From Sphingobium sp. (GTDB taxonomy: Bacteria > Pseudomonadota > Alphaproteobacteria > Sphingomonadales > Sphingomonadaceae): a stretch of 64,000 nucleotides of DNA. How positions within the stretch are numbered: the first letter of the stretch is position 1; the number at the start of each line of letters is the position of its first letter. The notes beneath the pieces were generated by a model. It was not told where the DNA came from and did no database searches. It worked only from the letters and a program-made list of their open reading frames with translations. Shown here piece by piece: positions 1 to 64,000 of the stretch. The stretch spans positions 62,001 through 126,000 of the forward strand of contig JAGRES010000005.1 in the NCBI GenBank assembly GCA_020446425.1. The letters are read 5' to 3'. The position numbers and the translations under genes were made by a program.

Positions 1-1
1 T

Positions 2-715
2 CAGCTTGAGCTGCTGAAACCGCACTTGCTGCTGGAAGAGGCAAAGATCGCCTCCACATTCGTATTTTACGGCTCGGCGCGCATCCCGTCGCCGGAAAAG
101 GCACAGGCGCTGATCGACGCCGCCAAGACCGACCGGGACCAGCGCATCGCCCATAATCTGGCGGCCAAGGCGAAATATTATGACGAGGCGCGCAAGCTGG
201 CGCGGATCGCAGCCGGCTATCCCGCCAATTCTGCTGGATGCCATCATTTTGTTGTATGCTCGGGCGGCGGCCCGTCGATCATGGAAGCCGCCAATCGCGG
301 CGCGCACGATGTTGGTGCGCAGACGATCGGCCTCAATATCGTCCTGCCGCATGAGCAGGCACCCAATGAATATGTGACGCCGGACCTCAGCTTCCAGTTT
401 CACTATTTTGCATTGAGGAAAATGCATTTCCTGATGCGCGCTCGGGCGCTCGCGGTCTTCCCCGGCGGCTTCGGCACGTTCGATGAGTTTTTCGAGCTGC
501 TGACGCTGGTGCAGACCGGCAAGATCGACCCCATTCCGATCCTGCTGTTCGGGCGGGATTTCTGGAACCGCGTCGTCGATTTCGAGGCGCTGGTCGAGGA
601 AGGCGTGATCGCGCCCTCAGACCTGCGGCTCATCAACTGGGTCGAAACCGCCGAAGAGGCGTGGGATGTCGTCGAAGCCTTCTACGAGAAAGAAGGCGAA
701 CCCAGCTGCGACTAG
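2..715 (+). CDS. LOG-family / TIGR00730 Rossmann-fold protein, 5' end cut by window
   Basis: The reading frame is open from the left edge, so the gene starts outside the window; about 237 residues are visible. A TTG at 26 is in frame, but residues upstream of it (QLELLKPHL) read as normal protein, so I do not take it as the start. The family signature PGGFGTFDE is present, along with SGGGPSIMEAANRGA, the nucleotide-binding loop of the old 'lysine decarboxylase-like' group. Members hydrolyse nucleotide 5'-monophosphates, in some cases cytokinin precursors; the true substrate here is unknown. The stop codon TAG lies inside the left end of a palindromic element. Confidence 0.85.
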   Translation, partial: QLELLKPHLLLEEAKIASTFVFYGSARIPSPEKAQALIDAAKTDRDQRIAHNLAAKAKYYDEARKLARIAAGYPANSAGCHHFVVCSGGGPSIMEAANRGAHDVGAQTIGLNIVLPHEQAPNEYVTPDLSFQFHYFALRKMHFLMRARALAVFPGGFGTFDEFFELLTLVQTGKIDPIPILLFGRDFWNRVVDFEALVEEGVIAPSDLRLINWVETAEEAWDVVEAFYEKEGEPSCD

Positions 716-852
716 AGTTTGTTCCACTTGCGTGGAAATGCGTTGCCGGCCCTCTCCCCCACCCGGCCTACCATAGAGTATAATGTTTGGGAGGTCGGGT
801 GGGGGAGAGGGCCGGTGCGGAACGTTTCAGTGTAACTGAAACAGACTCTATA
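712..852. repeat. Composite palindromic intergenic element
   Basis: Three nested inverted repeats fill the space after the LOG gene. The core has 24-base arms at about 746-769 and 792-815 (C-rich CTCTCCCCCACCCG against its complement) around a 22-base spacer. It is flanked by small hairpins at 722-737 (TTCCAC/GTGGAA) and 824-842 (GTTTCAGT/ACTGAAAC). The outermost sequence (TAGAGTTTGTTCC, 713-725) pairs imperfectly with the right end near 838-850. The element begins with CTAG, which supplies the stop codon of the gene before it. It looks like a REP/MITE-type repeat, but I see no second copy in the window. Confidence 0.6.
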
Positions 853-868
853 AGTGCGCAACTCGACA

Positions 869-899
869 AAAGAACGGCCCGCGAAACGGGCCGTTCTTT
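869..899 (-). terminator. Rho-independent terminator of the cytochrome c gene
   Basis: A perfect 13-bp stem (AAAGAACGGCCCG, 869-881, with its complement 887-899) encloses the 5-base loop CGAAA. On the minus strand it is followed by a short T-run. It lies just downstream of the cytochrome c stop codon at 922. It could also stop plus-strand transcripts coming from the LOG gene. Confidence 0.85.
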
Positions 900-921
900 A
901 ACAAAACCGATCTAGGCCAGC

Positions 922-1533
922 TTATTCAGCCGGTGCAGCCTCATCGACAGCAGCATTGTCCGCTGCCTCGGTCGCATTGGCGGCATCGTCACCCTCTGCA
1001 GCTTCCGGCGCATCGGCAGTCGGCAGCGGCAGGTTGGACCCTTGTGTATTGAGATATGCGATCAGGTTGGCGCGATCTTCCGGCTTACCCAGGCCGGCAA
1101 AGGTCATCTTGGTGCCCGGAGCATATTCACGCGGGCTCTTCAGCCAGGCGTCGAGCGCCTCGAACGTCCAGTTGCCCGGCACGCCCTTCAACGCGTCGGT
1201 GAACACGAAGCCGGCATGCGCACCATGAGGCTTGCCGACAACGCCATGCAGGTTGGGACCAATACCATTGGCGCCACCGTCGTTGATCGTGTGGCACGCC
1301 GCGCATTTGGCGAAAACCTTCTCGCCCTTGGCAACGTCCGCACTGGCGAGCAGCGTATTGAGCGACGGGCCGTTGGCTGCGCCTTCACCGCCTTCTTCAA
1401 CACCTTCGATAGCATAACCCATTTCTTCCGGGCGCTCCGTGTGGAACAGCTTGCTCGATACGATACCGCCGCCCAGCGCGATGATACCAGCGAACAGGGC
1501 CCAGCCCGCAAATGTGTTGAAACGATCGTCCAT
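922..1533 (-). CDS. Membrane-anchored c-type cytochrome (CycM-like)
   Basis: A 203-residue protein with one N-terminal membrane segment (about 8-26) that is probably an uncleaved anchor. The single haem-binding motif KCAACH is at 77-81, and a methionine ligand candidate lies in GTKMTFAG near 143. This is the class I fold of the CycM/cytochrome c552 type, which carries electrons from the bc1 complex to terminal oxidases at the periplasmic face. The last 35 or so residues are an unusual tail of Ala, Asp and Glu that looks disordered. The gene is divergent from pheA and ends in a strong terminator. Confidence 0.85.
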   Translation of the reverse strand: MDDRFNTFAGWALFAGIIALGGGIVSSKLFHTERPEEMGYAIEGVEEGGEGAANGPSLNTLLASADVAKGEKVFAKCAACHTINDGGANGIGPNLHGVVGKPHGAHAGFVFTDALKGVPGNWTFEALDAWLKSPREYAPGTKMTFAGLGKPEDRANLIAYLNTQGSNLPLPTADAPEAAEGDDAANATEAADNAAVDEAAPAE

Positions 1534-1689
1534 GCGCCCGCAATCCTTCTAAAACCTGACGAGATATATGCGCCGTTGCCGTCGCACTTTTCCCCCTGTG
1601 CGCGATCCCATAATGGCGGAATGCCAAAGGTGCAAGCGGTGCTTGCGTCGAATGTGATGAGCGCCTAAGCGCACGGGCGAGGATATTCC

Positions 1690-2583
1690 ATGGAAAGCTA
1701 CCCCCTTCCCGCACGAACGCTGGTCGAGCAATTGAGCGCCGCTGCTGCTGCTACCCCGGAGCGCGCCATCGCTTTTCAGGGCGCGCCCGGCGCGAATTCT
1801 CATCTGGCGGCGCTCGGCTATTGCCCGGATTGCCTGCCTCTTCCCTGCTTCTCGTTCGAGGACGCAATTGAAGCGGTGCGCGAAGGACGGGCCCACCGGG
1901 CCATCATTCCGATCGAGAATTCCCTCCACGGCCGCGTGGCGGACATGCACTTCCTGCTGCCCGAATCGGGTCTGTCGATCATCGACGAATATTTTCTGCC
2001 CATTCATCACCAGCTGATGGCGCCCGATGATTCGCCGGTGTCCGAAGTGCTCAGCCATGTGCAGGCGCTGGGCCAGTGCCGCCATTATCTGCGCGAACAT
2101 GCCATCCGCCCTATCGCTTATGCCGATACGGCGGGCGCGGCCGCCATGGTGGCGGCCAATCGGGAGCCGGGCATCGGCGCTGTCGCACCGGCGCTGGCGG
2201 CGGAACTATATGGGCTGCATATCCTCGCGCGAGACATAGAGGACAGCCACGACAATATGACACGTTTCGTCGTGCTGGCGCGCGAAGAGGTACTGCCGGA
2301 TCACAGCAAGCCGGTGATGACCACCTTCCTGTTCGAGGTGAAGAATATTCCCGCTGCGCTGTACAAGGCCATGGGCGGCTTCGCGACCAATGGCGTCAAC
2401 ATGACCAAGCTGGAGAGTTATCAGCGCGGCGCAAGTTTCTCCGCGACGGAATTCTATGCCGACATAGAAGGTATGCCCGGGGATCCGGCGGTGGATCGCG
2501 CGCTCGAAGAATTGCGCTTCCATACCAAATGGGTGCGCATATTGGGCAGCTATGTCCAGGCGCGGCCGCGCACGATGCCCTGA
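1690..2583 (+). CDS. pheA: Prephenate dehydratase
   Basis: A 297-residue monofunctional enzyme that converts prephenate to phenylpyruvate in phenylalanine synthesis. The N-terminal catalytic part has PIENSLHGRV and the conserved Thr-Arg-Phe in NMTRFVVLA. The C-terminal ACT domain (about 200-285) carries the ESYQRG version of the Phe-binding ESRP motif, so feedback inhibition by phenylalanine is expected. The ATG at 1690 is preceded by GAGG at a spacing of seven bases. No chorismate mutase domain is fused to it. Confidence 0.93.
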   Translation: MESYPLPARTLVEQLSAAAAATPERAIAFQGAPGANSHLAALGYCPDCLPLPCFSFEDAIEAVREGRAHRAIIPIENSLHGRVADMHFLLPESGLSIIDEYFLPIHHQLMAPDDSPVSEVLSHVQALGQCRHYLREHAIRPIAYADTAGAAAMVAANREPGIGAVAPALAAELYGLHILARDIEDSHDNMTRFVVLAREEVLPDHSKPVMTTFLFEVKNIPAALYKAMGGFATNGVNMTKLESYQRGASFSATEFYADIEGMPGDPAVDRALEELRFHTKWVRILGSYVQARPRTMP

Positions 2584-2728
2584 TGAAAGCCTCTGCAAAC
2601 CCTGTTTGCGACATTCATGTATAAACGCGAAATCGCGCACAAGCGCCGTTGCCAAGCGTGCGGCGCGCCGCTATAGGCCGTTTCTCAACAGCCCGCCGCC
2701 AGCTTCCTGCTTGCGGCGAAACCTGTGC

Positions 2729-2821
2729 GGAGACGTGGGTGAGTGGCTGAAACCAGCGGTTTGCTAAACCGTCGTACGATGATTAGTCGTACCGAGGGTT
2801 CGAATCCCTCCGTCTCCGCCA
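2729..2821 (+). tRNA. tRNA-Ser (GCT anticodon)
   Basis: A class II tRNA of 93 nt including an encoded CCA. The acceptor stem is GGAGACG/CGTCTCC with discriminator G. The anticodon loop TTGCTAA gives GCT at 2763-2765, reading AGC and AGT codons. There is a long variable arm (GTACGAT...GTCGTAC) and a T-arm GAGGGTTCGAATCCCTC. I looked for a second copy of its 3' end, which would mark an integrated island, and found none in the window. Confidence 0.97.
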
Positions 2822-2912
2822 GACTTTTATGCGCGCGATACCCCCACCAATCCATCGTGCGTGGCTCTACTCCTGAATATGAAGCCCCCTCGAAAATCGG
2901 CGGCGCACCAGA

Positions 2913-4253
2913 TCATATAGAGGACAAAATGGCCGCCACGCCGCTTGCCGATATGAGCATCTGCAGCGTGGATTTAATGCGCAGGCGATCCGAAAGCACA
3001 GTGGCCAATGCGACAATCGCGCAGCTCAGGAGCCAGAAAATAACGGTAAACGGCGCCTCATTACCAATGTACTGGCGGACCAGAAACGTCACCAGCAACG
3101 CCAACGGAACACCCCACACCACTCCTTCCCACGCATTGCGTATGCAAGGCTGGGGATATCCCCGCCGCTCTTTCTTGCGGATCCAGATTGTGATGCCGGT
3201 AGCGACAATGGCGGTGAGAGCGAGGCCAAATACCGCATAGGCAAGCTTGACCGGCAAACCGCCATAATTCCCGAAATGAAGAGGGTAAGCCGATGCAATA
3301 AATTGCTGGCCAATCGCACCGTCGGCCAGCCCCGTAGTCCCCAGAAAATGGCCGTTGCCATCGAAATTATAATTCTCGCAATAGATGAGGCGATGGTCGT
3401 GCCGGGCGATAATCTGCACCCGCTGGCCCGCTGTCAGAGGGTCGTGGACGATTACATAGATGGGCCGCGCGCCCGAGAATCGCGTTGCCATGGTGCGTAA
3501 TGGCCCAGCCACATCGGGAATCGGTGCAGACCGCGCGTCAGGAGGTCCCTCCGCTCCGAATATCGGTGCGTAAACTGCCTCCATGTCCCCGTCATATGAG
3601 GTGGAAGCAAGGCCATAGCCGTTGATTGTCGCCAGACCTATCATCGCTCCGGTCAGCGCGATGGCAATGGCAAAGGGAAGCGTCCAGACGCCCAGGCGAT
3701 TATGCCAATCGGCCAGGCCGACCCCTTCCTTGTCGCGAGCACGCAGGCGGAATGCATCCCGGAATATACGTGGATGGGCGATAACGCCGGTAAGCGACAG
3801 GGCCAGCATCGCCACACCCAATGCGCCAACAATCGTCATACCGATGACCGATGGCAGATTGAGTGAATAATGCAGAAGCAGCAGAAACTCGGCCCATGCA
3901 TTATGCTCGGGCATGACAATCCGCCCCTTGCTGTCGGCATGCATGGCCTGCGTGTCGGTGGTCACGGTAGCACGCGGCAGCGCTTCGACAGGCATGTGAA
4001 CATAAAGATGTTCTGTTGCGGGCTTATCCTTTTCACTTGCCAGCACATGGGCGACGGCACTTTGCACCGCATCCGGCGTTATCGCGTGCATTTCGGGGGC
4101 AGCGGGCTGTTCAACGCGCTGCCACTCCTCATAAAAGACCGATAATGTGCCGGTCAGGCAAACGAGATACAGTATTGCCGCTGTAAGCAAGCCAATAGCC
4201 CTATGAGCGGACAGGGCACGTTGGACCATAGTGTTACGGGCGATCCGGCTCAT
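2913..4253 (-). CDS. PepSY-associated membrane protein (PiuB-like)
   Basis: A 446-residue protein with about four to five membrane helices and two periplasmic PepSY-type regions, the arrangement of PiuB/PepSY_TM proteins that accompany siderophore receptors. Related proteins are thought to reduce or release iron at the inner membrane; the exact reaction is not settled. The first helix follows HRAIGLLTAAILYL. I chose the ATG at 4253 (MSRIARNTM) because it lies five bases after the stop of the preceding gene; an ATG at 4352 would overlap that gene by about 95 bases. It is the last gene of the iron operon. Confidence 0.8.
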   Translation of the reverse strand: MSRIARNTMVQRALSAHRAIGLLTAAILYLVCLTGTLSVFYEEWQRVEQPAAPEMHAITPDAVQSAVAHVLASEKDKPATEHLYVHMPVEALPRATVTTDTQAMHADSKGRIVMPEHNAWAEFLLLLHYSLNLPSVIGMTIVGALGVAMLALSLTGVIAHPRIFRDAFRLRARDKEGVGLADWHNRLGVWTLPFAIAIALTGAMIGLATINGYGLASTSYDGDMEAVYAPIFGAEGPPDARSAPIPDVAGPLRTMATRFSGARPIYVIVHDPLTAGQRVQIIARHDHRLIYCENYNFDGNGHFLGTTGLADGAIGQQFIASAYPLHFGNYGGLPVKLAYAVFGLALTAIVATGITIWIRKKERRGYPQPCIRNAWEGVVWGVPLALLVTFLVRQYIGNEAPFTVIFWLLSCAIVALATVLSDRLRIKSTLQMLISASGVAAILSSI

Positions 4254-4257
4254 CGGT

Positions 4258-4839
4258 TCATACCCTGACGGCCAGTAGCGCCAGCGCAGCGCAACTGAGC
4301 CCGCCGAGCAGCATGAACTGGGCTCTGCGTCGCGGCCAGAACAGCAGCGCAAAGATCAGTATCGCCCATATAAGAGGCATCGACAGAAACGCCAGCAAGG
4401 CGCTGTTTGCTTCATGCAACCCTGCCCTGTTGGCCAATTCGCGAGCGGCCAGAGCAACTGCCATTGCCACCAAAAGCGCTGCAGGCACCGTCACCAGGAA
4501 GGTGACGCCCCTGTGGCCGAGTTGAAGCGGCTCAGTGCGCCCACCCTCCTGCTTCATCCGCCCAGCAGGTACAGCCGCCTTGCCCGGTGGCGCTGTCCAG
4601 GCTGCATATGCGAGGCACAGCGCCGCCATGCCCATAGCGCAGAGCGAGACGATCGCCATGCCCCATGCGCCCTCTACAACTGCACTCAGCGCCATAGCTG
4701 TGAACAGCGCGCCCCAGGCCATGCCGTTTAGCGCGATGGAGCGTTTTGACGTGCTCCATGCAAAGCGCAGCAGCGCTATGGCCAAGACAGCACACATGGC
4801 GGCAAACCACAGCGGCGATAAGACGAGGCCTGTGTTCAC
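4258..4839 (-). CDS. Small polytopic membrane protein of an iron-uptake operon
   Basis: A 193-residue protein made of two hydrophobic halves, with about three membrane segments each, joined by a hydrophilic linker (PPGKAAVPAGRMKQEGG). The GTG at 4839 sits two bases after the stop of the TonB receptor, pointing to translational coupling; longer starts would read back into the receptor. Its position between receptor and PepSY protein matches that of the small DUF3325/DUF3649 proteins in siderophore operons of other proteobacteria, and it may be a fusion of two such units. That assignment is a guess from context. Confidence 0.65.
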   Translation of the reverse strand: MNTGLVLSPLWFAAMCAVLAIALLRFAWSTSKRSIALNGMAWGALFTAMALSAVVEGAWGMAIVSLCAMGMAALCLAYAAWTAPPGKAAVPAGRMKQEGGRTEPLQLGHRGVTFLVTVPAALLVAMAVALAARELANRAGLHEANSALLAFLSMPLIWAILIFALLFWPRRRAQFMLLGGLSCAALALLAVRV

Positions 4840-4841
4840 GC

Positions 4842-6983
4842 TCAGTAACGGAGGGTCAGGGTCGCAAGCACGCTGCGCGGAGCGGTGTAATAGGCCTGCC
4901 CCCATTCCAGGCTGCCCAGATATTTGGTGTCCGTCACATTGCGTACATTCACGGTGGCACGCACATGGTCGACCAGATCGACTCCGGCCATCAGATCAAG
5001 CACCGCATAAGCGCCCTGAACTATGTCGACATCGCCCGAAACACCGCCATAGAACTGCACATCCGCATCAGTATATCTGATCCTGTTCTGCCAGCGCAGC
5101 TGAGCACCGAGCATGAGATTGTTCAGCTTGGGCAGCTTGTAGGTGCTGGCAAGCTTCAGGCTCTTGGTAGGAAGCCATGTCCGTGTCGGATCGCCGGCCT
5201 CATCCTCGACCTCAAGGCCGGTATAGCCGCCGCTCACTGCCCAGTTCTCGCTAAGCTGGCCAGCAATTTCGATCTCGAAACCACGCGACGTTGTATCCAC
5301 GCCCTCATAATAGCTGCCGCCGACCGGACCGGCCCCACCCGGCCCGAATGTTCCGAGACGGCTGGCAAGCCCCTTCTGTTTCGCACGGAAAAGAGCCGCG
5401 CTCACATACAACCGTTTGTCGAACCACTCGGACTTGAAACCGCCTTCGATACTGCTGCCCTTCGCCGGATCGAGCTTATTATTGTCTATGTCCACCTCGA
5501 CTTGCGGGTTGAAGATATTGGTATAGCTCGCATAGGCGGAAATATTGGAGGTCAGATCCAGAACCGCACCGAGATAAGGACTAATCGCGCTGTCGTTGCG
5601 CGACTGGTCGGTACCATAAGAGACACCGCTCGACTTCAGCTTCATGGCACTGAACCCAACCACAGCCTTGAGCCGGTCGGACAGATTGAGATGCGCCGCC
5701 GCGTAGCCACGCGTCAGCTTGTCGGTCACATCTTCTTCCAAGGTGTTGGCAGGATAGGCCGGTTCCGCAAACCCCGCATCGCCCGAAGCCCAGATATCGA
5801 GATGCGGATATGCGAAGAATGTGGAGGAAAAGGCCTCATATTCCTGGCCGCTGGAGCGCGAGATTGAAAGGCCGAATGCAAAGCTGTGCTCGCGACCGAA
5901 CAGTGTGAATGGACCAGAGGCATAAAAGTCACCCAGATACTGATCGAAGTCATCGGTATATTTGCCGGTAACGCCGTTGATGCCGGCACCGGTTGCCTTG
6001 TCCGTATAGCCATAGGCGTAGAGCAGCTGAGCGAACCCCTTGAGCTTGTTGTATGTGAAGATGCCTTTGGCTTCCCATCCCTCACCAAAGCTGTAGGCCA
6101 GCTCGGCAAAGGCGCTCTGGTCTGTCACATTCCACTGTGTCCAATCAGCCGCAGTCGATGCCGAAACCGGAAAATCAATGCGTGTGCCATCTGTATAGAT
6201 GAGCGGCAACGCACCCCACAGTACGCCATCAGCATCATTATCCTGCCGCGAATAGCCGACGGTCGCGGTGAGGCCGGGCACCATCTCCCACGCAAGCAGC
6301 GCACCATATACATCGCGATTGACGTGATTGAAGTCGAGATAGCTGTCCTTGTCCTGATGGGCGAAGATCAATCTTGCCGACAGCGTGCCAGAGGCATTCA
6401 GCGGGCCAGAAACATCCGCCTCAACGCGTTTTTTGTCCCAGGATCCATATTGCCCGGAAAGTGAGGCCTGCAATGTATCGGTCGGGCGCTTGCGCACATA
6501 ATTGATCGTCGCCGAGGGGTTGCCGACGCCGGTCATGATCGCGTTGGCCCCGCGCACCGTTACGACATTCTCAAACAGGGCTGTGTCCAGATCGCCAAAC
6601 TGTATGCCCCAACGCAGCGGCAATCCTATGCCATCAACCTGGAAACTGGTGATGTCGAAACCGCGCGAGTTATAATAGGTGCGATCGGTCTCGATACGCT
6701 CGACGTTGATGCCGACCACCTGGTCAAGCAGGTCATTGATATCCGTCAGACCGAAAGCTTCAATCCGCTCGCGATCGACAAGCGTTACAGACTGAGGCGT
6801 CTCCCTGAGCGTTAACGGCAGACCTGTAGCAGAGCCGTCCTGACGGTCCAACGCGCCCGTGACGATAATATCTCGCCCGCCATATGAAGCAGCGGCATCG
6901 GGCGCTTCCGCGGCTACGGCCATTGGTGCGGACGCAAGCCACAATGCGGTGGAGAGCAGGAATTGGTGTGACGAAAATGTCAT
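4842..6983 (-). CDS. TonB-dependent siderophore receptor
   Basis: A 713-residue outer-membrane receptor. A signal peptide ending near MAVAAEA is followed by a plug domain (about 38-165) with TLRETPQSVTLVDRERI and RGFDITSFQVDGI, typical of FhuE/FpvA-like ferric-siderophore receptors. The rest is a 22-strand barrel that ends in a terminal aromatic residue (LTLRY). There is no N-terminal signalling (STN) domain, so it should not control its own sigma factor. It heads an operon with two inner-membrane proteins and lies behind a Fur-box-like site. The actual siderophore cannot be read from the sequence. Confidence 0.92.
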   Translation of the reverse strand: MTFSSHQFLLSTALWLASAPMAVAAEAPDAAASYGGRDIIVTGALDRQDGSATGLPLTLRETPQSVTLVDRERIEAFGLTDINDLLDQVVGINVERIETDRTYYNSRGFDITSFQVDGIGLPLRWGIQFGDLDTALFENVVTVRGANAIMTGVGNPSATINYVRKRPTDTLQASLSGQYGSWDKKRVEADVSGPLNASGTLSARLIFAHQDKDSYLDFNHVNRDVYGALLAWEMVPGLTATVGYSRQDNDADGVLWGALPLIYTDGTRIDFPVSASTAADWTQWNVTDQSAFAELAYSFGEGWEAKGIFTYNKLKGFAQLLYAYGYTDKATGAGINGVTGKYTDDFDQYLGDFYASGPFTLFGREHSFAFGLSISRSSGQEYEAFSSTFFAYPHLDIWASGDAGFAEPAYPANTLEEDVTDKLTRGYAAAHLNLSDRLKAVVGFSAMKLKSSGVSYGTDQSRNDSAISPYLGAVLDLTSNISAYASYTNIFNPQVEVDIDNNKLDPAKGSSIEGGFKSEWFDKRLYVSAALFRAKQKGLASRLGTFGPGGAGPVGGSYYEGVDTTSRGFEIEIAGQLSENWAVSGGYTGLEVEDEAGDPTRTWLPTKSLKLASTYKLPKLNNLMLGAQLRWQNRIRYTDADVQFYGGVSGDVDIVQGAYAVLDLMAGVDLVDHVRATVNVRNVTDTKYLGSLEWGQAYYTAPRSVLATLTLRY

Positions 6984-7034
6984 CGGTGACGACCCCCTTA
7001 TTCGGTTTCAAAAAGCGATGACGACGGCTATTAT

Positions 7035-7049
7035 TGATAATAATAATGA
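7035..7049 (-). promoter_or_regulatory. Fur-box-like operator
   Basis: TGATAATAATAATGA at 7035-7049 matches the 7-1-7 Fur model (TGATAATnATTATCA) in 13 of 15 positions. It lies about 50 bases upstream of the receptor start, in an AT-rich patch. Repression by iron-loaded Fur is the natural reading for a siderophore receptor operon. Confidence 0.6.
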
Positions 7050-7231
7050 GAGTCAATTGCAATAAAGAGATACTTCGCGCAATTTCAAATGCTTCCCCGC
7101 GGTCAAGCCAACCCTGGCTGACACCCGCCAGCACCGGCAACCTCTGGCTAATCTATTATTTCATGAACCATGCCCTGATATGATAGGAAGATAGACAGAA
7201 ACTATAATTCACAATCTATGAGCAGGATGTC

Positions 7232-8830
7232 ATGAGCGCATATCCCTATCCGCTGTTGATCCAGAAAATGCTGCTTTCGGGCGTATCGCGCGCGGCGGGC
7301 GCGGAAATAATATCGGACGGATTGACGCGGTACGGTTACCCGGAGCTGCTCCAGAGAGTGAGGCGTCTTGTCGGAGCACTGCGCAGCATGGATGTGCAGC
7401 AAGGTGACACTATCGCGGTCATGGACTGGGACACGCACCGCTATCTCGAGAGTTTTTTCGGTATCCCGGCCGCTGGTGCCGTGTTGCAGATGGTCAACGT
7501 CCGCATGTCACCCGAACAGATTATCTACACGCTCAACAAGACGCGGGCGAAGGTCATCTTCTGCAACGCGGATTTCGCGCCTTTGCTGGAGGCAGTACTC
7601 GCTCATCTGGATCATGCCAAACAGCTGATATGCCTGGACGACGCCAGCGCCGGAGCAAGCATGTGGACCGGCAGTTATGAAAAGCTGCTGGACGCAGCCG
7701 ATCCTGATACGCCGTTCGACGATTTCGATGAAAATACGCGTGCAACCGTGTTCTTCACAACCGGAACGACAGGCCTGCCCAAAGGCGTCTATTTTTCACA
7801 CAGGCAATTGGTACTGCATACATTGTCGTTGCTCGCCGGTTTCGCTCTGGGCGGTCCCAACGCCCGTTTTTCGGCGGACGGCACCTATATGCCGATAACC
7901 CCGATGTTTCATGTACATGCCTGGGGTTTTCCCTATGCGGCGACCATGGGCGGCATGAAGCAGGTGTATCCAGGCCGGTACATCCCGGCAAATCTGCTGC
8001 GGCTGATTGTTGAGGAAAAGGTCACCCTGACCCACTGCGTCCCCACCATATTGCGCATGCTGCTCGATGAGCCCGGCAGCGAGAGCATGGACCTCTCACG
8101 CGTCAGCATGGCCATCGGCGGCTCCGCCCTGCCCTATGCGCTGGCCGAACAGGCTCTGCAGCGCGGCATCGACGTTTATACCGGCTATGGCATGTCCGAA
8201 GCATGCCCGATCATCAGCATCGCAGCAGGGGGCAATACCGTCGACACCAGCGAAGCCAATGTCCGTCAGCGTACCAGGGCGGGGGTGGCCGCGCCCCTCA
8301 TGGAGATGCAGATCGTGGGGCCCGATATGACGCCGCTGCCGAACGATGGCGAAGCGGCGGGCGAGATCGTGTTGCGCGGGCCGTGGCTGACTCCCGGGTA
8401 TCTTGATGACGAAAAGGCCTCTGAAGCGCTGTGGGAAGGCGGCTGGATGCATACCGGCGATGTCGGCAAGATTGACCCGAATGGCCGCCTGTCGATCACC
8501 GACCGTCTCAAGGATGTCATCAAAACCGGCGGCGAGTGGATATCGTCGCTCGATATGGAAAACATCCTCAGCCGCCATCCGCAGGTAGCTGAAGTCGCGG
8601 TGATCGGTGTTCCTCACCCGCAATGGGGCGAGAGCGCGCTGCCCTTCATCGTCAGCCGTACCGGAGAGGACATTCCCCTGGCCGAACTCGCCGAACTGAT
8701 TGATGCCTGCATCGCGGATGGCAGCCTGCCCAGCTATGCCAAGCTGAAAGAGGTCCGGTTCGTGAGCGAAATTCCGAAAACCAGCGTTGGCAAGCTGGAC
8801 AAGAAGGCGCTGCGGCAAATGGCCGGCTAG
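7232..8830 (+). CDS. Medium/long-chain acyl-CoA synthetase (AMP-forming)
   Basis: A 532-residue adenylate-forming enzyme that activates a fatty acid with ATP and CoA. It has the P-loop TTGTTGLPKGV, the A5 motif YGMSEACP, the hinge region TGDVGKIDPNGRLSITDRLKD, and the C-terminal catalytic lysine in PKTSVGKLDKK. Length and spacing fit the AlkK/medium-chain group, but chain length cannot be fixed by eye. The ATG at 7232 follows GCAGGA. A TATAAT at 7203-7208 could be the -10 box. It stands alone, and its TAG stop forms the left end of a palindrome. Confidence 0.88.
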   Translation: MSAYPYPLLIQKMLLSGVSRAAGAEIISDGLTRYGYPELLQRVRRLVGALRSMDVQQGDTIAVMDWDTHRYLESFFGIPAAGAVLQMVNVRMSPEQIIYTLNKTRAKVIFCNADFAPLLEAVLAHLDHAKQLICLDDASAGASMWTGSYEKLLDAADPDTPFDDFDENTRATVFFTTGTTGLPKGVYFSHRQLVLHTLSLLAGFALGGPNARFSADGTYMPITPMFHVHAWGFPYAATMGGMKQVYPGRYIPANLLRLIVEEKVTLTHCVPTILRMLLDEPGSESMDLSRVSMAIGGSALPYALAEQALQRGIDVYTGYGMSEACPIISIAAGGNTVDTSEANVRQRTRAGVAAPLMEMQIVGPDMTPLPNDGEAAGEIVLRGPWLTPGYLDDEKASEALWEGGWMHTGDVGKIDPNGRLSITDRLKDVIKTGGEWISSLDMENILSRHPQVAEVAVIGVPHPQWGESALPFIVSRTGEDIPLAELAELIDACIADGSLPSYAKLKEVRFVSEIPKTSVGKLDKKALRQMAG

Positions 8831-8902
8831 TGACCCGAATCTGAAGTTCGTCTCATTATGCCGATAGTGTGGAACGAACTTCAGATTCATCAGGGTCACT
8901 AG
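8827..8902. repeat. Bulged palindrome A
   Basis: The outer arms CTAGTGACCC (8827-8836) and GGGTCACTAG (8893-8902) are exact complements. The inner arms GAATCTGAAGTTCGT (8837-8851) and 8874-8888 are exact over 15 bp. A four-base bulge (ATCA) on the right side separates the two stems, and the loop is about 22 bases. The left CTAG holds the stop codon of the acyl-CoA synthetase. It has no T-run, so it is not a standard terminator. Confidence 0.7.
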
Positions 8903-8915
8903 AAACTACGTGATT

Positions 8916-8992
8916 CTAGTGTGGTTTTCGGATTTGAAATTCGCTCCATAGCCAGCCGGTCAATGAGGCGAATTTCAAATCCACCACACTAG
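8916..8992. repeat. Bulged palindrome B, same architecture as A
   Basis: The outer arms CTAGTGTGG (8916-8924) and CCACACTAG (8984-8992), and the inner arms GGATTTGAAATTCG (8930-8943) and 8969-8982, are exact complements. A five-base bulge on the left faces one base on the right. It begins 14 bases after palindrome A and shares its CTAGTG ends and two-stem plan, but the inner sequence is different. Confidence 0.7.
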
Positions 8993-9001
8993 ACCATAAA
9001 C

Positions 9002-9196
9002 TCAATCCGTCGGCGGAGTGGATTGCGCAGCGGCCAGCTTGTCCGCTTTCTTGCGCCGTGTGCGACCGGCATACAGCAGCGCCGCTGCGACAGCCGCCGA
9101 TGCCACGGCGCCGCCTATCGCTATTGCTGCTTTCTTGCGGTTTCCGGTTTCGCTGTACTCACTCGTTATGTCTTCTTTCACAGGATCGTCCTGCAT
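9002..9196 (-). CDS. Small single-span membrane protein, unknown function
   Basis: A 64-residue protein with an acidic N-terminus (MQDDPVKEDITSEYSE), one Ala-rich membrane helix (about 22-43) and a basic C-terminal side (GRTRRKKADK). I chose the ATG at 9196 rather than a GTG at 9205 because GGAAAG lies eight bases before it. The charge pattern suggests that the N-terminus faces out. I do not recognise the family. Confidence 0.6.
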   Translation of the reverse strand: MQDDPVKEDITSEYSETGNRKKAAIAIGGAVASAAVAAALLYAGRTRRKKADKLAAAQSTPPTD

Positions 9197-9312
9197 ATTT
9201 TCCACTTTCCGGTAACAGGTCGGATATTTCGTACCAGAACCAGCCTATAAATGGGCGCTGGCTCAAAGTCATTACCGGAGACGCGACAACGCGGATATTA
9301 TGTTCAGATGCT

Positions 9313-11355
9313 TCAGGCAGCGGCCGCAAAGGCCTGATGTGCTTCCTGACGCAATCTGCCCAATTCGATTTGCACGGCATGGACGGCGTCGGTCGTCTCT
9401 ACCTGCTCGCCTTTCTTGCAGGCCAGCTCGGCTGCCGACGCCAGCGCTTCCAGCCGTGTGGCGCTCAGCAGGCCTGCCGTACCCTTCAGCCGGTGCATAC
9501 GCCTTTGCAGGGTCATGGCGTCCTGTTCATAGCCTGCTTCACCCAGATCGGAAAATTCGACCATCACGCGATGCAGCGCGGAGCGGAACAGATCCATGTC
9601 TCCCGCCATGCGCTCCTTCGCGTCGTCCATATCGACGCCCGATATCTCGGGCCAGCGCACATCGGCCGCTGTGTCAGACGTCGCTGCCGCAACGGGTTCG
9701 GGCGGGTTTTCCCGATGACGCTGCACCGTCTGCAATATGGTATTGACCAGATCGTTGACATTGAACGGCTTGGAAATGACGCCATCCATCCCATAGCGCT
9801 CTGGCGCGTTTTCATCGGCCTTCGCGGCCCCGGCGGTCAGCGCGATCACCGCAGGACGATCTTTTCCCATCATCCATTCGATCTTGCGAAAGGCCTCATG
9901 GCCATCAAGGACCGGCATCTGTATATCCATCAGGATCAGATCGAGCGATGCCGCGCCATTGACCGCGAAATCCACCGCAGTAGCGCCATTTGTGACCAGG
10001 TGGACCGTCGCGCCCTCGAGCTCAAGTATCCTGCTCGCAATTTCCAGATTCATCTCACTGTCGTCCACAAGCAATATGTGCACGCCCGCAAGACGCGAAC
10101 GATGATGACCGGCGGAAGGAGATATCTGTGCCCGCTGGTCCGCAGCGGCATCGCGCTCCAGTTCCAGCTCCACCCAGAACCGGCTGCCCTCTCCCAAGAC
10201 GCTCTCGGCGCCGATTTTACCGCCCATCAGTTCGGTCAGCTCACGCGCGATCGACAGCCCCAGACCGGTGCCGCCATAGCGCCGCGTCGTCGAGCTGTCG
10301 GCCTGCACAAATGGCTCAAATAACTGGTCGAGCGTGTCGGGTTTGATGCCCACCCCGGTATCCGACACCGTAATGCGCAGCCTTTCAGGCGCGCCTTCCT
10401 TTGCCGAAGATTGTACGCGTTCCACCTTGAGGGTGATATGCCCTTCGCGCGTGAATTTCACAGCATTCGTCAGCAGGTTCAGCAATATCTGATGCAGCCT
10501 TGCCCGGTCGCCGAGAAACCGGCCTGCGACATCGCCACTCAGCTCAGCGGCGAACCGGACAGGCTTGGCATCCAGCTGCACCTGAGTCAGTTGACGGAGA
10601 TCCTCGACAAGGTCCGCCATGCTGAACGGTGTGCGTTCGATCACCAGCTCCGACGCGTCGATCTTCGACATGTCGAGCACATTGTTGATGGTGGATAGCA
10701 AGGTTCCGCTCGCCAGCTTTATCTTGCCGACCAGTTCGGCCTGCTCGGCGTTGAGCGCCGTATTCTCAAGCAGAAAGGACAAGCCGATAACCGCATTGAG
10801 TGGCGTGCGTATCTCATGGCTCATATTGGCCACGAACGAACTTTTCGCGCGATACGCGCTTTCGGCGCGCTCAGCGGCGGTGCGCAGCGACGTTTCATAG
10901 TCGGCGCGCATCGTCTCGGTCAGCTTGTTGAACTCCGCCTCGGCCCGTCGCCGCTCCTGCTCCATCTGCGCGCGCAACAATGCGGCTTCCAGCACGCCGT
11001 GCAGCCGCATCTCATTAAGGTTGGCCTTGGAAATATAGTCCGATGCACCGCTGCGGATGGCATCCACGATCAGCTCTTTGGACTCATTGAGGGTGATCAG
11101 AATGACAGGGCATATTTCCGGCCTGTGCGCCTCGATCATGGGGAGAAGATCGAGGCCGAGCGCGCCATTCAGATTATAGTCGAGCAGCACACAATCGAAA
11201 ACATGATCTTCCAGCTTGGCTTGCGCCTCCCCGAGGGAACAGGCCTCAACCACATCGCAATCGCATTCGAACTTTCCAAGCAAGCGCCGCAGCGTCTCGC
11301 GATCGACATCGTCGTCGTCCACCAACAATATACGTAAGGAAGAGGGTAAGGTCAT
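9313..11355 (-). CDS. Hybrid histidine kinase (REC-HisKA-HATPase-REC-Hpt)
   Basis: A soluble protein of 680 residues. An N-terminal receiver (about 5-120, [11 protein letters not shown]) is followed by a coiled coil, HisKA ([20 protein letters not shown]), an intact HATPase ([16 protein letters not shown]), a second receiver ([15 protein letters not shown]) and a C-terminal Hpt domain ([11 protein letters not shown]). It has no membrane segment or classical sensor, so the first receiver is probably its input. The ATG at 11355 is chosen; a TTG at 11367 overlaps the stop of the preceding receiver gene. It is the last gene of a five-gene signalling cluster. Confidence 0.9.
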
Positions 11356-11363
11356 GGCTCTGC

Positions 11364-11789
11364 TCAATTCGGAAGTTGGACCACCGAGCTATAATCGCTG
11401 ATCAGATTGGCGAGGCGCGCAAATTGCGGGCCGACCTTGGACTTGACCATATAGCCCGCAACCTGTTCATGATAGGCGCGCGAACGGTCGGTATCCGCAT
11501 CCGATGTCGTCAGCACGAAGATCACGTTATCGCGCAGGGCTGCGTCGTTGCGGACAGATTCCAGAAATTCAAATCCGTTCATCCGCGGCATGTTGAGATC
11601 GAGCAGGATGAGATGCGGTCTGGGCATTTCCTTGGCCGATCTTCCCTGCAGAATATCGAGCCCCTCCTGCCCATCTTCGGCCACAGTGATAGTGAACTGG
11701 CCTGTGACCTTGCGCAATGACCGTTCGACGATTTCGGCGGTCAGGTCATCATCGTCGATCACCAATATGTTGAGTGGCGTATCAGTCAT
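11364..11789 (-). CDS. Single-domain response regulator
   Basis: A receiver-only protein of 141 residues with the acidic pocket (VIDDDDL), phospho-acceptor region [13 protein letters not shown] and TTSDADTD. It has no DNA-binding or enzymatic output. The ATG at 11789 overlaps the 3' end of the upstream kinase by eight bases, which indicates coupled translation and makes that kinase its likely partner. Sequence type is like Rcp1, the receiver that serves phytochrome-type kinases. Confidence 0.88.
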
Positions 11790-12924
11790 CCAGATCCGTC
11801 CTTGCATATCGCGGCCACCGCACGCGAAACGTTGACCCGCGCTGGTCGTCACTGCTCAACAAGGTGATGGCGCCGCCATGGCCAGTGACGAGCCGCTGGA
11901 CCACGGCGAGCCCCAAGCCCACGCCTTTTCTTTCCGAAGCGTTGAGAGTCTGGAAAAGACGGAAAACGCGCTTCTGAGCCGCTTCGGGAATGCCGGGACC
12001 GTCATCGGAAACCTCCATGATGCATTGGTCATGCACCAGCCTGATGGTGATGGTGATGGAGACCTCCTCACGATCATGATGCTTGATCGCGTTGGAGATA
12101 AGATTGCGTAACACAGTCGCCAACGGAACCTTGGTCCCATCGAAGCTCTCATCCGAAGCGTCGACCGAAATGTGAACATGGGCAGGAGGAGGCTCCAGCG
12201 CCAGCACTTCATCGACCAGGTCACGCAGAACGATTGGCTCTATTTTGGCGGTTCGGCGGCCCGACCGGGCATAGGTGAGCAAATCCTCGATCAGTTTTTC
12301 CATCGCGCCGATGCGCTCATCCATCCTCGCCAGGTTTTTCTGGACGGTGGCGGGGGCGCTGTCGCCATAATCCTCACGGATAAATTCGATAAGATTGGCT
12401 ATGCCGCGGATCGGCGAGCGCAGATCATGCGAGGCGACATAGGTGAATTCCTCCAACTGTCCGTTGGCTTCCTTCAGGCGCAATTCGGCCCGCTTACGGT
12501 CCGTAATGTCGATGATCGACGCGCAGTTGAAGCGCCCTTCCGCCGTATCAATCACGCTAAGGCCGATTTCCAGCGGGAACTCGACCCCATCCTTGCGCAA
12601 CCCGGTCAGGTCGCGCCCCTGCCCCATGGCTCTGGGACGCGGCGCCTGGGTATATCCATCCCGCAATCCGACATGGTCACTGCGAAATCGTGTGGGCAGC
12701 AATATTTCTATCGGCTGGGCGGCAAGCTCTTCGGTGCTATAACCGAACATCGCGCACAAGCGCTCATTCGTGTGTGTAATAAGCCCTTGCGCATTGACCA
12801 ACAGCATGCCGCAAGGGGCGTTTTCGAATATCGACCGGAAGGCCTGATCCGCCTTCTGAGACAATGACACGTCCCGCAGGGAAGGCTTGGCGGCGATAGT
12901 TTCGATCATTCCCATGAACGGCAT
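11782..12924 (-). CDS. PAS-domain histidine kinase
   Basis: A cytosolic kinase of 380 residues. The PAS domain (about 25-145, SIFENAPCGMLLVNAQGLITHTNE) precedes a phytochrome-kinase-like dimerisation domain with ASHDLRSPIRGIANLIE and a complete HATPase (N box LRNLISNAIKHH, G1 DDGPGI, G2 GVGLGLAVV). The PAS ligand is not evident. Its 3' end overlaps the receiver gene that follows. Confidence 0.88.
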   Translation of the reverse strand: MPFMGMIETIAAKPSLRDVSLSQKADQAFRSIFENAPCGMLLVNAQGLITHTNERLCAMFGYSTEELAAQPIEILLPTRFRSDHVGLRDGYTQAPRPRAMGQGRDLTGLRKDGVEFPLEIGLSVIDTAEGRFNCASIIDITDRKRAELRLKEANGQLEEFTYVASHDLRSPIRGIANLIEFIREDYGDSAPATVQKNLARMDERIGAMEKLIEDLLTYARSGRRTAKIEPIVLRDLVDEVLALEPPPAHVHISVDASDESFDGTKVPLATVLRNLISNAIKHHDREEVSITITIRLVHDQCIMEVSDDGPGIPEAAQKRVFRLFQTLNASERKGVGLGLAVVQRLVTGHGGAITLLSSDDQRGSTFRVRWPRYARTDLDD

Positions 12925-13009
12925 TCTTTCTGGATGAGAGTGCCGGCAGTCGCGGACAGGGCTGCGCGCCGGTCTCTGTTTCGCTCCAAGGCTTTCCGGA
13001 CCGGATCGC

Positions 13010-13543
13010 CTATAGTTCGCGGATGACTTCGTTCAGCAGCGCCGAGAGCTGTTCGGGCTGTTTCGGCTTGCTCACGAACATGCGCGCGCCACGATGAAAG
13101 CATCGCAAAGAGTCCGCACCGCTGCGCGACGAGGTCAGCGCGACACAGGTGCAATCGACGTCATATTTCTGCATTTCCAGCAGGAGGGAAAAGCCATCCT
13201 TGCGCGGCATTTGCAGGTCGATCAGGGCCAGATCGGGGTGAACAGAGCCACTTGCGATCATTTCCAGCGCCTCTTCGCCGTCACGAGCGCGCACTATATG
13301 ACCCACCTTGCGGTTCTTGTTGAGGGCCTTCTCGATCAGATAGGCATCGCCCTCGTCATCTTCGACCAGCAGGACGTTGATCGGGGCATCCGCTATCGTA
13401 TCGGACAAGGAAATCGAGTCATTCCCGCCAAGCGTATCTGCGTAACTGTTCAAGGGTGCCGTTGTGGCTGTAGCTCCTGCCATTTGCATCTCCAGGTCTT
13501 CACGGTTGGGTCGCATAACCGGCATCATTGCCGATTCGGTCAT
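13010..13543 (-). CDS. Response regulator, Rcp1-type receiver
   Basis: A protein of 177 residues (start uncertain). A flexible N-terminal stretch of about 50 residues is followed by one receiver domain with NVLLVEDDEGDAYLIEKAL, phospho-acceptor LALIDLQMPRKDG and ALTSSRSGAD. Proteins of this type serve phytochrome-like kinases. Possible starts are a TTG at 13561 and the ATG at 13543; I took the ATG. Directly upstream is an island of extreme AT content that may hold its promoter. Confidence 0.82.
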   Translation of the reverse strand: MTESAMMPVMRPNREDLEMQMAGATATTAPLNSYADTLGGNDSISLSDTIADAPINVLLVEDDEGDAYLIEKALNKNRKVGHIVRARDGEEALEMIASGSVHPDLALIDLQMPRKDGFSLLLEMQKYDVDCTCVALTSSRSGADSLRCFHRGARMFVSKPKQPEQLSALLNEVIREL

Positions 13544-13754
13544 AAGTAAATTTCGCCACAATTCGTGAAAATAGAGTTAAAAATACAGTAACTATATACA
13601 ATTATGTATTTATACATTGATATATTTTCATATTTAAGAAATATTATTTATTATGATATAAAAGTATTGTTTATTGAATTACATAAAATTCAATATGGAA
13701 TTTTCTATTATTATATTATATATTTATGAAATTCTGCTAATCATAATTTCGTAT
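13544..13754. other. AT-rich intergenic island (about 14% GC)
   Basis: The spacer between two signalling genes is extremely AT-rich: I count 26 G or C bases in the 180 bases from 13561 to 13740, in a window where coding DNA is clearly above 60% GC. It contains many TATAAT-like and TTTATTAT-like runs and no open frame. It could be a promoter region bound by an AT-seeking nucleoid protein, or a remnant of foreign DNA. Confidence 0.75.
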
Positions 13755-14867
13755 TCACGCCACCTGCGCCAGCAATGTATCGCGTGACTGCACCAGTGGA
13801 AGCGATATTCTGAACTCCGTTCCCTGTTCGACCCGCGATGAGCAGGAGATATTTCCCGCCTGCGCCATGATCGCCTTGCGGCACAGGGTAAGCCCGAGAC
13901 CGGTGCCCTCATATTCCGCCTTGCCATGCAGGCGCACCAGCGGCTGGAAAATATAGTCGAGATACTGCTCCTCGATGCCGATGCCATTGTCGCTGATAGC
14001 GATAACCCCCTCGCCCTGATGCTCGGTGAGAGAGAGCGATATGGCGGGGCATGGACTGCGATTATATTTTATGCCGTTGATGACAATGTTCTGGATCGAA
14101 AGCGCAAGAAGGTCCGCATTGCCCCTGACTCTCAACGCACCGTCCACGGTCACGACAGCGCCGCGCTCGTCAATATAGCGGCGGATAGATTCCAGCGCAT
14201 CGGCGATAGTCTGGCCGACATCTAGGTCATTGATGTCAGGGGAACGGTTCAGCAGCGAAAATTCCGACATGACCTCGACCAGCCGGTCGAGCCGGTCCGC
14301 CGCATTGATCACGAAATGGAGCAGCTTCGGCGTTTCCTCATTCTGCCCGCTGGCAATATTGTCTGCGATCATCTGGCAAAAGGTCATGATCTGGCGCACG
14401 GGCTGTTTGAAATCATGGGCAAGCGCAAAGGCGAAAGTCTCGATATCCGCCCGCTGCTCATCAATGATACGCGTCCGCTCCGCCAATGTAATGGCATTGG
14501 TTATGGTTCTGGTGAGCGCCTCGACCGATATGCGCGATTTGGGGATATAGTCGCTGACGCCGCATTGTATCGCCTGCGCGGCCAGCACTTCATCGCCATT
14601 GCCGGTACACAGGACGATTGCCAGATGCGGGAAGCGCTCGCGCAGGGCCCTGGCGCAGGTCATGCCGTCACACTCCGGCAGGTCATAGTCCAGTATCACA
14701 CAATCATACCGGTCAATATCGCCCTGCTCCAGCAAAGTGGCACTGGTGGTCAGCCCGGAAATCTGAGCATGGGGCAATCCCTGACGCGCGATCCGGCATA
14801 TAACGTCCAGCGCCAGAGCATCGTCGTCGACAAAGACTATCTTCCATGCATGCGCGTCGTCGGCCAT
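13755..14867 (-). CDS. Histidine kinase with N-terminal receiver (REC-HisKA-HATPase)
   Basis: A soluble protein of 370 residues. The receiver (about 8-125; VFVDDDALALDV, CVILDYDLPECDG) is linked to a kinase with phospho-acceptor region FALAHDFKQPVRQIM and an intact HATPase (N box SIQNIVINGIKYN, G1 DNGIGI, G2 GTGLGL). A kinase whose input is a receiver domain probably reads the phosphorylation state of another kinase. It heads the cluster; a 45-codon frame ends eight bases before its ATG. Confidence 0.88.
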   Translation of the reverse strand: MADDAHAWKIVFVDDDALALDVICRIARQGLPHAQISGLTTSATLLEQGDIDRYDCVILDYDLPECDGMTCARALRERFPHLAIVLCTGNGDEVLAAQAIQCGVSDYIPKSRISVEALTRTITNAITLAERTRIIDEQRADIETFAFALAHDFKQPVRQIMTFCQMIADNIASGQNEETPKLLHFVINAADRLDRLVEVMSEFSLLNRSPDINDLDVGQTIADALESIRRYIDERGAVVTVDGALRVRGNADLLALSIQNIVINGIKYNRSPCPAISLSLTEHQGEGVIAISDNGIGIEEQYLDYIFQPLVRLHGKAEYEGTGLGLTLCRKAIMAQAGNISCSSRVEQGTEFRISLPLVQSRDTLLAQVA

Positions 14868-14875
14868 CGCTTGCC

Positions 14876-15013
14876 CTAAATTGAATATCGACCATCGACA
14901 TTGGCCAATCGCTTGGCCCAGGTCATAATATCATTATAGGCTGGTTGGCCCGGTATCGGATGGTGGGCGTCCCGGCGCTGCGTAAGATGCCCGATTTCGC
15001 GCGCCGGGGTCAT
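14876..15013 (-). CDS. Possible small protein upstream of the REC-kinase
   Basis: An open frame of 45 codons (MTPAREIGHL...VDGRYSI) runs from the ATG at 15013 to a TAG at 14876-14878, eight bases before the kinase start. Its codons are GC-rich at the third position, and its composition (Trp, three Tyr or His clusters) is protein-like. The spacer after its stop, GGCAAGCG, would double as the kinase ribosome site. No clear ribosome site precedes the ATG itself. It could be a leader peptide or chance. Confidence 0.3.
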   Translation of the reverse strand: MTPAREIGHLTQRRDAHHPIPGQPAYNDIMTWAKRLANVDGRYSI

Positions 15014-15061
15014 GCGAAGAAAATGCGTTCAATGCACCGCGCCATGCGCTAATGACAGGGC

Positions 15062-16159
15062 ATGGACGAGGTTGACGCCATCGTTGTCGGGGCAGGCGTG
15101 GTAGGCTTGGCGGTTGCGCGGGCGCTGGCGCTTGCCGGTCATGAAGTGATGATCCTGGAGCGCGAACGGCAGTTCGGCACGGTCACCTCTTCCCGCAACA
15201 GCGGCGTGATCCATGCCGGGCTCTATTATCCCGACGGATCGTTGAAGGCGCAGCTCTGCGTTGAAGGCCGCCAGCTTCTCTATGCGTTTTGCGAAAAGCG
15301 CGGCGTTGCCCACCGGCGCTGCGGCAAGCTGATCGTCGCGGCCAGCGAGGAAGAGTTTACCGCGCTCGATGCCGTTATGGCGCATGGGGCAGCTGCTGGC
15401 GTCGATGATCTCGTGCGGCTTGATGTCGCAGAGGCGCGTGCAATCGAGCCAGCGCTGACCTGCGCGGGTGCAATACATTCCCCGTCGAGCGGCATCGTCG
15501 ACCAGCACGAGCTGATGCTGGCTCTGCTCGGCGAGGCCGAAGCGCATGGAGCGATGCTGGTATATGACACGCAGGTGGACGCCATTGGGCAGGCGGAGGC
15601 AGGCTGGACGGTGCAGGTCGGCGAAACGCGTCTGACCACACCGATCCTCGTCAATGCCGCTGGATTGGGCGCGCAGGCTCTGGCGCAGACGATTGAAGCG
15701 CTCGATCCCACGCTCGTGCCGCCGCTGTTCCTCGCCAAGGGCTGCTATTTCTCCTACGCCGGGAAGGTGCCCTTCTCGCGGCTGATCTACCCGGTGCCGG
15801 GTCCCGCCAGCCTGGGCACCCATTTCACCCTCGATCTGGGCGGGCAGGCGCGCTTCGGGCCGGACATTCACTGGGTGGACGAGATCGACTACACGGTCGA
15901 TCCGGCGCTGAAACCCGCTTTTCTTGCCGCCGCGCGCAGGCTCTGGCCGGATGCCGAAGAGGAACGGTTACAGCCCGCCTATGCCGGGGTTCGCCCCAAG
16001 CTGGCCGGGCCGGGCATGCCGACCGCGGATTTCGTATTGCAGGGAGAAAAGGATCATGGCCTCCCCGGCCTCGTCAACCTGTTCGGAATAGACTCGCCGG
16101 GGCTGACTTCATCGCTGGCGATTGCCGCGCGGGTAGCGGCGATGATCGGCGCCCCCTGA
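15062..16159 (+). CDS. FAD-dependent oxidoreductase, L-2-hydroxyglutarate oxidase-like
   Basis: A 365-residue DAO-fold flavoprotein. The dinucleotide-binding motif VVGAGVVGLAVARALA lies at residues 8-23, and SSRNSGVIHAGLYYP matches the conserved substrate-side segment of LhgO/L2HGDH enzymes, which oxidise L-2-hydroxyglutarate to 2-oxoglutarate and pass electrons to the quinone pool. The C-terminal FAD contact GIDSPGLTSSLAIA is also intact. The gene stands alone between two unrelated blocks. Other 2-hydroxyacids cannot be ruled out. Confidence 0.82.
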   Translation: MDEVDAIVVGAGVVGLAVARALALAGHEVMILERERQFGTVTSSRNSGVIHAGLYYPDGSLKAQLCVEGRQLLYAFCEKRGVAHRRCGKLIVAASEEEFTALDAVMAHGAAAGVDDLVRLDVAEARAIEPALTCAGAIHSPSSGIVDQHELMLALLGEAEAHGAMLVYDTQVDAIGQAEAGWTVQVGETRLTTPILVNAAGLGAQALAQTIEALDPTLVPPLFLAKGCYFSYAGKVPFSRLIYPVPGPASLGTHFTLDLGGQARFGPDIHWVDEIDYTVDPALKPAFLAAARRLWPDAEEERLQPAYAGVRPKLAGPGMPTADFVLQGEKDHGLPGLVNLFGIDSPGLTSSLAIAARVAAMIGAP

Positions 16160-16188
16160 AAAGCGATTAGAATATCAGCAGGCCCGGG

Positions 16189-17001
16189 TCAGACCCGGCG
16201 CAAAAATCCATCAACCGAAGCGGTGATGCTGATCTTGTGCTCGATGGTCTTGTCCAGCTCAAACGTCAATGGGTCGCCATCCGCCGCTGCGCGCCCTTCC
16301 CCGGCAAGCAACCGCTGATATTCCCAGACGGCGGTGCGCGGGTTGTCGCCCTTGCCCCAGGGACGGTCAGCGCACATTTCATCGGGCAGGTCCTCAACGC
16401 CTGTATCCCACACCACGCAGTAGGACCCCTTGGATGTTAGCGGCGCATAAAGCTCCAGCTCCGCCAGAACATGCTCATGCGTATGGTTGGAATCGAGGAA
16501 GACCATGATCCGGTCATATCCTTGCGCCTGCGCCTTCACCTGCGCGAAAACATCCTCTGCCACCGACGATCCCTGAATGAGCGAAATCTTGTGAAACATG
16601 GGATGCGCTTCGATACCTGCACGGTTGTGGACGCGAATGTCGATATCCACGCCCACCACCTTGCGGCGGCTGGCGGTGGGGTCAAGCGTGGTGCCCGCTT
16701 CAACCGCGTCGCAATAATCCAGCATCGCCAGCATCGACGCAGATAGGATCAGCGATCCGCCATGCGCGATACCCGTCTCGATCACCAGATCCGGGCGGCA
16801 GGTCCAGATCAGCTCCTGGATCGCATATTGATCCTGCGGCACCTGAATGATGGGCCGACCGAGCCAGGTGAAATTCTGCGCATAATTGTGCCGGATCGCC
16901 TCGCGCAGCCATATCTGGGTCATGCCCGCGAAGGCGGTGTCCTCTCCAATGCCACGGATATTATCCTGAACATAGGCGGCGAATTTTGCGTTTTCAGACA
17001 T
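16189..17001 (-). CDS. CmcI/cephalosporin hydroxylase-family methyltransferase
   Basis: A 270-residue protein of the CmcI/rhamnosyl O-methyltransferase family, a SAM-binding Rossmann fold (LVIETGIAHGGSLILSAS; VVGVDIDIR; MVFLDSNHTHEHV). Such enzymes O-methylate sugars or small molecules; here a glycan is the likely target because of the neighbours. The ATG at 17001 (MSENAKF) overlaps the stop of the FkbM gene by eight bases, so the longer frame to 17100 is rejected. The stop codon lies in the loop of a short inverted repeat (CCGGGT/ACCCGG, 16184-16198). Confidence 0.83.
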   Translation of the reverse strand: MSENAKFAAYVQDNIRGIGEDTAFAGMTQIWLREAIRHNYAQNFTWLGRPIIQVPQDQYAIQELIWTCRPDLVIETGIAHGGSLILSASMLAMLDYCDAVEAGTTLDPTASRRKVVGVDIDIRVHNRAGIEAHPMFHKISLIQGSSVAEDVFAQVKAQAQGYDRIMVFLDSNHTHEHVLAELELYAPLTSKGSYCVVWDTGVEDLPDEMCADRPWGKGDNPRTAVWEYQRLLAGEGRAAADGDPLTFELDKTIEHKISITASVDGFLRRV

Positions 17002-17743
17002 TCGGTAATCCCCGATCTTTGAGGCGTGTGCAGTGGATGTCCCACCATTGGGTGCGCGGGGCGAGGCGGTTGCCTTCATGGTCCCGCACGGTTGTGGCAT
17101 AGTGATCGACTATGGCGTCATAGGAAAGCCAGTCCCCTTCGATATCGCTGCCCAGCGGACCGGACGATGCGGCGGGAAAGACATGGCCGGTTTGCGGATC
17201 GACCCGCCCTTCGACTGTCGACTGGTCGAGCAGCTTGAAACCGTCATAGCCGCATGCGGAGAGGGTTCGCATATAATCGAAGCCGAAGCGGCAATCCTCA
17301 ACGCTGACGCAGGCGGGCAGCTGCGGCAGACCCTGAAGCTGATCCAGCACAACATGGTCGACGCCTTCAACGTCAATCTTCAGATAATAGGGCACGCCAT
17401 ATTCATCGAACAATTCGGGCAGGGTGACACAGCGCACGTCTATACGCTCGCAGGTGCTGTCGTCACGTCCGGCCCAACCCGGATCAATGCTGCTCCAATG
17501 GTCATTGTCGATATTGACGAGAAAGTCCGTACGGCCCGACTGTTCCCAGATCGCCGCGTGAACGATGCTAAGCTGGCTGCGCGCCACGGGCTCCGCAAAA
17601 CGCTCGGCGGCTCTGGCGCATAAGACCGGATTGGCCTCTAGGGCGACGACGTCGAAGCCGCGCTTGAGATAATAATCGGTGTCGTCCCCGTTATTCATAC
17701 CGAGGTCGAAGATGATGCGGCTATCGCGGGCGAATATGGTCAT
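16994..17743 (-). CDS. FkbM-family methyltransferase
   Basis: A 249-residue SAM-dependent O-methyltransferase. The glycine motif is unusual (IIFDLGMNNGDDTDYYLK), and VVALEANP and YYLKIDVEGVDHVVL are the typical FkbM acid and metal-side motifs. The start at 17743 overlaps the upstream stop as ATGA. It is the middle gene of three overlapping methyltransferase genes, probably acting on one polysaccharide. Confidence 0.85.
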   Translation of the reverse strand: MTIFARDSRIIFDLGMNNGDDTDYYLKRGFDVVALEANPVLCARAAERFAEPVARSQLSIVHAAIWEQSGRTDFLVNIDNDHWSSIDPGWAGRDDSTCERIDVRCVTLPELFDEYGVPYYLKIDVEGVDHVVLDQLQGLPQLPACVSVEDCRFGFDYMRTLSACGYDGFKLLDQSTVEGRVDPQTGHVFPAASSGPLGSDIEGDWLSYDAIVDHYATTVRDHEGNRLAPRTQWWDIHCTRLKDRGLPNV

Positions 17744-18948
17744 GAAGACGCCCTTTCCTGCGGCAGCGCGTAAACCACGGCGCCGGTTCCACACCAGCTA
17801 TGCACACGCATGAGGAAGCGATAATCATCCAGCGTCTCCATCAGCCAGGCGGGCGTGCGCCAGATGCCATCCGCATTATGATAGGTGGTTATAGCGAGAA
17901 CCGGCCGGTGCCGTTTTATGGTTTCAACACCGCCGCGCAGCGCGCTGAGCTCCGCGCCCTCAAGATGCAGCTTTATGAAATCAGGCGTGAGATCGAGGCT
18001 GTCAAGCGTGACGCTGCGCATGCTGTCCTGTCCCGTAGCCGAAAATTGCGAGGCATAACCAAGACCAGCATGGAAAACCCGCTCGCCCTCCCCAGCGCTC
18101 AACGCCACCGGCAATAGCGTTATATCATCGGCGATATCCGACAGCTCCTGTTGCAGTACGGCCAGATTGTCCGGGTCCGGTTCGATGGCGATAATCCGGT
18201 GAGAAGCGCCACCGCGCAGGACTGCAAATTTGCGCGCTACTTTGCCATGGTGCGCGCCGGCATCGACAAAGACATTCAGGCTGTCCGCGCGCGCCACTAT
18301 TTCGGGCATGAAGAAGCGGTCGTCGCCGGTCACCGGCACACCGTCAAATGTCCATTCCTCGCGCAGCAGACGCCATGCCAGAAACTGAAGGTGATGGGCG
18401 CGGGATATGTCATCATCCCATCCGCCAAGCACCGCAGCGGTCTGGCGCATATCCTCCACATCGAGGGGCGGCGCGAACCAGCCATTGGAAAGCGGATGCC
18501 TGTCCCGCTGGCTTTCCGCGACATCATAGAAGGGAACGATATCGGCCCAGCCATCGGCGATAAGCGCCGCTTCCAGCGGCTTAAACGGCGCGGTGGCGAC
18601 GCACAGGATCAGCTGCGCTTCGCGCTTTATCCGGACCGGAACGTCATCAGTGTGCAGGATATCGACGCCAGCCCAGAAAGGGTCGCCGCGCAATGCTTCG
18701 GCATTGCGGTCTATAACGCGTGCAACATCATGGCCAAGCGTGGAGAAATAGCTGCGCGCCATGCGCCCCATATCGCCGCCGCCATAGAGCGTAAGCGAAA
18801 AACGGGGCTCTACAGGCGTGGCTGCGCAGGCACCACGTCCGAGCTCCACCAGCAGGGCCAGCGCATCGTCCGCGCCGGGCGCTTTGGCAAAGTGGCGCAG
18901 GCCATAGCGGCTATTGCCGGTCAGATCCGCGAGTGCCGCCTCGGGCAT
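17740..18948 (-). CDS. FkbM-family methyltransferase with N-terminal Rossmann-like domain
   Basis: A 402-residue protein in two parts. Residues 1-170 hold a nucleotide-binding-like segment (LTLYGGGDMGRMARSYFSTLG ... VIDRN), similar to the sugar-nucleotide-like domain found on some surface-glycan enzymes. Residues 215-400 are an FkbM methyltransferase (VFVDAGAHHGKVARKF, IIAIEPDPDN, DFIKLHLEGAE). The start has an excellent ribosome site (AGGAGA, four bases from the ATG). It is the first gene of the three-methyltransferase unit and diverges from the epimerase gene. Confidence 0.82.
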   Translation of the reverse strand: MPEAALADLTGNSRYGLRHFAKAPGADDALALLVELGRGACAATPVEPRFSLTLYGGGDMGRMARSYFSTLGHDVARVIDRNAEALRGDPFWAGVDILHTDDVPVRIKREAQLILCVATAPFKPLEAALIADGWADIVPFYDVAESQRDRHPLSNGWFAPPLDVEDMRQTAAVLGGWDDDISRAHHLQFLAWRLLREEWTFDGVPVTGDDRFFMPEIVARADSLNVFVDAGAHHGKVARKFAVLRGGASHRIIAIEPDPDNLAVLQQELSDIADDITLLPVALSAGEGERVFHAGLGYASQFSATGQDSMRSVTLDSLDLTPDFIKLHLEGAELSALRGGVETIKRHRPVLAITTYHNADGIWRTPAWLMETLDDYRFLMRVHSWCGTGAVVYALPQERASS

Positions 18949-19065
18949 GGTTTCTCCTGTTCAGCTCCTTGAGGAACAGCGCCTTATCATACGGCAAGAG
19001 TAAGGGAATCGTTAACCATGTTTGGCTAATTTTGCTGGTGTGAACGAGAGTATAGGTATCCAGCC

Positions 19066-19926
19066 ATGAGCGTGGTGTTACTGACCGGAGCGACCGGCTT
19101 TGTCGGCCGGGCGATCCATCGCTATCTCGACCGGCGCGGCCATGAGGTGCGCGTAACGGCACGACCGGGTAGCGCCGCGCGCCTTGCCGTGGCTGTTCCG
19201 CTAGACGCCATCATCGAATGTGACGATATTTTTGCCCGCAATGCTGATTGGTGGGCCAAGGCATGCGCGGGCGTCGACGCCGTCATCCATGCAGCATGGT
19301 ATGTCGAACATGGCCGCTACGCCAACGCACTGGAAAACGCGGCATGCGCACAGGGCAGCTTCGCCCTTGCGCACGGCGCAGTCAGCGCCGGAGTGCGCCA
19401 CGTCATCGGCATCGGCACCTGCATGGAATATCGCCTGCCCGGTGAGCAGCTGTCCGTTGACGCGCCGCTCAAACCGTCAAATTTCTATGCGGCCTGCAAG
19501 CTCGCCACCTTTCACATGATGCGCGAGTGGTTCGCTCTCCACGAGACCGATTTTTCCTGGTGCCGCCTGTTCTACCTGCATGGCGAGGGCGAACATCCCG
19601 ACCGCATCGCCGCCTATCTTCACCGGCGTTTGCAGGCAGGCGAAAACGCAGAGCTTTCCGCTGGAACGCAGCTGCGCGATTTTCTCGATGTGCGCGCTGC
19701 CGGAGCGATGATCGCCAATATCGTGGATAGCGGACAGCAGGGCGTGATCAACATCTGTTCCGGCACCCCGACTACGATCCGCGCCTTCGCGGAGCAAATC
19801 GCCGACGGCTATGGCCGCCGCGATCTTCTGCAATTCGGCAGCAAACCACCCCATCCCGGCGATCCCGCCGCAGTGGTGGGCATATGCAATCTCGAAACAT
19901 CCGCCCCATTGGAGGAATATTTATGA
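19066..19926 (+). CDS. NAD-dependent epimerase/dehydratase (SDR)
   Basis: A 286-residue extended SDR. The cofactor motif GATGFVGRA is at residues 7-15 and the catalytic pair is in YAACK. Such enzymes change the configuration or oxidation state of nucleotide sugars; the substrate is not evident. It ends as ATGA with the radical SAM gene, so the two are translated together. Confidence 0.85.
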   Translation: MSVVLLTGATGFVGRAIHRYLDRRGHEVRVTARPGSAARLAVAVPLDAIIECDDIFARNADWWAKACAGVDAVIHAAWYVEHGRYANALENAACAQGSFALAHGAVSAGVRHVIGIGTCMEYRLPGEQLSVDAPLKPSNFYAACKLATFHMMREWFALHETDFSWCRLFYLHGEGEHPDRIAAYLHRRLQAGENAELSAGTQLRDFLDVRAAGAMIANIVDSGQQGVINICSGTPTTIRAFAEQIADGYGRRDLLQFGSKPPHPGDPAAVVGICNLETSAPLEEYL

Positions 19927-20999
19927 AAGCGCAGTTGAAGCCCAGGATCAACCTGGAAGGGCGCACGGCGCTGGAAACCGTGATACCGCTCGAAACGCCG
20001 TTCGTCGTCTTCGTCGACCCGGCCAGCGCCTGCAATTTCCAGTGTAAATTCTGCCCCACCGGCCATCGCGACATGATCGCCGATACCGGCCGCTATCAGG
20101 GCGCGATGAAATATGACGTCTTCACAAAGGTGGTGGACGATCTGGGCGAGTTTTCGCAGCCGATCAAGGTGCTGCGCATGTACAAGGACGGCGAGCCGTT
20201 CCTGAACAAGCGACTGGCCGACATGATCGCCTATGCCAAGAAGGCCGATTACATCCAGTATATCGACACGACCACCAACGGCACGCTGATGACGCCTGAG
20301 CGGGCAGGCCCGGTGATCGAGGCCGGCCTAGACCGGATCAACATCTCCGTCGATGGCATGAACAACGAACAATATAAGCAGTTTACTGGCTTCGATTTCG
20401 ACTTTCCGGCTTTCGTTCGCAACGTCAAATGGCTGTATGAGAACAAGGGCGATATGGAAATCGCCATCAAGATCCCCGGCGAGCTGATCAGCGAGGATCA
20501 GCGCAAGGAATTTTTCGATACGTTCGGCAACCATTGCGACCGCATCTTCGTCGAGAATTTCGCGCCCTGCTGGCCCGAATTCGATATCGAAGCGCATACC
20601 GGCGTCGTCATAGAGAAGGGCATTTATCAGCAGGACGTCACGCCGACCGACACATGCCCCTATATTTTCTATGGCTATTCGGTGAACGCGGATGGGCTGG
20701 TCAGCTCCTGCTTCCTCGACTGGGGCCGCAAGCTGGTGATCGGCGATGTCCGCACCCAGTCGATGAAATCCATCTGGAATTCGGAGAAGATGAACGCACT
20801 GCGCCTTCAGCATCTGGAAGGGCGCCGCTGCGAGAATGGCGTGTGCGGCTCTTGCGGTCAGCTCACCCACTGCCTGCCCGACAATGTCGATGCCTTCCGC
20901 CCGATGCTGCTGGAAAAATTCACCCGGACGGTGCCGCTCAACCGCGCCGTCGCAGCACCCGGCGGATCGCGAACGCCCGATCCGATTGCTGCGGAATGA
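19923..20999 (+). CDS. Radical SAM/SPASM enzyme
   Basis: A 358-residue protein with the radical SAM cluster motif CNFQCKFC (Cys 37, 41, 44) and a C-terminal SPASM region with further cysteines (CPYIFYG, SSCFLDWG, RRCENGVCGSCGQLTHC) that should bind one or two auxiliary iron-sulfur clusters. SPASM enzymes modify peptides, but some act on sugars (dehydration, epimerisation). No peptide precursor is nearby; it lies between an epimerase and a glycosyltransferase with four-base overlaps at both ends, so a sugar or glycan substrate is more likely. The reaction is unknown. Confidence 0.85.
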   Translation: MKAQLKPRINLEGRTALETVIPLETPFVVFVDPASACNFQCKFCPTGHRDMIADTGRYQGAMKYDVFTKVVDDLGEFSQPIKVLRMYKDGEPFLNKRLADMIAYAKKADYIQYIDTTTNGTLMTPERAGPVIEAGLDRINISVDGMNNEQYKQFTGFDFDFPAFVRNVKWLYENKGDMEIAIKIPGELISEDQRKEFFDTFGNHCDRIFVENFAPCWPEFDIEAHTGVVIEKGIYQQDVTPTDTCPYIFYGYSVNADGLVSSCFLDWGRKLVIGDVRTQSMKSIWNSEKMNALRLQHLEGRRCENGVCGSCGQLTHCLPDNVDAFRPMLLEKFTRTVPLNRAVAAPGGSRTPDPIAAE

Positions 21000-22216
21000 A
21001 AATCCTCCACATCGCCGCCCATCTGGGCGGTGGCGTGGGCAAGGCGCATAGCGCGCTTTGCCAAGCCGATGCGCCGGGCCTGTCCCGGCATTATCTGCTG
21101 CTGGAGGAGCCGCGCGACCCCCGCTATGCCAACGAGATCCGCGCTGTTGGCGGCACGATAACAGTCCAGCCGAATGCCGAAACCGCGACGCGGTTGATGG
21201 AACAGGCGGATATCCTCCAGATCGAATGGTGGAACCACCCTCGCCTCTATGCCTACCTATGCGAGTCCAGCCTGCCCGCCACCCGGACGCTGATCTGGTC
21301 ACACATCTCGGGGCTGTTCGCGCCCTATATTCCCACAGGCCTGTTCGCGGCGGCACATCGTTTTCTGTTCACCTCGGCCTGTTCGATGGAAGCACCTGCA
21401 CTACAGACTATGTCGCCGGAGATCCGTGCCAGCCTCGGTGTCGTCAACAGCGGCTTTGGTTTTGGCGCAAGCGCAGAACCGACTGAGAAACGGGTCGGGA
21501 ATGTCGGCTATCTCGGCACAGTGGATTTCAGTAAGCTCAGCCCCGACTTTTTCGAGGTAGTCGACCGGGCTGGTCTGGATCGCCCCGTCTCGCTCTGGGG
21601 CGACGTCGATGCGGACAGCGATGTGCTGCGCCGGGCAGGCGTCATGCGGCGGCGCGAGGCCGTATATTTTCATGGCCATTGCGACGACCCGGAAGCCGCA
21701 CTGCGCAAGATGGGTATATTCCTCTATCTATTGCAGCCTCATCATTTTGGCACGGCGGAAAACGCGCTGATCGAGGCTATGTCGCTGGGGTGCGTGCCGC
21801 TGGTTTTCGATAATCCGGCGGAACGGGCCATCGTCGAGCATGGGCGCACAGGCTTTGTCGAAAGCAGCGTGAAGGCCGCCACCAAGCGCCTGAACTGGAT
21901 GCTCCGTCACCCCGATGCGGTCATGACAATGGGACGCGAGGCCGCACGGACCATGGCCGAAACCCGCACCGCGCAAAAGACGGCGGCGGATTTCGCTGAC
22001 CACTATCGGGCGATGCTTGGAGAAGCCAAGCGCGAGATCGACTTTGCGGCAATTCTTGGGGAAACGCCCGCCGACTGGTTCCTGTCGACGCAGGGAAATG
22101 CCAGGACGAGCACCGATCTGTCCGGCGCGGCGCGTAAAGGCACACTCAGCCATTTCGCGCACTGCTTCCCAAACGATGCATCGCTCAGAAAATTGTCAGC
22201 TACCTTTACTCGCTAA
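20996..22216 (+). CDS. Glycosyltransferase, GT4-like
   Basis: A 406-residue protein beginning MKILHIAAHLGGGVGKAH, the glycine-rich N-terminus of GT-B enzymes. The C-terminal half has the nucleotide-sugar motif region AENALIEAMSLGCVPLVFDN. The ATG at 20996 overlaps the radical SAM stop (ATGA); the long frame upstream (from 20534) is a shadow. It is the third gene of the epimerase-radical SAM-transferase unit. A short perfect palindrome TTCCAGCGCTGGAA (22235-22248) lies between it and the convergent methyltransferase gene. Confidence 0.82.
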   Translation: MKILHIAAHLGGGVGKAHSALCQADAPGLSRHYLLLEEPRDPRYANEIRAVGGTITVQPNAETATRLMEQADILQIEWWNHPRLYAYLCESSLPATRTLIWSHISGLFAPYIPTGLFAAAHRFLFTSACSMEAPALQTMSPEIRASLGVVNSGFGFGASAEPTEKRVGNVGYLGTVDFSKLSPDFFEVVDRAGLDRPVSLWGDVDADSDVLRRAGVMRRREAVYFHGHCDDPEAALRKMGIFLYLLQPHHFGTAENALIEAMSLGCVPLVFDNPAERAIVEHGRTGFVESSVKAATKRLNWMLRHPDAVMTMGREAARTMAETRTAQKTAADFADHYRAMLGEAKREIDFAAILGETPADWFLSTQGNARTSTDLSGAARKGTLSHFAHCFPNDASLRKLSATFTR

Positions 22217-22251
22217 AGACCCACCGACCTCGCATTCCAGCGCTGGAACCC

Positions 22252-23013
22252 TTAACCCTTGATCACATAGCCACCGGGCGCATTGGCCCATGGGAAGCGT
22301 TTTACCGCGCCCAAACCGCCCCGAGCGTGAGAGAACTGGTCCCATGCCCGCGTTTCACCGGGCCATTTACTGGTCGCATATTCATCGAGAATAAGAACAC
22401 CACCGCTAACCAGTCTATCCCAACAGGACTCGAGAATGTTCATCGTCGGCTCAAAAATATCGACGTCGATATTGATAAGGCAGAAGCGGGCCTCCGGATT
22501 TTCATCCAGCCATGCTGGAAGCGTTGCGGCTATATCGCCGACCACAATGTGACCGCGCTTGGCCGGGATAACGGCGTCGTCATTATGAAGCTCGAGCAGA
22601 AGACGAAACTCTTCTAGAAAGCTCTCTGAATTCAAACCGCCCACTTCTTTTTGAACGGAGGAATCTTCTCCGCCATCCTCTGCTGCAAGTGATGGAAAAC
22701 CGCTGAAGGTATCGAAACCTATCACTTTTTTATGGGTGGCGGTTGGAGTGAGCGTTTCGATAAGCTTGTGCCAGAAAAAGAATGAATTTCCGAAATACAC
22801 GCCGAAATCCAGATAATGCCCTGGCAAATCAATCGTGTGCTTGAATAATTCATAGTGCACAAGCTGACGGATAAGGCTTCTTCGACTCGCATAAACGGGA
22901 TATAGATTCAAATAATGCCGGATTTGATGAGGATATTTTTCATAAATATCCTCAATTTTTGCAAAGAAATTATCTTCTCCGGCTGATGGATAATAAAAAA
23001 TTTCATCGCTCAT
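22252..23013 (-). CDS. TylF-like (macrocin O-methyltransferase family) protein
   Basis: A 253-residue SAM-dependent O-methyltransferase. YLDFGVYFGNSFFFW is the SAM loop, VIGFDTFSGFPSL the second motif, and INIDVDIFEPT plus GGVLILDEYATSKWPGE are the metal and substrate motifs of the TylF group. It is visibly less GC-rich than its neighbours, and the 85 bases upstream (23014-23098) are AT-rich, which suggests separate acquisition. A sugar hydroxyl is the likely target. Confidence 0.82.
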   Translation of the reverse strand: MSDEIFYYPSAGEDNFFAKIEDIYEKYPHQIRHYLNLYPVYASRRSLIRQLVHYELFKHTIDLPGHYLDFGVYFGNSFFFWHKLIETLTPTATHKKVIGFDTFSGFPSLAAEDGGEDSSVQKEVGGLNSESFLEEFRLLLELHNDDAVIPAKRGHIVVGDIAATLPAWLDENPEARFCLINIDVDIFEPTMNILESCWDRLVSGGVLILDEYATSKWPGETRAWDQFSHARGGLGAVKRFPWANAPGGYVIKG

Positions 23014-23098
23014 TTCAAATTACCTTCAATAAAAGTTAATTTATTTTATATGGCGACAAATATTTTAAATTCATGACATCGTGTTTATTTGAAAATAT

Positions 23099-24343
23099 TT
23101 AAATCAGAATGGCTCTCGTCATTTCCGATTCCTGAAAGATAAAATGCGCATCATAGCCGCGCGCCGCATACTCGGCGGCTTTTGCATCACTGGACACCAG
23201 CACCGCCGTTTTCGCGATCAATGAAGGGTCGTCGGCATCAGCATTGCCGGCAACCGTAATCCTGTCGGACAGACCCAGCTCGTGCAATGTGTTGGTCAAT
23301 TCCCCGACATCCTGCGCGTCGCTGAAAATCAATCGCTCAATGTCGGGGACGGCGTTCACCCGGTCGGCAAGCGTTTGCAGCCCCACCAGCACAGGTAGCC
23401 GCCCGCGCAAATCGGCGACTTCGGGATGGTCGGCAAAACCCGCGACCGCCATGCGCGTATACAGCTCATAGGCGCGGATATAATCATGACGCGCAACCCA
23501 GAAACGAATGGCGATCGCCATACGCAGCGCCGTGAAGATCTGGCACGTGCGGCTATACAGCGTTCTCGCCTCTTCGGTGTCGGGCATGGCACCCCGGCGG
23601 ATCGCAAAGTGCAGGAAATATTCGAGGCCGCCGCGATACATGTCCCATGCTGTCATCGCATCGTTGAATCCGGCCTGCTCCCTTTCGGGCGCGATGCGGG
23701 ACACGGTGACGGACCGGTAAAATGGCTCACGCAGAAATGCGACTGCGCCCTGATCGAGAAAATGGGCCAGATAGGAAAAGGGCCAGAAACAGAAATGGCG
23801 CGGTACGAAGGACGATCGCACGCTGGACATGCGATAGATGGCGATTTCCGGGAATATATGCCGGTTGACGATGAACTCGAACACGCCGCCATAATCCTGG
23901 CAGGCAAATTTCACGTCATCGTCGACCCGGTAGAATTTGCCATTATCGCGATCCGCAACCTCATCATAGAGATACCAGGGCGCGTGACAGGCGCTGACGT
24001 CAGGATTGGCATCGAGATAGGTGACGACATCCGCGACCTTGGGCAGGATCAGCAAGTCATCGTCCCCCTGATACACCATATAGTCGCCGGACGCATGCTG
24101 GATGGCATTGGTGAGATTGGGCCCCGCCCCCATATTTTCGGGCATACGCAAATAGGTGATCGGCAGGCCCTGCGCGACATAATGTTGGACCACTTCGGTT
24201 GTATTGTCCGTTGACGCATTGTCGGAGATCACGATCTCGTGCGCAAAGCTGAAATCCGCCTTCGCCAGATTTTCCAGTGCTGTGCGCAGATAGTCCGCAC
24301 GGTTATAGGTCGGAATGCAGATGCTGAGCTTCACATCGGTCAT
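23099..24343 (-). CDS. Glycosyltransferase family 2
   Basis: A 414-residue protein. The first 220 residues are a GT-A domain (SICIPTYNRADYLRTALENL, IVISDNASTDNT, and a GDDDLL metal motif). The C-terminal 150 residues are helical and end in a segment (ISD-like AKTAVLVSSDAKAAEYAARG) that looks like an added Rossmann-type unit. The start at 24343 overlaps the rfbC stop as ATGA, which decides it against a frame reaching back to 24745. It probably transfers the sugar made by the four genes before it. Confidence 0.85.
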   Translation of the reverse strand: MTDVKLSICIPTYNRADYLRTALENLAKADFSFAHEIVISDNASTDNTTEVVQHYVAQGLPITYLRMPENMGAGPNLTNAIQHASGDYMVYQGDDDLLILPKVADVVTYLDANPDVSACHAPWYLYDEVADRDNGKFYRVDDDVKFACQDYGGVFEFIVNRHIFPEIAIYRMSSVRSSFVPRHFCFWPFSYLAHFLDQGAVAFLREPFYRSVTVSRIAPEREQAGFNDAMTAWDMYRGGLEYFLHFAIRRGAMPDTEEARTLYSRTCQIFTALRMAIAIRFWVARHDYIRAYELYTRMAVAGFADHPEVADLRGRLPVLVGLQTLADRVNAVPDIERLIFSDAQDVGELTNTLHELGLSDRITVAGNADADDPSLIAKTAVLVSSDAKAAEYAARGYDAHFIFQESEMTRAILI

Positions 24344-24882
24344 TGGATAGCCTCTATACTGAAATCGGGGCAGGCGGCGTCGCGTGCGCCGGTCACTTCG
24401 GGCGCGAATGGCCAGTCGATGCCGAACGCCGGATCGTCCCAGCGCACGGCGCGGGCGGCATCGGGCGCATATGGCTCGGACATTTGATAGAAGAGCGTGC
24501 AATCGTCTTCCAGTGTCAGGAACCCGTGTGCGCAGCCTTCCGGGATATAGAAGCTGTTGTGGCGCGCGGCATCCAGTTCGACTGCCGCCCATTTGAGGTA
24601 GGTGGGCGAGGCAGGCCGCAAATCGAGCGCAACATCGAACACACGCCCCTGCGTCGCACGGACCAGCTTGGCCTCGCCATGCGGAGCGGCCTGAAAATGC
24701 ATGCCGCGCAGCGTGCCACGCCTGATATTGGTGGAGATATTGCACTGCGGGTAGCTGGCGACCAGTCCATGCGCCGCGAAACTTTCCGCGCAGAAGCTAC
24801 GGGCGAACGCGCCCCTCTCATCGCTGAGCAACTCTGGCTCCACGATGAAGGCACCGTCAATGTCTGTCGCCAGAAACTTCAT
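24340..24882 (-). CDS. rfbC: RmlC-like sugar 3,5-epimerase
   Basis: A 180-residue cupin of the dTDP-4-dehydrorhamnose 3,5-epimerase family. RRGTLRGMHFQ contains the catalytic His, and FYIPEGCAHGFLTLED is the second signature. As the neighbours make a CDP-sugar rather than a dTDP-sugar, the substrate is probably CDP-4-keto-6-deoxyhexose, so the symbol marks the family only. The ATG at 24882 overlaps the preceding stop (ATGA). Confidence 0.85.
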   Translation of the reverse strand: MKFLATDIDGAFIVEPELLSDERGAFARSFCAESFAAHGLVASYPQCNISTNIRRGTLRGMHFQAAPHGEAKLVRATQGRVFDVALDLRPASPTYLKWAAVELDAARHNSFYIPEGCAHGFLTLEDDCTLFYQMSEPYAPDAARAVRWDDPAFGIDWPFAPEVTGARDAACPDFSIEAIQ

Positions 24883-26114
24883 GGCAGCACCGTCAGTTCC
24901 GGTACGGCAACGACAAAACGCCCGCCCCATTGGCGTATTCCGGCCATGCTCGCCATCACTTCGTCGCGGATGTTCCATGGCAGGATCAGCAAGTAATCGG
25001 GCCGGGTTTCCATGATCCGCTCGGGCGGCAGGACAGGCAGATGGCTGCCGGGCAGATAATGCCCCTGCTTGACCGGATTGCGATCCACGACATAGTCGAT
25101 CTGATCAGTGTTCACGCCGCTGAAGTTGAGTAGGGTATTGCCCTTGGCCGCCGCGCCATAGGCGGCGACGCTTTTACCTTCGCGCGCCGCCTGCTCAAGG
25201 AATGCCAGCAACCCGGTTTTGACGGGAACGACCCGGCTCTGAAACGCCGCATAGGTCTCGATCCGGTCGAAGCCAGCCGCCCGCTCATCCGCGCGCACCT
25301 TGGCGACGCCCGCGCCGGTTTCATGCGCACTGGATGTCGAGCGGCAGGCCATGATACGCAGGCTACCGCCATGGGTCGGCAATTCCTCCACATCGAAAAT
25401 GCGCAGGCCATGCGCGGCGAATATCGTCTCCACCGCCAGCAGCGAGAGATAATAAAAATGCTCGTGATAGACGGTGTCGAACTGAACGCCTTCGATCAGC
25501 CGCAGCAGGTGCGGAAACTCCAGGCTGACGACACCGTCGGGCTTCAGCACAAACGCCAGCCCGCCGACGAAATCGTTGATATCGGGTACATGGGCCAGCA
25601 CATTATTGCCGATGACAAGGTCCGCCGACAGGCCCCGCCCGACCAGATCCTGCGCCGTTCCCCGACCAAAGAAGCGGGCTTCAGTCGGCACGCCGACCTG
25701 CCGCGCGGCCTCGGCCACATTGGCGGCTGGTTCGATGCCCAGCACCGGCACACCCGCCGCGACGAAATGCTTGAGGAGATAGCCGTCATTGCTGGCGACC
25801 TCGATCACCTGCGACGACGCATCGAGACCAAACCGCTCCCGCGCCATCACCGTAAAGCGTCGCGCATGCTCCACCCAGCTATCGCTGAAGGAGGAGAAAT
25901 AGGCATAATGGCTGAATATATCCTCCGGCGGCACGAAGCTGTCCGCCTGCACCAGCCAACACTCTCCGCAGACAAAAGCCCGCAGTGGATAGCGCGGCTC
26001 CGGCTCGGAAAGCTGGGCCTGCGTCAGATAGGCATTGGCAAGCGGCGTGGAGCCCAAATCGACGAAAGGCTGCGTCACCGGCGCATCGCAAAAACGGCAG
26101 GTGCGCGCAGTCAT
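24879..26114 (-). CDS. Sugar C-methyltransferase (TylC3-like)
   Basis: A 411-residue protein with the three-part plan of NDP-4-keto-sugar 3-C-methyltransferases. An N-terminal zinc-binding part has CRFC and CGEC, the SAM domain has VIEVASNDGYLLKHF and VLGIEPAANVA, and a C-terminal part has GAAAKGNTLLNFSG and a catalytic region near VYHEHFYY. Known relatives place a methyl group on C3 of 4-keto-6-deoxy sugars for branched sugars such as mycarose or yersiniose. It is embedded between the 4,6-dehydratase and the 3,5-epimerase with ATGA overlaps. Confidence 0.88.
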   Translation of the reverse strand: MTARTCRFCDAPVTQPFVDLGSTPLANAYLTQAQLSEPEPRYPLRAFVCGECWLVQADSFVPPEDIFSHYAYFSSFSDSWVEHARRFTVMARERFGLDASSQVIEVASNDGYLLKHFVAAGVPVLGIEPAANVAEAARQVGVPTEARFFGRGTAQDLVGRGLSADLVIGNNVLAHVPDINDFVGGLAFVLKPDGVVSLEFPHLLRLIEGVQFDTVYHEHFYYLSLLAVETIFAAHGLRIFDVEELPTHGGSLRIMACRSTSSAHETGAGVAKVRADERAAGFDRIETYAAFQSRVVPVKTGLLAFLEQAAREGKSVAAYGAAAKGNTLLNFSGVNTDQIDYVVDRNPVKQGHYLPGSHLPVLPPERIMETRPDYLLILPWNIRDEVMASMAGIRQWGGRFVVAVPELTVLP

Positions 26115-27165
26115 GCCATCATCTCCTCATAGTCCGCGATCTGCCGCTCGGTGAAGGCGCGCATGTCCGCGCCATCGCGATGCGCGCGATACCATGCAAC
26201 CGTCCAGTCGACCGTCTGCTGCCGGTCGAGATGGGGGCGCCAGCCCAAGGCTTCGGCTGCAAGGGTGGAATCGAGTGTCAGAAACGGCGCCTCGCTGGCC
26301 CATTGGCCCGGCGCCTGTTCCCATGCGCGCTCCAGAGCAAAGCCCTTGCCCAGCGCGTCGGCCAGCTCGGCAACGGTTGCAAAATCCTGCGCCTGCGGCC
26401 CAAAATTAAGCGCCGCGGGCAAAGCCGCAGCCCCATCGCCCTCCGTCAATGCCTGCGCGTAGGTCAGATACCCGCCAAGCGGTTCCAGCACATGCTGCCA
26501 TGGCCGCACGGCGTCGGGATAGCGCAACTTTAAGGGAGCGCCTTGCTCCAGCGCGCGAATAAAGTCCGGCACCAGCCGGTCCTGCGCCCAGTCGCCGCCG
26601 CCGATCACATTGCCCGCGCGCGCGGTCGCCAGCGTCACGCCACGCTCGTCCATGAAACTGTGCGCATAGCTGGCACAGACCAACTCCGTACACGCCTTGG
26701 AAGCGCTGTACGGATCTTTGCCGCCCAGCGGATCGCTCTCCACAAAAGCCCGTCCCGCGCCATCATTGGCGTAGACCTTGTCCGACGTGACGACGAGCAC
26801 GGTTTTGACCGTCGGCGCATCGCGCACTGCATCCAGCACGCTGACCGTGCCCATCACATTGGTCGAAAATGTCTCATCGGGATCGGCATAGGAAGGCCGC
26901 ACCAGCGCCTGCGCCGCCATATGGATGACGATTTCCGCTTCTGATTTACGTAGATGGTCCGCCAGTGCGTGCCTGTCCCGGATGTCGGTGAAATGGTAGC
27001 TGTCCGGCCAAGGCCCCGCCAGCGCATAGAGCGAGGGCTCCGAAGGTGGCGGCAGGGCAACCGCTGTCACCTGTGCACCCAAGCGCTCCAACCACAGGCA
27101 CAGCCACGCGCCCTTGAAGCCGCTCTGCCCGGTGACGAAAACCCGCCTGCCCTTCCAGAAGTCCG

Positions 27166-27175
<10 letters not shown>
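26111..27175 (-). CDS. rfbG: CDP-glucose 4,6-dehydratase
   Basis: A 354-residue extended SDR with VFVTGQSGFKGAWLCLWL, the YSASK catalytic motif and SDKVYAN in the active site, all characteristic of CDP-glucose dehydratases. It forms CDP-4-keto-6-deoxyglucose. The ATG at 27175 overlaps the end of rfbF by ten bases and has GGAAAAT in front; an ATG at 27184 lacks a ribosome site. Confidence 0.92.
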
Positions 27176-27939
<764 letters not shown>

Positions 27940-28187
27940 AGGACACGGCCCATAGTGCGGATTTGCGCTGATTTTCTGGCCTGTCGCATCACCCATCAAC
28001 CCCCAATTGCCAGCCCATGATTCATCATGACCGGCCTTGCATGACAGTCCCACGAGCGCGCCACGGAAAGCTATAGGCGCAACGAGTCAAGCCGTGCAAG
28101 TCACTGGAATTATGGTTAACAACTTTATGGTTAATGAAATGCTAAGAAGATGAAGTCCTGCTGCAGAGTCAGCTTCCTATTCGCTGT

Positions 28188-28832
28188 TTATGAACTTGCG
28201 GCTTCACCGGAATAATCGGCGCTAAGTCTGTCGACATCTTCCATGATATCCGCCAGCGCGCCTTTCTCGCTGGTGGCTGTAGTATTGCGCGAAGGCAAAG
28301 CTCCATCGTTGAGCACCTGTTCCAGCGCCGTGCGCCCGCGCGCCACGCGGCTCTTGATCGTTCCGACAGCAACGCCGCAAATCTCGGCCGCTTCTTCATA
28401 AGCAAAGCCACCAGCGCCAACCAGTATCAGCGCCTCCCTCTGGGATTGCGGCAATTCCAGAAGGGCGCGCTGCATATCGGCCAGCTCGATCTGCTTGTCC
28501 TGTCCGGCGGGAGCCGCCAGCAGCCGATCGGCCACCAGATCGTCCCACTCGCCCTTGAAACGGGAACGGCGCATCTGCGACAGAAAGTGGTTGCGTAAAA
28601 TGATAAAGGTCCAGGCGCGCATATTGGTGCCGGCCTGAAACCGCTCACGCGCCGCCCATGCCTTCAGCAGGGTTTCCTGTACCAGATCGTCCGCGACATC
28701 GCGCGACCCCGACAGGGATCTGCCGAAGGCACGCAAATGCGGAATAACCGCGGCAAGTTCGCGTTTGAAATCGGCGTCGCTCAGAGTGTCTTTGTTTTCG
28801 ATACTGTCGGAATTGTCCGAAGTGGCACTCAT
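28188..28832 (-). CDS. ecfG: General stress sigma factor, EcfG family
   Basis: A 214-residue ECF sigma factor. Region 2 (FGRSLSGSRDVADDLVQETLLKAW) and region 4 (LPQSQREALILVGAGGFAYEEAAEICGVAVGTIKSRVARGR) are intact, and the 30-residue C-terminal tail is longer than usual. In alphaproteobacteria EcfG directs the general stress response and is held by the anti-sigma factor NepR until phosphorylated PhyR removes NepR. The ATG at 28832 has GGGGAA in front. Its own upstream region carries an EcfG-type promoter. Confidence 0.92.
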   Translation of the reverse strand: MSATSDNSDSIENKDTLSDADFKRELAAVIPHLRAFGRSLSGSRDVADDLVQETLLKAWAARERFQAGTNMRAWTFIILRNHFLSQMRRSRFKGEWDDLVADRLLAAPAGQDKQIELADMQRALLELPQSQREALILVGAGGFAYEEAAEICGVAVGTIKSRVARGRTALEQVLNDGALPSRNTTATSEKGALADIMEDVDRLSADYSGEAASS

Positions 28833-28910
28833 GCATTTCCCCTGACCGCATATGGACAAGCGGCTGTCTGGTGATCCGGGCGCGGCTCGGCACCGCACAT
28901 CAAGACGTCC

Positions 28911-28935
28911 AACGTGTTAACCGGCAGACGGTTCC
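28911..28935 (-). promoter_or_regulatory. EcfG-type promoter of ecfG
   Basis: On the minus strand GGAAC (28935-28931) and GTT (28913-28911) are separated by 17 bases, matching the alphaproteobacterial EcfG consensus GGAAC-N16/17-GTT. It lies about 80 bases before the ecfG ATG and implies that the sigma factor activates its own gene. Confidence 0.75.
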
Positions 28936-28987
28936 CTATATAGGTCGAGATCGCATTTCATGCCATCACGGACATTGAGAGAAACCG

Positions 28988-29788
28988 TCAGGCCGGGCTG
29001 GTGACCGCCTCGTCAAAAAACAGGGCCTGGGAAATAGCCGCTTTGACGGTAGAGCGCTGAAACGGCTTGGTAATCAGGAATGTCGGCTCCGGGCGCTCGC
29101 CGGTCAGCAAACGCTCCGGGAAAGCCGTGATGAAGATGACCGGAACAGAAAACTGCGCCAATATATCCTTGACGGCGTCGATCCCGCTGCTGTCGTCGGC
29201 CAGCTGAATATCGGCCAGCACCAGGCCGGGGCGGTGTGACATCGCCATCGCGACCGCTTCGTCGCGGGTCACCGCAATACCGGTCACATCATGCCCCATA
29301 TCACGCACGATCATTTCGATATCCATCGCAATGATCGGCTCATCCTCGATGATCAGCACATCGGCCCGTGTCTGTTCCTCGATCTGCTTCATGGCTTCGT
29401 CTACTAGCATCGTTATGTCGGACGGACTGATGTCCATGAGATAGGCGGTCTCCTGATGACTGAAGCCCTCCATCGCCGTCAGCAGCAACGCCTGACGCGG
29501 CAAGGGAGTCATGCGGGAAAGACGGGCGTGCGCGACAGCCCGCCGGCCATCGGCGTCGCTGGTGTCCATCTCCCCATCTTCGAGATGGGTGTTCGTCCAG
29601 AGCGCATGAAAAAGACGGTACAGGCCAAGCCGGGGGTCGACATCGCTGGGAAAATCATCGGGGGCGGCGACAATCGCCTCGAGTGTGGCGCGTACATACG
29701 CATCCCCGTGCTGCTGGCTCCCGGTCAGCGCGCGCGAATAGCGGCGCAGAAAAGGAAGATGAGGATGCAGCTGCTTGCCCAATGACAT
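28988..29788 (-). CDS. phyR: Stress response regulator PhyR (sigma-like domain plus receiver)
   Basis: A 266-residue protein. The N-terminal sigma-like domain (about 1-130, LPRQALLLTAMEGFSHQETAYLM) mimics EcfG region 2 and 4 but cannot start transcription. The C-terminal receiver has VLIIEDEPIIAMDIEMIV and phospho-acceptor Asp 193 in LADIQLAD. When phosphorylated it binds NepR and frees EcfG. The ATG at 29788 gives the usual family length. It lies upstream of ecfG on the same strand and diverges from nepR. Confidence 0.95.
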   Translation of the reverse strand: MSLGKQLHPHLPFLRRYSRALTGSQQHGDAYVRATLEAIVAAPDDFPSDVDPRLGLYRLFHALWTNTHLEDGEMDTSDADGRRAVAHARLSRMTPLPRQALLLTAMEGFSHQETAYLMDISPSDITMLVDEAMKQIEEQTRADVLIIEDEPIIAMDIEMIVRDMGHDVTGIAVTRDEAVAMAMSHRPGLVLADIQLADDSSGIDAVKDILAQFSVPVIFITAFPERLLTGERPEPTFLITKPFQRSTVKAAISQALFFDEAVTSPA

Positions 29789-30175
29789 ATATTTACTCCC
29801 TTTGCCCAATCTCTCTCTGCGGCCCGCTGGCCAAAAACTGCACAGATCAACGATCGGAAATGACTCTTTCCTCTAACCGAATGCTACATGCACGTGTCCG
29901 CCCAAATGCCTTCGGTTCGGCAAACACCAGACTACAGCATATAACATTTCGAGCTATGGAACCAATGACGAGGAAAATAGTTTCCTAGCTGGATGAATCT
30001 TCATGCAGGCGTGTGATTCAGGGCGATTGGTGAAGCGGTTGACAATATATGCACAGGGCGGTTTTCCCGGGTCGTCAGCACCGGGCGGTAATTGCGGGCA
30101 TAAAAAATTTTCGCTTTTCCATTGCCCAACGTGGAATAACCATTCTACGCCGTACGGCGCAAAGGGTATGTGGTA
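29789..30175. other. phyR-nepR divergent intergenic region
   Basis: This stretch of 387 bases has no gene I can support. It holds the EcfG-type promoter described separately, and a long leader of about 185 bases would precede nepR. On the minus strand I could not find a GGAAC-N16/17-GTT promoter for phyR, so phyR may use the housekeeping sigma factor. Confidence 0.6.
29958..29982 (+). promoter_or_regulatory. EcfG-type promoter of nepR
   Basis: GGAAC (29958-29962), 17 bases and GTT (29980-29982) match the EcfG consensus with the same spacing as the ecfG promoter. It lies about 190 bases before nepR. Activation of the anti-sigma gene by EcfG would be a negative feedback loop. Confidence 0.7.
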
Positions 30176-30412
30176 ATGACCGATCAGGAACTGGGTCCGA
30201 TAAACGATATGAATAAAGGCGATAACCGAGAGACGGGCTCATTCAGTGACCAAGACAGTACGAGTACCTCACCTGCCGCGCCGCCTAAATCCCCCCCGCC
30301 CCTGACCGACGAAGATGCGGGCCTGGGCAACGCCCTGCGCAATATATACCAACAGACTGTGGACGAGGATATTCCCTCCGAAATGCTGGATTTGCTCAAA
30401 CGCCTGGATTGA
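30176..30412 (+). CDS. nepR: Anti-sigma factor NepR
   Basis: A 78-residue protein with a disordered, Pro/Ser-rich N-terminus and the conserved NepR core LGNALRNIYQQTVDEDIPSEML near the C-terminus, which forms the two helices that bind EcfG or PhyR. The ATG at 30176 has AAAGGG nine bases upstream; the GTG at 30170 is too close to that site. It is transcribed away from phyR and ecfG, unlike the common nepR-ecfG operon. Confidence 0.93.
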   Translation: MTDQELGPINDMNKGDNRETGSFSDQDSTSTSPAAPPKSPPPLTDEDAGLGNALRNIYQQTVDEDIPSEMLDLLKRLD

Positions 30413-30483
30413 TGTCCGATACGCTGATCCTGTTTTATTTTTATAGGGCCGCATGACAAGCCGGGACCGGGACCGAGATTGTG

Positions 30484-32073
30484 ATGATGAAAAACAAACC
30501 CGCACGCGCCCCGTCGATATCCGGAGCCCCCGGCTGGATGACGAGCACAGCGGCGAAAGTTTTTTTCATCATGATGCTGGCCCTGCTACCGCTGGCAGTG
30601 ATCGCAACCATTTCCAATCTGCAATCAATACGCTCGTCCGACCGCCAGAAGCGCGAAATACTGAATACCGCTACTGAGCAGAACGCCCGCCAGCTTGCCA
30701 GCGACATTGATTCCATCCGGGCGGCTCAGACAATGACAGCCAATGTGCTGGCCACGGAGTCTGATCCCGGCAATATATGCGAGCGGCTGCTGACCCTGTT
30801 TAGGACCATAGGCAATCATGATGGCATCGTTTCAAGCCTTTCACGCGCCGACGGCACCATATTATGCGCATCAGGCGGCGGCGAAATTTTGGCGGCAGGA
30901 CAGGGCACCGGACAAGGGAATGTAAATGAAGTCGAACTGTCCCTCGAGCTGGGTGGGATAGTGATCCACGATCGCAGCAGGGATGGATCCGTGCGCGCAA
31001 TGGCTCTATACAAGAATGCGGCCATGCCCCAACTTACACATGCGTCCAGTCAAAGCGTCGTTCTGGAGGATGGCAAGCGCCAGCTGGTCATTGCCGGACA
31101 CAACTCCAGCACCACACTCGGTAATCAGGATTTCCTCGTTCGCGCACCGGTGGGGCAGTTCGGCATTAACCTCGCGGTCGGGGTGGAAGACGACACATCT
31201 TCCATATCGAAATTCATCTCGCTGGTGATGCCGCTGATCCTGCTGTTTGGCGCTGCCTTTCTGGGGTGGCTGGTGGTGCGATGGATATTGATCAAGCCGC
31301 TGATCGTCCTGCAGCGCGAAGTAGCATCCTATTCGCCGGGCACTGTATTCCACCCATCACGCATCAGCCGCTTTTCATCCAGCGAGCTAGGAGCGCTTGG
31401 GGGAGCGTTCCAGGAAGTCAGCGAAAATGTGGCGCGGCACGAGGACGAGATACGGCAAGCGCTGGAACGCCAGACCAAACTGACCCGCGAAGTGCATCAC
31501 CGCGTCAAGAACAACCTGCAAATCATATCGAGCCTCATCAGCCTGCACTGGCGCGCCGCGCAGGACCCGCAAACCAGCGAATGCTATCTCTCGATACAGC
31601 GGCGCGTCGACGCCCTCGCCGTGGTTCAGCGCCATCATTATGCCGAAGTGGACGAACAGCGCGGCGTCAGCGCCCGCCCTATGCTCAATGAAATCGCGTC
31701 CGGCCTGCGTACCTCGGCACAAATTCAGAGCGGGTCAGATATCAATATATCGGTTTCGTGCGACATTCTTTATCTGCATCAGGATATAGCGGCGCCGCTC
31801 GCATTCATGACCGCCGAGCTAGCCGACCTCGTGATAGCGTCGGGAGAGGACAATGCGCCTTTCGAGATCTCGCTGACACGGGATAACAGCGACCCGGGCA
31901 AGGCGCGATTTACATTGTCGTCCTCTGTATTCTCCGAGCTGAAATCGGACGATTCCGACAGTCTTGAGTTGTATGAGCGGGTGCTTCAAGGGCTGGCGCG
32001 GCAGCTGCGCAGCACGCTCGATCACGATCCCGCCAACAAGAGCTATTCGGTGCTGATCCCCGTACTGGATTAG
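30484..32073 (+). CDS. phyP: PhyP-like histidine kinase with degenerate ATPase domain
   Basis: A 529-residue membrane protein. Helices near residues 24-46 and 245-268 flank a periplasmic sensor domain, followed by a HAMP-like linker and a HisKA_2 domain with TREVHHRVKNNLQIISSL (His 338). The C-terminal domain lacks recognisable N, G1 (DxGxG) and G2 (GxGLG) boxes, so ATP binding is doubtful. In Sphingomonas a protein of this type next to phyR, PhyP, works as a PhyR phosphatase; I infer the same role. The start is one of three nearby codons (30481 GTG, 30484 and 30487 ATG). Confidence 0.8.
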   Translation: MMKNKPARAPSISGAPGWMTSTAAKVFFIMMLALLPLAVIATISNLQSIRSSDRQKREILNTATEQNARQLASDIDSIRAAQTMTANVLATESDPGNICERLLTLFRTIGNHDGIVSSLSRADGTILCASGGGEILAAGQGTGQGNVNEVELSLELGGIVIHDRSRDGSVRAMALYKNAAMPQLTHASSQSVVLEDGKRQLVIAGHNSSTTLGNQDFLVRAPVGQFGINLAVGVEDDTSSISKFISLVMPLILLFGAAFLGWLVVRWILIKPLIVLQREVASYSPGTVFHPSRISRFSSSELGALGGAFQEVSENVARHEDEIRQALERQTKLTREVHHRVKNNLQIISSLISLHWRAAQDPQTSECYLSIQRRVDALAVVQRHHYAEVDEQRGVSARPMLNEIASGLRTSAQIQSGSDINISVSCDILYLHQDIAAPLAFMTAELADLVIASGEDNAPFEISLTRDNSDPGKARFTLSSSVFSELKSDDSDSLELYERVLQGLARQLRSTLDHDPANKSYSVLIPVLD

Positions 32074-32083
32074 AACCCGACGG

Positions 32084-33211
32084 CTAACCGCGATAGCACG
32101 CGCGAAAATCGGCAGCGAATTGCGCGAACCGCCCAGCGGCTATGGCGTCGCGCATATTCTGCATCAGATTCTGATAGAAATGGATGTTATGCTGGGTCAT
32201 CAGCATCGCACCCAATATTTCCTTGGCCTTTATCAGATGATGCAAATAGGCGCGGTTCCATCCTCCACAGACCGGGCAATCGCAATCGGGATCAAGCGGG
32301 CCTTCATCTTCGGCAAAACGGGCATTACGAATATTGAGCGGGCCACTCAGGGTAAACGCTTGGCCGTTCCGGCCTGACCGGGTTGGAAGAACGCAATCGA
32401 ACATGTCGATGCCGCGTTCCACGGCGCCGACTAGGTCGTCCGGTTTGCCAACCCCCATCAGGTAACGGGGCTTGTCGGCAGGCAATTGATCGGGCGCATA
32501 ATCGAGGCAGGCGAACATCGCCTCCTGCCCCTCGCCCACGGCTAACCCGCCAACCGCATATCCATCAAAACCGATATCCATCAGCTTCTGGGCGGATATG
32601 GCGCGCAGATCCTGATTGAGCGCTCCCTGCTGAATTCCGAACAGAGCCGCTCGTGCTGCATGATCCGTTCCGGCGTCGAATGCATCGCGCGAACGCTGCG
32701 CCCAGCGCATCGAACGCTCCATCGAAACCGCCGCCTCGTCTCGGCTCGCACCGTTTTTCGTGCATTCGTCGAAGGCCATGACGATGTCACTGCCCAGCAG
32801 GCGCTGGATCTCCATCGAGCGTTCCGGCGTCAGCAAATGCTTGGACCCGTCAATATGACTGGAAAAGGCGACACCTTCCTCACTCATCTTGGTCAATTCG
32901 GACAGGCTCATCACCTGGTAGCCACCGCTGTCGGTCAATATCGGCCTGTCCCAGCCCATGAAGCGGTGTAGCCCGCCCAGCTTCGCGACACGCTCCGCGC
33001 CGGGACGCAGCATCAGATGATAAGTGTTGCCCAGCAGGATATCGGCACCCGCCGCGCGCACTTCGGCAGGGCGCATGGCCTTCACGGTCGCCGCTGTGCC
33101 GACCGGCATGAAAGCAGGTGTGCGGATTTCGCCCCGCATCATTTTGATGCTGCCGGTCCGGGCCTTGCCGTCGGTCGCGGCAATGTAAAAGGAAAAACGC
33201 GTATCGCTCAT
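32084..33211 (-). CDS. tgt: tRNA-guanine transglycosylase
   Basis: A 375-residue TIM-barrel enzyme that swaps guanine 34 for preQ1 in tRNAs with GUN anticodons. The catalytic segment [13 protein letters not shown] and the zinc site [16 protein letters not shown] are intact. It is convergent with phyP (10 bases between stops). The enzyme acting on its product, queA, lies 6 kb upstream on the same strand. Confidence 0.95.
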
Positions 33212-33288
33212 GCGAACGCGCTTTAGAGTCAGGACATCCTAATCGCAAGCGTGCGGCTGCAACCCCGTCAACCGCCCTCAATTGCGGT

Positions 33289-33468
33289 TCAGGCTATATG
33301 TCCGGGAAGAAAATGAAGCAGGCCCGATGGCGGTCCAAAATTCTCGATGCGGCGATAGCGCCCGATGAACAACGTGCAGTCCGCAGACAGGCGCAGGGGC
33401 CAGTTATCGCCGTCCCTGGTCTGTAGCACAAGTGTCACAGGCATTTCGTTGTTGCGTCGCCGAATCAT
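33289..33468 (-). CDS. Small hypothetical protein upstream of tgt
   Basis: A 59-codon open frame just too short for usual cut-offs. It reads MIRRRNNEMPVTLVLQ ... DCTLFIGRYRRIENFG ... HFLPGHIA. Codons are GC-rich at the third position and the composition is protein-like (Trp, Cys, Tyr, Phe). No strong ribosome site precedes the ATG at 33468; an internal ATG at codon 9 is possible. It lies 77 bases upstream of tgt on the same strand. I do not recognise a family. Confidence 0.42.
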   Translation of the reverse strand: MIRRRNNEMPVTLVLQTRDGDNWPLRLSADCTLFIGRYRRIENFGPPSGLLHFLPGHIA

Positions 33469-33728
33469 GGCAGCGATGGTAATTAATAAAGGTTAACAAA
33501 CCGCTTTGAGGCCCGATGCAGGTTCTCAGCCCAAGGCGGTATGTTGCACAAACGCATCTTGACCCGATTGAATCAGCGTAAATATGTGTTTTTGGAGCAA
33601 CATCATGGTTAAAAAATAGTTAATGGATCGGATTCAGATCATTTGGGCTGTTGATAAGTTCTGCCCCGGCGTGCTCCTTTTGCGGCAGAAGTAGCAGTGG
33701 AAATATTTTGGGTCGCCCCGGGGGCAGC

Positions 33729-34721
33729 ATGACAGATAAAGTTCACCTGAAAACGGCTGAGCACGAAATTGAAGAAAGTCAAACTGCCAATAGCGATGAT
33801 GCTGTTGTAGCCAATTCTTCCGTTGTCGTTCCGGACCATGTTGAGCACGCTCCGAATATTCCTCTCAAGGAAGATGATAGCAGGATTGGCCAATCGAAAT
33901 TATTCGATCTCGGCCAGATCGACGTGCAGTGGGAGCCCGAGCTCAACACATTATGGGCTTTCATCACGCCGCTCGACCGGCCCAATTATAATCTGGGCCT
34001 GTTGCGCGACACCATGACATGGCAGATGGAAGCCAAGCGCGTCTTTGGCCATGACAACTCGCCGCTCAAATATATGGTCCTCGGCTCCCGCTTCCCCGGC
34101 GTGTTCAATCTTGGCGGCGATCTGGAGATGTTCGCGCGCTGCATCGAAAATCAGGACCGCGAAACCCTGCGCCAATATAGTCACCTCTGCGTCGATATCG
34201 TCGACCGCGTATGGCACTGCAACGATATGCACGTGGTCAATATCGGGCTGGCTCAGGGCGATGCGCTCGGCGGGGGCTTTGAAGCGCTAATGTGCTTCGA
34301 CGTCATCATCGCTGAGCGGCAGGCGCGCTTTGGCCTGCCCGAAGTACTCTTTGGACTGTTCCCCGGCATGGGCGCCTACTCCATATTGGCGCGCAAGCTG
34401 GGCCATGCCGTTGCGGAGCGCATGATCCTGTCCGGGAAGGTCTACACGGCCGAGGAAATGCACGAAATGGGCATTATCCACGTACTGGCCGACCCGGGAT
34501 GCGGCGAGGAAGCCGCACGCGAATATATTCAGGAAAATATGGATCGGCACAGCGGCCATGTCGGTATTTTCCGCGCGGGCAGGCGGGTGAAACCGCTGGA
34601 TCTCGCGGAGCTTCGGGATGTCGTCGATGGATGGGTCGACACAGCCATGCGGCTGACCGACAAGGACCTCAAGATGATGCGGCGCCTGGCCGCCGCCCAG
34701 ACCCGGCTGCACCGGCGGTAA
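33729..34721 (+). CDS. DSF-type signal synthase, RpfF-family crotonase
   Basis: A 330-residue crotonase-fold enzyme. The two glutamates that act in RpfF of Xanthomonas are both present, in GGGFEAL (Glu 185) and LPEVLFGLFPGMGAYS (Glu 205), with the same 20-residue spacing. RpfF proteins make cis-2-unsaturated fatty acid signals (DSF) from acyl-ACP by dehydration and thioester cleavage. The first 50 or so residues are an acidic, probably disordered extension. The ATG at 33729 is preceded by GGGGGCAGC. It is convergent with a GGDEF-EAL gene, a pairing seen for DSF systems in other bacteria. Confidence 0.85.
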   Translation: MTDKVHLKTAEHEIEESQTANSDDAVVANSSVVVPDHVEHAPNIPLKEDDSRIGQSKLFDLGQIDVQWEPELNTLWAFITPLDRPNYNLGLLRDTMTWQMEAKRVFGHDNSPLKYMVLGSRFPGVFNLGGDLEMFARCIENQDRETLRQYSHLCVDIVDRVWHCNDMHVVNIGLAQGDALGGGFEALMCFDVIIAERQARFGLPEVLFGLFPGMGAYSILARKLGHAVAERMILSGKVYTAEEMHEMGIIHVLADPGCGEEAAREYIQENMDRHSGHVGIFRAGRRVKPLDLAELRDVVDGWVDTAMRLTDKDLKMMRRLAAAQTRLHRR

Positions 34722-34741
34722 TCAGCTCTAGCTAGGCCTTT

Positions 34742-36727
34742 CTAAGCCCTTTTCGCCACCGTGTCGCGGAGCTGAGACGCCATCGCATCGCCTATCGTCA
34801 CGTTGCGCGCAATCATGTCGGTGATGACAGCGGGGCTCTGTGCAGCGGACATCAGATATCCCTGAGCATTTTCGACACCGGCTTTACGCGCATATTCCAG
34901 CTGCTCGATATTCTCGATGCCTTCCGCCACGATCTCCATATCGAGCTCCCGCGCCAGCAAGCCCACGGCGCTCACAATGGCCTGGTCCTCGCGGCTGGTG
35001 GCGACACTATTCATGAAGCTGCGGTCGATCTTGATACCGTCGAAACGATAATCGCGCAGATAGCTGAGCGAGGAATAACCGGTTCCGAAATCGTCGAGAA
35101 CAAGACGCAGGCCTATCTGCTGAAGCTCGCGCAGCATCTGGTGTGCATATCTGTTGTCGTCGAGGAAGATGGACTCGGTGACTTCCAGTTCCAGCCGACG
35201 GGCGGGCAAGCCGCTTTCCATCAATGTCCCGATCACGGTTTGCGGCAGGGAGCCTGACTTGAGCGAGGCGGGCGAAATATTGATCGCCACGCGCACATCG
35301 TCCGGCCATTCGCGGGCAATCATGCATGCCCTTTTCAACACCCAGTCGGTGATCGGTTCGATCATGTGGATGCTTTCCGCCACCGGGATGAACTCGCTCG
35401 GCATGATGGCGCCCAGGCTCGGATGGTTCCACCGCAACAGCGCTTCACATATTGCGATGCGCCCGCTCTCAATCGCGAAGATGGGCTGGAAATGCAGCTT
35501 GAGCTCGTCATTCTCGATCGCCCGGCGCAGGCCAGTCTCGATCTCATGAATGCGATGCATCCGCTCCTTCATCGACCAGGTAAAGCTGATGGCACGATTG
35601 CGCCCGTGCGCCTTCGCGTCATAGAGCGCCATATCGGCGTTCTGCATCAGTTCATCCGCGTCTCGCCCGTCCTGTGGGCCAACGGCTATGCCGATAGACG
35701 CCGTGATCGCGAGCATATTGGTCCCAACCTCGACCCCCTTGGAAATAGACGCGATGATTTCATCGGCTATCTGATGCGCGGTGACGCGGTCCATATCCGG
35801 GCATAATATGACAAATTCATCGCCGCCGAAGCGCGCGACATGGCCACGCCCATCCAGCGTAACGAGCAGGCGCTGCACCACGGTGCGCAACAACGCATCG
35901 CCGACCATATGCCCCAGCGAGTCATTGATTTCCTTGAAACGGTCCAGATCCATCCACAGGATCGCGAGTGCATCATGGCTCTTGCTGTTGGCTGCGAACA
36001 GTTCGCCCAGCCGCATCTGCATCGCCATGCGGTTCTCTACACCGGTCAGGCTGTCGAAGCGTGCGAGCCGTTCGAACTTCGTAGCGAGCTTCGATTTTTC
36101 CTGTTTGCCGCGCAACGCCTCGACCACGATATTATGCGTGGTGCGGGTGATTTCCGCCATGCCGATCACCATCGCGACCAGCACGACAGCCAGCATTTGA
36201 TACCCGATATGCCCCTCGATCCACAGCCCCAGCGCGGTGGGCAACAGCGCCAGGCAGGTCTGTCCGATCGCAATCTGTACGCGCCCGGCATTACGGCCCG
36301 CGATACCTGCGGCATAGCCGGTGGCCAGCGCAACAGGAAGAATGTGCACCATCGGATCGTCAGACCGCAAAAGCGACATCAGCGCGAATATGCCGAGCAT
36401 GGCGGCATAGGCCCATGCGCCAAGCTCATAGGCCAATTCCCAGATCCGGTGCTTGCGCGCGCGCTGCATCTGCAAATGGCGGAAAAATATGGTGGCCGAG
36501 ATCGTCCGGGCAACGGCGATGAGGCTGATGACGACAGCGCACCCTGTCAACACAGGATCATGCGCCTGCGTAGCAACCGCGATGCTGAGCAGGAATCCGG
36601 CAAACGCTCCGATAGCCAGAGAGGTAGGAGACGCGTACAGGGTCTCGGTCAACGCAACACGGATGTCAGCGTCTTGCTCTGCTCCCCCTGCGAGCATGGA
36701 ATATATTCTGGTCCAGATCTTGCGCAA
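34742..36727 (-). CDS. Membrane GGDEF-EAL protein
   Basis: A 661-residue protein. About five to six membrane helices span residues 30-205, followed by a GGDEF domain (motif intact at 301-305, RFGGDEF) and an EAL domain (EALLRW at 428-433, with DDFGTGYSSLSYL and KIDRSF). Both cyclic di-GMP synthesis and breakdown motifs look intact, so the net activity cannot be told. The sensor part is a membrane bundle, unlike the PAS-type input of RpfR. It ends 20 bases from the rpfF-like gene, tail to tail. Confidence 0.88.
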   Translation of the reverse strand: MRKIWTRIYSMLAGGAEQDADIRVALTETLYASPTSLAIGAFAGFLLSIAVATQAHDPVLTGCAVVISLIAVARTISATIFFRHLQMQRARKHRIWELAYELGAWAYAAMLGIFALMSLLRSDDPMVHILPVALATGYAAGIAGRNAGRVQIAIGQTCLALLPTALGLWIEGHIGYQMLAVVLVAMVIGMAEITRTTHNIVVEALRGKQEKSKLATKFERLARFDSLTGVENRMAMQMRLGELFAANSKSHDALAILWMDLDRFKEINDSLGHMVGDALLRTVVQRLLVTLDGRGHVARFGGDEFVILCPDMDRVTAHQIADEIIASISKGVEVGTNMLAITASIGIAVGPQDGRDADELMQNADMALYDAKAHGRNRAISFTWSMKERMHRIHEIETGLRRAIENDELKLHFQPIFAIESGRIAICEALLRWNHPSLGAIMPSEFIPVAESIHMIEPITDWVLKRACMIAREWPDDVRVAINISPASLKSGSLPQTVIGTLMESGLPARRLELEVTESIFLDDNRYAHQMLRELQQIGLRLVLDDFGTGYSSLSYLRDYRFDGIKIDRSFMNSVATSREDQAIVSAVGLLARELDMEIVAEGIENIEQLEYARKAGVENAQGYLMSAAQSPAVITDMIARNVTIGDAMASQLRDTVAKRA

Positions 36728-36854
36728 ATAGTGTCTCCACCACCCTTCCAGCTATGCAGGCAGAGACTTTCGATTTGGTTAAAATGGCGGCAATTCCATA
36801 TTCCGGCCAAACTGCTTATGATAAGCTTTTCATAGATATAGCGCCGCACCGATA

Positions 36855-38654
36855 TTATCGGATAAAGGAGCGGTCCTTGACGGACAGGGCGCAGGCCGGC
36901 GCATCCGCCATCGTCGCGCACACGGCTTTCGCCATTTGCTCATACAGCATCCTGATATGGCTGGCTTCGTTCTGGCTTCCGCAGCGCCTGGGAATGACCG
37001 TTTCCGCATAATGATGCAGGTTGAGGTGCGGCCAATTGGGGGCGATTGTGGCCACCGCCTCGCGGGCTTCGGCAACTTTCCCGGCCGCCACCAGCGTTGC
37101 CGCGAACCGCAACGATGTATCCGGCGTTCTGAATATCACGAACGACTTGCGTCCGGCGGTCTCCGCTTTCCCGATATCGCCATTGTTCAGATAGAGCTGG
37201 TTGAGCCATGTTTGCGTCACCCATCGGGTCGGATTATCGGCGATCATGGATGCATCGAACCGCTCTGCTCTGGAAATAACGTTCTCGGGAACATGCGCGC
37301 AGGTGTAGGGATGAACGATCGCCTGAAACGCCGCCAGCCCGTTGCCGGGATCGAGCGCGACCGTCCTCTGCGCCATTTTCTCCGACAGATCCATCTCACC
37401 GGCATGCCAATAATAGCTGGTCAGGCTGGAAATGGCCTTGGGATCGTCCGACCCATATGCCAGGGCGTCGCGGGCATGGTCGATAGCCTCGCCACGTGCG
37501 CCCTGTTCCTCCATTTGGGTGTCGACATTGGCCAGATACGCTAGCTTGTCGGCCAGCACAGCATGCGCCGCACCAAATTGCGGATCAAGCTCCACGGCGC
37601 GCCGGGCATAAGCGACACGCTGCTTTTCCCACACCATACTGTCTTCAGCCTTGCCGGGCACCCAGGCGGCATTGAGATACAGGAGCCAGGGCGTATCATT
37701 GGCCCGCGGATCATCGAGCATCAGGTCCCGCACCGCCAATATGGTTCGCAAGTGCAATTCCTGGCTCAATTCCATCGCCAGCGCATCGACCTCAGAACGG
37801 CTGTCGCCCGCCGATTGTCTGGAGCCAGTCCATAGCAATTGCTCACCCTCGGTTTTCATGAGCTGCGCGCTGACTTCGAGCCCATCGCCCCTGCGCCGGA
37901 CAAAGGCGTGAACATGCAGGAACGGCAGATCGCCCGAACGAGTGGACTGGCGGGCATCATGCCAGCCCGGATCGCCCGATAAAATGAGGACAGGAAAGAG
38001 CTGCTGCCGGGTCAGGGACAGGGCGACAGCCTCATGCAATTCTTCGGCGAGTTGCAGCGCCAGCGGGTCCTGCGCGGAGGCGCTGAATTTGAGCAGCGCG
38101 ATCTGGGGGCGCGGGACCTGATCATTCTCGCCGCTGTCCCACCGCATAAACAGAAAGGCTGCAAGAGCCGCCACCACAATGACAGCCGCCGCAGCCCATA
38201 ACGCGAAGCGTGGAGCCTTCAGCGGCTCTCCATCACCCGCCACCATATCCTGAGGCGATGCGGACGGATCGTCAGGCGGGGGCTCATCGTCCGCCGAATC
38301 CGCCAAGTCCGTGAACACGGCCCCATATTGCCCCTTCGGAATCTCGATCAGTATCTTTTGCGGTTCTCCGGCCGTCACATAATAATGCGCCAGCATCTTG
38401 CGCAGCCGCCCAACCTGCACGCGCACGATGGAATCGAGCATGGGGTCAAAGGACTCATCCCGGTCGAACACGTCGATGCCGATCGTATAGCCTTTAAGAT
38501 GTTCGGTATCGTCATCCAGTGTAGCAGTGACAAGATAGCGGAGCAGTATCTGTATCTTCGGAGAAGCGACGAATTCCTCCGACGCCAGAATATGGTCGAG
38601 CTGCGACAATATTGCCTGTCTAGAAATCCCGTCCGGCAATGATACCACCCACAT
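36855..38654 (-). CDS. Membrane regulator with TolB-like and TPR region
   Basis: A 599-residue protein. Residues 1-115 form the domain common to large 'TolB/TPR' regulators of alphaproteobacteria (SPKIQILLRYLVTATL, LKGYTIGIDVFDRDESFDP, VRVQVGRLRKML), probably a DNA-binding module like that of CadC-type proteins. One membrane helix lies at about 150-170, then a TolB-like part (VPRPQIALLKF) and a TPR-like helical C-terminus. Such genes are often mislabelled adenylate cyclase; no cyclase domain is present. Its ligand and target are unknown. Confidence 0.7.
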   Translation of the reverse strand: MWVVSLPDGISRQAILSQLDHILASEEFVASPKIQILLRYLVTATLDDDTEHLKGYTIGIDVFDRDESFDPMLDSIVRVQVGRLRKMLAHYYVTAGEPQKILIEIPKGQYGAVFTDLADSADDEPPPDDPSASPQDMVAGDGEPLKAPRFALWAAAAVIVVAALAAFLFMRWDSGENDQVPRPQIALLKFSASAQDPLALQLAEELHEAVALSLTRQQLFPVLILSGDPGWHDARQSTRSGDLPFLHVHAFVRRRGDGLEVSAQLMKTEGEQLLWTGSRQSAGDSRSEVDALAMELSQELHLRTILAVRDLMLDDPRANDTPWLLYLNAAWVPGKAEDSMVWEKQRVAYARRAVELDPQFGAAHAVLADKLAYLANVDTQMEEQGARGEAIDHARDALAYGSDDPKAISSLTSYYWHAGEMDLSEKMAQRTVALDPGNGLAAFQAIVHPYTCAHVPENVISRAERFDASMIADNPTRWVTQTWLNQLYLNNGDIGKAETAGRKSFVIFRTPDTSLRFAATLVAAGKVAEAREAVATIAPNWPHLNLHHYAETVIPRRCGSQNEASHIRMLYEQMAKAVCATMADAPACALSVKDRSFIR

Positions 38655-39101
38655 AGTTCGCCCCGATTATTACCGGGGTCGTAACGGGAGCGAGCATAAC
38701 TCAATTCACCGCAAAAGGAACAAGCCGATTCTGCTTTTCAGTCGGCGGCCCGACATGGTTTTGCGATTTAACACTGTTAAACGACGCATCTGCGCTGTTT
38801 TATACAATCCACGCGCTACGCCAAAAACCCTTTGAATACGTCAACTTGCGACGCATGACGCCCCGCATGGACGTCACTTAACTGTAATAAACTGCGCCGG
38901 CCGACCGTGCACAAGTACACGCAGCTCAACGGGGCGGCCACTGGGCTTTGGCCCGGCACGAAGTCTCCCGAAAGGACTGCCCATACGTGCCCGGACGTCC
39001 CCCACGCCTTCGGTCAGGGTCGCGACCGAAGTCCTCCTGTTCCCACAGTGGGAGGAAGAAGGGCCGGTGTCCGCCTATGCGGATGCCGGTCCTTCGCTTG
39101 G
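38655..39101. other. Long intergenic region with structured segment
   Basis: These 447 bases separate queA from the TPR regulator, which are on the same strand. The half next to the regulator is fairly AT-rich and should hold its promoter. The half next to queA holds the series of hairpins listed separately. I see no supported open frame on either strand. Confidence 0.6.
38892..39092. ncRNA. Candidate structured RNA, strand unresolved
   Basis: Five successive stems lie in 200 bases: CTGCG/CGCAG (38892/38920), GGCACG/CGTGCC (38955/38986), CTTCGGTC/GACCGAAG (39008/39024), TCCTCC/GGAGGA (39032/39051), and GGCCGGTGTCCGC with its near-complement (39062/39079). The last could be the queA terminator on the minus strand, as CTTCTT follows it there. 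I tested it by eye against tmRNA, RNase P RNA, SRP RNA and the cobalamin riboswitch and found no fit. Confidence 0.35.
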
Positions 39102-40136
39102 TTAGCGGTCACCCGGCAGCAAAAGGCTGGCATCGCCATAGGAATAGAAACGATAGCCCTGCGCAATCGCATGGGCATAGGTCGCCTGCATCGTCTCCAG
39201 CCCCATCAGCGCGCTGACCAGCATGAAAAGGGTCGAGCGCGGCAAATGGAAATTGGTCATCAGGCCATCAATGGCGCGAAAGCGATATCCCGGCGTGATG
39301 AAGATACGCGTTTCGCCCGTCCATTCACTGATAACGCCATCCTCGCCCGCTGCGCTTTCCAATACGCGCAGGCTGGTAGTGCCCACCGATATCACTCGCC
39401 CGCCAGCCGCGCGCACGGCATTGAGCCGCGCCGCAACCTCGGCGCTGATGCTGCCCCATTCGGCATGCATCCGGTGATCCTCGGTATCCTCCGCCTTGAC
39501 CGGCAGAAACGTACCGGCACCGACATGCAGCGTTACCGTCTCCGTTTTGATACCCGCCTCACCCAGTGCCGCCACCAGCTCCGGCGTGAAATGCAACGCC
39601 GCCGTCGGCGCGGCAACTGCGCCGTCCTCACGCGCGAACATGGTCTGATAATCGCTGCGATCCTGCTCATCGACGCCGCGCTTGCCCGCTATATAAGGCG
39701 GCAGCGGCATCGTTCCCGCACGCTCCAGCAAGACCTCCATCGGCTCATCGCCCCCGAAGAAGAGCGTGAACCCGCCTTCATCGTCCCGCGCCTCTGCAAT
39801 TGCGCTGACGCCGCTGCCGAAATCGACGCGGTCCCCAATGCGCAGCCGCTTGGCGTTGCGCACAAATGCCTGCCAGCGGCGCAGGTCGATACGCTTGTGC
39901 AGGGTCGCGCCGATGCGCGCCTCGCCGCGCTTCCCTTCGAGTTGCGCCGGGATCACGCGCGTATCATTGAACACGAGACAATCGCCGGGGCGCAGCCACG
40001 TCATGAGATCGCGCACCGATGCGTCATGCAATTCCGCACCCTGCGCCACCAGCATGCGCGCGCTGTCACGCGGGCTGGCGGGCCTCAACGCAATGCGCTC
40101 GGTCAGCAGCTCGAAATCGAAAAGCGAGACGTCCAT
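39102..40136 (-). CDS. queA: S-adenosylmethionine:tRNA ribosyltransferase-isomerase
   Basis: A 344-residue enzyme that adds the epoxycyclopentanediol ring in queuosine synthesis, using the ribose of SAM. Typical motifs include [42 protein letters not shown] and [16 protein letters not shown]. The reading frame is complete. It follows the cyclophilin gene by 22 bases on the same strand. Confidence 0.95.
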
Positions 40137-40158
40137 TCAGTCGCCTGAGGCGGGCACC

Positions 40159-40824
40159 TTATCCGCCAGCGGCTTCCATGTGCGCGCTGACGATCTTGGT
40201 CGGGTTGACGGGCGGTTCGCCCTTCTCGATCGCATCGACATATTGCATGCCCTCGATCACGCGGCCGACGACCGTATATTTATGATCGAGCTGCATGCGC
40301 GGCATGAACATGATGAAAAACTGGCTGTTTGCGCTGTTCTCATCCTGCGCGCGCGCCATCGAGACCACACCGCGCACATGCGGCAGGTCGCTGAATTCCG
40401 CTGTCAGGTCGGGCTCGGACGAGCCGCCTGTACCGTCGCCATTGGGATCGCCGCCTTGCGCCATGAAACCGGGAATCACGCGGTGAAAAATCAGGCCGTT
40501 GTAAAACCCGCTATTGGTCAGAGCCTTGATGCGTTCGACATGGCCCGGCGCGACATCGGCGCGCAGCTGGATACGAACCGTACCGCCATTGGAAAGCTGC
40601 AACACCCAGACATTCGCGGGGTCGAGCGGAATGCTGGCCGGCGGCGTCTTGTGCGGTTCTTCCTTGCGCAGCTCATCGGCCTGCTCGCGCGCCTTGGCCG
40701 CGCGTTCGGCTTTGGCCATTTCCTCGGCCTGCCCCTTGCCTTGCGCATAGGCGCTGTTTGCGGCGGCAAAACCGACCACCAGCCACAGCATCATGAGCGA
40801 GCGGATTAGCCTGTTGATCTTCAT
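40159..40824 (-). CDS. Periplasmic cyclophilin-type peptidyl-prolyl isomerase
   Basis: A 221-residue protein with a signal peptide (MKINRLIRSLMMLWLVVGF ... SAYAQG), a charged linker rich in Ala, Lys and Glu, and a cyclophilin domain with FHRVIPGFMAQGGD and NSQFFIMFMPRMQLD. It helps folding in the periplasm. I chose the ATG at 40824 because GGAGAG lies eight bases upstream, rather than the TTG at 40830. It lies between coaD and queA on one strand. Confidence 0.9.
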   Translation of the reverse strand: MKINRLIRSLMMLWLVVGFAAANSAYAQGKGQAEEMAKAERAAKAREQADELRKEEPHKTPPASIPLDPANVWVLQLSNGGTVRIQLRADVAPGHVERIKALTNSGFYNGLIFHRVIPGFMAQGGDPNGDGTGGSSEPDLTAEFSDLPHVRGVVSMARAQDENSANSQFFIMFMPRMQLDHKYTVVGRVIEGMQYVDAIEKGEPPVNPTKIVSAHMEAAGG

Positions 40825-40899
40825 CGACAATTCTCTCCGGAAACGAATCTGTGCGTGCTTATGCGCGATAATGGGTAAATGCTGAACCGCAAATGATCG

Positions 40900-41409
40900 T
40901 CATGAACCCTTGCGGCCTATTTTCTCGACGCGTTCAGTAACTTCCGCGCACACCTTCGGGCTGACGAATTTGTCGATCGGCCCGCCGTAAAGCGCGATTT
41001 CCTTGACGAGGCGGGACGCGATAGGCTGCAACGACACATCGGCCATCAGGAAAACCGTTTCCACCCTGTCGTTAATCTGCTGGTTCATGCCCGCCATCTG
41101 ATATTCATATTCGAAATCGGCCACAGCGCGCAGCCCGCGAATAATGACTCCAGCGCCCACACTGTCGGCAAAATCCATCAGCAATGCATCGAACGCCACG
41201 ACCTCGATATCGTCGCTAATGCTGGCGCATTCCCGCCGCACCATCGCCAATCGCTCGTCGAGCGAGAACATGGGCGATTTGCTGGGGTTGGTCGTCACAC
41301 CGATGATCAGCCGGTCGACCAGCTTCGCTCCGCGGCGGATGATGTCCATATGCCCCAATGTGATGGGGTCGAATGTGCCGGGATAAACCCCGGTGCGTTC
41401 TACGCTCAT
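40900..41409 (-). CDS. coaD: Pantetheine-phosphate adenylyltransferase
   Basis: A 169-residue enzyme of CoA synthesis that adenylates 4'-phosphopantetheine. The nucleotide motif VYPGTFDPITLGHMDII and the C-terminal SRLVKEIALYGGPID are clear. It begins five bases after the polyprenyl synthase stop on the same strand. Confidence 0.95.
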   Translation of the reverse strand: MSVERTGVYPGTFDPITLGHMDIIRRGAKLVDRLIIGVTTNPSKSPMFSLDERLAMVRRECASISDDIEVVAFDALLMDFADSVGAGVIIRGLRAVADFEYEYQMAGMNQQINDRVETVFLMADVSLQPIASRLVKEIALYGGPIDKFVSPKVCAEVTERVEKIGRKGS

Positions 41410-41413
41410 AGTT

Positions 41414-42331
41414 TCAGCGATCCCTTTTTATAACATAGTCGGCAATGGCGCGCAGCAAATCCGCACGCTCATCATAATCATGCAGATGCGCTTTGGCCTG
41501 CTCGACCAGAAGCTGGGCCTGTTGCTGCGCCCGCTCCACGCCCAGCAGCGACACGAATGTCTGTTTGCCGGCGGCGGCGTCCTTGCCCAGAGCTTTGCCC
41601 GCCAGTTCAGCATCCCCGCGAACATCCATCAGATCGTCGGCGATCTGAAAAGCGAGACCGATATCGCGGGCATAACCATGCAGGCCGGTACGCCCTTCAT
41701 GCGGCACATGTCCCATGATCGCCGCGGCCTCTACACAGAAACCGATAATCGCCCCGGTCTTGAGCTGTTGCAGGCGCGTGATCGTCGGCAGATCGAACTC
41801 CTGGGTTTCGGCAACCAGGTCCATCATCTGCCCGCCCGCCATGCCTTGCGGTCCGCTTGCGAGCGCGAGCGCGCGCACAAGTTCACAGCGAATGAACGGA
41901 TCGGGATACGTTGCTTCGTCCACCAGTATCTCGAAGGCCAGATCATGCAGACAATCGCCCGCCAATATGGCGGTCGCTTCATCAAAGGCCTTGTGCGCGG
42001 TCGGTTTGCCACGCCGCAGATCGTCATCGTCCATCGCGGGCAGATCGTCATGGATCAGCGAGTAGACATGGATGCACTCGACAGCGAGGCCGATGCGAAT
42101 GACCTGCTGGGGATCGAGCGAGAACAAATTCCCGGCCGCCCTGATCAGCAAGGGCCGTATCCTCTTGCCGCCGCCGATGGTCGCGTAGCGCATCGCCTCA
42201 TACAAGCGTCTGCGCGGATCGTCAGGAACCGGTATGAACACATCGAACGCACTGTCGATATCTTCCGCCATTTGCTGCGCGGCGATGAGCAGCGCCTCGT
42301 TGCCGATCACATCATAACCGCTAGCGGACAT
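41414..42331 (-). CDS. ispA: Short-chain polyprenyl diphosphate synthase (IspA-like)
   Basis: A 305-residue all-helical prenyltransferase. The first Asp-rich motif (IHDDLPAMDDDDLRRGK) and the second (FQIADDLMDVRGD) are complete; the type and length fit farnesyl or geranylgeranyl diphosphate synthases. The ATG at 42331 is right behind GAGGGGGAA; an ATG at 42349 would overlap xseB and has no ribosome site. Pairing with xseB is a common arrangement. Product length cannot be set by eye. Confidence 0.88.
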   Translation of the reverse strand: MSASGYDVIGNEALLIAAQQMAEDIDSAFDVFIPVPDDPRRRLYEAMRYATIGGGKRIRPLLIRAAGNLFSLDPQQVIRIGLAVECIHVYSLIHDDLPAMDDDDLRRGKPTAHKAFDEATAILAGDCLHDLAFEILVDEATYPDPFIRCELVRALALASGPQGMAGGQMMDLVAETQEFDLPTITRLQQLKTGAIIGFCVEAAAIMGHVPHEGRTGLHGYARDIGLAFQIADDLMDVRGDAELAGKALGKDAAAGKQTFVSLLGVERAQQQAQLLVEQAKAHLHDYDERADLLRAIADYVIKRDR

Positions 42332-42338
42332 TTCCCCC

Positions 42339-42602
42339 TCAATCCGCATCGAAGGGTTGGGCGCCAGCGGGGGTTCCGTTTGGCCCTATGCTGAGTTTCT
42401 CGATGCGCGCTTCCGCATCGGCCAGGCGCTTCTGGCATTGCGCGCGCAGTGCCTCACCGCGCGCATATAATGCGATTGAGTCGTCAAGAGGGACGTCCCC
42501 GCGTTCCAGCCGCTGCACAATGGCTTCCAGCTCTCGCAGGGCATCTTCGAATGAGAGATCTTGAGGTGATGCCTCGCTCGACATTATATCAGTTTCCGAC
42601 AT
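42339..42602 (-). CDS. xseB: Exodeoxyribonuclease VII small subunit
   Basis: An 87-residue protein with LSFEDALRELEAIVQRLERGDVPLDDSIALYARGE, the family signature over most of its length. It binds the XseA large subunit to form the single-strand nuclease. The ATG at 42602 gives the usual size; a frame starting at 42659 adds 19 unlikely residues. Confidence 0.93.
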   Translation of the reverse strand: MSETDIMSSEASPQDLSFEDALRELEAIVQRLERGDVPLDDSIALYARGEALRAQCQKRLADAEARIEKLSIGPNGTPAGAQPFDAD

Positions 42603-42848
42603 GGACACAGCTTTGACGCTGACCAGAGACAGGGTCAAGTGTTCCGTGCGCCTATTCACTTATACAAAAGCCGGGTTCATAATATTGGAGATTCACTGAT
42701 CTGTAAGATTAGAGCACTAATGGACCGCAGCGCATCGCTGTCCTCGCAATGGTTGAGCGGAAATTGATAATGGATTTCCTTGAAATTATGCGCGGGCAAT
42801 CATTAACCATTGACGAAAATGCTGCATCTGCACATAGATAGGGTCGCT

Positions 42849-43232
42849 ATGAAAATTCATCTATCTCTCCTCGCCCTCCCCGCCGTCCTCATGGCAGGCG
42901 CCTGCAATGACGAGCCTGAAGTCATCGACCGCCAGCCGCAAGATGATCTGGGAGCACAACTCAACAACGCTGCAGCCATTGAACTGCCGCCGATGGTCGC
43001 CAAGAGCGAGACCTATCGCTGCAAGGATAATTCGCTGATCTTCGTCGACTTCATGTCCGACAACAAGACCGCGAACCTGCGCGTCGAAAAGAAGGACGGC
43101 ACGCCGATCATCCTGAAAGCCGAAGAAGAAGGCCAGCCCTTCACGGCTGAAGGCGGATATTCGCTGGACGGTTCGGGCGCGGTTGTCTCGGCTACGCTGC
43201 CGGGCAAGGGCACGCTTAGCTGCAAGTCCTGA
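42849..43232 (+). CDS. MliC-like lipoprotein
   Basis: A 127-residue lipoprotein. The lipobox LMAGAC puts the mature N-terminal Cys at residue 19. The mature part has YRCKDNSLIFVDF and ends TLSCKS, resembling the two-cysteine MliC/PliC fold of lysozyme inhibitors; this match is from pattern only. The ATG at 42849 starts the signal sequence directly; an earlier ATG at 42810 is not needed. It ends in a clear terminator. Confidence 0.65.
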   Translation: MKIHLSLLALPAVLMAGACNDEPEVIDRQPQDDLGAQLNNAAAIELPPMVAKSETYRCKDNSLIFVDFMSDNKTANLRVEKKDGTPIILKAEEEGQPFTAEGGYSLDGSGAVVSATLPGKGTLSCKS

Positions 43233-43259
43233 TCCACCCCTCTCCCTTTTCAAACAACC

Positions 43260-43295
43260 GGGCCGGTCGAGCTATGCTCCCGGCCCTTTTCTTTT
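43260..43295 (+). terminator. Rho-independent terminator after the MliC-like gene
   Basis: A seven-bp stem GGGCCGG (43260-43266) with CCGGCCC (43280-43286) is followed by TTTTCTTTT. It lies 28 bases after the stop codon and before purL. Confidence 0.85.
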
Positions 43296-43368
43296 GCGAT
43301 TCACATTCTTGCCGCCTCAGCGCTAAAAGCGGTTTCCACTCCGCGCCAAAATCATTATGGGGCTGGCC

Positions 43369-45609
43369 ATGACCGATACAGCCACAGCCCCTTCCGCAAT
43401 CACCCCTGAGATCGTTGCCGAGCATGGCCTCAATGTTGAGGAATATGCGCGCATATTGAATGCACTGGGCCGCGAGCCGAACCTCACGGAACTCGGTATC
43501 TTCTCGGTAATGTGGTCGGAGCATTGCTCTTATAAATCCTCCCGTATCCACCTGAAGAAACTGCCGACCGAAGGCCCGCAGGTCATCTGTGGCCCCGGCG
43601 AAAATGCGGGCGTGGTCGATATTGGCGATGGCCAAGCCGCGATCTTCAAGATGGAGAGCCATAACCACCCCAGCTACATCGAGCCCTATCAGGGCGCAGC
43701 GACCGGCGTGGGCGGTATCTTGCGCGACGTGTTCACCATGGGCGCGCGGCCCATCGCCAATATGAACGCACTGCGCTTCGGTCGGCCGGACCACCCCAAG
43801 ATGCGCCATCTGATCAGCGGCGTGGTGCGTGGCATCGGCGGATACGGCAATTGCGTCGGCGTGCCGACCGTGGGCGGCGAGGTCAATTTTCACCCCGCCT
43901 ATGATGGCAACATCCTCGTCAACGCGATGACCGTGGGCGTGGCCGACACCGACAAGATTTTCTATTCCGCCGCCAGCGGCGTCGGCAACCCGATCGTCTA
44001 TGTCGGTTCCAAGACCGGCCGCGACGGCATCCACGGCGCGACCATGGCCAGCGCCGATTTCGGCGAGGACAGCGAAGAGAAGCGCCCAACCGTGCAGGTC
44101 GGCGATCCGTTCACCGAGAAACTGCTGATCGAGGCATGCCTGGAGCTGATGGCGTCCGACGCCATCGTCGCCATTCAGGACATGGGCGCAGCAGGCCTCA
44201 CCAGCTCCAGCGTCGAGATGGCCTCCAAGGGCGGCGTGGGCATCCGGCTCGACATGGACAAGGTGCCGCAGCGCGAAACCGGTATGACGGCCTATGAGAT
44301 GATGCTGTCGGAAAGCCAGGAACGCATGCTGATGGTGTTGCAACCCGGCAAAGAAGCGTTCGCCGAAGCGATCTTCCACAAATGGGAACTCGACTTCGCT
44401 GTGATCGGCGAGGTGACCGACACGGGCCGCATGGTCCTCGTCCATCATGGCGAGACGGTGTGCGATATTCCGCTGGCGCCGCTGGCCGACGATGCGCCGC
44501 TTTACGACCGCCCCCATGTGCCCAGCCCCAAACGCGCGCCGCTGACCGATATTCCTGAATGCACGGACATGAGCGCGGACCTCGTCAAGATGATGGGCTC
44601 GCCCGACATCGCGTCACGCCGCTGGATCTGGGAACAATATGACCACAAGGTCGGAGCCGACACGGTGCAGGCCCCGGGCGGCGACGCTGCGGTCGTACGC
44701 GTGCACGGCACCGACAAGGCGATTGCGATCAGCACCGACTGCACGCCGCGCTATTGCTTCGCCGATCCGGTCGAGGGCGGCAAGCAGGCGATTGCCGAAT
44801 GCTGGCGCAACATCAGCGCGGTGGGCGCGAAGCCGCTGGCCGTCACCAACTGCCTCAACTTCGCCAATCCACAGCGCCCCGAAATCATGGGTCAGTTCGT
44901 CGGCTGCCTCGAAGGCATGGGTGACGCCTGCCGCGCGCTCGATTTCCCGATCGTGTCGGGCAATGTGTCGCTCTACAACGAGTCCAAGGCGACCGGCGGC
45001 GGCAGCGCGATCCTGCCGACGCCCGCCATTGGCGGCATCGGCCTGATGCAGGATTGGACGAAAAACGCCACTATCGCCTTCAAGGGCACGGGCGACATCG
45101 TTCTTGCCGTGGGCGCATGGGCCGGACATCTCGGCCAGTCGATCTGGCTGCGCGAATGCCATGGCCGCGAGGATGGCCCGCCGCCACCCGTCGATCTGGC
45201 CGCAGAGCGCAAGACCGGCGACTTCATCCGCGTGCATATCGAGGGCGGTGCAATCACCGCCTGCCACGACGTGTCGGACGGCGGCATCGCCGTTACCGTC
45301 GCGGAAATGGCGCTGGCCGGGAATATCGGCGCGATCATCCAGAGCCCCGATGACTCAACGGCGTTCGATGACCCCCGCGCCTTCTTCGCCGAGGATCAGG
45401 GCGTCTATATCGTCACCGTCGGCGACGCATCGCTTCAAACGTTTTTGGCGGAAGCCGACGCAGCAGGCGTGACGGTTCAGCCCATAGGCCGCACCTGCGC
45501 CAACCGCCTGATCTTCGAGCTGGCCGACAGCGACCATGCCGTCGCGCTCGATGACCTGCGCACCGCGCATGAAGGCTTCTTCCCGAAGCTGATGGACGGG
45601 GAAGTTTAA
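43369..45609 (+). CDS. purL: Phosphoribosylformylglycinamidine synthase II
   Basis: A 746-residue enzyme of purine synthesis that uses glutamine-derived ammonia to convert FGAR to FGAM. Length and motifs ([52 protein letters not shown]) show the small PurL type that works with separate PurQ and PurS. Neither partner is in the window. The ATG at 43369 is chosen; one at 43357 is also in frame. Confidence 0.95.
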
Positions 45610-45798
45610 GGGTAGGATAGCACCGACTGCTGCCGTTTTCTCAATGATGGCAGTTTCGGGTGACGATTGTGAACGTTCAGCACAATTATCCTATTTTCGA
45701 AAAGCGGTCGTTCAATCTTACATAACCACACTGCCCAGCGCAGTTAACCTATGCGGTGGCTTTGTTCGTTACCAACGGACCCAACATCCAGTCTTTTC

Positions 45799-46911
45799 TT
45801 ATGGCTTAGGTTTGGAAGGTTTAGGAGCCGAGTTATCATCATTGGCAGCCTCGATTTGCAAAACCGGTTCTCCAACAGGGCGAGGGAAAACCAGTTTTGC
45901 AGCGACGACATGAATTTCGCTCTGCCGTTCCTCCCGCGCCTCAACAACCTCTTCGTTTTCACCGGCTTTCGTTGGTGCTGGCAAATACCTCACATCAACG
46001 GTCATACCGCGCTCGATGCGAGCAAGAAACTGTCGTAAAGTTGGCCGCAATCCGTTTTGCAACTCGTTTTTACGGGCTTGATCGGTAACTTCCGCTGTCA
46101 GTTGCTCAACCTTTTCCTGAATCGATGCGTCTATTTGACCTTGAATTTTCGTTCCAAATATTTGATCGACTTCTTCCGCACTAAATGACTGCAATTGAGC
46201 GGTTTGCGCGCGAACATTACGAATATCTTCTACTTTTTTCCATGTATCAAGACACCAGTCCGTTACTTTTCCTACGCTCTTTGCGACACCATACGCGACG
46301 ATTAGCCAAAATACTGGATCAGTCGTTGAAATCTCACCGACCTCAATTTTGCCCGGCTCCTCACTCTCGGCTTCCGCAACCAATCTCACAAACTTCCTGA
46401 TAAAATTTAGTTCATTTATTAGTCCAGGAAGGTTGTTATGAAATATATCGCGAGGAATCTTGAACCCAATTTGCCCTTCATCCACATCGTTTTCGGTTGG
46501 CTCAAATCCAAAGTAGGTAAGCTCACCCAATAGGTTTTTATATCTTGTTATTTCGCTTGCCCGTTTTTGCGAAATTTCCATGATATGATCTCGTATAACT
46601 GCAGGGGTTGCGGCATTTTCTGATATAACTTCTTCTATCCCATTCGTTAGTTCGACAGAAAAATCATTGTCACTACTTATCTCGGCGAGCCTATCCCAGT
46701 CGCCAGGTGTCAAAGCCTCTTGCATTTTCAGTAGACTGGATTTCAGTTTCTTAAAGCTCTCGGCGAAATTTGTCTGATAGCTCGGTTCTTGTGGAGCACC
46801 TGCCATACTGGAAACATGGCTTACCGCTTCCTCAAGGTAAGGCTGAATTTTGTATTCGGTCTCATATTGAAGAACTTTGTTGAGCAATGCCCGCAAAATC
46901 GCAGCATCCAT
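45799..46911 (-). CDS. Orphan protein of unknown function in an AT-rich patch
   Basis: A 370-residue protein I do not recognise. The N-terminal two thirds are helical with many charged residues. DPVFWLIVAYGVAKSVGKVTDW (about 198-219) could be a membrane or buried helix. The C-terminus ends in a Pro/Lys tail (SAPKPSKPKP). The gene is much more AT-rich than purL and the bioC-like gene beside it, and its codon use differs. The start at 46911 is chosen because GGGAG lies six bases ahead. It looks like recently acquired cargo, but nothing around it shows how it arrived. Confidence 0.75.
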   Translation of the reverse strand: MDAAILRALLNKVLQYETEYKIQPYLEEAVSHVSSMAGAPQEPSYQTNFAESFKKLKSSLLKMQEALTPGDWDRLAEISSDNDFSVELTNGIEEVISENAATPAVIRDHIMEISQKRASEITRYKNLLGELTYFGFEPTENDVDEGQIGFKIPRDIFHNNLPGLINELNFIRKFVRLVAEAESEEPGKIEVGEISTTDPVFWLIVAYGVAKSVGKVTDWCLDTWKKVEDIRNVRAQTAQLQSFSAEEVDQIFGTKIQGQIDASIQEKVEQLTAEVTDQARKNELQNGLRPTLRQFLARIERGMTVDVRYLPAPTKAGENEEVVEAREERQSEIHVVAAKLVFPRPVGEPVLQIEAANDDNSAPKPSKPKP

Positions 46912-47003
46912 CTTCATCTCCCATAACGCAAGCAATGACCATAGCGATCTTTATTCTAACGCCACAATCATTTCGGTCGAATAACTGGTGGAAGTGCGTC
47001 CCC

Positions 47004-47789
47004 CTACCCCACCCGCGTCACCCGGCAATAAGCGACATGATAGGTGCAGGTGCCACCCGCCGTATCGAACGCGCGCATCACGCGGCGCATCTGCCCAGCG
47101 GACAGCGGCGTGCGCCCTTCCACCGGCACGGTCGCGCCTATGCCTTTCAAATGCGCCAGCAGGCCGCTCGCGCCGCCGAAGTCATGCGGATAATCCTCCT
47201 CGAACAGGAAGGCGTCGGCATGATCGGCCAGCATCTCCCGCAAAGCCTCGATGGAGGGATAGAGCGGTGTCCCCGCCTCCAGCCCGCATTCCGCATGGGC
47301 TGCGCGCCACTCTTGGAAGCTGCGTTGCGCCATGGTCGCGAACATCAAGCTGCCACCGGGGCGCAGCAGGCCATAGAGCCGATGCAGCGCTGAGGGCAGG
47401 TCGATGAACCACTGGAATGCCAGGCTGGACGCGATCAGGTCGAAATAGGGGCCCTCGAAATCCGGGGCTTCGCCATCCATACGCATAAAATGCGCGCCGG
47501 TGTCGCCACCCTGCGCTGCAATTTCCAGCATGTCCGCCGATATGTCCGTTGCAACGATCTCCGCATCGGGAAACAGGCTGCGCAAATGCCGGGTCAGCAT
47601 GCCCGTGCCGCAGCCAATTTCCAATATGCGCAGCCGCTCACCCGAACGGGCCGGTCCCTGCAAAGGCTGTTGCCGCAACAGACCGGCGAGCGTAGCCGCG
47701 ACGATGCGCTGCACAGCCGCATGCTCATCATAATGCGCGGCGGCAGAGCCAAAGGCGTTGCTGATCCGTTGCGTACGCGGCTGGTTCAT
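47004..47789 (-). CDS. bioC: BioC-like malonyl-ACP O-methyltransferase
   Basis: A 261-residue class I methyltransferase. It has the SAM motif ILEIGCGTGMLTRHL and the BioC-like start MNQPRTQRISNAFGSAAAHYDEHAAVQ, together with SSLAFQWFIDLPSAL. BioC methylates malonyl-ACP to begin biotin synthesis. No other bio gene is nearby, so the name rests on sequence type. Confidence 0.8.
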   Translation of the reverse strand: MNQPRTQRISNAFGSAAAHYDEHAAVQRIVAATLAGLLRQQPLQGPARSGERLRILEIGCGTGMLTRHLRSLFPDAEIVATDISADMLEIAAQGGDTGAHFMRMDGEAPDFEGPYFDLIASSLAFQWFIDLPSALHRLYGLLRPGGSLMFATMAQRSFQEWRAAHAECGLEAGTPLYPSIEALREMLADHADAFLFEEDYPHDFGGASGLLAHLKGIGATVPVEGRTPLSAGQMRRVMRAFDTAGGTCTYHVAYCRVTRVG

Positions 47790-47892
47790 GGCGTCTTCAA
47801 TTACGTGATTTTCGAGTCATCATATGATTCCATATGATTTGAAATCACTTTATGGCCCTATTCGCATTCACGCTCGAGGGGAAGCACAGAAC

Positions 47893-49140
47893 ATGACCGG
47901 CTATGCAGTGCCCAAAGATCGCAACCGCGCCATGGATATGGCGCGCGGCTTCGCGGTGATGGGCATATTGCTGATGAACATCATTGCCTTCGCCATGCCC
48001 GAAGCCGCCTATTTCAATCCCGACGCCTGGGGCGGTGAGACACTGGCAGACCGCACCGCGTGGTTCCTGTCCTTCGTGCTGGTCGACGGCAAGATGCGCG
48101 GGCTGTTTTCCCTGTTGTTCGGCGCGTCGATGCTGTTGCTGATGGATCGTACGGAGCTGTCCGGCGGCAATGGCCGCACGCGCCATATCATCCGCTGCTG
48201 CTGGCTGGCGCTGATCGGCTTCGCCCATTATCTGCTGCTGTGGTGGGGCGACATATTGACGCTCTACGCCGTCGTCGGCCTTATCGCGATGTTTTTCTCC
48301 GGCAAGCAGCCGCTGCAGCTGGTCAAGCTCGCCTTCCTCGTCTTCGCCGTGCATTTCCTCATCCTGATCGTCATGATGACCGGCATTCACATGCTCGAAA
48401 ACGCCGCCACCGCAGCGGGATCGAGCGCCAGCGACATCGCCGCCTATCACAAGGTCATGGCCAGCATCGGCCAGCCGGACACCGCGAACATAGCCGAGGA
48501 AATCACGCTCTATCGCGGCGATTGGGCCAGCATGGTGGCGCACAAGGCGGATGGCTATATCGGCTGGGGCATTGCGGGCCTGCAATATATGGGGCTCGAT
48601 ACGCTAGGTTTCATGCTGCTCGGCATGGCGATGCTCAAGGGCGGGTTCCTGACCGGCAAATGGCCGCGCGAACAATATATCGGCACGGCGCGACACTGCT
48701 TCATCATCGGTATCCCGCCGATGGTCGGCCTTGCGATCTGGATGATGCTGAGCGGCTTCGACACGGTAACGACCTTTGGCGCTGTATTCGCCTGGTCCTT
48801 TCCGTTCCGCATTCCATTGACCGTGGGATTTGCGGCGCTGATCTTCGCCGTCGTAATGCGCGGCGAACCGGGACCGCTGCTCACCCGTGTCGAGGCGGCG
48901 GGCCGCATGTCGCTCAGCAACTATCTCGCCACCAGCATCGTGATGACGGCGATCTTCTACGGCTGGGGCCTCGGCCTGTTCGGCCATGTGCCGCGCGCAT
49001 TATGCTATGGGTTCGTGCTACTGATGTGGGCACTCATCCTGCTATGGTCGCACCCATGGCTCAGCCGGTTCCGCTATGGCCCGCTCGAATGGCTATGGCG
49101 CAGCCTGACACTGGGCAGGCTGCAACCGATACGAAAATAG
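47893..49140 (+). CDS. DUF418-family membrane protein
   Basis: A 415-residue protein with about nine to ten membrane helices. RAMDMARGFAVMGILLMNIIAF at the start and MSLSNYLATSIVMTAIFYGWGLG near the end are the two conserved blocks of the DUF418 (YeiB) family. The function is not known; a carrier or acyl/amine-modifying role has been suggested for relatives. The ATG at 47893 has GAGGGG upstream. Confidence 0.88.
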   Translation: MTGYAVPKDRNRAMDMARGFAVMGILLMNIIAFAMPEAAYFNPDAWGGETLADRTAWFLSFVLVDGKMRGLFSLLFGASMLLLMDRTELSGGNGRTRHIIRCCWLALIGFAHYLLLWWGDILTLYAVVGLIAMFFSGKQPLQLVKLAFLVFAVHFLILIVMMTGIHMLENAATAAGSSASDIAAYHKVMASIGQPDTANIAEEITLYRGDWASMVAHKADGYIGWGIAGLQYMGLDTLGFMLLGMAMLKGGFLTGKWPREQYIGTARHCFIIGIPPMVGLAIWMMLSGFDTVTTFGAVFAWSFPFRIPLTVGFAALIFAVVMRGEPGPLLTRVEAAGRMSLSNYLATSIVMTAIFYGWGLGLFGHVPRALCYGFVLLMWALILLWSHPWLSRFRYGPLEWLWRSLTLGRLQPIRK

Positions 49141-49146
49141 AAGCGC

Positions 49147-49581
49147 TTATCCGCGCGTCAGGCCGGTAAGCGAGCTGAGCGACACCTTGCGTCCAAAGCC
49201 AGCCGATTTGCGCTGCGCCAGAACCGGGCTGCTATGCTTTTCCAGTTCCACCAATGTGCGCGTGAAGCATTCGCGCAGGCCCGCAACCTCGGCGATCAGC
49301 TCTTCCGGCCCGGTCCGCGTTTCCACACAGTGCCGTGCCGTCATCTCGATTTTTTCCGCCAGATCGCCCAGCGCTTTCGAGCCGAACTGACGCGATTCGC
49401 CCTTCAGCGTGTGTGCGGGAATGATGAGAGCAGCGGAATTGCGCGTGCGCATCGCTTCCTCTACCTGCTCGACGGATTTCAGCCCGTCTTCCCGGAAATA
49501 GCCCAGAATACGTACAAAATTGGCGCCGAGCTCTTCTCGTGCCGTCTCATATTCCTGGCCATTGATCAGCTCAAAATCCAT
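49147..49581 (-). CDS. Stand-alone Hpt phosphotransfer protein
   Basis: A 144-residue helical protein with the histidine phosphotransfer motif PAHTLKGESRQFGSKAL (His 57). Such proteins shuttle phosphate between receiver domains. It is the only free Hpt in the window; the hybrid kinase at 9.3 kb has its own. Partners cannot be named. Its stop faces that of the DUF418 gene across six bases. Confidence 0.85.
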   Translation of the reverse strand: MDFELINGQEYETAREELGANFVRILGYFREDGLKSVEQVEEAMRTRNSAALIIPAHTLKGESRQFGSKALGDLAEKIEMTARHCVETRTGPEELIAEVAGLRECFTRTLVELEKHSSPVLAQRKSAGFGRKVSLSSLTGLTRG

Positions 49582-49645
49582 GAAACCCCGGTCCTTCTGT
49601 CGTAGAACGACATGGCGAAGTTATTATCAGTGGGTAAACAATGGG

Positions 49646-49879
49646 TTATTGATGCGGCAGCTTTTCGGCAGATTGCGCCAAAATGAAGCTAGTATCGCCT
49701 TGCTGATCAAACACCCAGCCGCGCTCTTCCGCCAAAGCCGCCAGTTCGCGCGGGGCAATCGGATCATCGGCGCGGATCAGCACACTATCATGGTCGCGCA
49801 TCGCCTTGGCGGCGCGCAGAGCGGGCCACGGGCAGCGCATCCCCCGCGCCTCTACCTCGAACGGCGCGGTATCACTCAC
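49646..49879 (-). CDS. TusA-like sulfur-carrier protein
   Basis: A 77-residue protein of the TusA/SirA fold. The hallmark GMRCPWPALRAAKAM (Cys 16 followed by Pro) and the later acidic stretch RADDPIAPRELAALAEE fit. TusA-like proteins carry persulfide sulfur, for example to tRNA thiolation. The ATG overlaps the der stop as ATGA. Confidence 0.85.
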   Translation of the reverse strand: MSDTAPFEVEARGMRCPWPALRAAKAMRDHDSVLIRADDPIAPRELAALAEERGWVFDQQGDTSFILAQSAEKLPHQ

Positions 49880-51273
49880 TTGCTGAACGGATTTTTCGGG
49901 CTGCGCAGCGTGATGCGCACCGGCACCGCACCAAAGCCCAGCTCGCGCCGGATACCGTTGACCAGATAGCGCTGATAGCTCTCCGGCAGCTGGTCCAGCC
50001 GCGTGCCGAACAGCACAAAGCCCGGCGGGCGCGTCTTCGCCTGCGTCAGATAGCGCAGCTTGATGCGTTTACCCCCGGGCGCTGGCGGCGGATTGGTCTC
50101 CAGCGCATGTTCGAACCAGCGGTTGAGCAAACCTGTGGGCACGCGCCGCGACCATGCCCGTCGCGTCTCGAACGCGGCATTGAGCAGATCGTCGATGCCC
50201 TTGCCGGTTGCGCCCGAAACCGTAAGAAGCGGCACGCCTTTTACCTGCGCCAGGCCCTCGTCGAGCGCCTTGCGTACGCCCTGATACAGCGACGAACCAT
50301 TTTCTGACACGTCCCATTTGTTAAGCGCGATGACCAGCGCACGCCCTTCCTGCAGCACCTTGTCGGCGATACGCAGGTCCTGCGCCTCCAGCCCCAGGGT
50401 CGCATCGAGCAGCAGCACCACGACTTCGGCGAAATCGACCGCGTGCAGGCCATCGGCCACGGCCAGCTTTTCCAGCTTGTCCTGCACCTTGGCGCGCTTG
50501 CGCATGCCCGCCGTGTCGATCAGGCGTACGGTGCGCTCACGCCCTTCCTTGTCGGTCCATTGGTGATCAATGGCGATGCTGTCGCGCGTGATGCCCGCTT
50601 CCGGCCCGGTTATCAGGCGATCCTCGCCGATGATTTTGTTGATCAGCGTCGACTTGCCCGCATTGGGCCGTCCGACGATTGCGAGCTTCAATGGCGCAGC
50701 GTCCAGCGCCTCCTCATCGTCCGGGTCGATCTCTGCCAGGGTGTCAGCCAGACCGGCGGTGGCGATTTCTTCCTGCGCCTTTTCGATATGCGGCAGCAAT
50801 GCCTGAAACAGGTCGGCCATACCCTGCCCGTGCTCTGCCGACAGCGCAATCGGCTCGCCAAGGCCCAGCGCAAAGGATTCCATCAGCCCGTCTTCGGATG
50901 CCCTGCCCTCCGCCTTGTTGCCCGCGAGGATGACGGGCGTATCGCTGCTGCGCAGCCAGCGGGCGATTTCTTCGTCAAGCGGGTTCACGCCCGCGCGCGC
51001 ATCAAACAGGAACAGCGCGACATCCGCGCTCGTAACCGCCGCTTCGGTCTGCTTACGCATGCGACCGGGCAGGCTCTGCGGATCTTCATCCTCATAGCCC
51101 GCCGTATCCACGATCTTGAAATCGAGGCCGAGCATATGCGCTTCGCCCTCGCGCCGGTCGCGCGTGACGCCGGGCTGATCGTCCACCAGCGCAAGGCGCT
51201 TGCCGACCAGCCGGTTGAACAGCGTGGATTTCCCGACATTGGGCCGCCCGACAATGGCTACTGTGGGCAGCAT
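49876..51273 (-). CDS. der: Ribosome-assembly GTPase Der (EngA)
   Basis: A 465-residue protein with two GTPase domains in tandem (P-loops GRPNVGKSTLFNRLVG and GRPNAGKSTLINKIIG; G3 boxes DTAGYED and DTAGMRKR) and a C-terminal KH-like domain. It takes part in 50S subunit assembly. It follows bamB by 19 bases; the order yfgM-bamB-der is conserved in many proteobacteria. Confidence 0.96.
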   Translation of the reverse strand: MLPTVAIVGRPNVGKSTLFNRLVGKRLALVDDQPGVTRDRREGEAHMLGLDFKIVDTAGYEDEDPQSLPGRMRKQTEAAVTSADVALFLFDARAGVNPLDEEIARWLRSSDTPVILAGNKAEGRASEDGLMESFALGLGEPIALSAEHGQGMADLFQALLPHIEKAQEEIATAGLADTLAEIDPDDEEALDAAPLKLAIVGRPNAGKSTLINKIIGEDRLITGPEAGITRDSIAIDHQWTDKEGRERTVRLIDTAGMRKRAKVQDKLEKLAVADGLHAVDFAEVVVLLLDATLGLEAQDLRIADKVLQEGRALVIALNKWDVSENGSSLYQGVRKALDEGLAQVKGVPLLTVSGATGKGIDDLLNAAFETRRAWSRRVPTGLLNRWFEHALETNPPPAPGGKRIKLRYLTQAKTRPPGFVLFGTRLDQLPESYQRYLVNGIRRELGFGAVPVRITLRSPKNPFSK

Positions 51274-51292
51274 GTAGGCCCGTTCCTTTACC

Positions 51293-52633
51293 TCAGCGAT
51301 AGGCGGTCAGGCGACCGTCATCGGCTAGAATATAGAGCATGTTGTTCGCGACAACAGGGCTCAGCGACATACGGTGGCCGGTATCAATCTTCGCGGTGAC
51401 GGAGCCGTCCGCAGGGTCGACATAGACCATGTCGTCATCCGTCGAAACCAGGATCAGCTTGCCGCCCGCAGCAATCGGCCCGGTCCAGCGCACGGAACCC
51501 TTGCGGTCTTTCTCATCGCGCCAGCGCTTCAATTGGCTGATCCAGCGGATCTTGCCGGACGCGCGGGCGATGCACAGCAGCTTCGACTTGTCGGTCACGA
51601 CGAACACCCAGTCGCCAACGACGGCAGGCGTCGAAATACCAGCCACGTTGATTTCCCACAGGCGTTGCCCGGAAACCAGCTCGTAGGAGGCCATGCGCCC
51701 GCCCTGCCCGATGGCGAATACACGTCCGCGATCGACCACCGGATCGGCGTCGATATCCGCCAGCGAAGCAACGGAGGTTGAAATACTGGTGCGCGACAGG
51801 GCATCGCCCCACAAGCTACGGCCATTTTCATAGCGGTAGGTGGTCAGCTCGCCAGAGCTGAAACCCGCAATCACCGTTCCCTGCGCAGCGGCGGGTGCGG
51901 CGACGCCAAAAACGCCTGTCGACTGCAACGTGCCGCTTTCGGACCATTGCGTCTCGCCGCTATTCTGGTCGAGAGCGAATATCTGGTTATCCTGGCTCAT
52001 CACGTAAACCAAGCCCTGCGCCAATGTGGGCGAACCGCGCAGCGGCCCACCCGGCGCCTTTTTCCAGACAATGGATCCGTTGGCGGCGTCGAGTGCGGCG
52101 ACATCACCAACGCCCGTCGTCACATAAACCTTGTCACCCTGCACCGAAACGCCACCGCCGAAGCGCGAACGGCCATTGCCTTCGGCCGGCATCTGGGTCT
52201 GCCACAGGCGCGATCCGGTTTCCGCATTCATGGCGATCACTTTCGCGTCGGCATCAATGGCATAAAGCTTGCCATCGGCGATTACCGGCGCAGCGGCCAG
52301 ACGCGCCTTGCTCGTGCTGCCGCTGATCGACGTCCCCCAGGCTTGGGAGGGCGAAGCGGACAAGGCGACATGCCCGATCAGCTTGGCAGCATTGCCGCCG
52401 GGCTGAGTCCATTCGCTGTTCGCATAGGGCGCAGGCAATATCACCGGCACCGTCGCGAGCGCGGGGTCAGCCTCGGCATCGCGTTCGGTATTCAAGATCG
52501 AAACACGCTCACCAACGACGGGCGTCTTGGGCCCCTTGTTCTTGCCCCCGCCCACTATGCCACATGCGGAAAGCGACGTAACAGCCAGTAGCAATAGCGC
52601 CGCGCGTGTACCCTTCACCGCCAGATTATTCAT
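51293..52633 (-). CDS. bamB: Outer-membrane assembly lipoprotein BamB (PQQ-type beta-propeller)
   Basis: A 446-residue lipoprotein with lipobox LSAC and repeated propeller blades (VYVTTGVGDVAALDAANGSIVWKK and related). BamB is a subunit of the BAM complex that inserts outer-membrane proteins. The ATG at 52633 overlaps the preceding gene by eight bases; the longer frame to 52777 is a shadow of it. Confidence 0.9.
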   Translation of the reverse strand: MNNLAVKGTRAALLLLAVTSLSACGIVGGGKNKGPKTPVVGERVSILNTERDAEADPALATVPVILPAPYANSEWTQPGGNAAKLIGHVALSASPSQAWGTSISGSTSKARLAAAPVIADGKLYAIDADAKVIAMNAETGSRLWQTQMPAEGNGRSRFGGGVSVQGDKVYVTTGVGDVAALDAANGSIVWKKAPGGPLRGSPTLAQGLVYVMSQDNQIFALDQNSGETQWSESGTLQSTGVFGVAAPAAAQGTVIAGFSSGELTTYRYENGRSLWGDALSRTSISTSVASLADIDADPVVDRGRVFAIGQGGRMASYELVSGQRLWEINVAGISTPAVVGDWVFVVTDKSKLLCIARASGKIRWISQLKRWRDEKDRKGSVRWTGPIAAGGKLILVSTDDDMVYVDPADGSVTAKIDTGHRMSLSPVVANNMLYILADDGRLTAYR

Positions 52634-53363
52634 TCGTGCCTTCGCTTTCCGTCTGTTCTTCGTTCGTCTGCGCGGCATCTTCTGTATCGACCGCATCCAC
52701 TCCCAATAAACCCGCCATCTGTCGCGCACGTGAACGAAGCGTCTGTGGCGCCTTTTCGTCACGGGCGATGGCCGCAAAAATCGGCCCGGCCAGTTCCTTT
52801 TTCCCCATTTTCATATAGGCGATTGCCGTCATCTCACCCGCGCTGCCGAACCATGGCCCGCCATCGACCGCAAGCGGCTTGAGCCTGTCGACGATTTCCT
52901 GGGGTTTCATCTGTTCAAAATTGAGCGCTACCGAGCGAATCGTACCCAGATCGCGATAGGGCTGTGCCAGCTCCTGATTGGCGGCAATGTCGGAATAAAG
53001 CTTGGTGGCTGCCTTTACATCGCCCTTTTGCGCGGCCTGCCCCGCTTTGGCCAGCAGCGCCATCGCGCGGTAACCGGGCTGGTCCGCCTTGGCCATCGCC
53101 TCCAGCTTCGTTGCATCCGCCGCGCCGCCATTGGCCATGGTTTCCAGCGTGTCATAGGCTGTTTCGGCCATTTCGCCCGAAACCTGCTTGCTATGGTGTT
53201 CCCAATATAGCCACCCGCCAAAGGCCAGCAGGCCAATGACGATCACACCCGTCAGCAACAACCCGTACCGGGTCCAGAAACCGCGCAGCTGGTCCTGGCG
53301 AACGGCGTCATCGACCTCACGCAGCAGGGCTTCATTGGGGGAAGGGGGTGGCGTTTCAGCCAA
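52626..53363 (-). CDS. YfgM-like membrane-anchored TPR protein
   Basis: A 245-residue protein with one N-terminal membrane helix (about 31-53, YGLLLTGVIVIGLLAFGGWLYW) and a periplasmic helical-repeat domain, matching the YfgM/TPR_21 family. In E. coli YfgM works with the PpiD chaperone at the translocon. The Glu/Thr-rich tail (TNEEQTESEGTNE) looks disordered. Confidence 0.85.
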   Translation of the reverse strand: MAETPPPSPNEALLREVDDAVRQDQLRGFWTRYGLLLTGVIVIGLLAFGGWLYWEHHSKQVSGEMAETAYDTLETMANGGAADATKLEAMAKADQPGYRAMALLAKAGQAAQKGDVKAATKLYSDIAANQELAQPYRDLGTIRSVALNFEQMKPQEIVDRLKPLAVDGGPWFGSAGEMTAIAYMKMGKKELAGPIFAAIARDEKAPQTLRSRARQMAGLLGVDAVDTEDAAQTNEEQTESEGTNE

Positions 53364-53444
53364 TGCGAATCTCCATAAACGGCTCGATAACTATCATATT
53401 TTCAGATTGGCGCGGACCTTAGCGGTACGGGGACAGCAGGCAAG

Positions 53445-54317
53445 TCACTTTTTCGGCTGGTAGGTCTGCTCTTCGCCCGGGAAGCTGCGCGCCCGCACTT
53501 CGGCGGCATAGCTGGCGGCGGTTTCGGAAATGAGAGTGGCCACATCGTTATAGCGTTTGACGAAGCGCGGCACGCGCTCGAACATGCCGAGCATGTCTTC
53601 CGTTACCAATACCTGCCCATCGCACTGCGCCGACGCGCCGATGCCGATGGTCGGAATGGAGACGGCCTGCGTAACGGCGATGGCAATGGGTTCGACCACA
53701 CCCTCGATCACGACCGCAAAAGCCCCCGCCTCCGCAACCGCCTTGCCGTCATTGATGATCTTCTTCTCTTCCTCGTCACTGCGCCCGCGCGCGGCATAGC
53801 CGCCCAGCGCATTGACCGCCTGCGGCGTAAGGCCGATATGCGCCATCACGGGAATACCACGCCGGGACAGGAAGGATATGGTCTCGGCCATCGCCTCTCC
53901 ACCTTCCAGCTTGACCGCGGCGCAGCCGGTTTCCTTCATGATACGCGCGGCGCTCTCGAACGCCTGCTGGGGCGAGGCCTCATAGCTGCCGAATGGCATA
54001 TCGACGATGACGACGCTGTGATAGCTGCCGCGCACCACCGCCGCGCCATGGGCGCACATCATGTCGAGACTGACCGGAACAGTTGACGGCAACCCGTATA
54101 TCACCTGTCCCAGAGAATCGCCGACCAGCAGCATGTCGCAATGCGGATCAAGCAGCTGCGCCTGCCGCGCGGTATAGGCCGTCAGCATCACCAGCGGCTC
54201 TTCGGTATTGCCATCGGCCTTGCGCCGCTGGATCGCGGGAACAGTCAGGCGTTTGAGCGGTGCCGGTGTCGGATTGGCGCGGCTGGTCGATGTATCGAGC
54301 GTGAAGGTAGTGGACAT
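53445..54317 (-). CDS. panB: 3-methyl-2-oxobutanoate hydroxymethyltransferase
   Basis: A 290-residue TIM-barrel enzyme that makes ketopantoate for pantothenate and CoA. Diagnostic motifs include [37 protein letters not shown] and [17 protein letters not shown]. The N-terminal 30 residues before the core are a little longer than usual. Confidence 0.95.
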
Positions 54318-54365
54318 GGCGCTCTTCTAGCGGCCTTTGCACCAAAGAACCAGAGCCGCCATGGC

Positions 54366-54803
54366 TCAGGCCTCCGCCGCTTCCTCTTCCGGCAATGGAA
54401 AGGCTTCGGCCAGGCTTATGCCATCGAGAACCCTGGCGATTTCATCCCGCACCCTGAGCATCACACGATGCAGGCGGCACTCGGATTCGGGCAAGCAATT
54501 CTTGCATTGTTCATGCGCGAAACGGCTGGCGCAGGGCGTGAGCGCCACTGACCCGCGCGTCAGCCGAACGATATCGCCATAACTGATGTCGACCGGGGCA
54601 AGTGCGAGCCAATAGCCGCCGTCGCGCCCGCGCTGCGTTGCCACCAGCCCTTCGCGCGACAACTCGGACAGGATGACGGTCAGGAATTTCGACGGGATCT
54701 TCTGGTTTTGCGCAATCTCGGGCAGCGGGATTGGCCCCCTGCCGTGATGGTCGGCCAGATGTTGTAATGCGCGAATGGCATATCGTGTCTTTTGCGGCAG
54801 CAT
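54366..54803 (-). CDS. Rrf2-family transcription regulator, possible Fe-S sensor
   Basis: A 145-residue winged-helix protein. The HTH part (IPLPEIAQNQKIPSKFLTVILSELSREGLVATQRGRDGGY) is standard for Rrf2. The loop with TPCASRFAHEQCKNC and a further Cys (ESECRLH) can supply ligands for an iron-sulfur cluster, as in IscR, NsrR or RirA. Which one it resembles functionally cannot be decided by eye. ATG 54803 is chosen over a TTG at 54839. Confidence 0.85.
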   Translation of the reverse strand: MLPQKTRYAIRALQHLADHHGRGPIPLPEIAQNQKIPSKFLTVILSELSREGLVATQRGRDGGYWLALAPVDISYGDIVRLTRGSVALTPCASRFAHEQCKNCLPESECRLHRVMLRVRDEIARVLDGISLAEAFPLPEEEAAEA

Positions 54804-54848
54804 GCGGTCATGCTTCGCCAATATACCCGCAAATTTCAACTTTTTTGG

Positions 54849-55196
54849 TCAGGAAAAGGCCGCTTCATATTTCTCCGGCTTGAAACCGGCGATCCTGTGT
54901 GTCCCGATATCCAGTACCGGACGCTTGATCATCGAGGGATTGGCGAGCATCAGCGCGATGGCCTTGTCCTCGTCAATGTCGCTCTTCTCGGCATCCGTCA
55001 GCTTGCGAAACGTGGTGCCCGCCTTGTTGAGCAGGGCCTCCCATCCCAGTTCCGAGGCCCATTCCCGCAATTGCCCTTCATCGACGCCGGATTTCTTATA
55101 GTCGTGAAACTGATAGGATATTTCCTTCTCTTCCAGCCATTTGCGGGCCTTCTTGATGGTATCGCAATTAGAGATTCCAAACATGGTTAACGTCAC
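54849..55196 (-). CDS. Spx/ArsC-family protein (YffB-like)
   Basis: A 115-residue thioredoxin-fold protein. MFGISNCDTIKKARKWLEE with a single active-site Cys and the later NPSMIKRPVLDI are typical of YffB-type relatives of arsenate reductase. Arsenate reduction is not implied. The GTG at 55196 is chosen because GGAG precedes it by eight bases; an upstream ATG at 55217 lacks this. Confidence 0.82.
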   Translation of the reverse strand: MTLTMFGISNCDTIKKARKWLEEKEISYQFHDYKKSGVDEGQLREWASELGWEALLNKAGTTFRKLTDAEKSDIDEDKAIALMLANPSMIKRPVLDIGTHRIAGFKPEKYEAAFS

Positions 55197-55226
55197 ACCT
55201 ATGTCTCCGTCATTCACTCAATGCAG

Positions 55227-55655
55227 TCAGAAAAAGCGCTGATCTTGTTCCCAGATGGCATCCACCATTGCGAAGAGGTGATCTGCAAGCGGTGTCCCAA
55301 TAATCTCTTCCCGTCGCAATGCGCCGCTAACCAATTCACTTGCGCCAATGGGTCGATCGGCAGCATCTATCACCATTAATGCAGGCGGCGTGTCCTCTGG
55401 CGCGCGATATACTAGCGAGGCCGCAACCCTGTCGCGGGCTGACGTGTCGTCACCCCAAGCGCCCAGTATAAGGTCCAAATTGGCACCATGGACATCCAGA
55501 TGTCCAACGGTCCAATGAACCCAATACGCCGCAACGGTTGCGTTACCCTGATGGACCACACCCCACACACTACGGCTGGCTTCTCCACAGCAATCACAAT
55601 GCCCTCCGCTTTCATCAAGCGGTTCCACAGCAAATCCATTAGATGGCTGACCCAT
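55227..55655 (-). CDS. Conserved hypothetical protein with Cys-rich start
   Basis: A 142-residue protein. SGGHCDCCGEASRSVWG near the N-terminus looks like a metal site, and GANLDLILGAWGDDTSARDR and GTPLADHLFAMVDAIWEQD look conserved. It resembles uncharacterised proteins of sphingomonads that I remember only as hypothetical. The frame runs back to 55979, but the upstream part overlaps fnrL on the other strand and does not look coding, so I start at the ATG at 55655. Confidence 0.6.
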   Translation of the reverse strand: MGQPSNGFAVEPLDESGGHCDCCGEASRSVWGVVHQGNATVAAYWVHWTVGHLDVHGANLDLILGAWGDDTSARDRVAASLVYRAPEDTPPALMVIDAADRPIGASELVSGALRREEIIGTPLADHLFAMVDAIWEQDQRFF

Positions 55656-55880
55656 CGTCAAACATCGAAAGCCAAGTTTATTCCGCCTACCTGCAAAACG
55701 GATTGCTCGCAATTGGGGCTGCCATAGAGGGTGACGGATGCGGTCATTGAAAATCTCACTCGACGGATGATTCCCGCTTGATGGCATGACGCGGAAACAG
55801 GAGCAATGCGCAGCGGGCCTAATACCAAAGATATCATGCAATGAATTGTCAGCCCATAAAGGCGCTGCTAGAGGCCATAT

Positions 55881-56585
55881 ATGGACCACTGCTCTACCTG
55901 TGTCGTTCGTAATCGCGCCATTTGCGCGGCGTTGGGTACGGACGAAGTCTCCCTGTTGGGGAAAATGGGGCGTCACCACAAGCTGGTGGCGGGGCAGACC
56001 CTGATCTGGGAAGGCGAGGACTCCCTGCTCGTCGCCAATGTGATCGACGGCATACTCAAGCTCTCCACCTCAATGAGCGACGGGCGGGAACAGATTGTCG
56101 GCGTCGTCTATCCATCTGATTTTATTGGCCGTCCTTTCGGCAGCCAGACCCAGTATAATGTGACCGCACTGACCGATGCGCATGTTTGCACCTTCTCCAG
56201 CAGTGACTTCGACCGCTTCGCGCGTGAACATCCCGATCTGGAGCACAAATTGCTGGAGCGCACATTGGCTGAGCTGGATCGCACACGCCGCTGGCTGCTG
56301 CTGCTTGGCCGTATGACCGCATCGGAGAAGATTGCCAATTTCCTGATCGACATGTCGGAACGGCTGATTCGCCCTGATTGCAGCTTCAATGGCCCCGCCA
56401 ACGCGTTCGACCTGCCCTTCGGACGCCAGCAGATTGCCGATATATTGGGTTTGACCATCGAAACGGTCAGCCGCCGCCTGAATGATTTCAAGGCGCAAGG
56501 CCTTATTGCCGTACCGTCACGCAGACGGATCGAAATATTGGACCGTGACGGCCTTGAGACTGTAGCTGAAAACGCCTCGCAATAG
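55881..56585 (+). CDS. fnrL: Oxygen-responsive regulator FnrL
   Basis: A 234-residue Crp/Fnr protein. Cys 4, 7 and 15 at the N-terminus and Cys 103 (HVCTF) are placed to hold a [4Fe-4S] cluster, and the recognition helix GLTIETVSRRLNDF carries the E..SR pattern that reads TTGAT-N4-ATCAA. It should activate the cbb3 oxidase operon downstream when oxygen is low. It lies just before that operon, with a perfect FNR box between. Confidence 0.92.
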   Translation: MDHCSTCVVRNRAICAALGTDEVSLLGKMGRHHKLVAGQTLIWEGEDSLLVANVIDGILKLSTSMSDGREQIVGVVYPSDFIGRPFGSQTQYNVTALTDAHVCTFSSSDFDRFAREHPDLEHKLLERTLAELDRTRRWLLLLGRMTASEKIANFLIDMSERLIRPDCSFNGPANAFDLPFGRQQIADILGLTIETVSRRLNDFKAQGLIAVPSRRRIEILDRDGLETVAENASQ

Positions 56586-56622
56586 CGCGGAATTCTTACG
56601 TTTTTGCGACATATCAGCTTTA

Positions 56623-56636
56623 TTGATCAGCATCAA
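56623..56636 (+). promoter_or_regulatory. FNR box upstream of ccoN
   Basis: TTGATCAGCATCAA is an exact match to TTGAT-N4-ATCAA. It lies 86 bases before the ccoN start, at a distance that allows class II activation of a promoter in the following 50 bases. Confidence 0.9.
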
Positions 56637-56708
56637 AGAATAGAGTTGCGTTGAAGCCTATCCGCCTGCCATCATTCCCGTGATCACGGGCAACAAGGGG
56701 CAGAAAAA

Positions 56709-58367
56709 ATGGTTTCACTTGTGTTGCGCAGCGGAGGCTGGTTCGTAGTCGCCTTGCTGGCTTTCCTGGCGCTGGCGTTCAGTGCCGACACCGGCTTCGC
56801 CATCCATATGGGCATCGTCATGCTCGCCGCGCTCATTACCATGTGGGTGACGATGAGCGGCGCGGACTATGGTTCTATCGCGCGCGGTATATTGCGCATG
56901 CCGGCGGACCAGAGCCGCTATGACGACGATCCGATCCGCTGGGGCGTTATCGCCATCATGTTCTGGGGTCTGGCCGGGTTCCTTGCCGGACTGTATATCG
57001 CGCTCCAGCTCGCCTTCCCCGTGCTCAACCTGGGGCTGGAGTGGACGACGTTCGGACGCCTGCGCCCGCTACATACCTCTGCCGTGATTTTCGCCTTTGG
57101 CGGCAACGCCCTGATCGCCACCAGCTTTTACGTTGTTCAGCGTACCTGTCGCGCGCGGCTGGCCTTCCCTGCACTCGCCCGGTTCGTGTTCTGGGGCTAC
57201 CAGCTCTTCATCGTGCTGGCGGCAACGGGCTATCTGCTGGGCATCACCGAAGCCAGGGAATATGCCGAGCCCGAATGGTATGTCGACCTGTGGCTCACGG
57301 TGGTGTGGGTTTCCTATCTCGCCGTATTCGTCGGCACGATCGTGAAGCGCAAGGAGCCGCATATCTATGTGGCGAACTGGTTCTTCCTCAGCTTCATCCT
57401 GACCGTGGCGATGCTTCACCTCGTCAACAACCTCTCCATGCCGGTCAGCCTGCTCGGTTCGAAAAGCTACGCAGCCTTCTCCGGCGTGCAGGATGCACTG
57501 ACTCAGTGGTGGTACGGCCATAATGCGGTCGGCTTCTTCCTGACCGCAGGCTTCCTCGGCATGATGTATTATTTCGTGCCCAAGCAGGCCGAGCGCCCAG
57601 TCTACAGCTATCGCCTGTCGATCATTCACTTCTGGTCGCTGATCTTCCTCTATATCTGGGCCGGACCGCACCATCTGCACTATACCGCCCTGCCCGACTG
57701 GGCACAGACCATGGGCATGGTGTTCTCGGTCATGCTGTGGATGCCCAGCTGGGGCGGTATGATCAACGGCCTGATGACGCTCAACGGCGCGTGGGACAAG
57801 ATCCGCACCGACCCGATCATCCGCATGATGGTGATGGCGCTGGCCTTCTATGGCATGAGCACCTTCGAAGGGCCAATGCTCTCGATCAAGGCGGTCAACA
57901 GCCTCAGCCACTATACGGACTGGACCGTCGGCCACGTCCATAGCGGCGCACTGGGCTGGAACGGCATGATCACCTTCGCCGCCGTCTATTACATGGCGCC
58001 GCGCCTTTGGAACCGCCAGCGCCTCTACAGCCTGCGCATGGTCAACTGGCACTTCTGGCTCTCGACCGTGGGCATCGTGCTCTACGCCGCATCCATGTGG
58101 GTAGCAGGCATCATGCAGGGCCTGATGTGGCGCGAATATGGTGCGGACGGCTATCTCGTCTATTCCTTCGCGGAAGTCGTGAGCGCCATGTTCCCGATGT
58201 ATGTGATCCGTGCAGCAGGTGGCGTGCTCTATCTCAGTGGCGCGATCCTGATGGCCTACAATGTGTGGATGACCATCGCCGGGCACCTGCGCGAGGAAAA
58301 GCCGATGACCGAAACCCCCTATAATGAAGCCGCCGACCGTCCGCTGGTCGTGGCTCCGGCGGAGTAA
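56709..58367 (+). CDS. ccoN: cbb3-type cytochrome c oxidase subunit I
   Basis: A 552-residue protein with about 14 membrane helices, the catalytic subunit of the high-affinity oxygen reductase. Conserved His-bearing segments are present: [48 protein letters not shown] (CuB ligands) and [13 protein letters not shown] (haem ligands). The ATG at 56709 follows GGGGCAG. Confidence 0.97.
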
Positions 58368-58372
58368 GCGCT

Positions 58373-59103
<731 letters not shown>

Positions 59104-59107
<4 letters not shown>

Positions 59108-59289
59108 TCGACTATCACCTCTTGCGTGAATTCGCCGATAGCTGGGGCCTGCTCTTCATGCTGCTGACCTTTCTGGTCCTGATCGGCTGGACCTTTCTTC
59201 CCGGCTCGCGTGAGCGCCATCACGACGCAGCCAATATGATCTTCGATGAGGCCAAGAGCCTCGATAAGGAGCGCGACAATGTCCAATAA
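59104..59289 (+). CDS. ccoQ: cbb3 oxidase small subunit
   Basis: A 61-residue protein with one membrane helix ([19 protein letters not shown]) followed by a charged tail ([15 protein letters not shown]). CcoQ stabilises the complex. Overlaps with both ccoO and ccoP show coupled translation. Confidence 0.92.
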
Positions 59290-60214
59290 CAAGCGCATCG
59301 ACCAGCCGACCGGCACCGAAACCGTTGGCCATGAATGGGACGGTATCGAGGAACTGAACACCCCGCTGCCGCGCTGGTGGCTGTGGACCTTCTATGCCAC
59401 AATCATTTTCTCGATCGGCTATTGCATCGTCTTTCCGTTCTGGCCCACCGCCAATGGCGCGCCAGGCGGCACGTCCGGCTGGTCCAGCCGCGACGAGCTG
59501 CAAAAGACGCTTGATGCTCGCGCAGAGGAATTGCAGCCCGTTCACACTGCATTGGCGACCACCGCCATCGGCAAATTGGAAGCACAGCCGGAGTTGATGC
59601 AGCAGGCCATTGCGGGCGGCGCGGCGGCATTCAAGGTGCACTGCGTACAGTGCCATGGATCGGGCGCATCGGGATCGAAAGGCTATCCGAACCTGAATGA
59701 CGACGACTGGCTGTGGGGGGGCGACCTTGCCACCATCGAGAAAACCATCATCGACGGTATTCGTCAGCCCAACCACCCGGAAACGCGTTTCTCGCAAATG
59801 CCGGCATTCGGTCGCGACGGCATATTGAGCGCGGCGCAGATCGAGGACGTTACATCGTTCGTGCGCCATATCGCAGGTCAGGAGGGCGCAAGTGCGGCAT
59901 CCCAGCGGGGGCAAGCGCTTTACGAAGCCAATTGCGCAGTCTGTCACGGCCCGGCAGGCAAGGGTGACCGCACCCAGGGCGCGCCGAACCTGACCGACGC
60001 GATCTGGCTCTATGGCGGCGACCGCGAAACCATCAAGCATACGATCACCAACAGCCGCTATGGCGTGATGCCCGCATGGGGCGAGCGCCTCGACAAGGCA
60101 ACGATCCGCATGCTGGCGGCCTATGTCCATTCGCTGGGCGGCGGCGAGGCCGCGCCCACACCTCAGCCCGTAGAGGCGGCAGACGCCAATGGAGGAGACA
60201 ATGTCGGAGGCTAA
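59279..60214 (+). CDS. ccoP: cbb3 oxidase dihaem cytochrome c subunit
   Basis: A 311-residue protein with an N-terminal helix (about 35-57) and two c-type haem motifs (CVQCH and CAVCH) in tandem cytochrome domains. It takes electrons from soluble or membrane cytochrome c and passes them to CcoO and CcoN. The ATG at 59279 overlaps ccoQ by 11 bases; the longer frame from 59246 is not used. Confidence 0.96.
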   Translation: MSNNKRIDQPTGTETVGHEWDGIEELNTPLPRWWLWTFYATIIFSIGYCIVFPFWPTANGAPGGTSGWSSRDELQKTLDARAEELQPVHTALATTAIGKLEAQPELMQQAIAGGAAAFKVHCVQCHGSGASGSKGYPNLNDDDWLWGGDLATIEKTIIDGIRQPNHPETRFSQMPAFGRDGILSAAQIEDVTSFVRHIAGQEGASAASQRGQALYEANCAVCHGPAGKGDRTQGAPNLTDAIWLYGGDRETIKHTITNSRYGVMPAWGERLDKATIRMLAAYVHSLGGGEAAPTPQPVEAADANGGDNVGG

Positions 60215-61655
60215 CCCCGACATCACAGACTCCCCATTGGGGCAGTACCAGAAGCGCAAGAGCGTCTTCCCCAAGGCGGTGGACGGAACATTCCGCCGCC
60301 TGAAATGGGCGATCATGATTGTCACCTTGGCGATCTATTACATCACGCCCTGGATACGCTGGGACCGGGGCCCCTATGCGCCGGACCAGGCCGTGCTGGT
60401 GGATATCGCCAATCGCCGCTTCTTTATGTTCGACATCGAAATCTGGCCGCATGAATTCTACTTCGTCGCCGGACTGCTGGTGATGGCGGGTATCGGCCTG
60501 TTTCTCGTCACATCCGCCGTGGGGCGCGCATGGTGCGGCTATGCCTGCCCGCAGACAGTCTGGACCGACCTGTTCCAGCATGTCGAGCGCTTCATCGACG
60601 GCGACCGCAACGCGCAGATCCGCCTGCAGAACGCATCATGGGGCCCGAAGAAAATCGCGCGGCGGCTGTTCAAATGGGGCGTCTGGCTGTTCATCGCCTT
60701 CTGGACCGGCGGCGCATGGATTATGTATTTCGCCGATGCGCCAACGCTCACCGTCGATTTCTGGACCGGGCAGGCCGCACCCGTCGCCTATATGACGGTA
60801 TTCGTGCTGACGATGACGACCTTCATCTTTGGCGGTTTCATGCGCGAGCAGGTATGCATCTACATGTGCCCGTGGCCGCGCATCCAGACGGCGATGATGG
60901 ATGAGAAGTCGCTGCTCGTCACCTATAAGCACTGGCGCGGCGAACCGCGCGGCAGCCTGAAACAGGCGCAGGCGCACCCGGGCACAATTGGCGACTGTAT
61001 CGACTGTAACCAGTGTGTCGCGGTGTGCCCCACCGGCATCGACATCCGTGAAGGGCCGCAAATCGGCTGCATCACCTGTGCGCTGTGCATCGACGCCTGC
61101 GACAAGGTGATGGCACAGGTTGACCGTCCGCGTGGCCTGATCGACTATATCACCTCCGAAGATGCGGAACAGGAACAGGCTGGCAAGCCCGCCACGCCGG
61201 TTCTCAAGACGCTGTTCCGGCCTCGTACCATCGCCTATTTCATGATATGGGCAGGTATCGGCCTTGCGCTGCTTTTTGCATTGGGCAGCCGCACGCGCCT
61301 CGACATCAGCGCGCAGCATGATCGCAATCCGCTGTTCGTCCGCATGTCCGATGGTTCCGTGCGCAACGCCTATACGGTCAAGCTGCGCAACATGGAGAGC
61401 CGCCCGCGCACTGTCACCGTGACGATGGACGGCGCACCGGACGCAAGCATGTGGCTGAGTGACAGCAGCCGGGATAAGGCAGCGCGGTCGTTTACAGCCG
61501 ATCTGACGCCCGATGCGGTCACCAAATTGCGCCTGTTCGTCGTCACACCAACCGGCGATGGCAGCAGGCAGGAGTTCGCCCTGACCGTTCAGGGCAATGA
61601 TGACGCCGAACCGAGCGACACTCACGAGTTGGTGCTCGAACGCGGAGGACAATGA
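60201..61655 (+). CDS. ccoG: CcoG/RdxA iron-sulfur assembly protein
   Basis: A 484-residue membrane protein with about five helices and two ferredoxin-type clusters (CIDCNQCVAVCPTG, CITCALCIDACDKV), plus WCGYACPQTVW and YMCPWPRIQ in membrane loops. CcoG reduces copper for cbb3 assembly in known systems. The ATG at 60201 has GGAGGAGA just in front; an earlier ATG at 60189 lies inside that site. Confidence 0.94.
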   Translation: MSEANPDITDSPLGQYQKRKSVFPKAVDGTFRRLKWAIMIVTLAIYYITPWIRWDRGPYAPDQAVLVDIANRRFFMFDIEIWPHEFYFVAGLLVMAGIGLFLVTSAVGRAWCGYACPQTVWTDLFQHVERFIDGDRNAQIRLQNASWGPKKIARRLFKWGVWLFIAFWTGGAWIMYFADAPTLTVDFWTGQAAPVAYMTVFVLTMTTFIFGGFMREQVCIYMCPWPRIQTAMMDEKSLLVTYKHWRGEPRGSLKQAQAHPGTIGDCIDCNQCVAVCPTGIDIREGPQIGCITCALCIDACDKVMAQVDRPRGLIDYITSEDAEQEQAGKPATPVLKTLFRPRTIAYFMIWAGIGLALLFALGSRTRLDISAQHDRNPLFVRMSDGSVRNAYTVKLRNMESRPRTVTVTMDGAPDASMWLSDSSRDKAARSFTADLTPDAVTKLRLFVVTPTGDGSRQEFALTVQGNDDAEPSDTHELVLERGGQ

Positions 61656-62134
61656 TGAGCCAGAATTCCGGCAGGAAAGCCAAACGCTTCACCGGCTATC
61701 ACGCCGCGGCCATATTGTGCGCCTTCTTCGCTGTGGTCATCGCCGTCAATATTGTCATGGCGCGTTTCGCCATCTCAACCTTTGGCGGCACCGTAGTCGA
61801 CAACAGCTATGTCGCCAGCCAGAAGTTCAACGGCTGGCTGGAAGAAGCGCGGCGCGAACAGGAAATGGGATGGCAGATCGGTGCGCCCGTGCGCGTGGAC
61901 GGCCATCTGACCGTCGTGGCGAAAGACGCCGCCGGGCAACCGCTTGCCGGTGCCGCCATGGAATTGCATGCCATCCATCCGCTGGGCCGCGCGCCGGAAC
62001 AGAAGCTGCAGCTCCGCGAAATCAGCTCCGGCCTGTATCGCAGCGAGAAAGCCCTGCCCGCTGGCCGGTGGAAGACCAAGGTGCAGATCCGCCGCGATGG
62101 CCGCGAGCTCGATCTGGCCTTCGACATTCAGTGA
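61652..62134 (+). CDS. ccoH: FixH/CcoH assembly protein
   Basis: A 160-residue protein with an N-terminal membrane helix (YHAAAILCAFFAVVIAVNIVMARF) and a beta-rich periplasmic domain (VDNSYVASQKFNGWLEEARRE) typical of FixH. It takes part in assembly of the oxidase. It overlaps ccoG as ATGA; a second ATG at 61655 is also possible. Confidence 0.92.
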   Translation: MMSQNSGRKAKRFTGYHAAAILCAFFAVVIAVNIVMARFAISTFGGTVVDNSYVASQKFNGWLEEARREQEMGWQIGAPVRVDGHLTVVAKDAAGQPLAGAAMELHAIHPLGRAPEQKLQLREISSGLYRSEKALPAGRWKTKVQIRRDGRELDLAFDIQ

Positions 62135-62135
62135 C

Positions 62136-64000
62136 ATGAACACGCAGACATCCCCCGCTCTGGATAGCGCGCAGCGGCTGGAAGACAGCCGCTTTGCCGT
62201 ACCGGGGATGCGCTGCGCAGGTTGCATAGCCAAGATTGAAAACGGCATCGGCGCCCTGTCCGGTGTTGCGGCGGCGCGAGTCAATTTCTCGGCCAAGCAG
62301 GTCGCAATCTCGCACGACCCGCGCCTCGATGATCGCGCACTGATCGCGGAAATCGTCAAGCTGGGTTTCGAGGCGCAGCCACTCAACACCAACCCGCTTG
62401 GCAGCGACCATGAGGAACGCAAGCGCCTGATCCGTGCGCTCGGCGTCGCCGCCTTCGGCATGATGAACATCATGCTGCTGTCGGTATCGGTCTGGTCCGG
62501 CGCGACGGGCATCACGCGCGAGCTGTTCCACTGGCTCTCGGCCATGATTGCGCTGCCGGTCGTCGCCTATTCCGGCCGCCCCTTCTTTTCCTCCGCCGCA
62601 ATGGCGCTGCGCTATATGCGCACCAATATGGACGTGCCGATCTCCATCGGCGTGCTGCTCGCCACCGGTATGAGCCTGTACGAAACGATCACGGGCGGCG
62701 CGCATGCCTATTTCGAAGGCGCAGTGATGCTGCTCTTCTTCCTGCTGGCGGGGCGCGTGCTCGACGCGATGATGCGGGACCGGGCGCGCTCCGGTATCGA
62801 AGCGCTGCTGCGACAACAGGCACCGGGCGCGATGGTGATGGGCGCGGACGGCACAACGCAATGGGTGAAGGCCAGCGAGCTCAAACCCGGCGATCGCATG
62901 CTGGTGGCCGCCGGGGAAAATATGGCCGCCGACGGCATTGTCGAGAACGGCGTGAGCCAGTGCGACCTCTCGCTCATCAGCGGCGAAAGCGCCCCGCAGA
63001 AATGTGGCGTCGGCGACACCGTGCTCGCTGGCGCAGTCAATCTGGCCTCACCACTCACGGTGCGCGTCACCGCCGCCGGGCCAGATACGATCATCGCCGA
63101 TATCGCCCGCCTGATGGACGAAGCAGGCCAGTCGCGCAGCCGTTATGTCCGCGTCGCCGACCGCGCCGCGCGGCTTTATGCACCTGCCGTCCACAGCCTG
63201 TCCGCCATCGCTTTCATCGGATGGATGATCGCGGGCGCAGGCTGGCACCACTCGCTCACCATCGCCATCGCGGTGCTGATCATCACCTGCCCCTGCGCAC
63301 TTGGTCTCGCCGTTCCGGTATCGCAGGTCGTGGCGGCGGGCGCGCTGATGAAGCGCGGTATATTGGTGAAGGACGGCAGCGCGCTGGAGCGGTTTGCGCA
63401 GATCGACCGCGCCCTGTTCGACAAAACCGGCACGCTCACCTTAGGGCGTATGACGCCGCTTAACATTGATGCATTGAGCGCCGAGCAGGCTTCCGTCGCG
63501 CTGGCTCTTTCCCAGACCAGCCGACATCCGATTTCGCAGGCATTGCACAAGGCGTTAAGCGCAACGGGCGTGGCTCCGGCCATGTTAGAGTCGGTGACCG
63601 AAGAACAGGGTCAGGGCATAAGCGCTGTCTGGCAGGGCACCCCTGTTTCGCTACGCCGTCCCCCTGCCGATGCCGGGAAAGGCCATGCCGCTGCCACCCG
63701 CCTCACCCTTGGGGATGCGCATATCAACATCGCGCTGGACGACGCGCTGCGGCCCGATGCACAGACGGCCATCGCCGAGCTGTCGAACATGCAGATCGCC
63801 GCCTCGATCATTTCCGGCGACAGGCCTCAGGCGGTTGAAACAATCGGCCAGCAATTGGGCATTCCAGCGCGCGCGCAGGCACTGCCGCAAGACAAGATCG
63901 CCGCGATACAGGCGCTGCAGCTAGAGGGGCACTCCGTGCTCATGGTCGGCGATGGCCTCAACGATGGCCCCGCGCTGGCGGCTGCGACCGCATCCATGGC
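62136..64000 (+). CDS. ccoI: Copper-transporting P1B-ATPase CcoI/FixI, 3' end cut by window
   Basis: The frame runs from the ATG at 62136 to the right edge without a stop, giving 621 residues. It has an N-terminal HMA site (GMRCAGCIAKIE, Cys 27 and 30), membrane helices, the transport motif CPC (385-387), phosphorylation motif DKTGT (Asp 429) and GDGLNDGPAL. CcoI supplies copper to the CuB site of the cbb3 oxidase. It starts two bases after ccoH. About 80-100 residues should lie outside the window. Confidence 0.95.
   Translation, partial: MNTQTSPALDSAQRLEDSRFAVPGMRCAGCIAKIENGIGALSGVAAARVNFSAKQVAISHDPRLDDRALIAEIVKLGFEAQPLNTNPLGSDHEERKRLIRALGVAAFGMMNIMLLSVSVWSGATGITRELFHWLSAMIALPVVAYSGRPFFSSAAMALRYMRTNMDVPISIGVLLATGMSLYETITGGAHAYFEGAVMLLFFLLAGRVLDAMMRDRARSGIEALLRQQAPGAMVMGADGTTQWVKASELKPGDRMLVAAGENMAADGIVENGVSQCDLSLISGESAPQKCGVGDTVLAGAVNLASPLTVRVTAAGPDTIIADIARLMDEAGQSRSRYVRVADRAARLYAPAVHSLSAIAFIGWMIAGAGWHHSLTIAIAVLIITCPCALGLAVPVSQVVAAGALMKRGILVKDGSALERFAQIDRALFDKTGTLTLGRMTPLNIDALSAEQASVALALSQTSRHPISQALHKALSATGVAPAMLESVTEEQGQGISAVWQGTPVSLRRPPADAGKGHAAATRLTLGDAHINIALDDALRPDAQTAIAELSNMQIAASIISGDRPQAVETIGQQLGIPARAQALPQDKIAAIQALQLEGHSVLMVGDGLNDGPALAAATASM

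Follow-up and report, generated by a model that had tools for sequence, protein, structure and literature searches.

The window, the whole stretch of 64,000 nucleotides analyzed from Sphingobium sp., contains a gene for an RpfF-family crotonase and, convergent to it, a gene for a membrane protein with GGDEF and EAL domains (Table 1). Both open reading frames were present, as described in an earlier note which had placed a DSF synthase beside a membrane GGDEF-EAL protein. The two genes are convergent and 20 bp apart and, therefore, do not form an operon. In 39 convergent pairs of rpfF and a gene for a six-transmembrane (6TM) GGDEF-EAL protein, the median gap was 13 bp and the genes overlapped or touched in seven. 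Upstream of the GGDEF-EAL gene and on its strand, a further gene (36855-38654) encodes a protein of 599 aa that matches TPR weakly; an NCBIfam search with this protein gave no match. A general stress response cluster (sigma factor, PhyR, HisKA_2 kinase) is located near rpfF (28188-32073), and a HisKA_2 kinase gene and tgt adjoin rpfF in the other Sphingobium loci inspected, too.

Table 1. Positions of the gene pair and its features within the window.
Feature	Position	Strand	Description and basis
RpfF-family crotonase	33729..34721	+	330 aa; Pfam, NCBIfam and PDB matches, alignment
Glu185 codon, catalytic-type (GGGFE)	34281..34283	+	alignment A1
Glu205 codon, catalytic-type (GLPE)	34341..34343	+	20 residues past E185; alignment A1
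Intergenic gap between convergent genes	34722..34741	.	20 bp; ORF coordinates
6TM-GGDEF-EAL protein, DSF-receptor candidate	34742..36727	-	661 aa from TTG start
EAL domain	34847..35530	-	residues 400-627; Pfam, alignment
GGDEF domain, motif intact	35594..36061	-	residues 223-378; Pfam, alignment
Six-transmembrane input domain (predicted)	36077..36685	-	residues 15-217; helix prediction, alignment, predicted fold

The crotonase matched Pfam ECH_1 (3.4e-26), and the top NCBIfam model was NF006452/PRK08788 with 353.5 bits at a cut-off of 177, which places the protein in the broad RpfF family. The cut-off of the RpfF equivalog NF053515 was missed (187.2 versus 550 bits). The nearest solved structures were 7zq7 and the RpfF-type structures 6dgn, 5fus and 3m6m, and RpfF-type structures matched at 3e-40 to 3e-45. 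An N-terminal extension of about 55 aa precedes the homologous region, and an in-frame TTG further upstream (33651) is a possible alternative start. The glutamates E185 and E205 were invariant across 18 RpfF rows (alignment A1). Their exact 20-residue spacing, on which the earlier note had relied, was kept in 76 of 77 RpfF rows, counted by script in 74 and by eye in two with the variant GGGWE (L171 and L273); in the exception, L233, the second glutamate is replaced by Asp. In the searches of the order and the phylum, one family comprising the window protein and the RpfC-paired and RpfR-paired synthases was well apart from other crotonases (in the phylum sample, E below 1e-75 versus 8e-26). Judged by family and active site, the window RpfF probably makes a cis-2-unsaturated fatty acid. 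That the crotonase has a product other than a DSF-family signal, the pair being a metabolic sensor module, is improbable: the missed equivalog cut-off and the position of the enzyme in its own clade would fit this reading, but both glutamates are kept, RpfF-type structures match closely, and the enzyme belongs to one family with the RpfC- and RpfR-paired synthases.

The multi-helix membrane input attributed earlier to the neighboring protein was borne out, as six helices were predicted and GGDEF and EAL domains were found by Pfam. The GGDEF motif was intact and invariant across nine aligned proteins (alignment A2). Invariant in the same nine rows were E428, N483, E515, D545, D546, K566, E602 and Q622, which correspond to the usual EAL residues. 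An RxxD I-site was absent just upstream of the GGDEF motif in the window protein. R145 did not vary within the 6TM family, and R149 and Q156 hardly did; these residues are located between or in predicted helices 4 and 5. The Sphingobium genome has nine EAL matches and one 6TM domain; as far as typed, the other eight EAL-matching proteins have different N-terminal parts. At all 30 loci retrieved for the 6TM domain, 6TM, GGDEF and EAL were found in one ORF, and the Hyphomicrobiales proteins, as read from the alignment, contain an additional PAS-like segment that separates 6TM from GGDEF. The 6TM domain was rejected as a generic alphaproteobacterial membrane domain, since only 10 of 240 genomes of the class matched its profile (A4, E ≤ 0.001). 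Six of these 10 were RpfF-positive, compared to 17 RpfF-positive genomes among the 240, and two weaker A4 matches (G640, G695) are histidine kinases. Histidine kinases matching the same 6TM domain were also seen in RpfF-positive alphaproteobacteria, not beside rpfF (L280, 4e-21; L281, 8e-10). In addition to its convergent 6TM-GGDEF-EAL protein, locus L144 encodes a 400-aa TM+GGDEF protein, divergent from rpfF, that matches the 6TM domain weakly.

For the predicted 6TM fold, the best PDB matches were membrane adenylyl cyclases and the diguanylate cyclase ImcA, and the same best matches were obtained for the predicted fold of an RpfC sensor domain. With Foldseek alone, no match reached E ≤ 0.001. 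Profile-profile comparison of the 6TM domain with the RpfC sensor domain detected no sequence kinship. The six-helix module of CqsS is reported to have made an adenylyl cyclase responsive to CAI-1 (PMC4821796), and mammalian cyclases are described as being altered by fatty acids (PMC12414865). In PA1396, which has an RpfC-like input, DSF sensing is reported to need membrane helices IV and V (PMC6536496); for RpfC, binding of DSF via a 22-residue N-terminal stretch has been reported (PMC5391125). Because of the conserved R145, R149 and Q156, the six-helix lipid receptors and helices IV/V of PA1396, we propose that DSF may bind at helices 4/5 of the 6TM domain.

Known DSF receptors were searched for in the Sphingobium genome (G000). 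The RpfC sensor domain (profile A5) was not found at E ≤ 1; four RpfC-bearing control genomes, two of which had supplied A5 rows, matched at 7e-45 to 3e-67. In Sphingobium G188, the RpfC profile matched once and weakly (E 0.017). The HD-GYP output of RpfG (PF13487) was not found in the genome with a model which matches 4 of 14 control genomes. For the RpfR N-terminus, the genome gave weak matches only, in one 640-aa frame (best 5e-4, PAS part), and three control genomes matched at 2.5e-78 to 1.0e-103. The window GGDEF-EAL protein has no PAS region by Pfam, and its architecture is GGDEF-EAL only rather than that of RpfC (sensor, HisKA, HATPase, REC, Hpt). Hence, neither RpfC/RpfG nor RpfR was found by profile searches of the genome, in agreement with the absence claimed in the earlier note.

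Gene order was inspected in 80 named rpfF loci, those that best matched the family of the window protein. The 6TM-GGDEF-EAL gene lay next to rpfF and convergent with it in 39, next to it but divergent in seven (from Pseudolabrys, further Hyphomicrobiales and MAGs assigned no further than Proteobacteria) and non-adjacent in 34; at five of the latter an RpfC-like kinase is convergent with rpfF (L177, L186, L190, L194, L195). In a phylum sample of 349 genomes, 20 rpfF loci were inspected. An RpfC-type kinase followed rpfF convergently at eight loci (L229, L232-L234, L236-L238, L246) and an RpfR-type soluble GGDEF-EAL protein at six (L239-L244, with two ORFs placed between the genes by the gene picker in L239). 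The 6TM protein is convergent after rpfF in L227 and on the same strand in L230; L228, L231, L235 and L245 have differing arrangements. In the class sample (240 genomes, 17 RpfF-positive), a convergent RpfC-type kinase was found at 12 of 16 rpfF loci from 15 genomes, the other four being two loci at contig ends, one without kinase and one with the rpfF ORF unrecovered. Elsewhere in the phylum, the rpfF-convergent gene was thus of RpfC or RpfR type at 26 of 36 sampled loci, and rpfF-receptor arrangements as published agree with a convergent RpfC/RpfR slot (PMC4504480). The 6TM protein occupies this usual receptor slot convergent to rpfF.

Several loci showed further peculiarities. In the Sphingomonadales loci L058, L060, L061 and L062, RpfF is part of a single frame of 628-688 aa, and long RpfF frames also occur in L264 and L266; the C-terminal part in L060 is an iron-containing heme-oxygenase-like domain (PF14518). 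REC-PAS kinases are encoded in L058 and L060-L062, together with an RpfC-like kinase in L058 and L062, divergent from rpfF and not convergent. In L059, L063, L064, L065 and L277, an RpfC-like hybrid kinase is encoded convergently to rpfF, and after it comes a GGDEF-EAL protein (REC-PAS-GGDEF-EAL in L065, receiver-bearing in L277), which apparently replaces the HD-GYP output of RpfG. In L040-L042, L046, L049 and L051-L057, all of the same family, rpfF directly follows exosortase-like and asparagine-synthase-like genes, these names being taken from reading the L041 sequences. In L036, L037, L164 and L165, the gene immediately preceding rpfF on its strand encodes a second GGDEF-EAL protein, which in L036 carries a 7TMR-DISM input.

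Co-occurrence of the pair, for which the earlier note had proposed a survey, was determined in 296 genomes of the order, 60 of which were RpfF-positive (E below 1e-65; next match 2e-17). At E ≤ 1.6e-15, a cut chosen with knowledge of the gap that separates it from the next match (2e-11), the 6TM input was found in 65 of the 296 genomes. The association was very strong: 52 of 60 RpfF-positive genomes carried the 6TM domain versus 13 of 236 RpfF-negative genomes, with eight genomes having RpfF only, 13 the 6TM domain only and 223 neither (Fisher 8e-37). At this cut, 17 RpfF-negative genomes with weaker 6TM matches, most with shorter open frames, were scored as lacking; at E ≤ 0.001 the domain was present in 52/60 RpfF-positive versus 30/236 RpfF-negative genomes. 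The association also held within genera, since shuffling of labels within each genus (9 genera, 118 genomes, 200,000 trials) gave a mean overlap of 16.1 and a maximum of 25 compared to the observed 31. For five genera in which the genes are apart in all 20 genomes with both, the overlap was 20 versus a mean of 9.7 and a maximum of 17. As evidence against its proposal, the earlier note had named known receptors elsewhere in the genome plus missing co-occurrence; neither was found. A greater richness of RpfF genomes in EAL proteins was rejected as the explanation: mean EAL matches in RpfF-positive/RpfF-negative genomes were 8.5/9.7 in genus g3, 8.2/12.2 in g16 and 8.3/7.3 in g1 (49 genomes), so it fails in two of three genera and the excess in g1 is about one protein. 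The EAL-poor genomes G234 (3 EAL matches) and G204 (4) both have the 6TM domain, in 658-aa frames.

It is very improbable that the adjacency of rpfF and the 6TM gene is merely inherited gene order without functional link. The rpfF neighborhood is conserved as a block in Sphingobium, as this reading would predict, but convergent and divergent arrangements both occur, and besides the co-occurrence within genera both genes are co-retained in 30 genomes in which they are non-adjacent on the same contig, 194 kb to 1.63 Mb apart.

Phylogenetic trees were calculated for both proteins. The RpfF tree comprised 77 chosen rows; loci without an adjacent receptor type or at contig ends were left out (L184, L192, L193, L231, L235, L245, L274-L276, L278 and others), and three of the 15 rows labeled as having a distant 6TM gene (L152, L154, L181) were labeled by kinship alone. 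All 41 rows labeled 6TM-paired were on one branch (support 100/100), and RpfC- and RpfR-paired RpfFs were elsewhere in the tree; the labels need five changes, which is the minimum for six labels. The RpfF of L230 was outside the 6TM-paired branch, on a long branch. RpfFs with a distant 6TM gene nest among the adjacent ones, beside L050 and L171, and therefore adjacency is probably ancestral. In the GGDEF-EAL tree (59 of 82 rows after thinning), 31 of 33 6TM rows grouped together (81/89), with RpfR apart (100/100) and L230 and L279 outside the 6TM group; in a smaller tree without loci below L100, 19 of 21 6TM rows grouped together (98/96). The distant 6TM proteins were again found with L050 and L171 (100/100), a placement that both trees share. 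Among the distant 6TM proteins is also L095, whose genome is RpfF-negative, suggesting that the receptor persisted there after the synthase had been lost. The view that the window protein is RpfR with a swapped input was unsupported, as the GGDEF-EAL parts of the two are in different groups of the tree.

The proposal that the GGDEF-EAL neighbor is a new type of DSF receptor is thus supported by co-occurrence, position in the receptor slot, the RpfF tree and the fold matches. The 6TM protein could be tied to RpfF without binding DSF, by sensing the state of membrane or fatty acids or another ligand, or by binding and restraining RpfF as RpfC does, with the pair sharing a regulon. We regard this as unlikely, although the same co-occurrence and linkage data fit it, RpfC is likewise reported to repress RpfF by direct contact (PMC4504480), and ImcA, outside DSF signaling, matches the same fold. 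Against it, RpfC and RpfR, the published occupants of the genomic slot, are themselves described as DSF receptors (PMC4504480), and the eight RpfF-positive genomes without the 6TM domain have rpfF neighborhoods of the RpfC-linked type (two of them, L060 and L061, typed from a shared REC-PAS-kinase neighbor only), as expected if the 6TM domain replaces the receptor.

We consider it fairly likely that the two genes constitute a DSF-type quorum-sensing module with a third kind of architecture, in which a membrane lipid receptor acts directly on c-di-GMP. RpfF would make a cis-2-unsaturated fatty acid, which would enter the inner membrane and bind in the 6TM bundle, plausibly close to the arginines that are conserved between helices 4 and 5. 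Helix 6, which in the predicted fold continues straight into the GGDEF domain, may relay the change. As the active-site residues are intact, binding could shift the balance of GGDEF and EAL and change c-di-GMP in either direction. A single protein would unite a membrane input of RpfC type with an output of RpfR type, without phosphorelay.

The module shares features with several known systems. In RpfF/RpfR of Burkholderia and Cronobacter, rpfF is likewise convergent with a GGDEF-EAL gene and one protein links signal to c-di-GMP, but RpfR is a soluble protein whose N-terminus carries a PAS region, whereas the window protein has a 6TM membrane input. In RpfF/RpfC/RpfG of Xanthomonas, a membrane receptor gene is convergent with rpfF, and the predicted folds of both inputs have the same best PDB matches, whereas the window protein lacks kinase, receiver, Hpt and HD-GYP and has its c-di-GMP domains fused to the membrane input. 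CqsS, membrane adenylyl cyclases and ImcA also have a six-helix membrane module feeding a dimeric signaling enzyme, but their outputs and synthases differ from those of the window pair. CqsS, likened here by its published description, is reported to have lipophilic ligands (PMC4821796), and ImcA is tied to iron and IsmP (PMC10904736). PA1396 and RpfS are reported to respond to DSF-family acids but are histidine kinases, with an RpfC-like input in PA1396 and a PAS input in RpfS (PMC6536496, PMC4504480).

A 2015 review describes two core pathways of DSF perception, RpfC/RpfG and RpfR (PMC4504480). Reports of DSF or rpfF for Sphingobium or Sphingomonadales were not found in the open-access literature, in which some papers contain both rpfF and Sphingomonas. 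On sequence evidence, the pair is probably a variant of DSF quorum sensing not reported for these bacteria in the open-access literature. Whether it amounts to a third core system of DSF perception in Sphingomonadales and Hyphomicrobiales, i.e. a one-component membrane receptor acting directly on c-di-GMP through a six-helix lipid-sensing module with the fold of the RpfC sensor domain, membrane adenylyl cyclases and ImcA, we judge to be evenly balanced. Such a membrane-bound pathway without phosphorelay would extend DSF signaling to bacteria for which no such report was found. The apparent fold resemblance between the RpfC sensor, the 6TM domain and the membrane domains of adenylyl cyclases makes intramembrane reading of fatty acids directly testable and, if the proposal is true, the six-helix module would be a common membrane fatty-acid receptor of kinases, cyclases and c-di-GMP enzymes.
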